Shown here: piece after piece, positions 1 through 43,208 of the stretch
Position numbering within the stretch: the stretch's first letter is position 1
Layout of the letters: the number at the start of each line of letters is the position of its first letter
Assembly (NCBI GenBank): GCA_947170005.1
Contig: CAMVRX010000002.1
Span: 1-43,208 of the forward strand
Direction of reading: 5' to 3'
DNA from: an uncultured Elusimicrobium sp.
GTDB lineage: Bacteria > Elusimicrobiota > Elusimicrobia > Elusimicrobiales > Elusimicrobiaceae
Length of the DNA stretch: 43,208 nucleotides
Made by a program: the position numbers and the translations under genes
Notes under the pieces: generated by a model
Seen by the model: only the letters and a program-made list of their open reading frames with translations
Database searches by the model: none
What the model was told of the DNA's origin: nothing

Positions 1-2
1 AA

Positions 3-512
3 CTGCGCACGTTGCCGCGCTCGTCGCGCCCGGCGGATAAAAAAACCCGCAGCAACGGCCATGCGCGCATGGCCGAGCCATCCTTGCCGCGCGAGCGGTT
101 AACCAATGTGTTTTTAAAAGCCAAAGACCCGGTTGCAGCGGAGCAATTGGAACAACAACTCTTGGAGAAATGCCGGGAACTGGAGCTGGAATATTGCTAT
201 ATCTTGCCTGTTTTCCCGCCGATGACGGAAAACAAAACCACGCTGGCTACGGCCCAGCGCATTTACACCGCGGACGGACACAAAGAGACGGTGTATGGCT
301 TAAAAGTGAGCGATTTAACCCCGCGTGCACTGCGTGATATTTTAGCGGCGGGCGACGATGCGAATGTGAGCTACTTGCGTACGGACGCCGAAGCATATTA
401 CCAAACGTTTCCCGCGCAAAGCGTGGTAACCCCCAGCTTGCTGTTGGAAGAGCTGGAGTTGGTGCCCGACGATGCCAAGGCCGACAAGCCTCCCTTTGTC
501 AAAAAACCGTAA
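3..512 (+). CDS. C-terminal part of a CDS truncated by the window edge; possibly TldD/PmbA-like
   Basis: Frame is open from the left edge (LRTLPRSSRPADKKTRSNGHARMAEP...) to the stop at 512. The family guess rests on a weak motif impression (SSR..DKRTRSNG-like). Confidence 0.4.
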   Translation: MRTLPRSSRPADKKTRSNGHARMAEPSLPRERLTNVFLKAKDPVAAEQLEQQLLEKCRELELEYCYILPVFPPMTENKTTLATAQRIYTADGHKETVYGLKVSDLTPRALRDILAAGDDANVSYLRTDAEAYYQTFPAQSVVTPSLLLEELELVPDDAKADKPPFVKKP

Positions 513-516
513 ACAA

Positions 517-548
517 AAATTCCCCGGCTTAGTTAAGCCGGGGAATTT
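517..548. terminator. Perfect inverted repeat AAATTCCCCGGCTTA-GT-TAAGCCGGGGAATTT, likely bidirectional terminator
   Basis: Palindrome between the convergent ends of the left-edge CDS and pilin 1. Confidence 0.8.
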
Positions 549-569
549 GAACGGAACCGTGTTGGCTAG

Positions 570-1064
570 CTATTGTACAGTACACCAATTGGAACCACAA
601 ATTTTGTCACAAGCTCCGGTTTGCCTTGCTGAACACTGTATTTCTCTACGTGGTCCGCCCGAGGAAAGAAAGTAAGGATATTCACTTGGATCATCCGGAT
701 CAACTATCCGATATGCAAACACAGCTCCACCGTCAAAATCATAGACCCAATCTTTAGTGGTATAACATCCTGCTTCACTATCGCAGATATTTTGCTCCGC
801 CAGTGTACCGGGGATTTCTATGTCCATATGGGCAAATAGCCCATCTTCGTTATTGTTGCACTCGTCTGCTTCCGCCCCATACTGTATCCAGCACAACTCC
901 CAGGCTTTTTGCATACTGTTTAATACGAGTACCGCCTCGCGGGTGCGGGCTTTTTCCACCGCTTTTTGGTATTGCGGAACGGCTACCGCCGCCAATATAC
1001 CAATGATTAACACTACTACTAAGAGCTCTATTAACGTAAAGCCCCGTTTTACATTGAGTTTCAT
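570..1064 (-). CDS. Type IV pilin-like protein (pilin 1)
   Basis: Class III prepilin leader [40 protein letters not shown]; Cys-containing C-terminal domain; RBS aaggagaaagaac. Confidence 0.9.
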   Translation of the reverse strand: MKLNVKRGFTLIELLVVVLIIGILAAVAVPQYQKAVEKARTREAVLVLNSMQKAWELCWIQYGAEADECNNNEDGLFAHMDIEIPGTLAEQNICDSEAGCYTTKDWVYDFDGGAVFAYRIVDPDDPSEYPYFLSSGGPRREIQCSARQTGACDKICGSNWCTVQ

Positions 1065-1346
1065 GTTCTTTCTCCTTTATCGTCAGGTTTACACCTAACT
1101 ATATTTTCAATTTACCCGCTTATGAAACCCAAATAAAACGGCTCTTTTACTTGGGACATTCAGTACGCTCAAGCAAAACAGCCGTAGCTTATCACAACGT
1201 GATAAACACTCGGCACAAGAACGTGGGCTCATGACTTCCCGAGTTCTTGCGCCTCAAACAGCCGTTTTTGGTACTGAATGTGCTGCCAAAGCAGCGGTTC
1301 GTTTTGCAACGATTCCAAAAACAGATAAAATTGTATCTATAGTATA
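1065..1346 (-). ncRNA. Structured pilin leader element, copy E1
   Basis: Minus strand reads TATACTATAGATACAATTTTATCTGTTTTTGGAATCG...; long-range stem 1156-1166/1271-1281 (ACATTCAGTAC/GTACTGAATGT); GGCGCAAGAAC/GTTCTTGTGCC stem; hairpin TTATCACgttGTGATAA; AGCCGTTTT. Confidence 0.75.
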
Positions 1347-1410
1347 ATAAAAAAACTGTCCCCCCGCAACAAATTCCCCGGCTTTTGTCATTTCTTGCTA
1401 TAATAAGGTA

Positions 1411-2190
1411 ATGCGGAGTTTCCTTATACTACTGGCAGCTTTTTGTTGGCTGGGCGCCCCCTTAAGCGCCTGGGCGCATGACCATGTGCAAATTGCCCAG
1501 CAAAATATGCCGGCCGTGGTGGCGGTAAATGTTCTTAAAAAAGACGGCAGCACCTTTACCGGTACCGGGTTTGTACTCACGCAAGACGGCCTTATTGCCA
1601 CCAGCCGCCACGTACTGGACGATGCCCTCTACCTCAACCTGACGTTTAGCAACGGTACGGTATCGGGCGAGGCCGTCCCCTTGGCCCAAGACGATGTGGC
1701 CGACGTAGCTTTGCTAAAAATCCAGGCCGAATTTTTACCTTATACCACCCTGGCCGCCGACGATAACGCCTTGCCCGGCCAAACGATTACCGTGATTGGT
1801 AACCCGCGCCGGCTGCAAAACACGGTTACCTCGGGCATTATCAGCCAGGTGCGCCCGCAAAAAGACGGGACCCGCTGGCTGCAAATCAGCGCCCCGATTT
1901 CCCCCAGCTCCAGCGGCAGCCCCGTGTTTAATGAGAAAGGCGAGGTAATCGCCATGGCCTTTGCTACCCTGTCCGGCGAGGACAACCAAAATTTAAATTT
2001 TGCGCTGCCCGTTTCGTATATCCACGCGTTGGCTGCCCAAGCGGGTATTTCGCTGCCCGGGCAACTGCCAACACCCGTTGCAACCCCTGCGGGGAACCCC
2101 TTTGTACGCCATATTAAAAAATCATGGCAAATTTCAAAACGGCTGCTGCACCGATGGTTTTCGTCGCAGCCGGCCAAGGATAACGTATGA
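1411..2190 (+). CDS. Secreted trypsin-like serine protease (S1C/DegP-like, no PDZ seen)
   Basis: Signal peptide; GTGFVLTQDGLIATSRHVL and SPSSSGSPVFNEKGEVIAMA catalytic motifs. Confidence 0.8.
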   Translation: MRSFLILLAAFCWLGAPLSAWAHDHVQIAQQNMPAVVAVNVLKKDGSTFTGTGFVLTQDGLIATSRHVLDDALYLNLTFSNGTVSGEAVPLAQDDVADVALLKIQAEFLPYTTLAADDNALPGQTITVIGNPRRLQNTVTSGIISQVRPQKDGTRWLQISAPISPSSSGSPVFNEKGEVIAMAFATLSGEDNQNLNFALPVSYIHALAAQAGISLPGQLPTPVATPAGNPFVRHIKKSWQISKRLLHRWFSSQPAKDNV

Positions 2191-4169
2191 AACTAAAAAT
2201 TGCTAAAACCGTATTTTTTGTAGGCTGCGTGGCCGCATTTATCTTCTTATTATTGCCTTTTTTGGAAACCACCCCGCCGCCCGAACCTGCCCAATTAAAG
2301 GCCCAGCCGCAGGTGGCAACGGATAATCCGCTGACTGCCTTGGCCCAACGGTTTGCCTCGTTGTTTGGCCGTCGCAGTGAGCGCCGCACCCGCGCCGGAA
2401 ATGTACCCGCTCAGTCCGCCCGCACCACGCAAGAAGCGGCCGAATTATATACCCCTATGTTGGCGGCTTCCGGCCGTCAAGCGGCGGGTGCGGTAGCCCA
2501 AAGTGCCCAGCCTGTGGCCGGCGTTGTGGAGCTGCCTGCCGCTAAAAAATTGGATTTTGGAGACGCCTCTATTCAAACCGATAACGGGGAATGGGTGTTG
2601 GTGCGCCAGACCGCCCCGGCCGGCAGCCGGCCCGGGATGCACGAAGTAAACGCGCATGATAATCCTTATGACCGCTTTATCCGCCAGGAACGTGCCCAAC
2701 ATTTCCAACCGCAAAAACGTGTGCGGGAGATACCGGACTCCAAGTGGGCCCGGTTCATCCGCCCTATTAAGCAATTTTTTGGCCTGGACCAAGAAACTCC
2801 GGTTTCCTCAGCCGGGTTGTTAGCTTCCCGCCCGGGTGCCGGGGCCCGTTCCACCCAAGCGGCGGACGGATTATCGTACAAAACGCCTAAACCGGGTATC
2901 GGTCCGGCACGTTTGGGGCTGCCGGATATTTCCGCACGGCAATGGATGGAGATGTCCATCCCGCAGCGCGAACGCTACAGCGTAGCCCAATTTAACGAAC
3001 TCATTACCGGCACGCGTGCCGCTGAAGAGGCCGCCGAGATGATGGCCGAAGCCAAATACCCGGATGCCCATACTAAAAAACAAAAAGAGGACAAAGAACG
3101 CTATAAACAGGAAATGTTTGCCCGTAACAAGCAAGCCATTAAACAAAATATCTTGCAGCAAATGGATCAGTTGGCCCAAGGCAAAGAACCCGTGGATGAC
3201 CTTTCCAACATGATGGGCTGCCATAACGCTTCGCTGCCGGCTGCGGCGGATCTGTGCGACCCGGACCACGCCGGGGAACCTGCCCCCGCTACACCGCAAG
3301 AGGAAATTAAAATAGAACAGCAAAAGAATGCCGCTACATTTTTTGAACGCACCAAGTACTACTTCCCCAAAGATTTACCGATCACCCCGGTGCTGGGCCC
3401 GACCGACCCGGAAACACTGGCTAATTCCTCAGACCTTTCCGTTCCGGTCATTCAAAAAACTCTTGAGGTGTATGATTCTTTGCACAAACAACAGCACTGC
3501 GATACAAACACCTGCTACTTGGTACCCAATTCTACTCAAATGGACCCGCAGCTCACCGATGCCATTACCATGACTAACGGTAAACTCAAGCCGGACCCGG
3601 AAAACCTCTACCCCACGTTTAAGGATGAATTTGTCCGCTCCAAAGCGGAGCAATTTGTCAAGCAGCAACAAGAGAAAGGTGCGCAGGTAACCAAGGAGCA
3701 ACTGCGGCAACTGCGCAAAGAGGCCGCCCAACAATACGATAACAACGCGCCACACTATATACCCTATACGGCCGAGCAACTCAAAGCGGTGCAAACAAAA
3801 TCCTTGGCTGCCGTTGACTACAAGGCCCCAACCGGCAACCTGCAGAATGTGACGGCGTTGTTTGTCATGGACCCGGCCCTGGTGTCGCAAGTTGCCCGCG
3901 ATGTGGACAGCGTGGCCATCGGCTACAACTTGACCCCGTTGCCCGATGCTATTACCCCGTCGCCGGCCTCGGAACAATTTACCGGTTCAATCGCACAAGA
4001 TGTGGAAAACGCAAAGGCCGCCAAGAATGACATCATTCGCCAGGCCTCGCAGCAATATATGCATACGAAAATTCATCAAAGCATGAACATGCCGGTTGCG
4101 GGCGGCACTGCATCAAATGCGATTGCCGAGGAGCTTAAAGGGATTGGCAATCAAGACCGGAAAAAATAG
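2187..4169 (+). CDS. Large hypothetical protein, membrane-anchored or secreted
   Basis: 660 aa ORF, ATGA overlap with the preceding gene, N-terminal hydrophobic segment. Confidence 0.75.
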   Translation: MKLKIAKTVFFVGCVAAFIFLLLPFLETTPPPEPAQLKAQPQVATDNPLTALAQRFASLFGRRSERRTRAGNVPAQSARTTQEAAELYTPMLAASGRQAAGAVAQSAQPVAGVVELPAAKKLDFGDASIQTDNGEWVLVRQTAPAGSRPGMHEVNAHDNPYDRFIRQERAQHFQPQKRVREIPDSKWARFIRPIKQFFGLDQETPVSSAGLLASRPGAGARSTQAADGLSYKTPKPGIGPARLGLPDISARQWMEMSIPQRERYSVAQFNELITGTRAAEEAAEMMAEAKYPDAHTKKQKEDKERYKQEMFARNKQAIKQNILQQMDQLAQGKEPVDDLSNMMGCHNASLPAAADLCDPDHAGEPAPATPQEEIKIEQQKNAATFFERTKYYFPKDLPITPVLGPTDPETLANSSDLSVPVIQKTLEVYDSLHKQQHCDTNTCYLVPNSTQMDPQLTDAITMTNGKLKPDPENLYPTFKDEFVRSKAEQFVKQQQEKGAQVTKEQLRQLRKEAAQQYDNNAPHYIPYTAEQLKAVQTKSLAAVDYKAPTGNLQNVTALFVMDPALVSQVARDVDSVAIGYNLTPLPDAITPSPASEQFTGSIAQDVENAKAAKNDIIRQASQQYMHTKIHQSMNMPVAGGTASNAIAEELKGIGNQDRKK

Positions 4170-4192
4170 TAGCCTTTCCTACCCAAAATGGG

Positions 4193-4246
4193 TATAATTT
4201 GTAAAAGGGACTTTTACGTACGCACGCGCAGCGCGTGCGCACGCTT
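4193..4246 (+). promoter_or_regulatory. Putative promoter (TATAAT) followed by a GC-rich palindrome
   Basis: gggtataatttg, then cgcacgcgcagcgcgtgcgcacg just upstream of the CDS at 4262. Confidence 0.4.
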
Positions 4247-4261
4247 GGGGAGAAATGAAGA

Positions 4262-4819
4262 ATGAAAAAATGGGCCGTTTTGGCGGTAATAGGGCTGAGT
4301 TTAGGGACGGTTTCTTGCCGTAAAAATGTGTACGACCGCTTTGACCCTAACCAGGATTTTGAGCGCTTTATTAACGCCCACGTTTTTGCCGCGTGTGAGT
4401 TTGTTGGCAAGCCCAATGCCCGCTACTCACTGGCTAAAATTGTCAAGCGCCCCGGCGATTATACCCCGTACCCGGATTATTATAAAATCAAATTTATTAA
4501 CGGCCCATGCAAAGGAGTTACGGTGTGGACGACGGATGTCATCCTTAAAACCAGCCCCATGGAAGACCCTACGCTGGTCCCCACCGGCACGGTGGTGCTG
4601 CGCAACTTTGATAACCCCAAAGAGCAAGATATCAACGTAACCGGCCACTGGAATTTAGCGGTGGTCATGGGAACCGAGCGCGCCCAAAAAGGTATTTTGG
4701 ATTTGGGTTTTCCACGGGACAGTAACGACTTTTTCCCCGCGCGTGAAAGCGTTTACGCCCACAACGTGCGCTACGTGGTTAAACCCGTTAAAAAAGATAT
4801 TCGGCGTTTTATTAGATAG
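4262..4819 (+). CDS. Hypothetical protein, possible lipoprotein
   Basis: 185 aa ORF; N-terminus MKKWAVLAVIGLSLGTVSCRK resembles a lipobox region. Confidence 0.7.
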   Translation: MKKWAVLAVIGLSLGTVSCRKNVYDRFDPNQDFERFINAHVFAACEFVGKPNARYSLAKIVKRPGDYTPYPDYYKIKFINGPCKGVTVWTTDVILKTSPMEDPTLVPTGTVVLRNFDNPKEQDINVTGHWNLAVVMGTERAQKGILDLGFPRDSNDFFPARESVYAHNVRYVVKPVKKDIRRFIR

Positions 4820-4828
4820 GAGAGTCTT

Positions 4829-5569
4829 ATGAAAATGGTTCGTTTGTGTTTAGTTGTACTCGGTGTAGTATGTTTTGTTCCGTTGGCACAGGGTGCGGAG
4901 GGGGACCCCATCTCTACCGAAACGATGCTTATTGACGTGCCCACCGCGGAAGTGTTTGACCGTTACCAAGCCTCTTTTTTAACCCGCGCTTATGACCACG
5001 GAACCGTGATGGAAAGTATTGATTTTGGCGTGTATAAGCGCATCAACATTGGGGTGAGCTTGGCCATCGATAACTGGATTGGTTCGTCTCATTCCGTCAA
5101 AGTGTTGGACCCGGATTTTCAAGCCAAGTGGAAACTTTTTGACGGTAGTTTATATCTGCCCGCTATTGCCATTGGCTATGATGGCCGCCGTTACGGCTAT
5201 GGTTACGAAGAAGATACCCGCGCTTATAATCGCAGCTCTAAACACTATTTGGACCACCGCAAAGGCGGCTATGTAACCCTGACGCGTGAAATTTTTACCC
5301 CCGGTTTGGCCTTAACAGCAGGGGCCAACTTCTCGGATTTTGACTGGGACGAAATTTACATGTTCACCGGGTTGTACTACAAAATTATTCCGCAAATTAA
5401 CTTGCTCACTGAGTGGGACAGCATCCGCAATATCCGCGATTCTCGCCTAAACATGGGCGCACGCTTTTACCTGCACCCTTCCTTGGCGCTGGACATGGCC
5501 TTCCGCCGGGTGGGCCGCGGGGATGAAAGCGAACGCATCTTGCAGCTGCGCTACGTAACCACTTTCTAG
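4829..5569 (+). CDS. Hypothetical secreted protein, likely outer-membrane beta-barrel (possibly YjbH-like)
   Basis: Signal peptide, aromatic alternating beta-strand pattern, C-terminal aromatic (LQLRYVTTF); RBS aggagag. Confidence 0.6.
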   Translation: MKMVRLCLVVLGVVCFVPLAQGAEGDPISTETMLIDVPTAEVFDRYQASFLTRAYDHGTVMESIDFGVYKRINIGVSLAIDNWIGSSHSVKVLDPDFQAKWKLFDGSLYLPAIAIGYDGRRYGYGYEEDTRAYNRSSKHYLDHRKGGYVTLTREIFTPGLALTAGANFSDFDWDEIYMFTGLYYKIIPQINLLTEWDSIRNIRDSRLNMGARFYLHPSLALDMAFRRVGRGDESERILQLRYVTTF

Positions 5570-5576
5570 AGGATTT

Positions 5577-6035
5577 ATGAGCCAAACACCCGCTGCCACA
5601 AAACCGTCTTTTCAACGTCGCACGATTTTTATTAAAAAATCGCTGCAGCTGCGTTACATGGTGCTCATTGTTTCTTGTGTGCTGTGTGGGCTGGCTATTA
5701 TGACGTTGGAGCTGGTGGCTACCCTTAACGACTTGTTTGATGCTTACCCGGTACTCATGCAGCCGCTTTATGACGAGTTTCTCCCCATCGTTTCGTCTTT
5801 TTTCTACAAAATAGCTATTTACGTACTATTGGTGGTGCTGGTTTCGGCCCTGGTCTCTCACAAAATGGCCGGCCCGGTGTATCGCTTTGAGCAAACTTGC
5901 AAAGCCATTGCCAAGGGAGATTTTTCCCAACGGGTGCACCTGCGCAAAGGGGACCGCTTGATTGAGCTGCAAGATGAATTTAATAAAATGATGGACGTAG
6001 TGGAAAGTCGTATTAACAACAAACCGTTACCGTAA
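5577..6035 (+). CDS. Two-TM protein with HAMP domain and no output domain
   Basis: Two hydrophobic segments, then HKMAGPVYRFEQTCKAIAKGDFSQRVHLRKGDRLIELQDEFNKMMD (HAMP). Confidence 0.75.
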   Translation: MSQTPAATKPSFQRRTIFIKKSLQLRYMVLIVSCVLCGLAIMTLELVATLNDLFDAYPVLMQPLYDEFLPIVSSFFYKIAIYVLLVVLVSALVSHKMAGPVYRFEQTCKAIAKGDFSQRVHLRKGDRLIELQDEFNKMMDVVESRINNKPLP

Positions 6036-6038
6036 TTT

Positions 6039-7328
6039 ATGAAAAAAACAATTCTTCTTTTTGCTGTTTTGGCACTTGTCCCTGCACTGCACGCCCAAAG
6101 TGATTACGGGGTGCGTTTTTCCAGCTTGATGAATGATAACCTCACGCTGGAAAATGCCATTCGTTTGGGGCTGGAAAATAATTCCCAGTTTTTAACCGCC
6201 AAAGAAGAAATTACCATTGCCGAACAAAAACTTAGCGAAGCCAAATTCCGCTATCTGCCGCAGTTTGCCGTGCAAGGTACAGCTACGTGGTATAAAGCGG
6301 ATTCTCCTTTGGTGTTGCCGGAAGCCGGCATTAACCGCTTTTTACCCGCTACCGACACGCTGGACGGGCACCATTTCTATGGGGTAGGCGTTACCGGTAC
6401 GCAATACCTCTATTCCGGCGGGCGTATCAGCGGCACTTTAAAATCGGCCCGTGCCAATTTCAAGCAAGCCCAAAGCCGCTATGAAACGGTTAGAAACGCC
6501 GTGGTATTGGATATTAAAACCTCTTTTACGCGGCTGCTGTATGCCCAGCAACAAGCCGCTTTTACCGAGGGGCTCTACCAACAAGTTAAAAAATGGCATT
6601 ACGCAGCGGACCCATGGGCACGCGTGCGCGAGCAAGCCTTGCTGGCTCGCTTAAAAGCCCAAAGCCACATGGCCCAAAACGAGCTGGCCCAAGCACGCTT
6701 GGCCATGCTGGTAAGCCTAAACAAAGAGACCAACGCCCCTTTAAGTGTGTCCGGTACGCTTGAGCCCGTAGTAGTAACGGGGGATTTGCCCCATTTTGAG
6801 CTGTGGGCTACGGAGTTCCGGCCGGAACTAAAATCCGCTATTTACGCGCTGGAGTTAGACAGTATTGCCATTGATTTGGCCCTTTCCAAACGCTACCCGG
6901 ATATTTTAATCAATGCTTCATACGAGCGCGTAGGCGACAAAGACTTGGACGACGAAAACAAACAAGTCTCTTTGGCGGTGCGCTTGCCGCTGCCGTATAC
7001 ATTTTCACAACAAGTTACCCAGAAAAAAGCTGAGCAGCGCAAAAGCACATTGCGCCGCGCCGCTATTGAGGACGAAATCCACATTCAGGTAGTGTCCAAC
7101 TATGAGCAGATGATTTTTTGGCAAACCGAAGCGCAAGACCGCCAAGAAACTTTTAATGCGCTTTCTTCCCTTGTGCAGCGCAATTTAAAAAACACCCCCA
7201 AAAGCGGCTTGCTCGTTTTGGAAGCGTTGTGTGATTATCTGCAAGCCGGGCAAGAGTATCTGCAAGCCCTGCGGGAAAATCACCTCGCCAAGGCCCGTTT
7301 GGAATGGGCTGTCGGTAAGGATTTCTAA
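6039..7328 (+). CDS. TolC-family outer-membrane protein
   Basis: Signal peptide; LTLENAIRLGLENNSQFLTAKEEITIAEQKLSEAKFRYLPQ typical of OEP/TolC proteins. Confidence 0.8.
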   Translation: MKKTILLFAVLALVPALHAQSDYGVRFSSLMNDNLTLENAIRLGLENNSQFLTAKEEITIAEQKLSEAKFRYLPQFAVQGTATWYKADSPLVLPEAGINRFLPATDTLDGHHFYGVGVTGTQYLYSGGRISGTLKSARANFKQAQSRYETVRNAVVLDIKTSFTRLLYAQQQAAFTEGLYQQVKKWHYAADPWARVREQALLARLKAQSHMAQNELAQARLAMLVSLNKETNAPLSVSGTLEPVVVTGDLPHFELWATEFRPELKSAIYALELDSIAIDLALSKRYPDILINASYERVGDKDLDDENKQVSLAVRLPLPYTFSQQVTQKKAEQRKSTLRRAAIEDEIHIQVVSNYEQMIFWQTEAQDRQETFNALSSLVQRNLKNTPKSGLLVLEALCDYLQAGQEYLQALRENHLAKARLEWAVGKDF

Positions 7329-8284
7329 TGCGCGCGGCACGTACCCTTTGGGGAGTACTGCTTGCCTTGCTGTGCACCGGGCCCGCCCTGGCCTTGACCC
7401 CGCTAACTGATGATGATATCCTGCGCCAATTTATGTGGCAGCGCTTGATAAACCTGCCCAAACAGCAACGCCCCAGCATCGGCTTGGCTTTATCGGCCGG
7501 CGGGGTGCGCGGCTTTGCGCATGTAGGCGTGCTGGAAGTGCTTGATAATGCCCAAATGCCGGTGGATTACCTGGCCGGGACTTCTATGGGTTCGGTAATA
7601 GGCGGGTTGTATGCCGCCGGATTGCCGACACAAAAACTGTGGGAGCTGGGCAACCACATCACCATCAGCACGCTCACGCCGGATTTTAATGTCATGGGCC
7701 TGTTCCGCCTGGTGTTTGAAAAGAAACTGCCTACGTCTTCTAACTTAGAGAAATTTTTTGAAGAACAACTGGGGGATAAACAATTTGAAGATTTACCCAT
7801 CCCCTTTTCTTGCTCCGCCATGGACGTAAAAACGGGCGAGCGCGTTTTGTTTAATTCCGGTCCGCTGGCTATTGCCGTACGTGCCAGCATGAATTTGCCC
7901 GGTGTGTTTGAGCCCGTCCAGTACCGCCACCGCGCTTTGGTGGACGGAGCGGTGGTGGACTATCTGCCTGTGGAAACAGTGAAACACATGGGGGCGGACT
8001 ATGTGATTGCCTCCGTCACGCCGTTTGATTTTTCTTCGAAAACACCCACCACCATTTTAGGATATGTCAACCGTGTCAACGACGTGCGTGCAGCCGCTAT
8101 GATTGAAGAAGCGGCTAAAAGAGCCAATTTTGTGCTGACAACCCGCGTGTTAGACACCGGTACGCTGGAACTCAACAAGTTACACCAATCCGGCGAAGTG
8201 GGCGTAAAACAAGCCCACCAACATTTAGCAGAACTACAAGAGGACCTTTTGTTATATGCCTTGCCCTACGTGTTTAAAAAATAA
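7328..8284 (+). CDS. Patatin-like phospholipase
   Basis: GLALSAGGVRGFAHVGVLEVL, GTSMGS (GXSXG), VDGAVVDYLP (DGA/G). Confidence 0.88.
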   Translation: MRAARTLWGVLLALLCTGPALALTPLTDDDILRQFMWQRLINLPKQQRPSIGLALSAGGVRGFAHVGVLEVLDNAQMPVDYLAGTSMGSVIGGLYAAGLPTQKLWELGNHITISTLTPDFNVMGLFRLVFEKKLPTSSNLEKFFEEQLGDKQFEDLPIPFSCSAMDVKTGERVLFNSGPLAIAVRASMNLPGVFEPVQYRHRALVDGAVVDYLPVETVKHMGADYVIASVTPFDFSSKTPTTILGYVNRVNDVRAAAMIEEAAKRANFVLTTRVLDTGTLELNKLHQSGEVGVKQAHQHLAELQEDLLLYALPYVFKK

Positions 8285-9236
8285 GATTGCTCTTTTGATA
8301 GCCGGGGTTCTGTTCCTGGGCGGATGTTCCACGGGGTTTTTGGGTCTGGCTCCGGCCGGGGACAAAAAAGAGTACGCTCACGCACGCGATCTTTATAATG
8401 TCCAACAGTACCAAGAAGCCATCAAGGAACTGACCGGCTACATCTACAAGGCCGGTAACGTCAAACGCCGCGAAGCCCGCGCTTACCGCCTTTTGGGCCG
8501 CAGCTACGAGCAGTTGGGGCAGCTTAATAAAGCGTTGGAAACCTATTTAGAAGCCTTGGAATTTCACCCCAAAAACGTGCCGCTTTTAATTGCCGCGGCC
8601 GATTTGTACCAGCGGACCGGGCTAACCGATAAATCTCAGCAGCTCTACGCCCGCGCACTGGAGGAGGAGCCGGATAATTTAGATGCTCTTTCCGGTCAGG
8701 CCGAAAATTACCGGTCGTTTGGGTTTTACTCGCAAGCGCGGGCCTATTACGATCAATTTTTTGCCTTAAACCCCGCTGCCGCGCCGCATTACCGGGCGCG
8801 CTACGCCAGCACATTTTTAAACCAAAGCAATTTTGAACAGGCGTTTATCCATATCACGATGGCCTTGGCTGAAGATTCCACCCAGCCCGATTATTGGCTT
8901 ATTAGCGCACAAGCGGCGTTTGGCCTGGGCCACTGGCCCGAAGCACTGGCAGATTTAAATAACGCCATTTCTTTAGCGCCGGACCGGGCGGACTTGCGGC
9001 TCTATAAAATTATCGGCTTATACCAAGCCGGCAATTACAAAGAGTCACTCAAAGAGGCTCAAGCCTTCCTCAAAAAATACCCACGCCGTCCGCTGGGGCT
9101 GCTGCTTGAAGCCTTAAACGAACAGCGCCTGGGCTACACCGCGCGCGCCCGCACCCACTTGCAACAGGCCGCCGCCACGGACGACAAAACCTTTGTGGGC
9201 CAGGTAGTCGCCAGGCTGCTTGCCGAGTGGAAATAG
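8256..9236 (+). CDS. TPR-repeat lipoprotein
   Basis: Lipobox-like LFLGGCSTG; multiple TPR-like repeats. Confidence 0.75.
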   Translation: MPCPTCLKNKIALLIAGVLFLGGCSTGFLGLAPAGDKKEYAHARDLYNVQQYQEAIKELTGYIYKAGNVKRREARAYRLLGRSYEQLGQLNKALETYLEALEFHPKNVPLLIAAADLYQRTGLTDKSQQLYARALEEEPDNLDALSGQAENYRSFGFYSQARAYYDQFFALNPAAAPHYRARYASTFLNQSNFEQAFIHITMALAEDSTQPDYWLISAQAAFGLGHWPEALADLNNAISLAPDRADLRLYKIIGLYQAGNYKESLKEAQAFLKKYPRRPLGLLLEALNEQRLGYTARARTHLQQAAATDDKTFVGQVVARLLAEWK

Positions 9237-9263
9237 CTCCTCTTTTTGAAAAGTATTTCCCGT

Positions 9264-9294
9264 TAAAAAAGGCTGGTAAAACCTAGCCTTTTTT
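9264..9294 (+). terminator. Intrinsic terminator after the TPR gene
   Basis: AAAAAAGGCTggtaaaacctAGCCTTTTTT; its T-tract abuts the E2 promoter. Confidence 0.75.
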
Positions 9295-9296
9295 AT

Positions 9297-9560
9297 TATA
9301 CTATAGGTACAATTTCATCTGTTTTTGGAACCGTTTAAGAAACGGAGCGCTCATACAAGGGCACAATAGAAGTCCAAAGATAGCCGATTAGGTACAAAAT
9401 GACCGGAATAATTACCCGTTTGTTTTGTACCGAGTGTTTGTCGTCTAGCGATGAACCGCGGCTGGTATGTCTTGGGTTACTTCTATTGGCTCGGGCGTAG
9501 TAGCCGTTTTTGTTGGGTTTCATGAGCAGGGAATTGAACTGAATTAAAAGGAGAAAGAAC
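9297..9560 (+). ncRNA. Structured pilin leader element, copy E2
   Basis: TATACTATAGGTACAATTTCATCTGTTTTTGGAACCGTTTAAGAAACGG; stem 9364-9373/9479-9488 (CAATAGAAGT/ACTTCTATTG); GGTACAAAA/TTTTGTACC; AGCCGTTTT. Confidence 0.75.
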
Positions 9561-10058
9561 ATGAAACTCAATGTAAAACGGGGCTTTACGTTAATAGAGC
9601 TCTTAGTAGTAGTGTTAATCATTGGTATATTGGCGGCGGTAGCCGTTCCGCAATACCAAAAAGCGGTGGAAAAAGCCCGCACCCGCGAGGCGGTACTCGT
9701 ATTAAACAGTATGCAAAAAGCCTGGGCGTTGTGTTGGCTGCAGCATGGTACAGGAACGGATGAGTGCGGCAGGGGTGAGACAGGACTATTTTCCCGAATG
9801 GATATAGAGACGCCCGGTACGTTAGTAGAAGATGATTATTGTGAAAACGCGACAGGTTGCTACCTTACCAAGGACTGGGCCTATGACTTTGATGGCGGAG
9901 GCCTAAGCGCATATCGGGTTGTTGACCCGGAAGATGTAAGCAAAGTCCCTTATGCGCTTGTCGTGGGTGGCCCAGGAGATGTAGTGCGCTGTGGAACATA
10001 TGAAGACGAGGCAGCTTGTGACAAAATCTGCGGTTCCGATGGGTGTACTGTACAATAG
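9561..10058 (+). CDS. Type IV pilin-like protein (pilin 2)
   Basis: [18 protein letters not shown]...; identical to pilin 1 over the N-terminal ~55 aa. Confidence 0.9.
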   Translation: MKLNVKRGFTLIELLVVVLIIGILAAVAVPQYQKAVEKARTREAVLVLNSMQKAWALCWLQHGTGTDECGRGETGLFSRMDIETPGTLVEDDYCENATGCYLTKDWAYDFDGGGLSAYRVVDPEDVSKVPYALVVGGPGDVVRCGTYEDEAACDKICGSDGCTVQ

Positions 10059-10081
10059 CTAGCCAACATGGTTCCGTTCAA

Positions 10082-10110
10082 ATTCCCCGGGGCCGTTAAG
10101 CCCGGGGAAT
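10082..10110 (+). terminator. Terminator after pilin 2
   Basis: ATTCCCCGGGgccgttaaGCCCGGGGAAT. Confidence 0.7.
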
Positions 10111-10179
10111 CGTCCGTTTGCCGCAGAGTTGAAAAACCGTCCATTAAATTGTACACTGTTATACATAAGGAGTAAAAGT

Positions 10180-10653
10180 ATGGCAGAAGTATTTTATGTA
10201 AGTCGTAAGAAGTACGAAGAATTATTGCAGGAACTCAAGAATTTAAAAGACGTAAAAGCGCAACTGGCCGAGGAAATTGGTGCGGCGGCCGCCCAGGGCG
10301 ACCTCAAAGAAAATGCCGAATATCACGCCGCTAAAGAAAAACAGGCCCAAACGCTTTCTTTGATTAACGAGTTGGAACTGAAACTGCGCAATGCAGAAAT
10401 TACCGACGATTTAACTGTCGATAAAAGCGAGGCGCGTATAGGGGCTACGGTCACGATAGAGGACCAAGCGGCCGGTATTGAATTTACCTATACGCTGGTC
10501 GGCCCTTCCGAGGCGAACCCGGATAAAGGGCTTTTGTCGGTCAAATCCCCACTGGCCAATGGCGTGCTGGGCAAAAAAGAGGGGGATGTGTTTGAAGCAC
10601 AGCTGCCCCGCGGCACGCGCACGTACAAGCTGACAAAACTAGAATACAAATAG
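10180..10653 (+). CDS. greA: Transcription elongation factor GreA
   Basis: AQGDLKENAEYHAAKEKQ; start placed at the MAEVFY ATG behind aaggag rather than the longer ORF start. Confidence 0.92.
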   Translation: MAEVFYVSRKKYEELLQELKNLKDVKAQLAEEIGAAAAQGDLKENAEYHAAKEKQAQTLSLINELELKLRNAEITDDLTVDKSEARIGATVTIEDQAAGIEFTYTLVGPSEANPDKGLLSVKSPLANGVLGKKEGDVFEAQLPRGTRTYKLTKLEYK

Positions 10654-10667
10654 TAAGTTTGCAACAT

Positions 10668-10698
10668 AAAAATCCCCCGCCGTTTGGCGGGGGATTTT
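10668..10698. terminator. Terminator after greA
   Basis: AAAAATCCCCCGCCgttTGGCGGGGGATTTT. Confidence 0.85.
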
Positions 10699-10708
10699 GT
10701 GTGTTACT

Positions 10709-12025
10709 TTAGGGTAGATACTTGTTGATAATCGTATTGAGGTAAGGTTTAATGGCGGCTTCATCTTGGGTGCGCCACTTGTCTAAGCTGTCCCACAGCA
10801 ATTCTTCTTGTTCAAAGGGGATTGCACCTTCCGGGAGCGCATCTTGCAATGCAAGGGGGTAGCGGCGCCCGGTTGTTTGAACAAATTCTTCAAACAGTTC
10901 TACCGTTTTATCCAGGGAGAGTGTACGCGGGGCCTTGGCACTGGTCCAAACGATTTGCAGCTGTTTGCGATAGGTAAGAATCGGGTTGAACTGGTTGATA
11001 AAATCGTACTGGCGTACCGTTTCGTATTCGTCAAACAAGCCGCGTTCTTTTAAGTTGGCCGTGTTCCATTTGGGTTGTACGCCGTTGTTGCGTACGATAA
11101 AATTGTCCAAGCGTTTGATAAAATTCTCGTAATAGGCCACCTGGGCTTGGATGATATCGGAATGTTTCGCCGCGCTGAGCCGCTGCTGGTATTGCAAGTG
11201 AGCCGTGCGGATGGCCGAACGGAAGGCACCGTATTCTTGCGGCTCTATGCTGGGGGCCTCCAAGAAATACCGTAAGCGGGTTTTAACGGACTGGTCCACC
11301 AAGGGATTATACATTAAACGACGCATATTTAAGTTCATCTGATGCGGGTGACGCAAGGCGTAGTCAAAGGCGGCTTCTTCAAAGGCTTTATCCAGGCAGA
11401 AATAGTCGGTCAAGTCCAAGGCCATGTTGTAAATATCGTAATTTTCCAAATTTTTCAACAGCAGTTGTTTTAAGGTATGGTTTTTGATATTCCGTTGGAT
11501 AGCGGTGGCCAATGCCAATTGGCCTTCCTCTTCCAAGACACTAATGTTTAAAATTTGGTCACGAATAGCACGCCCGGCGTCAATTTCCGGCGCGTAGAAT
11601 TTATTTTCTTCCAGCATGACGGAAAGAAGTTCTTTTTCTACCGGTCTGCCGGCTACTAAGGAAAAATTACGGAATTGTTGGGTAGAAAAATGCTGCACAG
11701 GGGCCGCTGCCGCTTGGGTTGCAGCCGGGGCCGCGGCCACCACTGTTGTTGGAGCGGGTGCGGTAGGGGCAATGGGCTGCACATTTAACATTTCGGCGGT
11801 TACTTGGCGGTCCAGCTGCCCGGCAGCAACGGCGCGGTGGATATTGTCGACCGTTTGTTGCGGAAATGTAAAGCGTTGCACTATTCCACGGGCGGCACGT
11901 GGGGCCTCAAAAACCTTTTCGGCACCTTGAGCGATTGATCTGAGGTTTTGGGCAAACAACGGGGCTGTAAAGCCCAGGCTTACACAAAGTACGGCAGTTT
12001 TCTTGCAAATAGTAAGTGTGTTCAT
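10709..12025 (-). CDS. Hypothetical secreted protein
   Basis: 438 aa ORF with N-terminal signal peptide (MNTLTICKKTAVLCVSLGFTAPLFAQ). Confidence 0.75.
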   Translation of the reverse strand: MNTLTICKKTAVLCVSLGFTAPLFAQNLRSIAQGAEKVFEAPRAARGIVQRFTFPQQTVDNIHRAVAAGQLDRQVTAEMLNVQPIAPTAPAPTTVVAAAPAATQAAAAPVQHFSTQQFRNFSLVAGRPVEKELLSVMLEENKFYAPEIDAGRAIRDQILNISVLEEEGQLALATAIQRNIKNHTLKQLLLKNLENYDIYNMALDLTDYFCLDKAFEEAAFDYALRHPHQMNLNMRRLMYNPLVDQSVKTRLRYFLEAPSIEPQEYGAFRSAIRTAHLQYQQRLSAAKHSDIIQAQVAYYENFIKRLDNFIVRNNGVQPKWNTANLKERGLFDEYETVRQYDFINQFNPILTYRKQLQIVWTSAKAPRTLSLDKTVELFEEFVQTTGRRYPLALQDALPEGAIPFEQEELLWDSLDKWRTQDEAAIKPYLNTIINKYLP

Positions 12026-12132
12026 ACTTATATGGTAATAAGATTAGGGGGGAAAAACGAGGGTCTTTGGGCCCAAAAGCGCCTAGGCCTTTGGTACTAT
12101 AAGTTTATCTTGCTAATAAAGGTGTTTTTTAT

Positions 12133-12420
12133 TATACTATAGATACAATTTTATCTGTTTTTGGAACCGTTTAGGAAACGGAGAGCTCGTAAGAGCACTA
12201 ATTCACTCCAAAGGCAGCCAAATTAGGTACAAGGCAAACGGACTAATTACCCGGTTGTTTTGTGCCGAACGTTTCTCGCGCAAGCGGGAGATTACGGCTG
12301 TTGTAGTTGGGTGAGTGAATTAGGCTCGACTGTTACAGCCGTTTTTGCATGGTTCCGGGACGGGTGGATTGTAAATAAAACGTAGGTCAGGTGTAAATCT
12401 GACATAGTGAGGAGAAAAAA
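12133..12420 (+). ncRNA. Structured pilin leader element, copy E3
   Basis: TATACTATAGATACAATTTTATCTGTTTTTGGAACCGTTTAGGAAACGG; stem 12198-12208/12313-12323 (CTAATTCACTC/GAGTGAATTAG); GGTACAA 12226-12232/TTGTGCC 12260-12266; ACGGCTG 12294-12300; ACAGCCGT 12335-12342; GGTTCC. Confidence 0.8.
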
Positions 12421-12891
12421 ATGGAAACAAAAAATACCCGGCGGGGTTTTACGCTTATTGAGTTGTTAGTAGTGGTACTGATTATTGGTATCTTAGCGGC
12501 GGTAGCTGTGCCGCAATACCAAAAAGCAGTGGAAAAAAGCCATCGGGCGGAGGCAGTCGTTTTGTTGAACGCCATTTATAAAGGGTACCAGTTGTGTGTA
12601 CTCCAGTATGGGGAAGATGCAGAAGAATGTGGACATACAGAGTTAATTGAGAATATGGATATCGGTTTTCCAGTGGAACGTGCAGAAGAATGTGATATGA
12701 ATGTATGTTATGAAACGGATTACTGGATTTTTGATTCCGATGACAATCAATCTTGGTGGGCTGAACACCGCAAAAATCCTTCCTATATAATAGAGTTGGA
12801 TTTACTTAATGGGAAGGTGACTTGTGGTGAAAACGGATATCAAAACTCTTGCAATGCGGTTTGCGGGGCGGATGGATGTGAATTAAATTAA
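12421..12891 (+). CDS. Type IV pilin-like protein (pilin 3)
   Basis: [42 protein letters not shown]. Confidence 0.9.
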   Translation: METKNTRRGFTLIELLVVVLIIGILAAVAVPQYQKAVEKSHRAEAVVLLNAIYKGYQLCVLQYGEDAEECGHTELIENMDIGFPVERAEECDMNVCYETDYWIFDSDDNQSWWAEHRKNPSYIIELDLLNGKVTCGENGYQNSCNAVCGADGCELN

Positions 12892-12930
12892 AAAAATCCC
12901 CGCGCACAAATGCTGGGCGCGGGGAGACTT
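12891..12930. terminator. Terminator between pilin 3 and the convergent GH57 gene
   Basis: aaaaatCCCCGCGCacaaatgctggGCGCGGGGagactttttg. Confidence 0.75.
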
Positions 12931-12940
12931 TTTGAATAGC

Positions 12941-14563
12941 TTAATACTTTGCCAGTACCTTTTCTTTTTCGGCCGTGCTATATACGCGGTAGTCCATTTG
13001 TTGAAAAATGGAGTCGCGCATTTCCAAGTTAAACACATACCCCTCGTCAATGCGGTTGTGGATAATTTGCTCGTAGAGTTCATTAAACCGCTTGATGTGG
13101 TCTTTGGTGCGTTTTGTGGAATATTCCTTGGCCGTACCGGTCGTCATTAAAAATGCCCAGTCGGACGATTGCATCAGCACCAATTCGCGCGCCAGTTGGT
13201 TCAGCGCGCGGCGCAAAAGGCCTTGTGCATCCGGGAAACGGTTGGCCAGTTCCATCATCCGCTCAGCTGATTTAATTAAATGGCGGTAAATCCAGTCGTT
13301 GCCGCTGTTGAGCCACACGTCATGGTAGCCTTTATCGCCCCACGAGGACATAGACGGCTGCACCACCTGGTTTTCGGGGTACATTTGCAAATATTCCATG
13401 GGGGTAATGAGTTTGATTTCGTCTTGGTCGTAATAGATTTTTTTGAACAAGAACTCCAAGAAATCAATCCCTTCGTACCACCAGTGGCCGTAAAGCTCGG
13501 CATCGTACATAGAGACAACGAGCGGCTTGCGGTCCAAAATTGTGCTTAAATACTTAATTTGTTGCTGGCGGTTGAACATAAAGTTGCCCGCGTGCTGGGC
13601 GGCCACTTCGCGCGCTTCTTGCGGATAGTAGGCTTGCTTTTGGTTCAAGGGAACGCGGCCCGTAATTTTATGGTACTTCATGCCGATATTGCGGCGCACG
13701 CCGTCGGAATGAAGATAGGGTTTAATGTAGTCGTAATCGCAGTCATACCCCAAGTCGCGGTAGAACTCGCGGTAGCGGTGATCACCGGGATAGCCGGACT
13801 CGGCACTCCATACTTGCTGCGCGGATTCCATATCGCGCGCAAAAGCGGCTACGCCCGTTTCGGGGCAGTACACCGGGGCGTACACGCCGTATTTGGGGCG
13901 CGGCGTGCCGTGCAAAATGCCGTGGGCCTCGGTAAAGAAAAAGCGGATGCCTTCTTCGCGTAGGAATTTATCGTCACCGGGGTTGTAGGCGCATTCAGCC
14001 AGCCAAATCCCGCGCGGGTTTTTGCCAAAGCGGGAGCGGTAATCGTGCGCGGCAATTTTAATTTGGGCGTTGACGCTTTCTTTGTGCACCATTAGGGGCA
14101 AATAGCCGTGCGTGGCGCAACAAGTGATAATTTCCAGCTTGCCCATATCTTGGAATTTTTTGAACCCTTGCAGCACGTGGCCGTGGTAGCGGTTTTCAAA
14201 AAGGTCCTGGTAGCGGCGGAATTTGTCGTAGTACATGCGCGCGACGCTTTCAAACTCGGTATTTTTGGTGCGCTCGATTTCCTTGCCGGAAAGTTCCACG
14301 CGCTGGTTCAAATACCGGCGGAAACGCTCAATTAAAAGCGGGTCCTCCATCATGTTGCAAAGCGGCGGAGTTAAAGACATGGTCAAGCGGAAATCGCACC
14401 CCTCGTCCGTAAGCTTTTCAAATACGCTTAGTAGCGGAATGTAGGTTTCCACCATGGCTTCATAGAACCAGTCTTCTTCTAAGAAATCCGGGTATTCCGG
14501 GTGTTTAATAAACGGCAAATGCGCATGGAGTACCAGCGCTAAGTAACCCTTTTCTTGTCCCAT
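12941..14563 (-). CDS. GH57-family 1,4-alpha-glucan branching enzyme (DUF1957-type)
   Basis: GYLALVLHAHLPFIKHPEYPDFLEEDWFYEA, GIWLAECAYNPGDD, SMYDAELYGHWWYEG motifs. Confidence 0.88.
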   Translation of the reverse strand: MGQEKGYLALVLHAHLPFIKHPEYPDFLEEDWFYEAMVETYIPLLSVFEKLTDEGCDFRLTMSLTPPLCNMMEDPLLIERFRRYLNQRVELSGKEIERTKNTEFESVARMYYDKFRRYQDLFENRYHGHVLQGFKKFQDMGKLEIITCCATHGYLPLMVHKESVNAQIKIAAHDYRSRFGKNPRGIWLAECAYNPGDDKFLREEGIRFFFTEAHGILHGTPRPKYGVYAPVYCPETGVAAFARDMESAQQVWSAESGYPGDHRYREFYRDLGYDCDYDYIKPYLHSDGVRRNIGMKYHKITGRVPLNQKQAYYPQEAREVAAQHAGNFMFNRQQQIKYLSTILDRKPLVVSMYDAELYGHWWYEGIDFLEFLFKKIYYDQDEIKLITPMEYLQMYPENQVVQPSMSSWGDKGYHDVWLNSGNDWIYRHLIKSAERMMELANRFPDAQGLLRRALNQLARELVLMQSSDWAFLMTTGTAKEYSTKRTKDHIKRFNELYEQIIHNRIDEGYVFNLEMRDSIFQQMDYRVYSTAEKEKVLAKY

Positions 14564-14564
14564 A

Positions 14565-15434
14565 TTATTTCCCCGGTTCGCGCACGGCTTTGATGTCTAC
14601 ACGGCGGGTTTTGTCGCCTTTGGCGTTGCGCGCGTGAATGGGCAAGTCCACCACGTCGCCCGCAGATAAGTGGCGGTGAATGGTAAATTTACCGTCTTTA
14701 AGTTCAATTTCTTGGCCGTTAATAGACACAATGGCATTCTTGGAGGCCGAGCCGTAGATAATAATTTCGCAATCAGCGTTAAGCCAAATGTCCTCGTCCT
14801 CTTGTACCTTGTCTAAATGTAAGGCAAAAGACGACCACGAGCTTTGCGGTGCGCCCGATTGTGTGAGCTCGGTCAGTTTCCAGCGCTGGCCGACCACTTG
14901 CATCAGCTCACTGGCGCCCAGGCCGATATAATCGGCACCGGAGAGTTTTAAGAGTTTTTGGAAATCGCCCTCTACAATCATCCATTTGTCGTCAATCACG
15001 TCGGAGATGTGGCCCGGCGGGATGGCGGTGGCGTTGCTGCGGGTAACCAGGATAAACCGCCCGTCCTCGGTTAAATAGCCGATATCGGCAATATACGCAC
15101 GGCCGGACTGCGGCGCGTGAATATACCAACTTTTGGCTTCCAAAATAACCGGCATATCGTAGTATTTGACGGAGTTGGTGCCGTTAAAAAGAGCTACGCC
15201 CGTTACGTCGTGCAAGCGGATAATGGTGCGTGCGGTGTTTAGCAAATCGCCGTATTGGCTTTTGAGGTAATCAAATGTGCTTTGGGTAATTTCCCAAAAT
15301 AAGAACATCCAAGCCGGATCTTTGGGCAAAAGATAGCTCTCCGTTTTGCCATAGCCCGACGGGATATCTTCCTCAGTTGGGCGGCCCTGTACCAGCGGTT
15401 TAATAAGAGATGTTGACGATAAGTTGTTTGCCAT
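14565..15434 (-). CDS. DUF4912 domain protein
   Basis: LPKDPAWMFLFWEITQSTFDYLK and RLHDVTG; start set at MANNLSS (ORF extends to 15482). Confidence 0.75.
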   Translation of the reverse strand: MANNLSSTSLIKPLVQGRPTEEDIPSGYGKTESYLLPKDPAWMFLFWEITQSTFDYLKSQYGDLLNTARTIIRLHDVTGVALFNGTNSVKYYDMPVILEAKSWYIHAPQSGRAYIADIGYLTEDGRFILVTRSNATAIPPGHISDVIDDKWMIVEGDFQKLLKLSGADYIGLGASELMQVVGQRWKLTELTQSGAPQSSWSSFALHLDKVQEDEDIWLNADCEIIIYGSASKNAIVSINGQEIELKDGKFTIHRHLSAGDVVDLPIHARNAKGDKTRRVDIKAVREPGK

Positions 15435-15533
15435 AACCCTGTTTCCCCCTAAAAAATAAATGTATTGATAAAAATAGTGCAAATTCTACCACATACATTT
15501 TAGCATATTTGTGCCCTACCACAAGCGGAAAAA

Positions 15534-16433
15534 TTAGTTAGTTTTAAGGGGTTTTTGAATGAGCCACAAGCTCACAAAAATAAGCAACATACCGGCAAGC
15601 TCTGCCCCGTGCGGCGTACGCCCGCGGAATAAAATATCCGTTCCCATGGCAATAATCGGCGAGAAATACGTCACCGACGCCATGCGCGTGGCCCCCCAGC
15701 GTTTCATAAGGGCCACCATCAGCAAAAAAGCGATTGCCGACGAAAACACCCCCGCGCTCACAATGGAAAGCACCAATTTAGTGTTAAATACGCTTAACGC
15801 GGGTACGGGCTCGGCCCAAAAGGAAATGAAGCCTAAAACCACAGCAGCAAACAGGTATTGATGGAAGGTGTTAGCCTCCCAATTGAGCGTGGTGTTGTCC
15901 ACCATAATTTTTTTGGTAATTACGTTGCCTACGCCGTAGCAAAGGGCCATAAACAGCAGCGCCAAGTATCCCCACAGGGCCATTTGTCCGGCGGGCGCAG
16001 CGAGGGCCGCTTGCCATTGCGGGCGCATAATAATAAGCAACCCAGCTAGGCCGATAATGACCCCGGCCGCGCGGCGCCAGGTAAAGCGGTCTACCCCTTT
16101 TAACAGGACGGCCCCGGCGATAAAACTCCATATCGGCACGGTACCGTTAAAAATGCCGGCAATCGTGGGAACGGTGTGCTGGATGCCCCACGAGAGTGCC
16201 GCAAACGGCAGCAAAATAAGTAGCGCGCTGATGGTCCACGGTCGCCACAGCTCGCGTGCCGGGCATTTTAAGGGTGCGCGGCGTACGCCAAAAAATATGG
16301 CAAAAAATAATAACCCCGCCAGTACACGCGCAAACGCGCCCCAGTAGGGGGGCAGCACGTCCACAATGTTTTTGGATGCCAGGAACGCCGTTCCCCAGCA
16401 CAACGCCAAACAAAATGCTAAAAAGTAACTCAT
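15534..16433 (-). CDS. EamA/DMT-family transporter
   Basis: About ten TM segments; N-terminal LALCWGTAFLASK. Confidence 0.85.
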   Translation of the reverse strand: MSYFLAFCLALCWGTAFLASKNIVDVLPPYWGAFARVLAGLLFFAIFFGVRRAPLKCPARELWRPWTISALLILLPFAALSWGIQHTVPTIAGIFNGTVPIWSFIAGAVLLKGVDRFTWRRAAGVIIGLAGLLIIMRPQWQAALAAPAGQMALWGYLALLFMALCYGVGNVITKKIMVDNTTLNWEANTFHQYLFAAVVLGFISFWAEPVPALSVFNTKLVLSIVSAGVFSSAIAFLLMVALMKRWGATRMASVTYFSPIIAMGTDILFRGRTPHGAELAGMLLIFVSLWLIQKPLKTN

Positions 16434-16490
16434 AAGGTTATTTTAGCAATTTTGAAAGACAAGTTCGAAATGAGAGGACGTTTGTGTAAC

Positions 16491-16522
16491 AAAGTCCCCC
16501 GGCATTTAAGTCCGGGGGAAGG
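16491..16522. terminator. Terminator after pilin 4
   Basis: CCCCCGGcatttaagtCCGGGGG palindrome. Confidence 0.7.
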
Positions 16523-16548
16523 GTATTGACGTGGTAGTGTGAAATTAG

Positions 16549-17313
16549 TTAATCGTCGTTTTCATCATAGATGCTAAAATCTGTCCAGTCCCCTTGTGCA
16601 GCTAAAGACCGACAAATGGACTTGCCGAAGTCTGTGTTTCCCCAGCAGGCGCCGCTTGGGTGTGGTTCTATGATTCTATAATCATAGAATAATTGGTATT
16701 GCTGATTATTATTATCCTCATCATAATCTCCTGTACAAGTCCCACTGCAACGATCTACGATAACACCTGTAGCATCATCAAAGTTATAAAGAAAGTACTT
16801 AGTAAAGTAGTATTCTCCGATCCATGTTCCACCGCTTAAATCCGTTGTCCAATTTTCATGGTTGGTCCAATTTGAGGCGTCATCTGTTCCTTTTTCCAAC
16901 GCACTCAAATCTACATTTTTTTGAATCGTACTGATATTCATTAGAACTTCAGCCAAGCGGCTTTTCTCCACCGCTTTTTGGTATTGCGGTACGGCCACCG
17001 CCGCCAGGATACCAATGATCAGTACCACGACTAAAAGCTCAATAAGCGTAAAGCCGTGTGTCGTTTTCCTCGCCCCTGGAGGGAGAGGATGCCCGATAGG
17101 GCAGGTGAGGGGGGAGCCGTTGTAGGTCAGGCACTGCCTAACAATGTTCCGATAGGAATATCCGGTTGTTTGTTGCTGTTGACTAGCGTCCTTTTCCGCA
17201 AGGTAAGATATGCTGCAATTGGGAAGATGCCCCTTAGCCGGGGCATTGTCAGGCAATGCCTGACCTACCCGATTGATTTGCGTATGTCCCCGCCGGGTGT
17301 TTGTTGTTTCCAT
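16549..17313 (-). CDS. Type IV pilin-like protein (pilin 4) with ~87 aa expanded leader
   Basis: METTNTRRG then an inserted segment, then [34 protein letters not shown]. Confidence 0.8.
   Translation of the reverse strand: METTNTRRGHTQINRVGQALPDNAPAKGHLPNCSISYLAEKDASQQQQTTGYSYRNIVRQCLTYNGSPLTCPIGHPLPPGARKTTHGFTLIELLVVVLIIGILAAVAVPQYQKAVEKSRLAEVLMNISTIQKNVDLSALEKGTDDASNWTNHENWTTDLSGGTWIGEYYFTKYFLYNFDDATGVIVDRCSGTCTGDYDEDNNNQQYQLFYDYRIIEPHPSGACWGNTDFGKSICRSLAAQGDWTDFSIYDENDD
17122..17268. repeat. Palindromic-repeat insertion inside the pilin 4 leader
   Basis: 17122-17146 gtaggtcaggcactgcctaacaatg and 17244-17268 cattgtcaggcaatgcctgacctac are inverted copies; each half is itself near-palindromic. 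Confidence 0.8.
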
Positions 17314-17590
17314 GTTTTTCTCCTTTTTGGTTTATGTACAATTCACCCGTTCCGGAACCATGCAAAAACGGCTATTACCGTTTTGAGTAATGAACGCACC
17401 CAATACGCAACAGCCGTGTCTTATCATTCCTGATAAGCGCTCGGCACAAAATAACAAGCTCATGACTTCTTGTTATTTTATGCCTTAAACGACTGTTCTT
17501 GGCGTTCATTACTCTTTTAGTTCCCTAAAAGTGCACTACATACTTCTTATGTAGTTCCAAAAACAGATAAAAATTGTACCTACATTATAG
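17314..17590 (-). ncRNA. Structured pilin leader element, copy E4
   Basis: Minus strand TATAATGTAGGTACAATTTTTATCTGTTTTTGGAAC; 13-bp stem 17385-17397/17502-17514; GGCATAAAATAACAAG/CTTGTTATTTTGTGCC; CTTATCAggaaTGATAAG. Confidence 0.8.
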
Positions 17591-17636
17591 CATAAGTTTG
17601 TCAAACCAAAAAGCCTAAAAATCGTATAATATACCT

Positions 17637-18533
17637 ATGCGTAAGCATTTGTTTTCCATCCTATTTTTGGTAGCGGCCGGGGCGATTTGGTGGGCATCTA
17701 TCTCGTCCACCGTGCGCAATCCGTATGCCGATAACGATAACCCTGTCATTGTAACTTCGGGCTATGTGCCCTACACCTTGCTCAAAGAGCTTGCCGGGGA
17801 CAGTGTGAACGTGCTGATGCTTCTGCCGCCGGGGGCTGAGCCGCACGCATTTGAGCCCACGCCCGGTGCGCTGGTCATGCTGCAGCACGCGGATGCATTT
17901 GTGTACGTGTCGGACGAATTGGAACCTTGGGCGGCCGATTTGGCAAAGTCCGTCGGTCAAAAAACGCGTGTGCTGGCACTGGCCCAATCTTTCCCAAAAA
18001 CGGGTGACCCGCATGTGTGGATGGACCCGCAGCAAGCTGAACTCATGGCCTATGAGCTCAGTGAGTTGCTGGCGGATATTGCCCCGCAACACCGCAGTGT
18101 GACGGACAAAAATTATTCCAAACTGGCGGACGAACTGGACCAGCTGGACAAAGATTTTCAAACTCAGCTGGCTAATTGCCAATCGCGCGAAGTAGTGCAC
18201 ATTGGGCACTTGGCGTTTGGCAATTTGGCGCAAAAATACAATTTGCAGCTTACCGCACTAGCCGGAACGTCGCATAACGGGGAACACTCCGCCAAAAAAC
18301 TGGCCGCTCTGGTTAAGCAAATCAAGCAAAATAACATTCACACCATTTTTACCGAGGACACGCTTTCCCCGCGCTTGGCGCAAGCTGTAGCGCAGGAAAC
18401 GGGTGCGCAAATTTTGCCCTTGTATCCCATTGAACACATTTCCAAAGACGATTTTAACAATAACGTAACCTACGCCGAGCTCATGCGCCGCAATTTGGAG
18501 AGTTTAAAACGGGGGTTACAATGCCAAGCGTAA
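17637..18533 (+). CDS. znuA: Zn/Mn ABC transporter substrate-binding protein (ZnuA-like)
   Basis: PPGAEPHAFEPTPG, GDPHVWMDP, IFTEDTLSPRLAQAVAQETGA. Confidence 0.85.
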   Translation: MRKHLFSILFLVAAGAIWWASISSTVRNPYADNDNPVIVTSGYVPYTLLKELAGDSVNVLMLLPPGAEPHAFEPTPGALVMLQHADAFVYVSDELEPWAADLAKSVGQKTRVLALAQSFPKTGDPHVWMDPQQAELMAYELSELLADIAPQHRSVTDKNYSKLADELDQLDKDFQTQLANCQSREVVHIGHLAFGNLAQKYNLQLTALAGTSHNGEHSAKKLAALVKQIKQNNIHTIFTEDTLSPRLAQAVAQETGAQILPLYPIEHISKDDFNNNVTYAELMRRNLESLKRGLQCQA

Positions 18534-19336
18534 TGCGGGCCGAAAACGTGCGCTTTGCCTACGGCAAAACCCCGGTGCTCGAAAACGTGTCCTTTGATGT
18601 GCAAGCCGGCGATTATGTAGGTATTATCGGCCCCAACGGCGGCGGCAAAACCACGCTCTTAAAACTGCTTTTAGGCTTGGAAAAAGGCGCAGGGAAAATC
18701 AGCCTGTTTAACACCCCGCTGCCCGCGTTTAAAGACTGGCACAAAATCGGTTATTTGGCGCAAAAAAGCCCCGTCTCGCAAAGCCGTTTTCCGATCAGTG
18801 CCGAAGAAGTGGTGCTCATGGGTCTGCCGCAACGCTTGGGCAGCGTGGTGAGCGTGGGGGAACTTAAGCAAGTACACGCCGCCATGCAAAAAACCCGCAC
18901 ACGCCAGTATGCCGGAACGATTTTCCACGATTTATCTATCGGGCAGCAGCAGCGCGTTTTACTCGCGCGCGCCCTAGTCAGCCGGCCGGAAGTGCTCATT
19001 TTGGACGAGCCTTCCACCGCCCTGGACGCCCAAAGCCGCGAGATGTTTTTTGAACTGTTGGGCGAGCTTAACAAACAGCACGGCGTGACCCTTTTGCTTA
19101 TCACGCACGACACCGGTGAAGTAGGCAAACACATTTCCAAATTTATGTATGTGGATAAGACGGTTGTTTTCTTTGGCACCAAGGAGGAGTTCTGCCATAG
19201 CGCGGCCGTTGCCAAACACCTGGGTCCGTTTGCCCAGCATACCATTGACCATTTGCACAATCACCACGGGCACTGCCCGTTGGGGGAAAGTTGTGAGGAG
19301 TGTGCCCACGGCCACGCGGAGGGAAACCATGCTTGA
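18521..19336 (+). CDS. znuC: Metal ABC transporter ATP-binding protein (ZnuC-like)
   Basis: Walker A GPNGGGKTT, signature LSIGQQQRVLLARAL, Walker B VLILDEP; His/Cys-rich C-terminus. Confidence 0.88.
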   Translation: MPSVMRAENVRFAYGKTPVLENVSFDVQAGDYVGIIGPNGGGKTTLLKLLLGLEKGAGKISLFNTPLPAFKDWHKIGYLAQKSPVSQSRFPISAEEVVLMGLPQRLGSVVSVGELKQVHAAMQKTRTRQYAGTIFHDLSIGQQQRVLLARALVSRPEVLILDEPSTALDAQSREMFFELLGELNKQHGVTLLLITHDTGEVGKHISKFMYVDKTVVFFGTKEEFCHSAAVAKHLGPFAQHTIDHLHNHHGHCPLGESCEECAHGHAEGNHA

Positions 19337-20135
19337 GTTTTTAAGCTACGGTTTTGTGCAGCGCGGGCTCATCGCCGGGACGTTGGTGGCGGTGGCGTGT
19401 GCGCTACTGGGGGTGTTTTTGGTTTTAAAACGGCTCTCGCTCATTGGCGACGGCATGAGCCACGTGTGTTTGACCGGGGTGGCGGTGGCACTTTTAACGT
19501 CCACGTCGCCGGTGTATATGTCCGTGCCGATTGTCATGGCCGCCAGTGCGGGCATTTTAAAATTGGCCGATAAATTCAAAATCTACGGCGACGCCGCCAT
19601 CGGCATTGTCAGCGCAGCCGGGCTGTCCGTGGGGCTGTTACTTACGGCGCTTGCCGGCGGGTTTAATACCGATTTACTGGGTTATCTCTTTGGCAGCATT
19701 TTAACGGTTTCCACCGGTGAGGCCGTGCTGTGCGGCGTGCTGCTTGTGGTGGTGCTGTGCGGGCTCAAACTGTTTTACCGTTATTTGGTGTCAGCTTGTT
19801 TTGACGAGCCCTTTGCCCACACGCGCGGCGTGCCGGTGCAGACGGTTAATTTGATTTTAGTGATGATTACGTCCGTAGCCGTGGTATTGGCGTTTAAGGT
19901 GGTGGGGATTTTTCTAATCTCTGCTATGCTTATTATTCCGCCGGTGGCCGCGCTGTTAATCTCGTGCACGTTTAAGCAGGTGCTTGGGTTGGCTGCCGCG
20001 TTTGGTGCCGCAAGCGTATGGGCGGGGATTTACCTGTCCTTTGTTTTTAATATCCCATCGGGCGCCACGATTATTTTGGTGGATTTGGCCCTGCTTTTAG
20101 GGGCGTACGTGTGGAGTAAACTCTATGCCCTCTAA
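19329..20135 (+). CDS. znuB: Metal ABC transporter permease (ZnuB-like)
   Basis: MLEFLSYGFVQRGLIAGTLVAVACALLGVFLVLKRLSLIGDGMSH; start chosen inside a longer ORF. Confidence 0.87.
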   Translation: MLEFLSYGFVQRGLIAGTLVAVACALLGVFLVLKRLSLIGDGMSHVCLTGVAVALLTSTSPVYMSVPIVMAASAGILKLADKFKIYGDAAIGIVSAAGLSVGLLLTALAGGFNTDLLGYLFGSILTVSTGEAVLCGVLLVVVLCGLKLFYRYLVSACFDEPFAHTRGVPVQTVNLILVMITSVAVVLAFKVVGIFLISAMLIIPPVAALLISCTFKQVLGLAAAFGAASVWAGIYLSFVFNIPSGATIILVDLALLLGAYVWSKLYAL

Positions 20136-20757
20136 AGATGTGCTGCCTTTGTTAAAGGCCCTTCAAAAATTATACCCCAAGCACGTCATCCCGCTGCACC
20201 ACTAAAGCGCGTGGGAGTTACTTTGTGCGGTGATTTTATCCGCGCAATGCACCGATGCACGCGTGAACACCATTACGCCCCACTTATTCAAAAAATATCC
20301 CACGGTGTATGACCTGGCTGCTGCCAAAATAAAAGACGTGGAAAAAATCATTCACTCGGCCGGGTTTTACCACAGCAAGGCGCTTAGTTTAATCGAAATG
20401 TCTAAGCGCATTTGCGACGTGTACGGCGGGCAAGTGCCGCAAACGATGGACGATTTGCTTACGCTGCGCGGCGTGGCGCGCAAGACGGCCAACGTGATGC
20501 TGGGCGATTATTTCAAAAAACCGGCGGGGATAGTGGTAGATACGCACGTCAAGCGTTTGGCCTACCGTCTGGGACTAACCAAAAACACGGACCCCGTGAA
20601 AATTGAGCGCGACCTCACTAAAATTATCCCTTATAAATACTGGGGCTGGATAGCGATTGCGCTTATTTTACACGGCCGCAGTATCTGCCCCGCGCGCAAA
20701 CCGCAATGCGCGGTTTGCACGCTGAGCAAATTGTGCCCCAAAAAGGGTGTTCACTAA
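20125..20757 (+). pseudogene. nth: Endonuclease III with in-frame TAA at codon 27 (possible pseudogene, internal start or sequence error)
   Basis: [47 protein letters not shown]...; the rest is intact with HhH LRGVARKTANVML and Cys cluster CPARKPQCAVCTLSKLC. Confidence 0.75.
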
Positions 20758-20760
20758 TTT

Positions 20761-21285
20761 TTAATACACACTTTCCTCTTTTGTCCATCCTTGGCTTGAT
20801 AAAAGATTGCAAACATAATTGCCGATATCGGTGAAATGCGTATAGCATGATTTTTCTTCTGTGCCATTAGCATAGTGCGTAACATTCAAAGCGTATAGAT
20901 AATCGGTATCCTCACGGGCGCCTTGGTAGCGGTACAGGGTTACTCCATAATAACTGTCTGTTATGGCAGAGGAATAGTCAAAATATTTTGAATAAATAAG
21001 TGTCTCACCTTCATTGGTGGGATCCTCTTCCATAGTAACTCCTGTAATTTCTACATTGGCAATGTCTTGGTACTCTACATGGCTAACGTATCCGTTGGCA
21101 AGAACGTAGGCTTCCATTTCTCGCATCATAACCGGGATATTAACCAAGGCTTCAGTTAATCTCGATTTTTCCACGGCTTTTTGGTATTGCGGCACGGCTA
21201 CGGCGGCCAAAATACCGATAATTAAGACAACAACCAACAACTCAATGAGCGTAAACCCCCGCCGGGTGTTTTCTTTTGATTTCAT
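20761..21285 (-). CDS. Type IV pilin-like protein (pilin 5)
   Basis: [42 protein letters not shown]. Confidence 0.9.
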   Translation of the reverse strand: MKSKENTRRGFTLIELLVVVLIIGILAAVAVPQYQKAVEKSRLTEALVNIPVMMREMEAYVLANGYVSHVEYQDIANVEITGVTMEEDPTNEGETLIYSKYFDYSSAITDSYYGVTLYRYQGAREDTDYLYALNVTHYANGTEEKSCYTHFTDIGNYVCNLLSSQGWTKEESVY

Positions 21286-21565
21286 AAGCGTTTCTCCTTA
21301 ATTTTTGCCTGCTTATGAAACCCATAGAAAACGGCTCCTACAATGGGGACTCTAGCACGGGCCCACACCATAACAGCCGTAGCCTACCGTTTCTGCAAGC
21401 AGTAACGGTAAACATTGGGTACAGCATAGACGGTTTGCAACGGCCGTATATGTTGTACCTCAATCGGCTGCCTTTGGAGTGCTAGAGTATGGACCTTTGC
21501 CATCCCCCGTATTCTTCATACGGTTCCAAAAACAGAGCAAATTTTTATACTTCCTTTTTATTGTA
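21286..21565 (-). ncRNA. Structured pilin leader element, copy E5
   Basis: Stem 21349-21358/21479-21488 (ACTCTAGCAC/GTGCTAGAGT); GGTACAACATATACGG/CCGTCTATGCTGTACC; GGAACC/GGTTTC; AGCCGTTTT. Confidence 0.75.
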
Positions 21566-21627
21566 CATAATTTACGTTGAATATGCGGCGTTTTCTTAGA
21601 AAGGGTGCAATTTAGTAAAATAATAAG

Positions 21628-23544
21628 ATGAAACTACCGCAAGATTTTTCATTCAAATCGCGCCTGTGGGCAGGTTATTTTTTAGTGCTGCTGGGTTTGT
21701 TTACCGCTGCGCGGCTGGCGGTATGGGGGGCTTATCATCCGGTGTTTCAAACGCTGGGCCCCGCGCAAACCATTGCGGGCTTTGTAAAAGGGATATTGTT
21801 TGATACCTCTGTTATTTGTCTATTTGGCGCGCCTGTGTTTGTACTATTATGGTTGCCGCTGCGGTCGGTTAAGTTTTTAAAAGCACTTCACGTGTTGTGG
21901 TGTGTGGCGGTTGTGTTTTTTGCGTTTGTATTGGTGGCCGATTTTGTGTACTTCCCCGAGGCCAAACGCCACATGGCCGAGGAGCTGCTCTACCTCAAAA
22001 ATGAAATCGGTTTTTTAGTGCACTACACATTAAGCGGTTACTGGTGGGCGCTGCTGTTATTGGCGGGGGCTTTTGCGGGGCTGGTGAAAGCCGGGTTTTG
22101 GCTCATTAACCGTTTTTATCATCCTGTACCGCAAGCCGTTTGGAAAAGTGTACTGGCTTTTGTACTGGCCGGTGGACTGGTGTTTTTGGGCATCCGCGGG
22201 CAGCTGAGCGGCAAGGCACTTTCCATGCGCTCTTTAAATGCGCTCTCGTCCAGTACGGCGCAAGGCGTGCTGATGAGTAACGGGGTGTTTTCGGCATACC
22301 ATTCGCTGCGCCGCGGCCAGGCGCAAATCGTCAACCCAATGCCTAAAGAGCAAGCGCTGGTTCTTACGCAAGAGCTATTATCTTCCCCGCAAGAAACGTT
22401 TGTGGATCCGGAATATCCGCTGGTGCGCGCGGTCAAAACCCAAGGCCCGGCTAAACCGCTTAACGTGTTGGTAGTGCTGCTGGAAAGTTGGACCCCGCGC
22501 TACATAGACGTGTACGGCCAAAATGGTTACGGTGTAACACCCTATTTTGACCAACTGGCGCGCCAAGGGGTGTTGTTTACAAACGCCTACGCGGTCGGCG
22601 TGCGCAGCATTTTTGGGATCGGGGCCAGTTTTGCCGGGGTGCCGCTGGTGCCGGGTATCGGCCAATTTTCAGACGGGTTGGAGCTTAATGCCATTACCTC
22701 GGTAGCGCGCGTGTTGCGCGGGCGGGGCTATTACACGGCGTTTATGCAGTCTTCCTTGCGCAGCTCCTACCAAATGTGCAGCATGGCCGAGCATATTTTT
22801 GGGTTTGAAGAAAGTTTGGGCATGGAAGATTTGCCGCAACGCATGGACTACCAAGCCAAGCAAGACTTTGGCTACGATTACGATTTACTACAATCTGCCG
22901 CGGACAAAGCCCAAGCCGCGCACGAGCAGAAGCGTCCGTTTTTCATTTTTGCGTTTACCGGCACAACGCATACGCCGTTTAATGCGACCACCCCGCAGTT
23001 TGAAAAATATCCGCGCACCACGGACGAAAACAAGTACCTCAACACCCTGTTTTATGCCGATTATTCCGTGGGCAAACTGGTGGAGCGCGCCCAACAGGAA
23101 GGGTGGCTAAACGATACGGTTTTTGTGTTTATGGCGGACCATACCCTGGGGCTTGCCCAAACCGGGGATGATATTTACCAAAAGTTCCGCATCCCCCTGT
23201 TGGTGTACGCACCGGGCGTGTTATCCCCGCGCAGCGTAACGTACCCGGTTTCCCAGTTGGATTTAATTCCCACGTTGTTTCATTTACTTGGGCTGCCCGA
23301 GCCGTTCTCGGCCCTGGGGGTGGATAGCTTGAACCCGCAGATTGCCCACCGCGCGTTTATTACGGAGGGGGGGAACCTGGCCCTCATTACCCCGCAGGGG
23401 TTTTTACGCCACGACCGCAGCAAAGGGCTGGAAAGTTCTTTTGCGCCCAACAGCGCAGCGTATGAGCAGTTGGAAAATGAAGTGCTGGCGTTGGATAAAA
23501 GCGTAACGAGTTTATTTCAAAGTAACCGTTGGATGAAAGAATAG
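21628..23544 (+). CDS. LTA synthase/phosphoglycerol transferase-like membrane sulfatase
   Basis: N-terminal TM segments; NVLVVLLESWTPRYIDVYG, YADYSVGKLVERA, FVFMADHT. Confidence 0.85.
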   Translation: MKLPQDFSFKSRLWAGYFLVLLGLFTAARLAVWGAYHPVFQTLGPAQTIAGFVKGILFDTSVICLFGAPVFVLLWLPLRSVKFLKALHVLWCVAVVFFAFVLVADFVYFPEAKRHMAEELLYLKNEIGFLVHYTLSGYWWALLLLAGAFAGLVKAGFWLINRFYHPVPQAVWKSVLAFVLAGGLVFLGIRGQLSGKALSMRSLNALSSSTAQGVLMSNGVFSAYHSLRRGQAQIVNPMPKEQALVLTQELLSSPQETFVDPEYPLVRAVKTQGPAKPLNVLVVLLESWTPRYIDVYGQNGYGVTPYFDQLARQGVLFTNAYAVGVRSIFGIGASFAGVPLVPGIGQFSDGLELNAITSVARVLRGRGYYTAFMQSSLRSSYQMCSMAEHIFGFEESLGMEDLPQRMDYQAKQDFGYDYDLLQSAADKAQAAHEQKRPFFIFAFTGTTHTPFNATTPQFEKYPRTTDENKYLNTLFYADYSVGKLVERAQQEGWLNDTVFVFMADHTLGLAQTGDDIYQKFRIPLLVYAPGVLSPRSVTYPVSQLDLIPTLFHLLGLPEPFSALGVDSLNPQIAHRAFITEGGNLALITPQGFLRHDRSKGLESSFAPNSAAYEQLENEVLALDKSVTSLFQSNRWMKE

Positions 23545-23551
23545 CCAAAAA

Positions 23552-23582
23552 ATAACGGGCGGCTTTTACAGCCGCCCGTCTT
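23552..23582. terminator. Terminator between convergent genes
   Basis: ACGGGCGGCttttacaGCCGCCCGT. Confidence 0.8.
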
Positions 23583-23596
23583 ACGGAACAAACAGT

Positions 23597-24763
23597 CTAC
23601 TTCCCTAAAATAGCCAGCAGTACGCCCGCCGCTACCGCACTGCCAATGACGCCCGCTACATTGGGGCCCATCGCGTGCATCAACAGATAATTTTGCTTGT
23701 CATACTCCAAGCCCACTTTGTTGGACACGCGCGCGGCCATCGGCACGGCCGATACGCCCGCAGAGCCGATAAGTGGGTTGATTTTCTCTTTAGAAAATAC
23801 GTTCATCAGCTTGGCCAGCAGCACGCCCGAAGCGGTCGCCACTGAGAACGCGATAATCCCCAGTGCCAAAATACCCAGGGTTTCCGTCGTCAAAAAGTGG
23901 TCGTACTGGAGTTTAGAGCCCACGGACAAGCCCAAGAGAATAGTTACAATGTTGCAAAATTCGTTTTGCAAGGTTTTGCTCAAGCGTTCAGCCACGCCGG
24001 ATTCTTTAACCAGGTTGCCAAACGTAAGGCACCCGATAAGCGGCGCCGCCGACGGCAAGAGAAGCGTGCACAAAATGAGAATCACCAGCGGGAACAAGAT
24101 TTTCTCGCGCTTGGAAACCGGGCGCAGCTGCGTCATGCGGATTTTGCGTTCTTCTTCGGTGGTCAGCAGTTTCATAATGGGCGGCTGGATGATCGGTACC
24201 AGGGCCATGTAAGAATAGGCTGCCACAGCAATTGCGCCCAAAAGTTGCGGCGCCAAGCGGGAGGTTAAGTAAATAGACGTCGGTCCGTCCGCCCCGCCAA
24301 TAATGCCGATTGAGGCCGCCTCTTTTAAGCCAAATGCAAACGGGTGCGCATCGCCAAACGTAACGTACGAAAGGCCGATTGCCCCAATCAAAGTGGCAAA
24401 AATACCAAACTGCGCCGCGCCGCCCAACAATGCCATTTTGGGGTTGGCAATCAGGGGGCCAAAGTCCGTCATGGCGCCCACGGCCATAAAGATAAACAGC
24501 GGGAACAGCCCGGTGTTAATCCCGGCGTTAAAAATAATGCCCAAAAACCCGTTAGCCTCGGCAATCATTTCGCCGGGAGGCATGGGGATATTGGCCAAAA
24601 TACCGCCAAAGGCAATCGGCACTAAGAGCAGGGGTTCAAATTGCTTTTTAATCCCCAACCAAAGTAGGAAACAGCACACGGCAATCATTACCGCTTGTTG
24701 CCATACCATGGTGTACAGGCCGGTGGTTTGCCAAATTTTTATAAATGCTTGTGCAAAGTCCAT
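23597..24763 (-). CDS. oadB: Na+-translocating decarboxylase beta subunit (oxaloacetate decarboxylase type)
   Basis: [46 protein letters not shown] signature. Confidence 0.93.
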
Positions 24764-24771
24764 AGCGCCCC

Positions 24772-26562
24772 CTATTTAATTTCCGCCAAGGTGTGGCCGG
24801 TTTGTACCTGGTCGCCTTGTTTGACGTTAAAATGGATGACACCCGCAGCCGGAGCGGACACCGGGGTTTCCATCTTCATCGCTTCCAGGACCACAATTTC
24901 CTGGCCTTCAGCTACGCGGTCGCCGTCTTTGACGCTAAAGCGCAGCACGGCACCGGGTACCGGGGCTTTCACCGTGGCACCGCCGGCCGCCGCTTGTGCG
25001 GAGGCTTTGGCATCACTGGCCGCGGTGGAAATATCGTAGCGTTTGCCGTTGACGGTGGCGGAGTTGCCGCCGTCAAAAATCACTTCGTAGGCTTGGCCGT
25101 TAACGGTTACTTTCACAGCGCCGCCTTCGGTAGCCGCGGGTTTTTTAGCGTCAGCTGCCCAGCGGATTCCGTTTACTTTGGCCTGCCCTTTGAGGAACAA
25201 AATCCCTTTATCGGCACAGGTGGCCACGATGAATTTATTTTCCTCGGTGACAGGCAAATTGTTTTCTTTAAGTTTTTGCTCAGCTACTTTTAAACCTTTT
25301 TTAGGATCGGCGTTATTGATTTCCAACACGGTTTTCTTCGTCGGTTCTAAGCCCAGCTGTTCGCTGGCGATTTTTACCACTTTCGGGTCCGGTTCCACGG
25401 GGGTTTTACCAAAATATCCCAGCACCATTTTACCGTAGCCGGGGGTGATTTTCTTCCACGGGCCGGCCATCACGTTGGAGTAGGCTTGTTGGAAATAGAA
25501 CTGCGAAACGGGGGTTACAGACGTGCCAAACCCGCCCAGTTTTACGCATTCGCCCATGGCTTTGACGACTTCGGGGAATTTGTCAAAGGTGCCGTTGTCG
25601 CGCATCATTTGCGTGTTGGCCGTTAAGGCACCGCCGGGCAACGGCGAAAACGGAATAATCGGGTTGACGGCCGTAGCCTCGGGCGGCAAGAAGTATTTAG
25701 CCATGCAGTCTTTAAATACGTTTTCGGCTTCTTGGATTTTGTGCGGGTCAATGTCTAAGGTATATTCGGTCCCGCGCAGTGCGTGCCACATCGTTAAAAT
25801 ATCGGGCTGGCAAGTACCGCCGGAAACGGGCTGCATGGAAAGGTCCAAACTGTCTGCCCCGTTTTCAATAGCGGCTAAGCAGCAGGCAATGGCGTTACCG
25901 GCCGTTTCGTGCGTGTGGAACACAATTTTGGTGCCTTTGGGCAGCAGCTTGCGCGCCATAGCCATGGTTTTGCCGACGGTGTGCGGCGTAGAAGTGCCGG
26001 ACGCGTCCTTAAAGCACACAGAGTCAAACGGCACGCCGGAATCTAAAATTTGGCGCAAGATTTTTTCGTAGAAAATTTCGGTGTGGATTTTACCGGTAGG
26101 GTCCCAACCGGGGGGGAGGGACATCATGGTTACGCACACTTCGTGTTTCAGGCCGGCGTTGTGGATACATTTGCCGGAGTAGATTAAATTGTTTACATCA
26201 TTTAAGGCGTCAAAGTTGCGGATGGTCGTGGTGCCGTGTTTTTTAAATAGTTCGGCATGGGCTTTGATGACGTCGGAGGATTGGCTGTCGAGCCCCACCA
26301 CGTTTACGCCGCGCGCCAAGGTTTGCAAATTGGCATCCGGGCCGGCGGTTTTGCGGAAGGTATCCATCATATCAAACGCATTTTCATTGCAATAAAAATA
26401 CAGCGCCTGGAAGCGGGCTCCGCCGCCAAATTCCATGTGGTTAATTCCGGCGTGTTTGGCCGCTTCTACGGCGGGCATAAAGTCTTTGGTCAGTACGCGC
26501 GCCCCGTAGACGGATTGGAACCCGTCGCGAAACGCAGTGAGCATAAAGTTAATTTTTTTCAT
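24772..26562 (-). CDS. oadA: Oxaloacetate decarboxylase alpha subunit / pyruvate carboxylase subunit B with biotinyl domain
   Basis: Carboxyltransferase N-terminus plus C-terminal biotin site [14 protein letters not shown]. Confidence 0.92.
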
Positions 26563-26570
26563 AAGTTCTC

Positions 26571-26786
26571 CTATTTTCCTTGAAATCGTTTAGCAGCGGC
26601 AATTGCCACGGCAATTAAGGCGTTATCCGCCACGGCCGGTACAGTTTGCGGGAAATATTTTTCCATTTTCTGCACGGCAATTCCCAGCACTTTCATCAGT
26701 AGCACCAGAATAATCAAAAACACAAACACTACACTCATCCCAATGACGGTAATGTTGACCGCTTGGGCGATTAAGCTTTCACTCAT
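26571..26786 (-). CDS. OadG-like gamma subunit
   Basis: 71 aa, single N-terminal TM, located in the oad operon. Confidence 0.7.
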   Translation of the reverse strand: MSESLIAQAVNITVIGMSVVFVFLIILVLLMKVLGIAVQKMEKYFPQTVPAVADNALIAVAIAAAKRFQGK

Positions 26787-27487
26787 ACAATTAAGTCTCC
26801 TATCAAAATTTCCTGCGGGCCTTGGGCCGTACGCAGTAAAAGGGTGCCGCGGGGGGAAATATCTTCCACGATTCCCGTCACCGCGCTTGCGACGTTTTTA
26901 ACAGCAATTTGTTTGCCCACAAAAGGGAAACGCTCTTTGTAAGCCGAGCAAATGGCACGAAAGCCGTCTGCCACCACAGCCGGATACCCGGCAAAAAACA
27001 AATCTAATACTGCTTGTAAAAAATCTTCTTGGGCTACGTTCACGCCCAATTCACGCAGCGACACAGCTGGCTGGCCCACCTGGGATAAACCCGCTTGTGC
27101 CACATTCACACCCACGCCCAGCACCACGCACGCCACTTGGTTATTTTGCACAACGGCTTCACTTAAAATACCGCAAAGCTTTTTGCCGTTTACTTGCACG
27201 TCGTTGGGCCATTTGAGATTGGGTTGCAGCGCGTAACGTTCGGTCGCTTGGCAGATACATAAGGCCATCAGTTGGGTGAAATTGGCCACAAAATCGGTTT
27301 TAGTAGGCTTTAACAGCACCGAGAAATACAACCCTCCCGGCTCGCTAATCCAGCGGCGGTCAAAGCGGCCGCGCCCGGCGGTTTGGGTGCCGGCAGTTAC
27401 GACGGTTTGGTCGTTTAGTTCACTGTGATGTTGTTTGAGGTACGACTGGGTGGAATCCAACGTCTCAAAATACAAAATGTTACTCAT
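26783..27487 (-). CDS. birA: Biotin--[carboxyl carrier protein] ligase
   Basis: TLDSTQSYLKQ, TAGRGRFDRRWISEPGGLYFSVLLKP, LKWPNDV. Confidence 0.9.
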   Translation of the reverse strand: MSNILYFETLDSTQSYLKQHHSELNDQTVVTAGTQTAGRGRFDRRWISEPGGLYFSVLLKPTKTDFVANFTQLMALCICQATERYALQPNLKWPNDVQVNGKKLCGILSEAVVQNNQVACVVLGVGVNVAQAGLSQVGQPAVSLRELGVNVAQEDFLQAVLDLFFAGYPAVVADGFRAICSAYKERFPFVGKQIAVKNVASAVTGIVEDISPRGTLLLRTAQGPQEILIGDLIV

Positions 27488-27546
27488 AAAAAGCCTACAT
27501 ATATATTTTATCAAATTTGGTCCTGGTTTTTGTGCCGATTTTTTGT

Positions 27547-27819
27547 TATACTATCAGTACAATTTAATCTGTTTTTGGAACTGTACATTCGGTGTACGGT
27601 ACGCTTTTAGGAAACTAAAAGAGTAAAGCAATGCCAAAGACAGTCGTTTAAGGCATAAGATGGCGGACCTTCGAAACCCGCTGTCTTGTGCCGAGTGCTT
27701 ATTTACGTAAGCCACGGCTGTTGCGCGGTTGAGTGTATTGCTTTACTCAGGCGGTAATAGCCGTTTTTGCATGGTTCCGGGGCGGGTGAATTGAAAATTA
27801 AACCGTAAGGAGAACAAAA
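27547..27819 (+). ncRNA. Structured pilin leader element, copy E6
   Basis: TATACTATCAGTACAATTTAATCTGTTTTTGGAAC; 12-bp stem 27621-27632/27737-27748 (GAGTAAAGCAAT/ATTGCTTTACTC); GGCATAAGA/TCTTGTGCC; AGCCGTTTTTGCATGGTTCC. Confidence 0.8.
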
Positions 27820-28365
27820 ATGACATACAAAAACACCCGGCGGGGTTTTACGCTCATTGAGTTGTTAGTGGTTGTACTTATTATCGGTATTTTGGCGGCG
27901 GTAGCCGTTCCGCAATACCAAAAAGCCGTGGAAAAAGCGCGCACCGCGGAAGCAGTTTCCGTCATGGCTAGCATAATGCAAGCTATGGACGTATGGGTGC
28001 TTGAAAATGGTTACCCAGCAACAGGTAAAGCAGTCCAATTTTTTGGAAATGGAAACGTGACAAAGGGGGAACTGCTAGTCGACCTTGAAAGTGCGCTAGG
28101 ATGTACTTGGGGAGAAGGAGGCTGTGCTAGTAAATTTTTTACTTATTCAGCAGTATGCAGCAACGGTGGTTGTACTATTTCGGCTTCCCGGCAGATTAAC
28201 GGTAGTGAAATTTATTACCTGGACATGTTTAAAGACACAATCGGAACTTTGAAAAAACGGTGTTGGATGTCTCCGGATGAGCGCACGGCTCCTTGTTGTA
28301 GTTTGGCAGCGCAAGGTTGGATCGCTATGGATTCGGATGAAGGGGCGCCAATGGAGGGATGCTGA
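27820..28365 (+). CDS. Type IV pilin-like protein (pilin 6)
   Basis: [41 protein letters not shown]. Confidence 0.9.
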
Positions 28366-29284
28366 TAGGTTTGTTTGATGTTGCAAACATTACAGCCGCC
28401 GCCATACTACTGGCGTCGGCTTTATTTTTGCTCGCAATATCAAAAGCCGTGCCGTGGGTGGGGGAAACACGCAAAAACGGCAGCCCGGCTGTAATATGTA
28501 CGGCGGGCTCTTTAGCCGCCAGTTTGAGCCCTAAGAGTGCCTGGTCGTGGTACATACATAAAAGTCCGTCATATTGACCGCGAATGTGCATAAGCCACGC
28601 CGCATCCGTCGGCACGGGGCCGTCCACTTGAAAACCTTGTTTTTGCAACGCGCGCACAGCGGGCGCAAGCACCTTGTTTTCTTCCTTTCCAAATTGGCCG
28701 TTATCCCCGGCGTGCGGATTAAGCGCGCACACCCCTACGCGCGGGTTTTTAATTCCTAAATTTTGAAGTGCCGCTATAAAATGCAAAGCGGATTTTTGCA
28801 CGCGGGCTTTAGCCAGCAGCCGCGGCAAATCGGCCACCGCAAAATGCTCCGTTACCAGCGCACAGCGCACCTGCCCGGCAACAAACATCATCAGTCCCTC
28901 CGCTCCGGTGCGTGCGCGCAGCAGCTCGGTGTGCCCGGTAAACGGGATGCCCGCCAGGTGCCAGCTTTGCTTGTTAATCGGTGCCGTTACTAAGGGGCAA
29001 CCGGTTTTAAGGGCCAGTTTAAGGCCCGTTTCCACCGCTTGAAAACTCACACGCCCGCCCCAGGCGGTGGGCCGCGGTTTGCCGGCCAGTTTGCCGGGCA
29101 TATCTATAGGGATGAGAGCCGCCAAATCATCCGTAAACCCGGCTTTTTCAAGGGAGTATGGCTCGCCAATGACAATAGGGGTACAAGCGCGTTGTACGCG
29201 TTTATCGCGCAGGGCTTTGACGGTAATTTCGGGGCCGATGCCCATGGGGTCGCCAGCAGTAATTAAAACAGGGGGTTTAGTCAT
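28325..29284 (-). CDS. pdxA: 4-hydroxythreonine-4-phosphate dehydrogenase
   Basis: [52 protein letters not shown]. Confidence 0.9.
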
Positions 29285-29292
29285 TATAATAA

Positions 29293-29345
29293 AGGCCCCC
29301 TTCGTCATCCCGCAAAGTTTTTGTGCGGGATATAAGGGGGCTAGT
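29293..29345 (-). terminator. Long hairpin between the PPIase gene and pdxA
   Basis: GGCCCCCTT..ATCCCGCA..TGCGGGAT..AAGGGGGCT. Confidence 0.7.
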
Positions 29346-29356
29346 ATTTGTAAAAC

Positions 29357-30544
29357 TTATTTCTTTACTTCTTCTTTTTTCTCGGCTTTTTTAGCCGCTT
29401 CGGCTTGCAACTTGGCTTGTTCGGCCGCAATCGCTTTATCCACTTCAAATTCTTTAGTGATTTTGATGTCTGCCTTTTCGGCCAAGCCGGATAGATACTT
29501 GGCTTGTGCTTCCAACACGCGGGTTTGGGCTAAATATTGGCCTAAATCGTTTTTGATTTCGTCAAACCCAATGGTGCGTTCGGCCCGTTTTTCTTTTACC
29601 TTAATAATGTGGTAGCCCAGGTCGGTTTTAATCGGGTCGCTTACTTTACCCACAGCCAGCGTAAACGCTTTAGCATCAATTTCTTTGGGGGCAATGCCTT
29701 TGACCAAAATCATATCCCCGCCGGAGGCCAAAGCTTGTTGGTCTTCGGTGTAGTTTTTAACCGCGGTAGAAAAATCCATGCCGTTATCAATTTCTTTTTT
29801 GATTTTTTTAGCTAATTCTTCTTTGGCTTTTTTGTCGGCCTCGCTCATGTCTTTGGTAGTAGCCAGGTAGATGTGCCCGATGCGCACCTGTTCGGCCGAG
29901 AGCTGTTTTAATTTAGCGGCAATCGCTTGTACTTCTTGCAAGTGTTGCGGGTTTTCTTGCTCCATGGCTTTTAATTTTTTGGTGTTGTTTTTAAGGACGG
30001 CCTGCACGTCGTCATACAAGGCTTTGGCATCGGCTTCTTCCACCGGTTTAATGGATTTTTGCAATTCCTGCTCCATCAGTTTGCGCGAGGCAATTTCGCG
30101 GGAGAGTTTAGCCTTGTAGGTTTTGAGCGTCATTCCTTGTTTTTTAAGGGCTTCGTTAAAGCGTTTTTCGGCGCCTTTGGGGTCAGGCTGGCCGGTTTTT
30201 TCGTCTACGGCAAAGCGGGATTTAATTTCACTCAGTCCTTCGTCCAGTTCCGAGTCTTTGACTGTAATTTTGGCTTCCTCGGCTGCCTGGTACACCAATT
30301 CCTTGGAAATTAAATCTTTGAGCACTTCTTTGCCCAAAATATCCTTGGCGTAGGGGCGTTCTAAAAATTGTGGGGCGTTGACTTGGTAGGTTTCCACCAC
30401 GCTTTGCAAATAAGCATCATACTCCGAAGCTAGCACCGGTTTGCCGTTTACCGTAGCAACGGAAGATTCCAACACTTTACCCTGGGCGCCTACACTTAAA
30501 ACGGCCACGAGCAGGGCGGCACATACACTATTCATTTTTGTCAT
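29357..30544 (-). CDS. Parvulin-type peptidylprolyl isomerase (SurA/PrsA-like)
   Basis: Signal peptide; EQVRIGHIYLATT...LASGGDMILVKGIAPKEIDAKAFTLAVGKVSDPIKTDLGYHIIKV rotamase domain. Confidence 0.85.
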   Translation of the reverse strand: MTKMNSVCAALLVAVLSVGAQGKVLESSVATVNGKPVLASEYDAYLQSVVETYQVNAPQFLERPYAKDILGKEVLKDLISKELVYQAAEEAKITVKDSELDEGLSEIKSRFAVDEKTGQPDPKGAEKRFNEALKKQGMTLKTYKAKLSREIASRKLMEQELQKSIKPVEEADAKALYDDVQAVLKNNTKKLKAMEQENPQHLQEVQAIAAKLKQLSAEQVRIGHIYLATTKDMSEADKKAKEELAKKIKKEIDNGMDFSTAVKNYTEDQQALASGGDMILVKGIAPKEIDAKAFTLAVGKVSDPIKTDLGYHIIKVKEKRAERTIGFDEIKNDLGQYLAQTRVLEAQAKYLSGLAEKADIKITKEFEVDKAIAAEQAKLQAEAAKKAEKKEEVKK

Positions 30545-31343
30545 AAATAATAACCTCATACTTAGTTTTAAGCGTATCAAGCAGCTGGTCCAACTTTTGG
30601 TTGATAAGCACCTGTTTGATGCGCGGTCCGGCTTCTTTAAAAGAAAGCCGTTTTTCGGCTGTTTTCATTATTATATGAAATCCTTGCGGGGTTTTAAAGA
30701 ACCCTTGCACTTTGCCGGTGGGGGAATTGGCGGCAATGACCTCTAAACTGGTTAAATATTCCCCGGGCATAAAGGTAAGGGTTTGCAAACTTTCCGGCGC
30801 TACCGAGTATTGGCGGGCCATGTCTTTCCACTTGCCGGGGGACGATTTTAACGTGCGCAGCACCTGCTCGGCCGTTTGGGCATTGTCTATAATGATTTGT
30901 TTAAGGGTCATTTCGTAGGGATATTTCTCAAAATAGTCTTTTACCTCTTTTTCTGTGGGTTCTACGGTTTTGGCTTTTTGTTCATACCACAGCCGCACCA
31001 GCATTTCGTCACTGTAGGCTTGGTAGGCCGCGTCCAGTTCGGCGCGTTTTTGGGCTAAAAGTTGCTGGTAGCCTTTATCTTGGTCTAAACTTTGGGCCAA
31101 CGCATCTTGTAAAATAAGCTTTTCCCGGGTTAAAATTTGCAGTAAATTTTGCCGGCCGATATCAGTTTGGGCGAAGGCACGGTCTTGGGCACCCAACAAA
31201 TTAAGCCCGTTTTGCACGTCCTCTTGCGTGATGGTTACCGTGCCGATACGGGCGGCGGCCTCATCAGCATCGGTGGTAGCGGTTTTATCCTGGCAAGAGA
31301 CCAGCAGTAGGGCGCCTACAAATAAAAACGGGAGGTATCTCAT
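30528..31343 (-). CDS. Second parvulin-like PPIase lipoprotein
   Basis: Lipobox-like LLLVSCQD; LKQIIIDNAQTAEQVLRTL...GKVQGFFKTPQGFHIIM. Confidence 0.78.
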   Translation of the reverse strand: MRYLPFLFVGALLLVSCQDKTATTDADEAAARIGTVTITQEDVQNGLNLLGAQDRAFAQTDIGRQNLLQILTREKLILQDALAQSLDQDKGYQQLLAQKRAELDAAYQAYSDEMLVRLWYEQKAKTVEPTEKEVKDYFEKYPYEMTLKQIIIDNAQTAEQVLRTLKSSPGKWKDMARQYSVAPESLQTLTFMPGEYLTSLEVIAANSPTGKVQGFFKTPQGFHIIMKTAEKRLSFKEAGPRIKQVLINQKLDQLLDTLKTKYEVIIYDKNE

Positions 31344-31345
31344 AT

Positions 31346-34300
31346 CTATACTATATCATTTTTAGGGCCTAAGAGGCTGCCCAAAAACGAAAGGGTTTGT
31401 TGTGCAAACAAGAGCGGGTTTTCCCGGGGCGAACAAGCTACACGCAGCCCGTAGTTGTTTTTAGATTGCAAGAACTGTACCCGTTGCGGGCCGTAGTGAA
31501 GCAGCAGTTGCGCGGGCAAATCCGGCGGCAGTGGGGCATGGCGGGTAAAAGAAAGTTCCAAGCCCGGGTGTGTCCAATCCAGCTGATAGATATTTAATTG
31601 GCCCGCCTGGCGGGAAAGTGCCATTAGGTGTGTTAAGTTTTTAATTTCATCCGGCACCGGGCCGCATTGGTCTGCCAAACGTTCCAGTACGGCGGTGGTT
31701 TGGGCCGGGTCGGCCCCCATCAGCTCTTTGTATGTTTTTAGGCGCTCGGCTTCATCGGGCAGATAGTCGGGTGGGATGAATGCGGGCAGCGGCAAATTGA
31801 TTTTGGCTTGCAGTGCGCGCGCTACGGGCTGACCCTTTAGTTTTTTTACTTCGGCGGCTACCAAGTCACAATATAAACTTAGCCCCACCTCGTTCACATC
31901 GCCGTGTTGTTTAACTCCCAGCAGTTCCCCGGCCCCGCGGATTTCCATATCCCGAAGCGCTAAGCGAAACCCGCTGCCCAGTTCCCCAAATTCCATCAAA
32001 GCGGCCAATCGTTCTTTGGCATCCGCGGTGGGGTCTTTAGCGGGTTTAGGGTTCCAATACACGGCAGAAAGCTCGGCATAGTTGTTGTCCGGCTGCGAGG
32101 TTTGCTTAAACAGCCAATCCGGGTGAAAGAGGTAGCAATAGGCTTTTTGGTCGCCCCGGCCGATCCGTCCGCGCAGTTGGTAAAGTTGGGCCAAGCCGAA
32201 GTTTTGCGCATCTTCTACAATAAGGGTATTGGCATTGGTAATATCAATGCCCGACTCAATAATGGTAGAGGCTAGCAGCACATCATACTGACCTTGGTTA
32301 AAGTCCCATAAGGTCTGTTCCAGCTCTTTTTCTTTCATTTGGCCGTGCGCCATGCAAATGCGGGCTTGCGGTACCAGTTTGCGCAAAAAGTCTAGCCGCT
32401 CTTGCATGTCCCGCACCGAATTATATACATAATACACTTGGCCGTTGCGGGCCAGTTCCTGGTTAATAGCAGCGGCCGCCAGTTGGTCATCCCACGCGGC
32501 CACTACGGTTTTAATGGGGGTCCGGCCGCGAGGCGGGGTGTCAATGAGTGAAATATCCCGCAGCGAAGAGAGTGACTGGTTTAAGGTACGCGGAATAGGG
32601 GTAGCGCTTAGCATCAGACAGTGCACCCCCGCACTTAGCGCGCGGATTTTTTCCTTTTGGCGCACCCCAAAGCGATGTTCCTCGTCTATAATCACCAGGC
32701 CCAGCTCTTTAAATGCAATGTCTTTACTAAGCAGCCGGTGCGTGCCGATAATAATGTCGCACAGGCCGTTTTTAAGTTGGCCGATTACTTCTTTTTGTTG
32801 GGCTTTGGTTTGAAAACGGCACAGCATTTGCACATTCACCGGGAAGCCGGCCATGCGTTTGGTAAACGTCTTATAGTGTTGGTCCGCTAAAATAGTGGTG
32901 GGGACCAGCACCATCACTTGTTTGCCGGACAAAGCCACTTTTAAGGCAGCCCGCATGGCCACTTCGGTCTTGCCAAAGCCCACATCTCCCACCAGCACGC
33001 GGTCCATGGGCTTAGGTAGGTCCAAATCGTGCAAGGTATCCGTGATAGCTTGCTGCTGTCCGGGGGTCAATGTATAAGGGAACGAATCGGCAAACTCCTG
33101 TTCCATGCGCAGGTCCCCGGTAATTACGGGTGCGCCGGCGGCCTGGCGCTGGGCTTCCAGTTTTAAAATTTCTTTGGCAGCTTTTTGCGCCTCTTCTTTG
33201 ACGCGCTGTTTTACCTCTTTCCACGTGGCACCACCCAATACGGCCAGGGTGGGGCGTTTGCCGCCGGCTGAAATATATTTTTGTACTTTTTTAAAGTCAT
33301 ACATGGGCACGTATAAGCGGCTGCCGCGGCGGTATTCAATTTTTAAGCAATCGGTTGGGTTTTCGGGCTGGTTCATCACTTCCAAGCCCAGGTAACGGCC
33401 GATGCCGTAGTCCCGGTGGACGATATAATCCCCGGGTTGCAGTTCTTTAAAACGCACCCGTTTGGCTTGTTGCACATCCAGGCGTTTGAGTACGCGTGCG
33501 GTGCTAAAACGGCGGTTTAAAATTTCGTTGGAAGTAATAAATGCAACTTTATTATTTTCATCTATGAACCCTTGGGTAAGGGGGGAGATTTGAAATTGCA
33601 CTTGTCTAAAAACAGGGTACGCATCCAGCAGGTCGCTCAGGCGGTCCAGTTCCCCGCGGTTTAAGCAGCTAATGCGTACGTGCATCTGCTGCGTGCGCAG
33701 CCGTTGCACTTCTTGCACCAGCAGTTGGGTGTTTCCCCCAAAGGCCAAATTAGCCCTTAAGCGGCAATCCACCGCATTGGCACCGGGCAACAGGGAAGTA
33801 ATTGCATAGGTAGCATAGGGGAAAAGGTTAAAATCGGCGGCGGGTTGGTCAAATAAATAATAAGCATGGGGTAAAAAGTCAGCCAGCGTGCAAGGTTTTT
33901 CTTCAAACGCCAGCGGTAAAATGAGGGCCTCGTCCACGGCGGCTTGCGTGTTGTGGCTGTCCACATCAAAAGCACTAATAGAATCCAGGTGATTGCCCGA
34001 GAAATACAACCGCAGCGGTTCCGGCCGGTGCAAGCAGAAAACATCTACTACGCTGCCGCGGGCAGCATATTGTCCGGGGGTTTCGGCGTAATCGTCACGC
34101 GTATAGCCCGCTGTTTCTAACAAATCCAACACTTCGCTGCGTCGCAGGGTATCCCCACGGCGGAAAATATGGGTGCGTGTTTGAAAATCTTGCGCGCGGG
34201 GCAGCGGGGTTTGCAGGGCTTCGTACGAAGCACTCACCAGCATTGGCCCCGGGGCTTTTTGCAGTAACTGGTACAAAAAATACATTTGCCCGGTATCGGT

Positions 34301-34495
34301 GGCCGGGAAAGAAAGCAGCCGTGTCCCCTCCGGGGCAAAAGCGAGGGCAGCATGGTCAAAATCATCTAAATCTGCGTTGGAAACAAACACAAGCGGCTGT
34401 TTGCCGGGCAGTAAATGCTTACACACAAAATACGCTTGGGCCGCCCCGTTGGGCAGCCCGTAGTAGTGCGTAAAAACCGGAGATTTTTTATTCAT
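31346..34495 (-). CDS. mfd: Transcription-repair coupling factor
   Basis: RVLVGDVGFGKTEVAMRAALKV, DEEHRFGVRQKEKI, LMLSATPIPRTLNQSL, ESGIDITNANTLIVEDA. Confidence 0.95.
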   Translation of the reverse strand: MNKKSPVFTHYYGLPNGAAQAYFVCKHLLPGKQPLVFVSNADLDDFDHAALAFAPEGTRLLSFPATDTGQMYFLYQLLQKAPGPMLVSASYEALQTPLPRAQDFQTRTHIFRRGDTLRRSEVLDLLETAGYTRDDYAETPGQYAARGSVVDVFCLHRPEPLRLYFSGNHLDSISAFDVDSHNTQAAVDEALILPLAFEEKPCTLADFLPHAYYLFDQPAADFNLFPYATYAITSLLPGANAVDCRLRANLAFGGNTQLLVQEVQRLRTQQMHVRISCLNRGELDRLSDLLDAYPVFRQVQFQISPLTQGFIDENNKVAFITSNEILNRRFSTARVLKRLDVQQAKRVRFKELQPGDYIVHRDYGIGRYLGLEVMNQPENPTDCLKIEYRRGSRLYVPMYDFKKVQKYISAGGKRPTLAVLGGATWKEVKQRVKEEAQKAAKEILKLEAQRQAAGAPVITGDLRMEQEFADSFPYTLTPGQQQAITDTLHDLDLPKPMDRVLVGDVGFGKTEVAMRAALKVALSGKQVMVLVPTTILADQHYKTFTKRMAGFPVNVQMLCRFQTKAQQKEVIGQLKNGLCDIIIGTHRLLSKDIAFKELGLVIIDEEHRFGVRQKEKIRALSAGVHCLMLSATPIPRTLNQSLSSLRDISLIDTPPRGRTPIKTVVAAWDDQLAAAAINQELARNGQVYYVYNSVRDMQERLDFLRKLVPQARICMAHGQMKEKELEQTLWDFNQGQYDVLLASTIIESGIDITNANTLIVEDAQNFGLAQLYQLRGRIGRGDQKAYCYLFHPDWLFKQTSQPDNNYAELSAVYWNPKPAKDPTADAKERLAALMEFGELGSGFRLALRDMEIRGAGELLGVKQHGDVNEVGLSLYCDLVAAEVKKLKGQPVARALQAKINLPLPAFIPPDYLPDEAERLKTYKELMGADPAQTTAVLERLADQCGPVPDEIKNLTHLMALSRQAGQLNIYQLDWTHPGLELSFTRHAPLPPDLPAQLLLHYGPQRVQFLQSKNNYGLRVACSPRENPLLFAQQTLSFLGSLLGPKNDIV

Positions 34496-34501
34496 ATCCT
34501 G

Positions 34502-36634
34502 CTAAAAACTTTGCGGTTCCGTGCCCGAGATAAAGGCCTCCAACATCTTGTTACGTACCGCCGGGGTGGCTAATTTACCGGTTAGCGGGTTGATATAGGC
34601 AAAAGAAATTCCTTCCGGCACGGCAAAATCTTCGTTCGGCTCGTCCTTTAAAATTTGTTCCATAATTGCGGTCCACCAACGGGCGGTTGTGCTGCCGGTA
34701 AATTTAGCACCGTCTTCGTGGGACGTATCATCATCATATCCCATCCACGCGGCCGCTGCCGTGCGGGGCGTCATGCCTACAAACCACATATCGCGGTGGC
34801 TTTGGGTGGTACCGGTTTTGCCGGCAATCGGGCGGCCTAAACGGTTTACGTATGCCCCGCTGCCGTTTTGTACGACCCCTTTCATCATGTTGATGAGCAA
34901 ATACGAGTTTTGCGGCGTAAACTGGGCTTGTTCCAGGGGGATATGTTGCTCTAAAATACGCCCGTTGGAATCTTCTACCCGTTCAATATAATAGTTATCC
35001 GTATGAATGCCGCCGTTGGCAAACGTAGTTAACGCGGCCAAATGTTCGTCCATTTGCAGCACGCTTACCCCCAATGCCAGGGCCGGCACCCGCGGCAGAT
35101 TAGCGGTAATCCCCGCTTTACGCGCCACGCGGATGACGTCCAAAATACCTACCGCATCAATTAAGTTAACGGCTACCAAATTTTTGGATTTTTCAAGTCC
35201 TTTTCGCAGTGTAATCCATCCTTCGCTTTTTCCGCCGTAGTTTTGCGGGACCCATACGTTAAAATCTTTGCTGGCAATAAAGGACTGTTTGGCTAAATCA
35301 AGTGAGTACAAATCCGCATTTTCATCAAATGCGTGCCAATTTTTTCCGTCATAATAAAACATGGTGGTCAGGTCTTTGACCAACGTGGCGGGGGTATAGC
35401 CTTTTTGCAAAGCGGCCATCCACACGTACGGTTTGAAAGAAGAACCCGGCTGGCGTTTGGCTTGGGTGGCGCGGTTAAATTTGCTTTGGTCATATTCACG
35501 CCCGCCAATCAGTACGCGCACCGCGCCGGATTTAACGTCGCGCACCATAAAGGCACCTTGCAAACGCGGGGCCTTTTCCGCCGGGGCTTGGGCTGTGTCC
35601 TGCTCGGTAGGTTGGGCGGCTTCAGCCTCGCTGTCATTGGGGTCAAACTCAATACCCAGCCCTTTGGCCACCTGTTCGTCAAAGTCGGTCAGCCACTTAT
35701 TCATAATTTCTTCAGCCAGTTGCTGTTGTTTGATATCAATGGTGGTGTAGATGTTGAGTCCGGCTTTCCACAAAGTTTCCATCCCGTATTTAGGTTCCAA
35801 CATACGGCGGACGTGCTCAATAAAGTAGCGGCCCGGCTTGTTTTCTTCCGCTTGCGGCGGTTTAACGGGCATGGGTTCTGCTTTGGCGGCGGCCAGTTCT
35901 TCGTCGGAAATATAGTTCTGCGCGTGCATGACGTCCAGCACCAGGTTGCGGCGCTGGCGGGCCAAGTCCGGGTTGGCAAACGGGTTATAGCGCCCCGGGG
36001 CGGGGATAAGCCCGACTAGCAGGGCAGCCTCGCCGGTAGTCAGCTCGTCTAGTTCTTTGTCAAAATATTTTTTGGCGGCCGCTTTTACCCCGTACGAACC
36101 GCTGCCCAAGTAAATTTGGTTTAAATAAAGCTGTAAAATTTCGCGCTTACTAAACTGGTGTTCAATTTGGATAGCCAAAATAATCTCGCGTATTTTGCGG
36201 ATGAGTTTTTTCTCTTGTGTTAAAAATACCCCGCGGGAAAGCTGTTGCGTAAGTGTGGAAGCTCCTTGCTTGGCTTGGCGGTGTACCACGTCGTTAAGCA
36301 AAGCGCGCCCAATGCCGCGCAGCGAAAACCCCGGGTGCGAAAAGAAATTGCGGTCCTCCATGGCTACCACGGCATTTTGCAAATCTACCGGGATCTCTTC
36401 CAAGGGGACCATCATACGTTTTTCAATGGAAAACTCATGGATAAGCTCGTTATTGCGGTCATACACTTTGGTAGTGAGGGAGGGAGTATATTCTTCCATT
36501 TCATACACGGGCGGCAGGCCGGATAGGATATAGCGCATAAATACGGCTGCAGCTAGGATGAGCACGGCCAGGGCCGCCAGGAGGGCGGCGATAAAGAGGG
36601 GGGATTTATACAAAGGTTTGCGCTTACGGGCCAT
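34502..36634 (-). CDS. Class A penicillin-binding protein (PBP1A-like)
   Basis: Transglycosylase VAMEDRNFFSHPGFSLRGIGRA and QGASTLTQQLSR; transpeptidase KRQPGSSFKP and GKTGTTQSHRDMWF. Confidence 0.92.
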   Translation of the reverse strand: MARKRKPLYKSPLFIAALLAALAVLILAAAVFMRYILSGLPPVYEMEEYTPSLTTKVYDRNNELIHEFSIEKRMMVPLEEIPVDLQNAVVAMEDRNFFSHPGFSLRGIGRALLNDVVHRQAKQGASTLTQQLSRGVFLTQEKKLIRKIREIILAIQIEHQFSKREILQLYLNQIYLGSGSYGVKAAAKKYFDKELDELTTGEAALLVGLIPAPGRYNPFANPDLARQRRNLVLDVMHAQNYISDEELAAAKAEPMPVKPPQAEENKPGRYFIEHVRRMLEPKYGMETLWKAGLNIYTTIDIKQQQLAEEIMNKWLTDFDEQVAKGLGIEFDPNDSEAEAAQPTEQDTAQAPAEKAPRLQGAFMVRDVKSGAVRVLIGGREYDQSKFNRATQAKRQPGSSFKPYVWMAALQKGYTPATLVKDLTTMFYYDGKNWHAFDENADLYSLDLAKQSFIASKDFNVWVPQNYGGKSEGWITLRKGLEKSKNLVAVNLIDAVGILDVIRVARKAGITANLPRVPALALGVSVLQMDEHLAALTTFANGGIHTDNYYIERVEDSNGRILEQHIPLEQAQFTPQNSYLLINMMKGVVQNGSGAYVNRLGRPIAGKTGTTQSHRDMWFVGMTPRTAAAAWMGYDDDTSHEDGAKFTGSTTARWWTAIMEQILKDEPNEDFAVPEGISFAYINPLTGKLATPAVRNKMLEAFISGTEPQSF

Positions 36635-36688
36635 ATATCTTTATTATATAAAACTTGGGCGCGAAATGGATTTGTACGTGGACCAACA

Positions 36689-36810
36689 ATTTGCCAAAAT
36701 CTTCCCATTTTGTGCCGACTTTCACTCGCGTACTTGCGGCGCTTTGCGCCGTCCGCAATACGTACGCCGCGCTCAACTTACGGCACAAACTGGTTTGATT
36801 TTGCCAAATC
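36689..36810. repeat. ~120-bp imperfect palindrome upstream of the PBP gene
   Basis: ATTTGCCAAAATC...TTTTGTGCCG...GTAC..GCGGCGCtttGCGCCGtcCGC..GTAC...CGGCACAAAC...GATTTTGCCAAAT. Confidence 0.6.
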
Positions 36811-36908
36811 AGGGTACTGATTATTTTCTCCGGTGCTAAATTGAAAAATCAGCCCACTGGCAGTTTTGTACGGTGATGTTTGCATGGGATGCACGAAAAA
36901 TAGAAAAT

Positions 36909-36936
36909 TAAAGGCCCACCTATGTGCGGGCCTACT
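36909..36936 (-). terminator. Terminator after pilin 7
   Basis: AAAGGCCCacctatgtgcGGGCCT (minus strand reads into a T-rich tail). Confidence 0.65.
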
Positions 36937-36950
36937 ACAGGTTTGTATGG

Positions 36951-37472
36951 CTAAAAAACCCAGTAATTTTCTCCTTCCGGTTTTTGACCTCCGTATTTTA
37001 GGGCATCTTGTGTGGTATCATACAATACTCCACGGGGGGTCGAATCAAATGCATTTCCATTATACACAGCGATCATGGAGCCAGCATTATCGTACAATTC
37101 ATAGTTACAACAATTTCCTGTACGCCCTTCATCCGGAGCATCCAAACAATCATTGATATAAATATCCCAGTAGTTAGTATAGATATGCGCTCCGTCCTGC
37201 GAAATTGTCTCAAAACTAATGTCTAGGTCGTTTATGTTGCGTGTGCCACAATCATTATGAGAAAGGGCGTATACATCTTGCGCATCGGACAGGGCCTTTA
37301 TCAATGTTTTGGCTTCAGCCATTCGGCTTTTATTGACGGCTTTTTGGTACTGTGGCACGGCTACGGCTGCCAAAATACCAATAATCAGCACCACCACCAA
37401 AAGCTCTATTAAAGTAAAGCCTTTGGGAAGACAACTTTGCGTGAAACCCCGCCGGGTATTTCTCGTTTTCAT
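36951..37472 (-). CDS. Type IV pilin-like protein (pilin 7) with extended leader
   Basis: [50 protein letters not shown]. Confidence 0.88.
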   Translation of the reverse strand: MKTRNTRRGFTQSCLPKGFTLIELLVVVLIIGILAAVAVPQYQKAVNKSRMAEAKTLIKALSDAQDVYALSHNDCGTRNINDLDISFETISQDGAHIYTNYWDIYINDCLDAPDEGRTGNCCNYELYDNAGSMIAVYNGNAFDSTPRGVLYDTTQDALKYGGQKPEGENYWVF

Positions 37473-37738
37473 GTGTGTTCTCCTTATTTTTTATTGACCT
37501 GTTAAGGAACAATAAAACGGCTACAATATGCCAAGCCTTATCGCAGTCTTGTCACAAAATAGCCGTAATATCGCACGAAACGATACATTCGGCAAAAAAC
37601 ACGCTGGGAGCAACCCCTTTGTATTTTTTGCCTTAATGGGCCATTTTTGGACGCGATAAGGATCTGCTTGCGCAAACACTCCGTTTCTTAAACGGTTCCA
37701 AAAACAGAATCAAATTGTGGTCCTACATTTTCTATTCT
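37473..37738 (-). ncRNA. Structured pilin leader element, copy E7
   Basis: Minus strand TAGAATAGAAAATGTAGGACCACAATTTGATTCTGTTTTTGGAACCGTTTAAGAAACGG; stem 37536-37544/37653-37661 (CCTTATCGC/GCGATAAGG); GGCAAAAAA/TTTTTTGCC; AGCCGTTTT. Confidence 0.75.
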
Positions 37739-37818
37739 ACAAAATTTTTTTGTTTTGTAGGATTTCTTCCATAGCCAAAAATAGTTAAATTATAGTACAA
37801 TAATGTTAGAGGCAGATT

Positions 37819-38931
37819 ATGTGTTCTAAGCCAGTTTCCGCCCAAGCGGGAAAAGGCGGTTGTTCTTGCTCCGGTCCTCGTAAAATTGATAAGTGTAACA
37901 CAAGGCAGCTCTGCGCTGGGCAAGATCCGTCGCTATTTTTACCGCCAAGGGTTCATACGGTTTTACTTTTTCAAGCGCATACCCCCGGTGCCCAAGTGTG
38001 TGTGGCGCCCGACGGGGGATTGGTCCGCTTGTTGACCGAGCCTGCCGGCTTGCACGCAAGCCAGCTGCGCCGGGTGTTTGGCCAAGGGGGGGTTGCTCAT
38101 TACGAGTGGCAGTTGGAAACCTCCGTCTACCGCACCACCTTGTTACCGCTTATCAGTAAGGATGGACAAGTGGACGAAGTGCTTAGTGCTACACAAAATA
38201 TTTCCACCTGGCAAAACACCCCTCAAACCGGGGTGCAGACGTTGCACGACGGTTCGGCCCCCAAGACTTTTGCCCAACTTTTACTGGCCGCGCGCGAAAC
38301 GGAAAAGCGCGAGGTAGCCAAAGCCTTGCATGACGAGGTTGGCACCGCCTGTGTGATGCTGGCGGCCTTGCTTAATTTAGCCAAACAAAGTGTCAAAAAG
38401 GGCAACAACCGCCAGGCCCTTAAAGATTTGGACCGCTTACAAGTGCAAACCCAAGAAAGTATGCAGCGCTTGCGCAACATCATTGTTACGCTGCGGCCCC
38501 CCAGCTTAGATACCGACGGAGCCTTACGCGGCAGCGTGGAAGAGCTGATTAAAGACGTATGCGGCCTGGGGCGGCTGTCGCACCGATTTATCTGTCCCAC
38601 TACCATGCGCGAGAAAGGCATCTCGGACCGGGTTAAAATTTTGCTTTATCGCCTGGTGCAAGAGGCACTGAGTAACGTGGTGAAACACGCCCAGGCTACC
38701 CGCGTGAAAGTACAATTAAAGCGGGTGAAAGAAGATCTTTTTATAACGGTGGAGGACAACGGGGTAGGTTTTATTCCTGCCAAACGCAGTTCTATTCACC
38801 ATGTGGGGCTGCGCTCCATGCAAGACAGTGTTCGCCTGGTAGGCGGGCAACTAAAAATTGTAAGTGCGCCGGGCAAAGGCACGCAAATTCACGCGGTCTT
38901 TCCCTGCGTTGTATATGAGGAAAACCAATGA
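37819..38931 (+). CDS. Sensor histidine kinase (NarX/HisKA_3-type) with Cys-rich N-terminus
   Basis: REVAKALHDEVGTACVMLAALL H-box; VQEALSNVVKHAQATRVKV N-box; VEDNGVGF G-box. Confidence 0.87.
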   Translation: MCSKPVSAQAGKGGCSCSGPRKIDKCNTRQLCAGQDPSLFLPPRVHTVLLFQAHTPGAQVCVAPDGGLVRLLTEPAGLHASQLRRVFGQGGVAHYEWQLETSVYRTTLLPLISKDGQVDEVLSATQNISTWQNTPQTGVQTLHDGSAPKTFAQLLLAARETEKREVAKALHDEVGTACVMLAALLNLAKQSVKKGNNRQALKDLDRLQVQTQESMQRLRNIIVTLRPPSLDTDGALRGSVEELIKDVCGLGRLSHRFICPTTMREKGISDRVKILLYRLVQEALSNVVKHAQATRVKVQLKRVKEDLFITVEDNGVGFIPAKRSSIHHVGLRSMQDSVRLVGGQLKIVSAPGKGTQIHAVFPCVVYEENQ

Positions 38932-39569
38932 TAAACATTGTATTAGCAGATGACCATGTGTTGGTACGCCAAGGGGTACGCATGATGTTGGAAACTTGCC
39001 CCGACGAGTTTAAAGTAGTGGGTGAAGTTTCTAACGGCAAAGAACTGTTGGATTTGGCTAAGAAACACCCGGCTGATGTCTATATTGTGGATATTTCCAT
39101 GCCCCTGTTAAACGGAGTGGAAGCCGTTGCCAAACTGACCCGTTTGGACCGCAACGCCAAGGTACTTATATTAAGTATGTATGATGACCGCGTCTCCGTA
39201 GAAAAAGCCGTCAAAGCCGGTGCGCGCGGGTTCGTCATCAAGGTGGCCAATGCCGAGGAACTGCTCGAAGCTGTGCGCGAAGTAGCCGCCGGACGGTTTT
39301 ATTTTGGCGGTAAAATTTCTAAATTCTTAGTGCAAGGTTTTTTGGAAAAACAAGCCCCCAAAAAAGACAACCGGCACCTAACCAATAAAGAAAAAGAAAT
39401 TTTGCAGCTTATTGCCGAAGGCTACAGCAGCAAGCAAATTGCCAAGCATTTTACGCTTTCTCTAAACACCATTCACGTGCACCGCAATAACATTATGCGC
39501 AAGTTGGGCATCCATAAACAGGCCGAACTGGTGCGCTACGCCCTTAAAGAAGGCATTGCTCAATTATAG
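38928..39569 (+). CDS. NarL/LuxR-family response regulator
   Basis: REC domain INIVLADDHVLVRQG...VYIVDISMPLLNG; HTH LTNKEKEILQLIAEGYSSKQIAKHFTLSLNTIHVHRNNIMRKLGI. Confidence 0.93.
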   Translation: MINIVLADDHVLVRQGVRMMLETCPDEFKVVGEVSNGKELLDLAKKHPADVYIVDISMPLLNGVEAVAKLTRLDRNAKVLILSMYDDRVSVEKAVKAGARGFVIKVANAEELLEAVREVAAGRFYFGGKISKFLVQGFLEKQAPKKDNRHLTNKEKEILQLIAEGYSSKQIAKHFTLSLNTIHVHRNNIMRKLGIHKQAELVRYALKEGIAQL

Positions 39570-39576
39570 GAGTTTT

Positions 39577-40170
39577 ATGCGTATTATTGCAGGAACTGCC
39601 CGCGGAAGGCGAATATTCTCAGTGTCTAAAAACTTGCCCGTTAAACCCATCTCGGACCGGATGAAACAGTCCTTGTTTGATATTCTGCGTCCGCGTATTA
39701 CTGGGGCCAAATTTTTGGATTTATTTGCCGGTACAGGCAACGTATCTTTGGAGGCACTCAGCCGCGGGGCGCTTAAAGCGGTGATGGTGGAAAAAGAACC
39801 CGCCTGTATCAAGAACATTCACCGCAATTTGGTGCATTTAGGGTTTGAAGAGCGCGCCAAAGTGCTGCGTGGGGATATTTTAAAACCGTTGGACTGGTTG
39901 CTCGCCTACAGCGACAATGACGGCTATGACATTATTTTTATGGGCCCGCCCTACCGCGATATTAACAATAAAATGCTCTCCTTTTCTGAGCCGTCTTTAC
40001 AAAACGTGGCGGATGCCCGGTTGTTGGCTCCCGGGGGGCTGCTCGTCATCCAAACGCACAAGACCGAAGTCTTTAATATTCCGGCAGGGTTAGAAGTGTT
40101 CCGTACCGAAAAATACGGCGACACGCTGGTTCGGTTTATCCGCCACACGCAGGAGCCTGAGCATGTATAG
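39577..40170 (+). CDS. rsmD: RsmD-like 16S rRNA (guanine966-N2)-methyltransferase
   Basis: MRIIAGTARGRR...PISDRMKQSLFDIL...FLDLFAGTGNVSLEALSRGA. Confidence 0.88.
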   Translation: MRIIAGTARGRRIFSVSKNLPVKPISDRMKQSLFDILRPRITGAKFLDLFAGTGNVSLEALSRGALKAVMVEKEPACIKNIHRNLVHLGFEERAKVLRGDILKPLDWLLAYSDNDGYDIIFMGPPYRDINNKMLSFSEPSLQNVADARLLAPGGLLVIQTHKTEVFNIPAGLEVFRTEKYGDTLVRFIRHTQEPEHV

Positions 40171-40894
40171 TGACGTGCACGAACTAAACTACTCCAAAAT
40201 TAAAACCTACAAAGAGTGTCCGCTTCTCTATAAATACAAATATATGGAAGATAAGCGCGAAGGCCTTACGCCCGCGTCTTCGTTGGGGGTGTCTATTCAC
40301 CGCGCGCTGGAGGCTTACCATGCCGTGAGTAATGACCCGTCCGAATTGCTTGCCTATTACGATGATTGCTGGCTGGGGGCCGGGTACGCCAGCGCAGCCG
40401 AGCAAATGGAGTGGTATTTAAAGGGCAAAAAAATGATGGAAGATTACGCCCAGGCCGAGTACCAGCGCAAAACCACCGTAGACAGTACCGAGCGCGAATT
40501 TATTTTTGAATATGAGGGCTGGACGTTTCGCGGTAAAATTGACCGTATTGATAAACACCCGGACGGCAGCTGGGAAGTGATTGACTACAAAACCGGGACG
40601 GATATGGATTTGTCCCAGCCGGTGACGGACTCGCTTCAGTTAGGGATTTACTCCGTGGGGGCCCGGCGTGCGTGGAATATGAAAAAAGGCAAAGTGACCT
40701 ACTATTTTACAGCCTTTAACCAAACGCAAAGCGCGCCGTTTGACGCCTTTGATGAACAAAAAATTTTAGATACCTTTATAGAAGTGGGCAAAAAAATTGA
40801 AGCCGGCGATTTTTCGCCCAACCCAGCCCACTGCGCGCAGTGTGCTTTTCGCACCACTTGTGAACAATCTTCATGCAAAGAGGACACGCTATGA
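40163..40894 (+). CDS. PD-(D/E)XK nuclease-family protein (RecB/Cas4-like)
   Basis: LNYSKIKTYKECPLLYKYKY, GKIDRIDKHPDGSWEVIDYKTG, C-terminal CAQCAFRTTC. Confidence 0.85.
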   Translation: MYSDVHELNYSKIKTYKECPLLYKYKYMEDKREGLTPASSLGVSIHRALEAYHAVSNDPSELLAYYDDCWLGAGYASAAEQMEWYLKGKKMMEDYAQAEYQRKTTVDSTEREFIFEYEGWTFRGKIDRIDKHPDGSWEVIDYKTGTDMDLSQPVTDSLQLGIYSVGARRAWNMKKGKVTYYFTAFNQTQSAPFDAFDEQKILDTFIEVGKKIEAGDFSPNPAHCAQCAFRTTCEQSSCKEDTL

Positions 40895-42036
40895 CCCCGT
40901 GCGAACTCTTAAAAAAATCCAAACGCATTGTCTTTAAGTTTGGCACCAATGCCCTAAGCACTCAAACGGGTGAGCTGGCCCTTTCGCGCCTGTATTCTTT
41001 TTTGGAAGATTTAGCCGCGCTACACGCCCAGGGAAAGGAAATTTTAGTAGTTACTTCCGGTGCGGTAGGGATGGGCAAACGCATTTTAGGTTTGGCACAA
41101 GTGGACGGGGTGTCGCTCAAACAAGCCTGTGCGGCCGTGGGCCAAATTAGCCTGATGAAGTTTTACGAACAAGGCTTCAAACAGCTGGGTGTTACCGCGG
41201 CTCAGGTCCTGTTGACGGAAGACGATTTTGCCCACCGTGCGCGGTACTTAAGTGTGCGCAGCACTTTAAACCGCTTGTTGGAGTTGGGGTGCATCCCGGT
41301 GATTAACCAAAACGATACTGTTTCTGTGGACGAATTGCGCGGTTATAAAGACAAAGGGGTGAAGGTGTGCTTTCGTGATAATGACAAACTGGCTGCGTTG
41401 GTTACCAGCGGTTTGGACGGGGATTTACTGTGCATTTTAAGTGACGTTCACGGCCTGTACAATGCCGACCCGCGCAAGGACAAAACTGCCCAACGTTTGG
41501 ACGTCGTGCGCAAAATTACCCCGCAAATTGAAGCGTTGGGGTTTTGTGCTTCTTCCCGCGGGCGCGGCGGCATGAAGACCAAGCTGGAAGCCGCCAAAAT
41601 TGTAACGCGTTGCGGGGCCGCTATGGTGATTGCCTATGGCAAACAAGCCGGTGCCGTGAGTGCGTTGTGGGGGCCACATTATCAAGGTACCCTCTTTTTG
41701 CCGACGGGCAATTTGCCCAGCAAAAAATTGTGGCTTGCATATGCCACCAACGTGTCGGGCGGCGTGCGGGTCAATGCCGGGGCCGCCAAAGCCCTTACGC
41801 AGAAAGGTTCTTCCCTCTTGCCGGTAGGGGTAACGGGGGTCGCGGGCGAGTTTGAACGCGGCGACGCCATTTCCATTTTAGACGAACAAGACCGTGAAAT
41901 TGCCCGCGGGCTTACCAATTACTCCAGCCAGGAATGTGCCAAACTGGCAGGCTGTTCGTCAGCAGAAATTACTGGCAAAATCGGCTCTAAAAATTATGAT
42001 GAGGTTGTCCATCGGGACAATATAGTCCTTCTATGA
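40891..42036 (+). CDS. proB: Glutamate 5-kinase
   Basis: RIVFKFGTNALS, VTSGAVGMGKRILGL, PVINQNDTVSVDEL, GRGGMKTKLEAAKI; C-terminal PUA region. Confidence 0.93.
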   Translation: MTPCELLKKSKRIVFKFGTNALSTQTGELALSRLYSFLEDLAALHAQGKEILVVTSGAVGMGKRILGLAQVDGVSLKQACAAVGQISLMKFYEQGFKQLGVTAAQVLLTEDDFAHRARYLSVRSTLNRLLELGCIPVINQNDTVSVDELRGYKDKGVKVCFRDNDKLAALVTSGLDGDLLCILSDVHGLYNADPRKDKTAQRLDVVRKITPQIEALGFCASSRGRGGMKTKLEAAKIVTRCGAAMVIAYGKQAGAVSALWGPHYQGTLFLPTGNLPSKKLWLAYATNVSGGVRVNAGAAKALTQKGSSLLPVGVTGVAGEFERGDAISILDEQDREIARGLTNYSSQECAKLAGCSSAEITGKIGSKNYDEVVHRDNIVLL

Positions 42037-43208
42037 ACGTCACCCAGCTCGCCCAAGCGGCCAAGCAGGCCTCGTTTGTAACCGCCACGTTAAGTGCCGC
42101 GGCAAAGAACCGGGCGTTGCGTGCCATGGCGCAGGCCTTGCGTGCGCGCAGCGCAGAAATTTTACAGGCCAACGCGCTTGACTTACAAGCTGCTCAAACC
42201 GAGGTTACCGCCGGCCGGATGAAAAGCTCTTTGTACGAACGTCTCAAACTAACGCCCGAAAAATTGCAAACCGCGGTGCGCGGCCTGGAAGAACTGGTGG
42301 CCTTGCCGGACCCGGTGGGTGTGGTGCAAGACGAAACAGAACTGGACGAGGAACTTGTTTTACAAAAAATTTCGTGCCCCATCGGGGTGTTGGGAATTAT
42401 TTTTGAAGCGCGGCCGGACGCTTTGGTGCAAATTTGTGCGCTGGCAGTAAAGTCCGGCAATGCCGCATTGCTTAAAGGCGGCAAAGAGTCTTTGCATACC
42501 AACACCGTGCTTATGCAAACTATTTTGCAAGCACTTGCTACGGTGCCGGGTTATCCGGCGGGTGCGTTTGCGCTGCTTACTTCGCGCGAAGAGTCAGCAC
42601 AAATGCTTGCGCAAGACGCGTATATTGATTTGATTATCCCGCGTGGCGGCAACGGGCTTTTGGCTTACGTCAAAGCCAACACCCGCATCCCGGTCTTAGG
42701 TCATGCCGACGGGGTGTGCCACCTCTATATTGCTCGCTCGGCCAATCTTCACATGGCGTGCCAACTGGCCGTGGATGCCAAAACGCAGTATCCGGCGGCG
42801 TGCAACGCGCTGGAAACTTTGCTTATAGACGAAAATTGGCCGCGCGCCCACCAACAAACCTTGTTACAAGCCCTCATTCAAAACGGTGTTACCTTATACG
42901 GTAACGCGCAAGTAGCCGCGCTAGCTCCGGTCACGGGCGACGTGGAAAATTGGCACACGGAATATGGCGAGAAAAAACTTTCCGTCAAATTCGTTCCCAA
43001 CGCACAAGCCGCCATCACCCACATCAATACTTACGGCTCGCACCATACGGACGCCATTGTAACTGCCGACGAGCAAGAAGCCGAACAATTTTTAAACCAG
43101 GTGGACAGTGCCGGGGTGTATCACAACGCTTCTACGCGCTTTGCCGACGGGCAACGCTACGGCTTTGGGGCCGAAGTAGGCATCAGCACGGGCAAAACGC
43201 ACGCACGC
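42033..43208 (+). CDS. proA: Gamma-glutamyl phosphate reductase, truncated by the window edge
   Basis: Frame from ATG at 42033 (overlapping the proB stop) is open to the end: MNVTQLAQAAKQASFVTATLSAAAKNRALRAMAQAL...GVLGIIFEARPDALVQI...ADGVCHLYI. Absent from the ORF track because it has no stop. Confidence 0.92.
   Translation, partial: MNVTQLAQAAKQASFVTATLSAAAKNRALRAMAQALRARSAEILQANALDLQAAQTEVTAGRMKSSLYERLKLTPEKLQTAVRGLEELVALPDPVGVVQDETELDEELVLQKISCPIGVLGIIFEARPDALVQICALAVKSGNAALLKGGKESLHTNTVLMQTILQALATVPGYPAGAFALLTSREESAQMLAQDAYIDLIIPRGGNGLLAYVKANTRIPVLGHADGVCHLYIARSANLHMACQLAVDAKTQYPAACNALETLLIDENWPRAHQQTLLQALIQNGVTLYGNAQVAALAPVTGDVENWHTEYGEKKLSVKFVPNAQAAITHINTYGSHHTDAIVTADEQEAEQFLNQVDSAGVYHNASTRFADGQRYGFGAEVGISTGKTHAR

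What the first reader, a model, noticed from the sequence alone, without database searches (positions are those of the whole stretch)
12133..12420. Candidate novel structured leader RNA upstream of seven pilin genes
All seven pilin-like genes (E1 1065-1346 -, E2 9297-9560 +, E3 12133-12420 +, E4 17314-17590 -, E5 21286-21565 -, E6 27547-27819 +, E7 37473-37738 -) are preceded by a leader with the same layout: -10-like box, TACAATTTnATCTGTTTTTGGAAC, short hairpins, a long-range stem, a nested GGYRCAA/TTGTRCC arm, a variable hairpin, ACGGCTG, the 3' strand of the long-range stem, AGCCGTTTT, a GGTTCC-like closing strand, then the RBS. Placement between promoter and RBS suggests a cis-acting RNA. 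I do not recognise it as a riboswitch or RNA family I know.
Basis: partly seen in the sequence, partly recalled or inferred. Interest (0 to 1): 0.95.

Follow-up and report, generated by a model that had tools for sequence, protein, structure and literature searches.

The report
Pilin-gene leader RNA with two-state fold
A roughly 260-base RNA structure sits in front of more than 90 pilin genes in one gut Elusimicrobiota genome and, in related bacteria, in front of other mostly surface or DNA-modification genes; its sequence is built to flip between two folds that should block or allow expression, and a loop that is nearly always self-complementary suggests that copies may pair with each other, and it matches no described RNA family.

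Summary
All seven N-methyl pilin genes in the window have the leader. The same RNA occurs 91 times in this 73%-complete 1.07-Mb genome and up to 127 times in a sibling. It is confined to two families of Elusimicrobiota among the genomes searched, with no Rfam match. Covariation is strong.

I infer a six-strand, two-state expression switch. OFF: 5' strand a pairs b (P1), P5 forms with its U-run, and an anti-Shine-Dalgarno strand covers the ribosome-binding site. ON: a pairs the anti-SD strand, b captures the terminator's 5' arm, and the RBS is free. Each pairing was tested by covariation, strand swaps or shuffles; support is strongest for the pseudoknot, P3, P4 and the RBS hairpin, weaker for a:e.

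Unexpectedly, the P3 loop is self-complementary in 41 of 42 distinct loops, using 21 palindromes: a predicted kissing-loop homodimer. In relatives the leader also precedes glycosyltransferase, outer-membrane and DNA-methylase genes. The trigger is unknown; nothing has been tested experimentally.

The parts
12133..12420 (+). E3: the leader given in the finding, -10-like TATACT (12133-12138) to the base before the pilin ATG at 12421
12155..12164 (+). strand a, CTGTTTTTGG (5' strand of P1; alternative partner of strand e)
   Evidence: P1 pairs 9-10 bp with double changes in some relatives
12198..12208 (+). 5' strand of the pseudoknot / long-range stem, CTAATTCACTC
12208..12219 (+). strand b, CCAAAGGCAGCC: 3' strand of P1 and antiterminator strand
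12226..12266 (+). hairpin P3
12244..12249 (+). palindrome UAAUUA in the P3 apical loop (predicted kissing site)
12271..12292 (+). hairpin P4 (variable, covarying)
12294..12312 (+). strand c: 5' arm of the terminator-like hairpin P5; alternative partner of strand b
12313..12323 (+). 3' strand of the pseudoknot, in the P5 loop, GAGTGAATTAG
12324..12346 (+). strand d: 3' arm of P5 plus U-run (12342-12346)
   Evidence: at least 5 T of 8 in 99.6% of elements, hairpin -23.6 kcal/mol on average
12347..12373 (+). strand e: pairs with the 5' end (ON) or with the SD/start region (OFF)
   Evidence: the e:f pairing is weak in this copy (-6.1), strong in E2 (-17.2)
12410..12423 (+). strand f: Shine-Dalgarno AGGAG (12410-12414) and ATG
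12421..12891 (+). pilin-like gene after E3
   Evidence: PF07963 E=2.2e-9
1065..1346 (-). E1 leader; pilin gene 570-1064 (-)
9297..9560 (+). E2 leader; pilin gene 9561-10058 (+)
17314..17590 (-). E4 leader; pilin gene 16549-17313 (-)
21286..21565 (-). E5 leader; pilin gene 20761-21285 (-)
27547..27819 (+). E6 leader; pilin gene 27820-28365 (+)
37473..37738 (-). E7 leader; pilin gene 36951-37472 (-)

Best explanation
It is a new family of cis-acting leader RNA, about 210 nt to the end of the U-run plus about 50 nt to the start codon, that works as a two-state expression switch. OFF: strand a (CUGUUUUUGG) pairs strand b (CCAAAAACAG; P1), strand c pairs d to make the terminator-like hairpin P5 with its U-run, the P5 loop pairs the strand before b (pseudoknot), and strand e (anti-SD) pairs f (SD and start codon). 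Transcription stops early, or translation is blocked in messages that read through. ON: a pairs e, b pairs c (CAGCCG with CGGCUG plus the long-range stem), so there is no P5 and the RBS is open. Shown computationally: conservation, covariation or complementarity of these pairings, and that the two folds exclude each other. Inferred: that they switch in the cell, that P5 terminates transcription, and that P3 dimerises. What triggers the switch is unknown.
For: 91 copies in the genome at E<=1.2e-12. RNAalifold: 36 pairs, 30 with compensatory changes. My own R-scape-style test: 37 pairs at E<=0.05, 12 under a stricter rate-weighted null, covering pseudoknot, P3 and P4; H1 and P5 pairs appear only under the looser null. 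Pseudoknot: own duplex -17.3 against -7.7 kcal/mol for swapped partners, AUC 0.98. P1: double changes, e.g. L083 CUAUAUUUGA with UCAAAUAUAG. Antiterminator b:c: its CC varies almost only C/U opposite G, 233/237 and 235/237 paired; 93.3% of cells paired, 0/500 shuffles. P5 tail: at least 5 T of 8 in 99.6% of 232. Anti-SD with SD/start: -10.9 against -7.2 swapped, p=1.6e-24. Strand a with the region after the U-run: beats shuffles, p=4e-34, AUC 0.74. Predicted energies of the two folds are close: -97.2 and -99.1 on average; free MFEs show a:b with c:d in 110 of 216, a:e with b:c in 61, never a:b with b:c. Second family: a:e p=3e-6, anti-SD p=9e-4 against shuffles.
Against: No experiment, RNA-seq or 5'-end map. 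The a:e pairing covaries weakly: own against swapped p=0.10 for strand e alone, 2e-4 for the whole region after the U-run. In the second family the anti-SD pairing beats shuffles but not swapped partners (p=0.17, n=16). The anti-SD pairing is weak in E3 itself. P5 and the pseudoknot can coexist, so a single pseudoknotted fold without switching is not excluded. Energies ignore the pseudoknot and tertiary contacts, and similar energies for two folds of one sequence are partly expected because they share helices. P1 and the antiterminator vary little. No ligand or trans-acting factor is known.
Confidence: 0.68

Rival explanations
1. A riboswitch of an undescribed class: P3, P4 and the pseudoknot form an aptamer for a small molecule (c-di-GMP is an obvious candidate, given pilins and other surface genes), which sets the same two-state platform.
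For: Same platform evidence as the main model; GGDEF proteins in all 8 genomes searched; c-di-GMP riboswitches control adhesion genes elsewhere (PMC6366702, found, title and start of abstract only).
Against: No match to any Rfam riboswitch. No invariant unpaired pocket stood out on reading the alignment; the most variable part, the P3 loop, is constrained to be palindromic rather than to one sequence. Downstream genes vary, including DNA methylases and a SNF2 helicase.
Confidence: 0.35
2. Homotypic RNA control: leaders, including terminated ones, dimerise by kissing P3 loops, and dimerisation shifts the switch, so copies with the same palindrome sense or regulate each other.
For: 41 of 42 distinct P3 loops carry a palindrome of 4 nt or more (shuffled mean 16, maximum 27) and 30 of 42 one of 6 nt or more (mean 2.8, maximum 9), with 21 different palindromes; P4 and H1 loops do not. 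The common 9-nt loops have 2 nt before and 1 nt after the hexamer, a geometry like the HIV-1 dimerisation site (palindromic kissing: PMC7357161; the 2+1 spacing is from memory).
Against: Several loops are AU-rich with weak predicted self-pairing (UAAUUA -0.4, UUAUAA -0.6 kcal/mol). Genomes with a single copy exist, so only self-pairing would be possible there. No link from P3 pairing to the switch is shown.
Confidence: 0.4
3. Leader-peptide attenuation: ribosome position on a short upstream ORF chooses between terminator and antiterminator.
For: The terminator/antiterminator layout is the same as in amino-acid operon leaders (general knowledge).
Against: SD-preceded upstream ORFs are rarer than in shuffled leaders (26% against 39%; ATG only 9% against 16%).
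Confidence: 0.04
4. A DNA-level repeat (promoter, recombination or cassette site) whose palindromes and inverted repeats act as DNA.
For: Copies are very numerous and lie upstream of a variable gene family; palindromes of varied sequence are also expected of DNA sites.
Against: Helices are conserved by compensatory changes while the sequence diverges (56% mean pairwise identity); the anti-SD strand follows each gene's own SD/start sequence; the element is consistently oriented towards a gene.
Confidence: 0.06

Closest known systems
c-di-GMP riboswitches (GEMM-I and GEMM-II)
   Same: Cis-acting leaders that can sit before adhesion and pilin genes and act on termination or the RBS (general knowledge; PMC6366702).
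   Different: No Rfam match; here about 260 nt, five-plus hairpins, a palindromic loop, and 91-127 copies per genome in the largest cases.
Transcription-attenuation leaders (terminator/antiterminator)
   Same: One strand (ACGGCUG) can pair with an upstream or a downstream partner, the latter followed by a U-run.
   Different: No leader peptide; combined with a second exchange at the RBS and a pseudoknot.
HIV-1 dimerisation initiation site and other palindromic kissing loops (PMC7357161)
   Same: Self-complementary loop at a hairpin tip, often a hexamer.
   Different: Here the palindrome differs between copies and the RNA is a bacterial mRNA leader; dimerisation not shown.
Guanidine-II riboswitch
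   Same: Bacterial leader with self-complementary kissing loops (PMC7357161).
   Different: There the loops are a fixed ACGR; here they vary in sequence and only P3 has one.
OLE, ROOL and GOLLD RNAs (PMC12286853)
   Same: Natural bacterial RNAs reported as homo-oligomers.
   Different: Those are larger and, from memory, not mRNA leaders of this kind; no Rfam match here.

Membership tests
Any Rfam 15 family | covariance-model score at or above the gathering cut-off | tested here: not met
   (whole window, 0 matches); E-value searches of two window leaders and seven loci gave only sub-cut-off hits, the low-E ones lying in L059 at 1039-1207, outside the leader
c-di-GMP riboswitch | GEMM-I/GEMM-II sequence and structure | tested here: not met
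   no Rfam match
c-di-GMP riboswitch | binds c-di-GMP | not testable with these tools
   needs in-line probing or ITC; GGDEF genes are present
Guanidine-II riboswitch | two hairpins with ACGR loops | tested here: not met
   P3 loops vary widely; no Rfam match
Terminator/antiterminator attenuator | stable hairpin followed by a U-run | tested here: met
Terminator/antiterminator attenuator | a conserved upstream strand that can capture the terminator's 5' arm | tested here: met
Terminator/antiterminator attenuator | termination in the cell that is regulated | not testable with these tools
   needs Term-seq or in vitro transcription
Peptide-coding attenuator | conserved leader ORF | tested here: not met
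RBS-occluding translational switch | anti-SD strand complementary to each gene's own SD/start region | tested here: met
   (p=1.6e-24 against swapped partners, family f1); family f10 only against shuffles
Palindromic kissing-loop dimer | self-complementary apical loop | tested here: met
Palindromic kissing-loop dimer | dimer in solution | not testable with these tools
   needs native gel, SEC-MALS or cryo-EM

The most novel reading that the evidence does not exclude
A self-recognising leader RNA: more than 90 pilin leaders in one cell, sorted by the palindrome in their P3 loop, pair homotypically with their own or same-type transcripts (including prematurely terminated ones) and so set the terminator/RBS switch, giving an RNA-only, density-like or mutually limiting control over a very large pilin repertoire.
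Probability: 0.25. Interest if true: 0.94.

Novelty: new variant of a known kind. Interest (0 to 1): 0.86.

Why it matters
No described RNA family covers it, yet it is widespread in Elusimicrobiaceae and present in a second family of the phylum, with up to 127 copies in one 1.7-Mb genome. From general knowledge that is far beyond usual copy numbers of bacterial cis-regulatory RNAs (not surveyed here). If the switch is real, one RNA architecture controls a large pilin repertoire and, in relatives, mostly envelope and DNA-modification genes, in gut bacteria whose biology is poorly known. The palindromic P3 loop makes RNA homodimerisation in an mRNA leader directly testable.

Tried and rejected
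Leader-peptide attenuation: upstream ORFs are depleted. Outer stem TACAATTT with AAATTG as a universal helix: only weak support, AUC 0.56, so not claimed as a family feature. First ON/OFF energy run was discarded because the hard constraint removed those bases from all pairing; redone with penalties. Beyond Elusimicrobiota: pattern hits in Pedobacter, Flavobacteriaceae, Saprospiraceae, Piscirickettsiaceae, Spirochaetota, an Oscillospiraceae and an alphaproteobacterial MAG gave no strong match to the model (L214 and L196 reached only E=0.01-0.05), so they are treated as chance. Eight viral contigs matched the loose pattern and were not tested with the model. MAFFT X-INS-i/Q-INS-i were not usable. 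One count of P3/P4/P5 pairs failed on string length and was not repeated, since one search gives those pairs. A full-length covariance model was not attempted because of the calibration limit; the model used (R1, 142 positions) starts at strand b.

Full report
Observation. Each of the seven leaders ends one base before the start codon of an N_methyl pilin ORF, and those are the only PF07963 matches listed in the window. The leaders align end to end; the conserved 24-mer occurs five times at <=3 mismatches with none expected. E3 folds at z=-7.5. Rfam: nothing at gathering score in the window, and no convincing match in permissive searches of single leaders and loci.

Extent. A pattern search found 58 copies in the genome, and a covariance model of the core (R1, 52 elements) found 91 at E<=1.2e-12. 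At least 146 N_methyl genes are present in this 1.07-Mb, 73%-complete assembly (150 candidates scored), so dozens lack the leader. Of 87 own copies with enough sequence, 86 are followed by a pilin. Uncapped, G055 has 127, G101 48, G058 45. A second family of the phylum (f10) has 1-22 per genome; the same-order family f2 and the other sampled genomes of the phylum had none. Named genome hits with strong model scores, among the loci checked, are Elusimicrobiota or unclassified gut MAGs.

Downstream genes. In this genome: pilins, with one assessable exception (L119). In G058, G055 and G101, 27 of 30 checked copies precede pilins. Across relatives 77 of 135 distinct elements precede pilins; the rest include glycosyltransferases GT2/8/9, RgpF-like, pyruvyl transferase, sulfatases, outer-membrane barrels, BamE-like, TRL, YrbL, EcoRI methylase, N6_N4 methylase, HSDR_N, SNF2 helicase, a bPH_2 protein and TPR.

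Structure. RNAalifold on 52 cores: P3, P4 and P5, 36 pairs, 30 with compensatory changes. A G-test with APC and a tree-based null, written here in the style of R-scape (not R-scape itself), gave 37 significant pairs with a uniform null, 29 of them at least 60% standard pairs, and 12 with a rate-weighted null. They include six (strict) to eight consecutive pairs between the strand before CCAAAA and the P5 loop. Own-partner duplex energies there are -17.3 against -7.7 kcal/mol for swapped partners. Because P5's arms also covary (own -21.2, swapped -16.1), the two together make a pseudoknot.

Mutually exclusive pairings. P1 (CUGUUUUUGG with CCAAAAACAG) is nearly invariant but shows double changes (L083 and L074). 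ACGGCUG can pair downstream (P5, then U-run) or upstream with CAGCCG, whose CC changes almost only to U opposite G; a separate count gave 93.3% paired cells, 0/500 shuffles as high. After the U-run, 24 nt complement each gene's own SD and start codon, for example GTTTCATAAG with CTTATGAAAC. The same stretch complements the 5' strand better than shuffles do, though only weakly better than swapped partners. Both features recur in f10 against shuffles; there the anti-SD does not beat swaps. These give two self-consistent states: a:b, c:d, e:f (OFF) and a:e, b:c (ON). Their predicted energies are close (means -99.1 and -97.2) and free MFEs fall into one or the other, never mixing a:b with b:c. Caveat: near-equal energies are partly expected because the folds share P3, P4 and side hairpins, and the pseudoknot is not counted.

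Palindromic loop. The P3 apical loop carries a palindrome of at least 4 nt in 96% of 237 elements. Counting distinct loops of 6 nt or more once, 41 of 42 do, against a shuffled mean of 16 and maximum of 27; 30 of 42 have 6 nt or more, against a maximum of 9. P4 and H1 loops do not. Adjacent central bases cannot pair within one loop, so the simplest reading is pairing between two molecules, as in palindromic kissing loops reviewed in PMC7357161. Weak self-pairing of the AU-rich types is a point against.

5' end. A TATACT box lies upstream of E3, but TACAATTT contains TACAAT, itself -10-like, and some relatives have an extra hairpin there. The start of transcription is therefore open.

Function. 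Best supported: a leader that decides between early termination plus RBS occlusion and expression. Shown: the pairings, to the degrees above. Inferred: switching, termination, dimerisation. Unknown: the trigger. Searches of the held literature found no description of such a leader in Elusimicrobiota; the library is open-access only, and the E. minutum genome paper was not read.

Noticed in passing
window 16549-17313 and 36951-37472; 42 of 83 leader-bearing pilin genes in the genome: Repeat-derived stretches put 18-107 codons between the start codon and FTLIELL (other genes have at most 14), often interrupting an original RRGFT; recurring peptides such as VGQALPDNAPAKGHL and SPLEGEG look like translated repeats.
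   Followed up: partly
whole genome G000: At least 146 N_methyl pilin genes in 1.07 Mb; dozens have no leader.
   Followed up: partly
L119 (G000:C23) and L074, L080, L127: A leader copy in several species precedes a similar small ORF of about 60-73 codons; L074 and L127 have no Pfam match.
   Followed up: partly
L292 (G197:C15): Two tandem diverged leader copies before a gene resembling EcoRI methylase by sequence start.
   Followed up: no
L060, L065, L067, L071, L081 upstream of the leader: A small hairpin, AAGCCTT-AACG-GGCTT, just before TACAATTT in several relatives.
   Followed up: no
window 12386-12403: An extra short hairpin GTCAGGTGTAAATCTGAC between strand e and the SD of E3; E1 has a similar one.
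   Followed up: no

What the first reader, a model, noticed from the sequence alone, without database searches (positions are those of the whole stretch)
12198..12323. Long-range stem with complementarity kept in 7/7 copies despite different sequences
ACATTCAGTAC/GTACTGAATGT (1271-1281 with 1156-1166, minus), CAATAGAAGT/ACTTCTATTG (9364-9373/9479-9488), CTAATTCACTC/GAGTGAATTAG (12198-12208/12313-12323), GAGTAATGAACGC/GCGTTCATTACTC (17502-17514/17385-17397, minus), ACTCTAGCAC/GTGCTAGAGT (21479-21488/21349-21358, minus), GAGTAAAGCAAT/ATTGCTTTACTC (27621-27632/27737-27748), CCTTATCGC/GCGATAAGG (37653-37661/37536-37544, minus). Nearly every position changes while both strands, ~100-115 nt apart, remain perfectly complementary. 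This is strong evidence for selected base pairing.
Basis: seen in the sequence. Interest (0 to 1): 0.9.

Follow-up and report, generated by a model that had tools for sequence, protein, structure and literature searches.

The report
Pilin-gene leader RNA with private stems
About a hundred surface-fibre genes in a gut Elusimicrobium each start with the same undescribed folded RNA, whose long-range stem has a different sequence in every copy yet always pairs with itself, and which looks like a self-contained on/off switch for those genes.

Summary
All seven stems are exact. They belong to a ~240-nt leader RNA directly upstream of prepilin genes; this 1.07 Mb genome holds at least 91 copies. The stem (P4) is present in 91/91 own copies, mean 9.9 Watson-Crick bp against 4.3 between strands of different copies, with 91 different sequences. 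A covariation search that assumed no structure puts P4 columns among the top pairs (ranks 2, 7, 8, 11). The RNA recurs across the genus, in a sister genus and in a distant family of the phylum, with P4 kept. No Rfam family matches. Anatomy: strand A pairs B (P1); C pairs D (long hairpin, then a U-run); one column of B covaries with A and also with C, so A-B and B-C are probably alternative helices. Best explanation: a transcription-attenuation switch in which P4 anchors the alternative B-C helix. Signal and function are untested.

The parts
12154..12420 (+). Reference copy of the leader RNA (finding's copy), up to the start codon of the prepilin gene 12421-12891
12133..12138 (+). Promoter-like -10 hexamer TATACT upstream of the leader (first hexamer TTGCTA at 12110)
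   Evidence: consensus match only
12154..12166 (+). Strand A (TCTGTTTTTGGAA), pairs with B (P1)
12198..12208 (+). P4 5' strand CTAATTCACTC (finding)
12313..12323 (+). P4 3' strand GAGTGAATTAG, apical loop of the C-D hairpin (finding)
12208..12220 (+). Strand B (CCAAAGGCAGCCA), pairs with A or with C
12244..12249 (+). P5 apical-loop palindrome TAATTA
12294..12302 (+). Strand C (ACGGCTGTT), pairs with D or with B
12337..12345 (+). Strand D followed by U-run (AGCCGTTTTT)
12421..12891 (+). Prepilin-like gene (N_methyl, PF07963)
1065..1325 (-). Leader copy 1; P5 palindrome TCATGA 1229-1234; gene 570-1064
1271..1281 (-). P4 5' strand, copy 1
1156..1166 (-). P4 3' strand, copy 1
9318..9560 (+). Leader copy 2; P5 palindrome TAATTA 9409-9414; gene 9561-10058
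9364..9373 (+). P4 5' strand, copy 2
9479..9488 (+). P4 3' strand, copy 2
17314..17567 (-). Leader copy 4; P5 palindrome TCATGA 17460-17465; gene 16549-17313
17502..17514 (-). P4 5' strand, copy 4
17385..17397 (-). P4 3' strand, copy 4
21286..21536 (-). Leader copy 5; P5 palindrome TTGCAA 21435-21440; gene 20761-21285
21479..21488 (-). P4 5' strand, copy 5
21349..21358 (-). P4 3' strand, copy 5
27568..27819 (+). Leader copy 6; P5 palindrome TTCGAA 27670-27675; gene 27820-28365
27621..27632 (+). P4 5' strand, copy 6
27737..27748 (+). P4 3' strand, copy 6
37473..37708 (-). Leader copy 7; P5 loop TTGCTC at 37608-37613 (no palindrome, an exception); gene 36951-37472
37653..37661 (-). P4 5' strand, copy 7
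37536..37544 (-). P4 3' strand, copy 7

Best explanation
The finding's stem, here called P4, is one helix of an undescribed cis-acting leader RNA that precedes prepilin genes (and, in relatives, other surface and accessory genes) in Elusimicrobium-like gut bacteria. Shown by covariation: P1 (A-B, enclosing hairpins P2 and P3), P4, hairpins P5 and P6, and a long C-D hairpin with an inner extension (P7), followed by a U-run. P4 pairs the segment just 5' of B with the apical loop of C-D. Supported at one informative column: B can leave A and pair with C instead, so the RNA has two alternative folds. Inferred: state 1 (A-B with C-D) is a terminator and stops transcription. State 2 (P4 continued by CCAAA/UUUGG and AACAGCCG/CGGCUGUU) is the antiterminator and lets the mRNA through. 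P4 acts as a toehold and anchor that brings C to B within the same molecule. Because P4 needs pairing but no particular sequence, each of the ~100 leaders carries its own version, although the other strands are nearly identical between copies. The palindromic P5 loop suggests that like leaders can dimerise and that this, or an unknown ligand or protein, biases the choice.
For: P4. C-D: register-specific covariation, 30 of 35 predicted pairs with double changes, columns 162-193 rank 9. A-B: columns 18-67 rank 60, with compensated variants such as L159 CTATATTTGA/TCAAATATAG. Two partners for one B column: B-C 193 CG, 17 TG, 14 TA, 1 CA (Fisher p 6e-13); A-B 193 GC, 21 GT, 9 AT, 0 AC (p 4e-9); most changed copies have a nearest neighbour with the unchanged bases, so the changes recur. 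U-run: at least 5 T in the 9 nt after D in every scored copy. Nested energies: state 1 below state 2 by 5.2 kcal/mol on average, of roughly 60 to 100. Position: every leader with enough downstream sequence sits 34-110 nt (D to start codon) upstream of a prepilin ORF. P5 palindromes: 213/226 against a null of 88, control loops P2, P3, P6 at null.
Against: The switch rests on one informative column of B, because C is otherwise almost invariant. The terminator scan did not report C-D, since its loop exceeds the scanner's limit of 8. In this genome the U-run is often only 4-5 U long. State 1 plus P4 could be a single static pseudoknot, with the B-C correlation a residue of ancestry. Strand E complementarity to A gives no covariation signal. 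Nothing here shows transcription, termination or dimerisation.
Confidence: 0.55

Rival explanations
1. A static pseudoknotted receptor. A-B, C-D and P4 coexist, P4 being a loop pseudoknot that locks the 5' domain to the C-D hairpin, and the RNA binds a ligand or protein (a riboswitch-like aptamer) without B-C exchange.
For: A-B, C-D and P4 each have independent covariation. The nested minimum-energy fold is A-B plus C-D. P4 leaves a few unpaired bases in the C-D loop, as in known kissing loops.
Against: The B column covaries with C (rank 94, p 6e-13), which a static fold does not predict. The most invariant bases lie in pairing strands A, C and D (entropies).
Confidence: 0.25
2. A processive antitermination element (like EAR/LoaP or put RNA) or RfaH-like regulon mark: the folded nascent RNA modifies RNA polymerase so that accessory surface operons are transcribed through.
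For: In relatives the regulated genes include pilins, lipoprotein-like and secreted proteins, glycosyltransferases and DNA-modification-like genes, the kind of genes such elements serve.
Against: Many targets look like single pilin genes. A terminator-like hairpin ends the leader. No Rfam match.
Confidence: 0.08
3. P4 is a private identity tag, selected to differ between copies so that ~100 co-expressed leaders do not cross-pair.
For: 91 different P4 in 91 copies; own pairing far exceeds cross pairing.
Against: Cross-complementarity between copies is at the level of shuffled P4 (3.58 against 3.53 bp, 44 against 48 cases of 7 bp or longer), so no avoidance is seen. P4 is just as variable among relatives with few copies, and likely orthologous leaders in different species share identical P4 (for example L079, L083, L164). 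Privacy may be a by-product of free sequence plus required pairing.
Confidence: 0.07
4. A DNA-level element (mobile element, recombination cassette, hairpin site) rather than RNA.
For: High copy number; P5 is a near-perfect DNA palindrome.
Against: Strand-specific placement just upstream of the ribosome-binding site of a gene, G-U pairs widely used.
Confidence: 0.03

Closest known systems
Transcription-terminating riboswitches and attenuators (e.g. ZTP/pfl riboswitch, whose aptamer contains a pseudoknot and competes with a terminator)
   Same: 5' leader, competing helices, terminator-like last hairpin with U-run, pseudoknot next to the switch strand
   Different: No Rfam match; no conserved unpaired ligand pocket recognised; ~100 copies in one genome; a pairing helix of free sequence; palindromic P5 loop; targets are pilin and surface genes
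HIV-1 dimerisation initiation site (palindromic kissing loop; PMC7357161)
   Same: Short palindrome in the apical loop of a hairpin, often 9-nt loops with a 6-nt palindrome in 2+6+1 layout (ACTAATTAC)
   Different: Bacterial mRNA leader; about 20 different palindromes; dimerisation not shown
Guanidine-II riboswitch (two ACGR loops that kiss; PMC7357161)
   Same: Bacterial leader using self-complementary loops
   Different: Two short hairpins with a 2-nt palindrome and a fixed ACGR loop; here one hairpin, 4-8 nt palindromes of many sequences, and a far larger RNA
c-di-GMP (GEMM) riboswitches upstream of pilin genes in other phyla
   Same: Leader RNAs of pilin genes (own knowledge)
   Different: No match to any Rfam model at gathering threshold; different architecture

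Membership tests
Any Rfam 15 family | Covariance-model score at or above gathering | tested here: not met
   Whole window, 0 matches; 12100-12430 with E up to 10 gives only two chance-level matches of 13-14 bits
c-di-GMP-I (GEMM) riboswitch | Match to its Rfam model | tested here: not met
T-box leader | Match to its Rfam model (specifier stem I and T-box antiterminator) | tested here: not met
Transcription attenuator / riboswitch (kind) | Located in the 5' leader of an mRNA, between promoter and start codon | tested here: met
   Leaders lie directly upstream of an ORF start with an RBS; promoter-like site at the reference copy. Transcription itself not shown
Transcription attenuator / riboswitch (kind) | Mutually exclusive conserved helices | tested here: met
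   One B column covaries with both A and C; a single informative column
Transcription attenuator / riboswitch (kind) | Intrinsic terminator formed in one state | tested here: inconclusive
   C-D hairpin plus T-run in nearly all copies; generic scan does not report it
Transcription attenuator / riboswitch (kind) | Ligand or protein dependent switching | not testable with these tools
Palindromic kissing-loop dimers (HIV DIS type) | Self-complementary apical loop | tested here: met
   213/226 loops with a palindrome of 4 or more, 153/226 with 6 or more; nulls 88 and 13
Palindromic kissing-loop dimers (HIV DIS type) | RNA dimer formation | not testable with these tools
   Needs native gels or proximity ligation

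The most novel reading that the evidence does not exclude
A large paralogous set of bacterial mRNA leaders in which each leader senses like leaders: the palindromic P5 loop makes same-class transcripts pair with each other, and this shifts an intramolecular switch (A-B/C-D against P4 plus B-C) that sets pilin expression. This would be an RNA-only, class-specific feedback that limits or coordinates which of ~100 pilin variants is made.
Probability: 0.2. Interest if true: 0.93.

Novelty: new variant of a known kind. Interest (0 to 1): 0.78.

Why it matters
It is a large, lineage-specific structured RNA family absent from Rfam, expanded to about a hundred copies in single ~1-1.7 Mb genomes and tied to an equally striking expansion of pilin genes. 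The many paralogs give unusually strong, directly readable covariation. The self-complementary P5 loop raises the question, testable in vitro, of whether bacterial leaders use homodimerisation for regulation; functional RNA oligomers have rarely been observed in nature (PMC7357161).

Tried and rejected
Private-tag selection on P4 was tested by cross-complementarity against shuffles and not supported. A 5'-3' closure (CAATTT with AAATTG, A with a strand E downstream of D) is attractive by eye and compensated in a few copies (L113, L120, L130), but has no APC signal, so strand E is left as a proposal and omitted from the parts list. The first palindrome test included the closing base pair of the loop and was replaced by a loop-only test with P2, P3 and P6 loops as controls. 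In one search the D column was mis-assigned (it landed in B), so only the A-B, B-C and A-C tables of that call are used. The weak match in G046 (E 7e-4) is treated as chance. A literature search found no description of such a leader in Elusimicrobiota; only open-licence papers were searchable, so the 2009 E. minutum genome paper, which I recall as reporting many pilin genes, could not be checked.

Full report
CHECK. Each lies in a ~240-nt leader whose conserved blocks align across copies, directly upstream of a gene whose product carries the prepilin motif (RR)[11 protein letters not shown].

EXTENT. A 14-base pattern from the 5' end of the leader (up to 1 mismatch) gives 63 matches in the window's own genome against 1 for the reversed control. 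Sixty-one could be parsed; L030 is cut by a contig end and L050 is a chance match. A covariance model of the B-to-D part, which contains no P4 pair, finds 91 copies in this 73%-complete, 1.07 Mb genome; only 150 of 567 candidates were scored, so 91 is a lower bound. The genome also holds 146 N_methyl matches. The model matches 33 of the 37 genus members searched (own genome included) and, in the other family of the order, only one genome weakly. A phylum-wide sample adds a sister genus (g12) and a distant family (f10) and leaves most other genomes without a match. Some genomes carry many copies: G149 at least 129, G073 50, G109 45, f10 genome G145 21. Named records with matches are uncultured Elusimicrobium and Elusimicrobiaceae, mainly from guts of ruminants and other herbivores.

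THE STEM P4. Own strands pair over 9.9 bp on average in 170/170 copies, cross pairings over 4.3 bp. All 91 own copies have different P4 sequences. P4 columns are near maximum entropy (mean 1.79 of 2 bits) yet rank at the top of a structure-free covariation analysis. In 30 further copies of the family the mean is 9.5 bp, in 26 copies of f10 10.1 bp. Four copies there fall to 4-6 bp.

THE REST OF THE FOLD. RNAalifold and covariation support hairpins P5 and P6 and the C-D hairpin, with 30 of 35 pairs showing double changes. C-D extends in register by several covarying pairs (columns 162-166 with 189-193). A-B (P1) is supported by compensated variants, for example A CTATATTTGA with B TCAAATATAG in L159 and L261. 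P4's 3' strand is the apical loop of C-D, so P4 is a pseudoknot if C-D forms and nested if B-C forms.

ALTERNATIVE HELICES. One column of B covaries with A (193 GC, 21 GT, 9 AT, no AC; p 4e-9) and with C (193 CG, 17 TG, 14 TA, 1 CA; p 6e-13); the unpaired A-C control is much weaker (p 0.001). Most changed copies have a nearest relative with the unchanged bases, which argues for repeated changes. This is the direct evidence for a switch, and it rests on one position because C is otherwise nearly invariant. Nested-model energies put A-B + C-D below P4 + B-C by 5.2 kcal/mol on average, a modest difference for RNAs of this stability; the P4 pseudoknot was not included. D is followed by at least 5 T in 9 nt in all scored copies, but a generic terminator scan does not report it, since its loop limit is 8. 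Termination is therefore inferred.

PALINDROMIC P5 LOOP. The apical loop of P5 contains a palindrome of 4 or more bases in 213 of 226 copies (null mean 88, max 105) and of 6 or more in 153 (null 13, max 24). Among 54 distinct loops, 28 have 6-mers (null 2.7). P2, P3 and P6 loops are at their nulls. Palindromes include TAATTA, TCATGA, TTATAA, TTCGAA, TTGCAA, CTGCAG, CTCGAG and CTATAG. The 9-nt ACTAATTAC loop has the 2+6+1 layout known for the HIV-1 DIS (own knowledge; the palindromic DIS loop is described in PMC7357161). This predicts pairing between like leaders; it was not shown.

TARGETS. In the window's genome 82 of 89 leaders scored have a recognisable prepilin ORF next (the others include leaders cut by contig ends). 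In relatives about half precede other genes (41 of 79): small secreted or lipoprotein-like proteins, glycosyltransferases and DNA-modification-like proteins (named from sequence by eye, not from a database).

MECHANISM AND LIMITS. Best reading: an attenuation switch, with P4 anchoring C next to B so that C can displace A (toehold-like), and with an unknown signal, possibly dimerisation through P5. Shown: the helices, their recurrence, their position and the palindromes. Supported at one column: exchange of B between A and C. Inferred: termination, toehold role, dimerisation, signal.

KNOWN OR NOT. No Rfam match; no paper found within an open-licence library. I file it as a new family of a known kind, leader RNAs with competing helices, with two unusual traits: a pairing helix of free sequence in ~100 paralogs, and a palindromic loop.

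Noticed in passing
window 16549-17313 and many own-genome prepilin genes (e.g. L013, L040, L047, L059): In-frame insertions of up to ~80 residues between the start of the prepilin and FTLIELL, with recurring peptides such as VGQALPDNAPAKGHL and NTPSP..PLPPGAR. They look like palindromic repeat elements inside coding sequence.
   Followed up: partly
window 12382, 17122, 17259: A small palindromic repeat (GTAGGTCAGG..CCTGAC) occurs both in the 3' part of one leader and inside a prepilin gene.
   Followed up: partly
whole genome G000: 146 N_methyl (PF07963) matches in a 1.07 Mb, 73%-complete genome, an extreme number of prepilin-like genes.
   Followed up: partly
L043 and L058; L001 and L025: L043 and L058 have identical downstream gene starts and 3' leader parts but different P3-P6 cores; L001 and L025 share P5-P6 but differ in P4. 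This suggests mosaic exchange between leaders.
   Followed up: no
L088 and L091, downstream of D: In these relatives the sequence after D (GTTTCCTCC) is complementary to the ribosome-binding region (GGAGGAAAC), a possible second, translational control.
   Followed up: no
L090, L233, L278: The leader precedes genes starting DEFYTQL.DIE..., which resemble DNA modification methylases (by eye), in different families.
   Followed up: no
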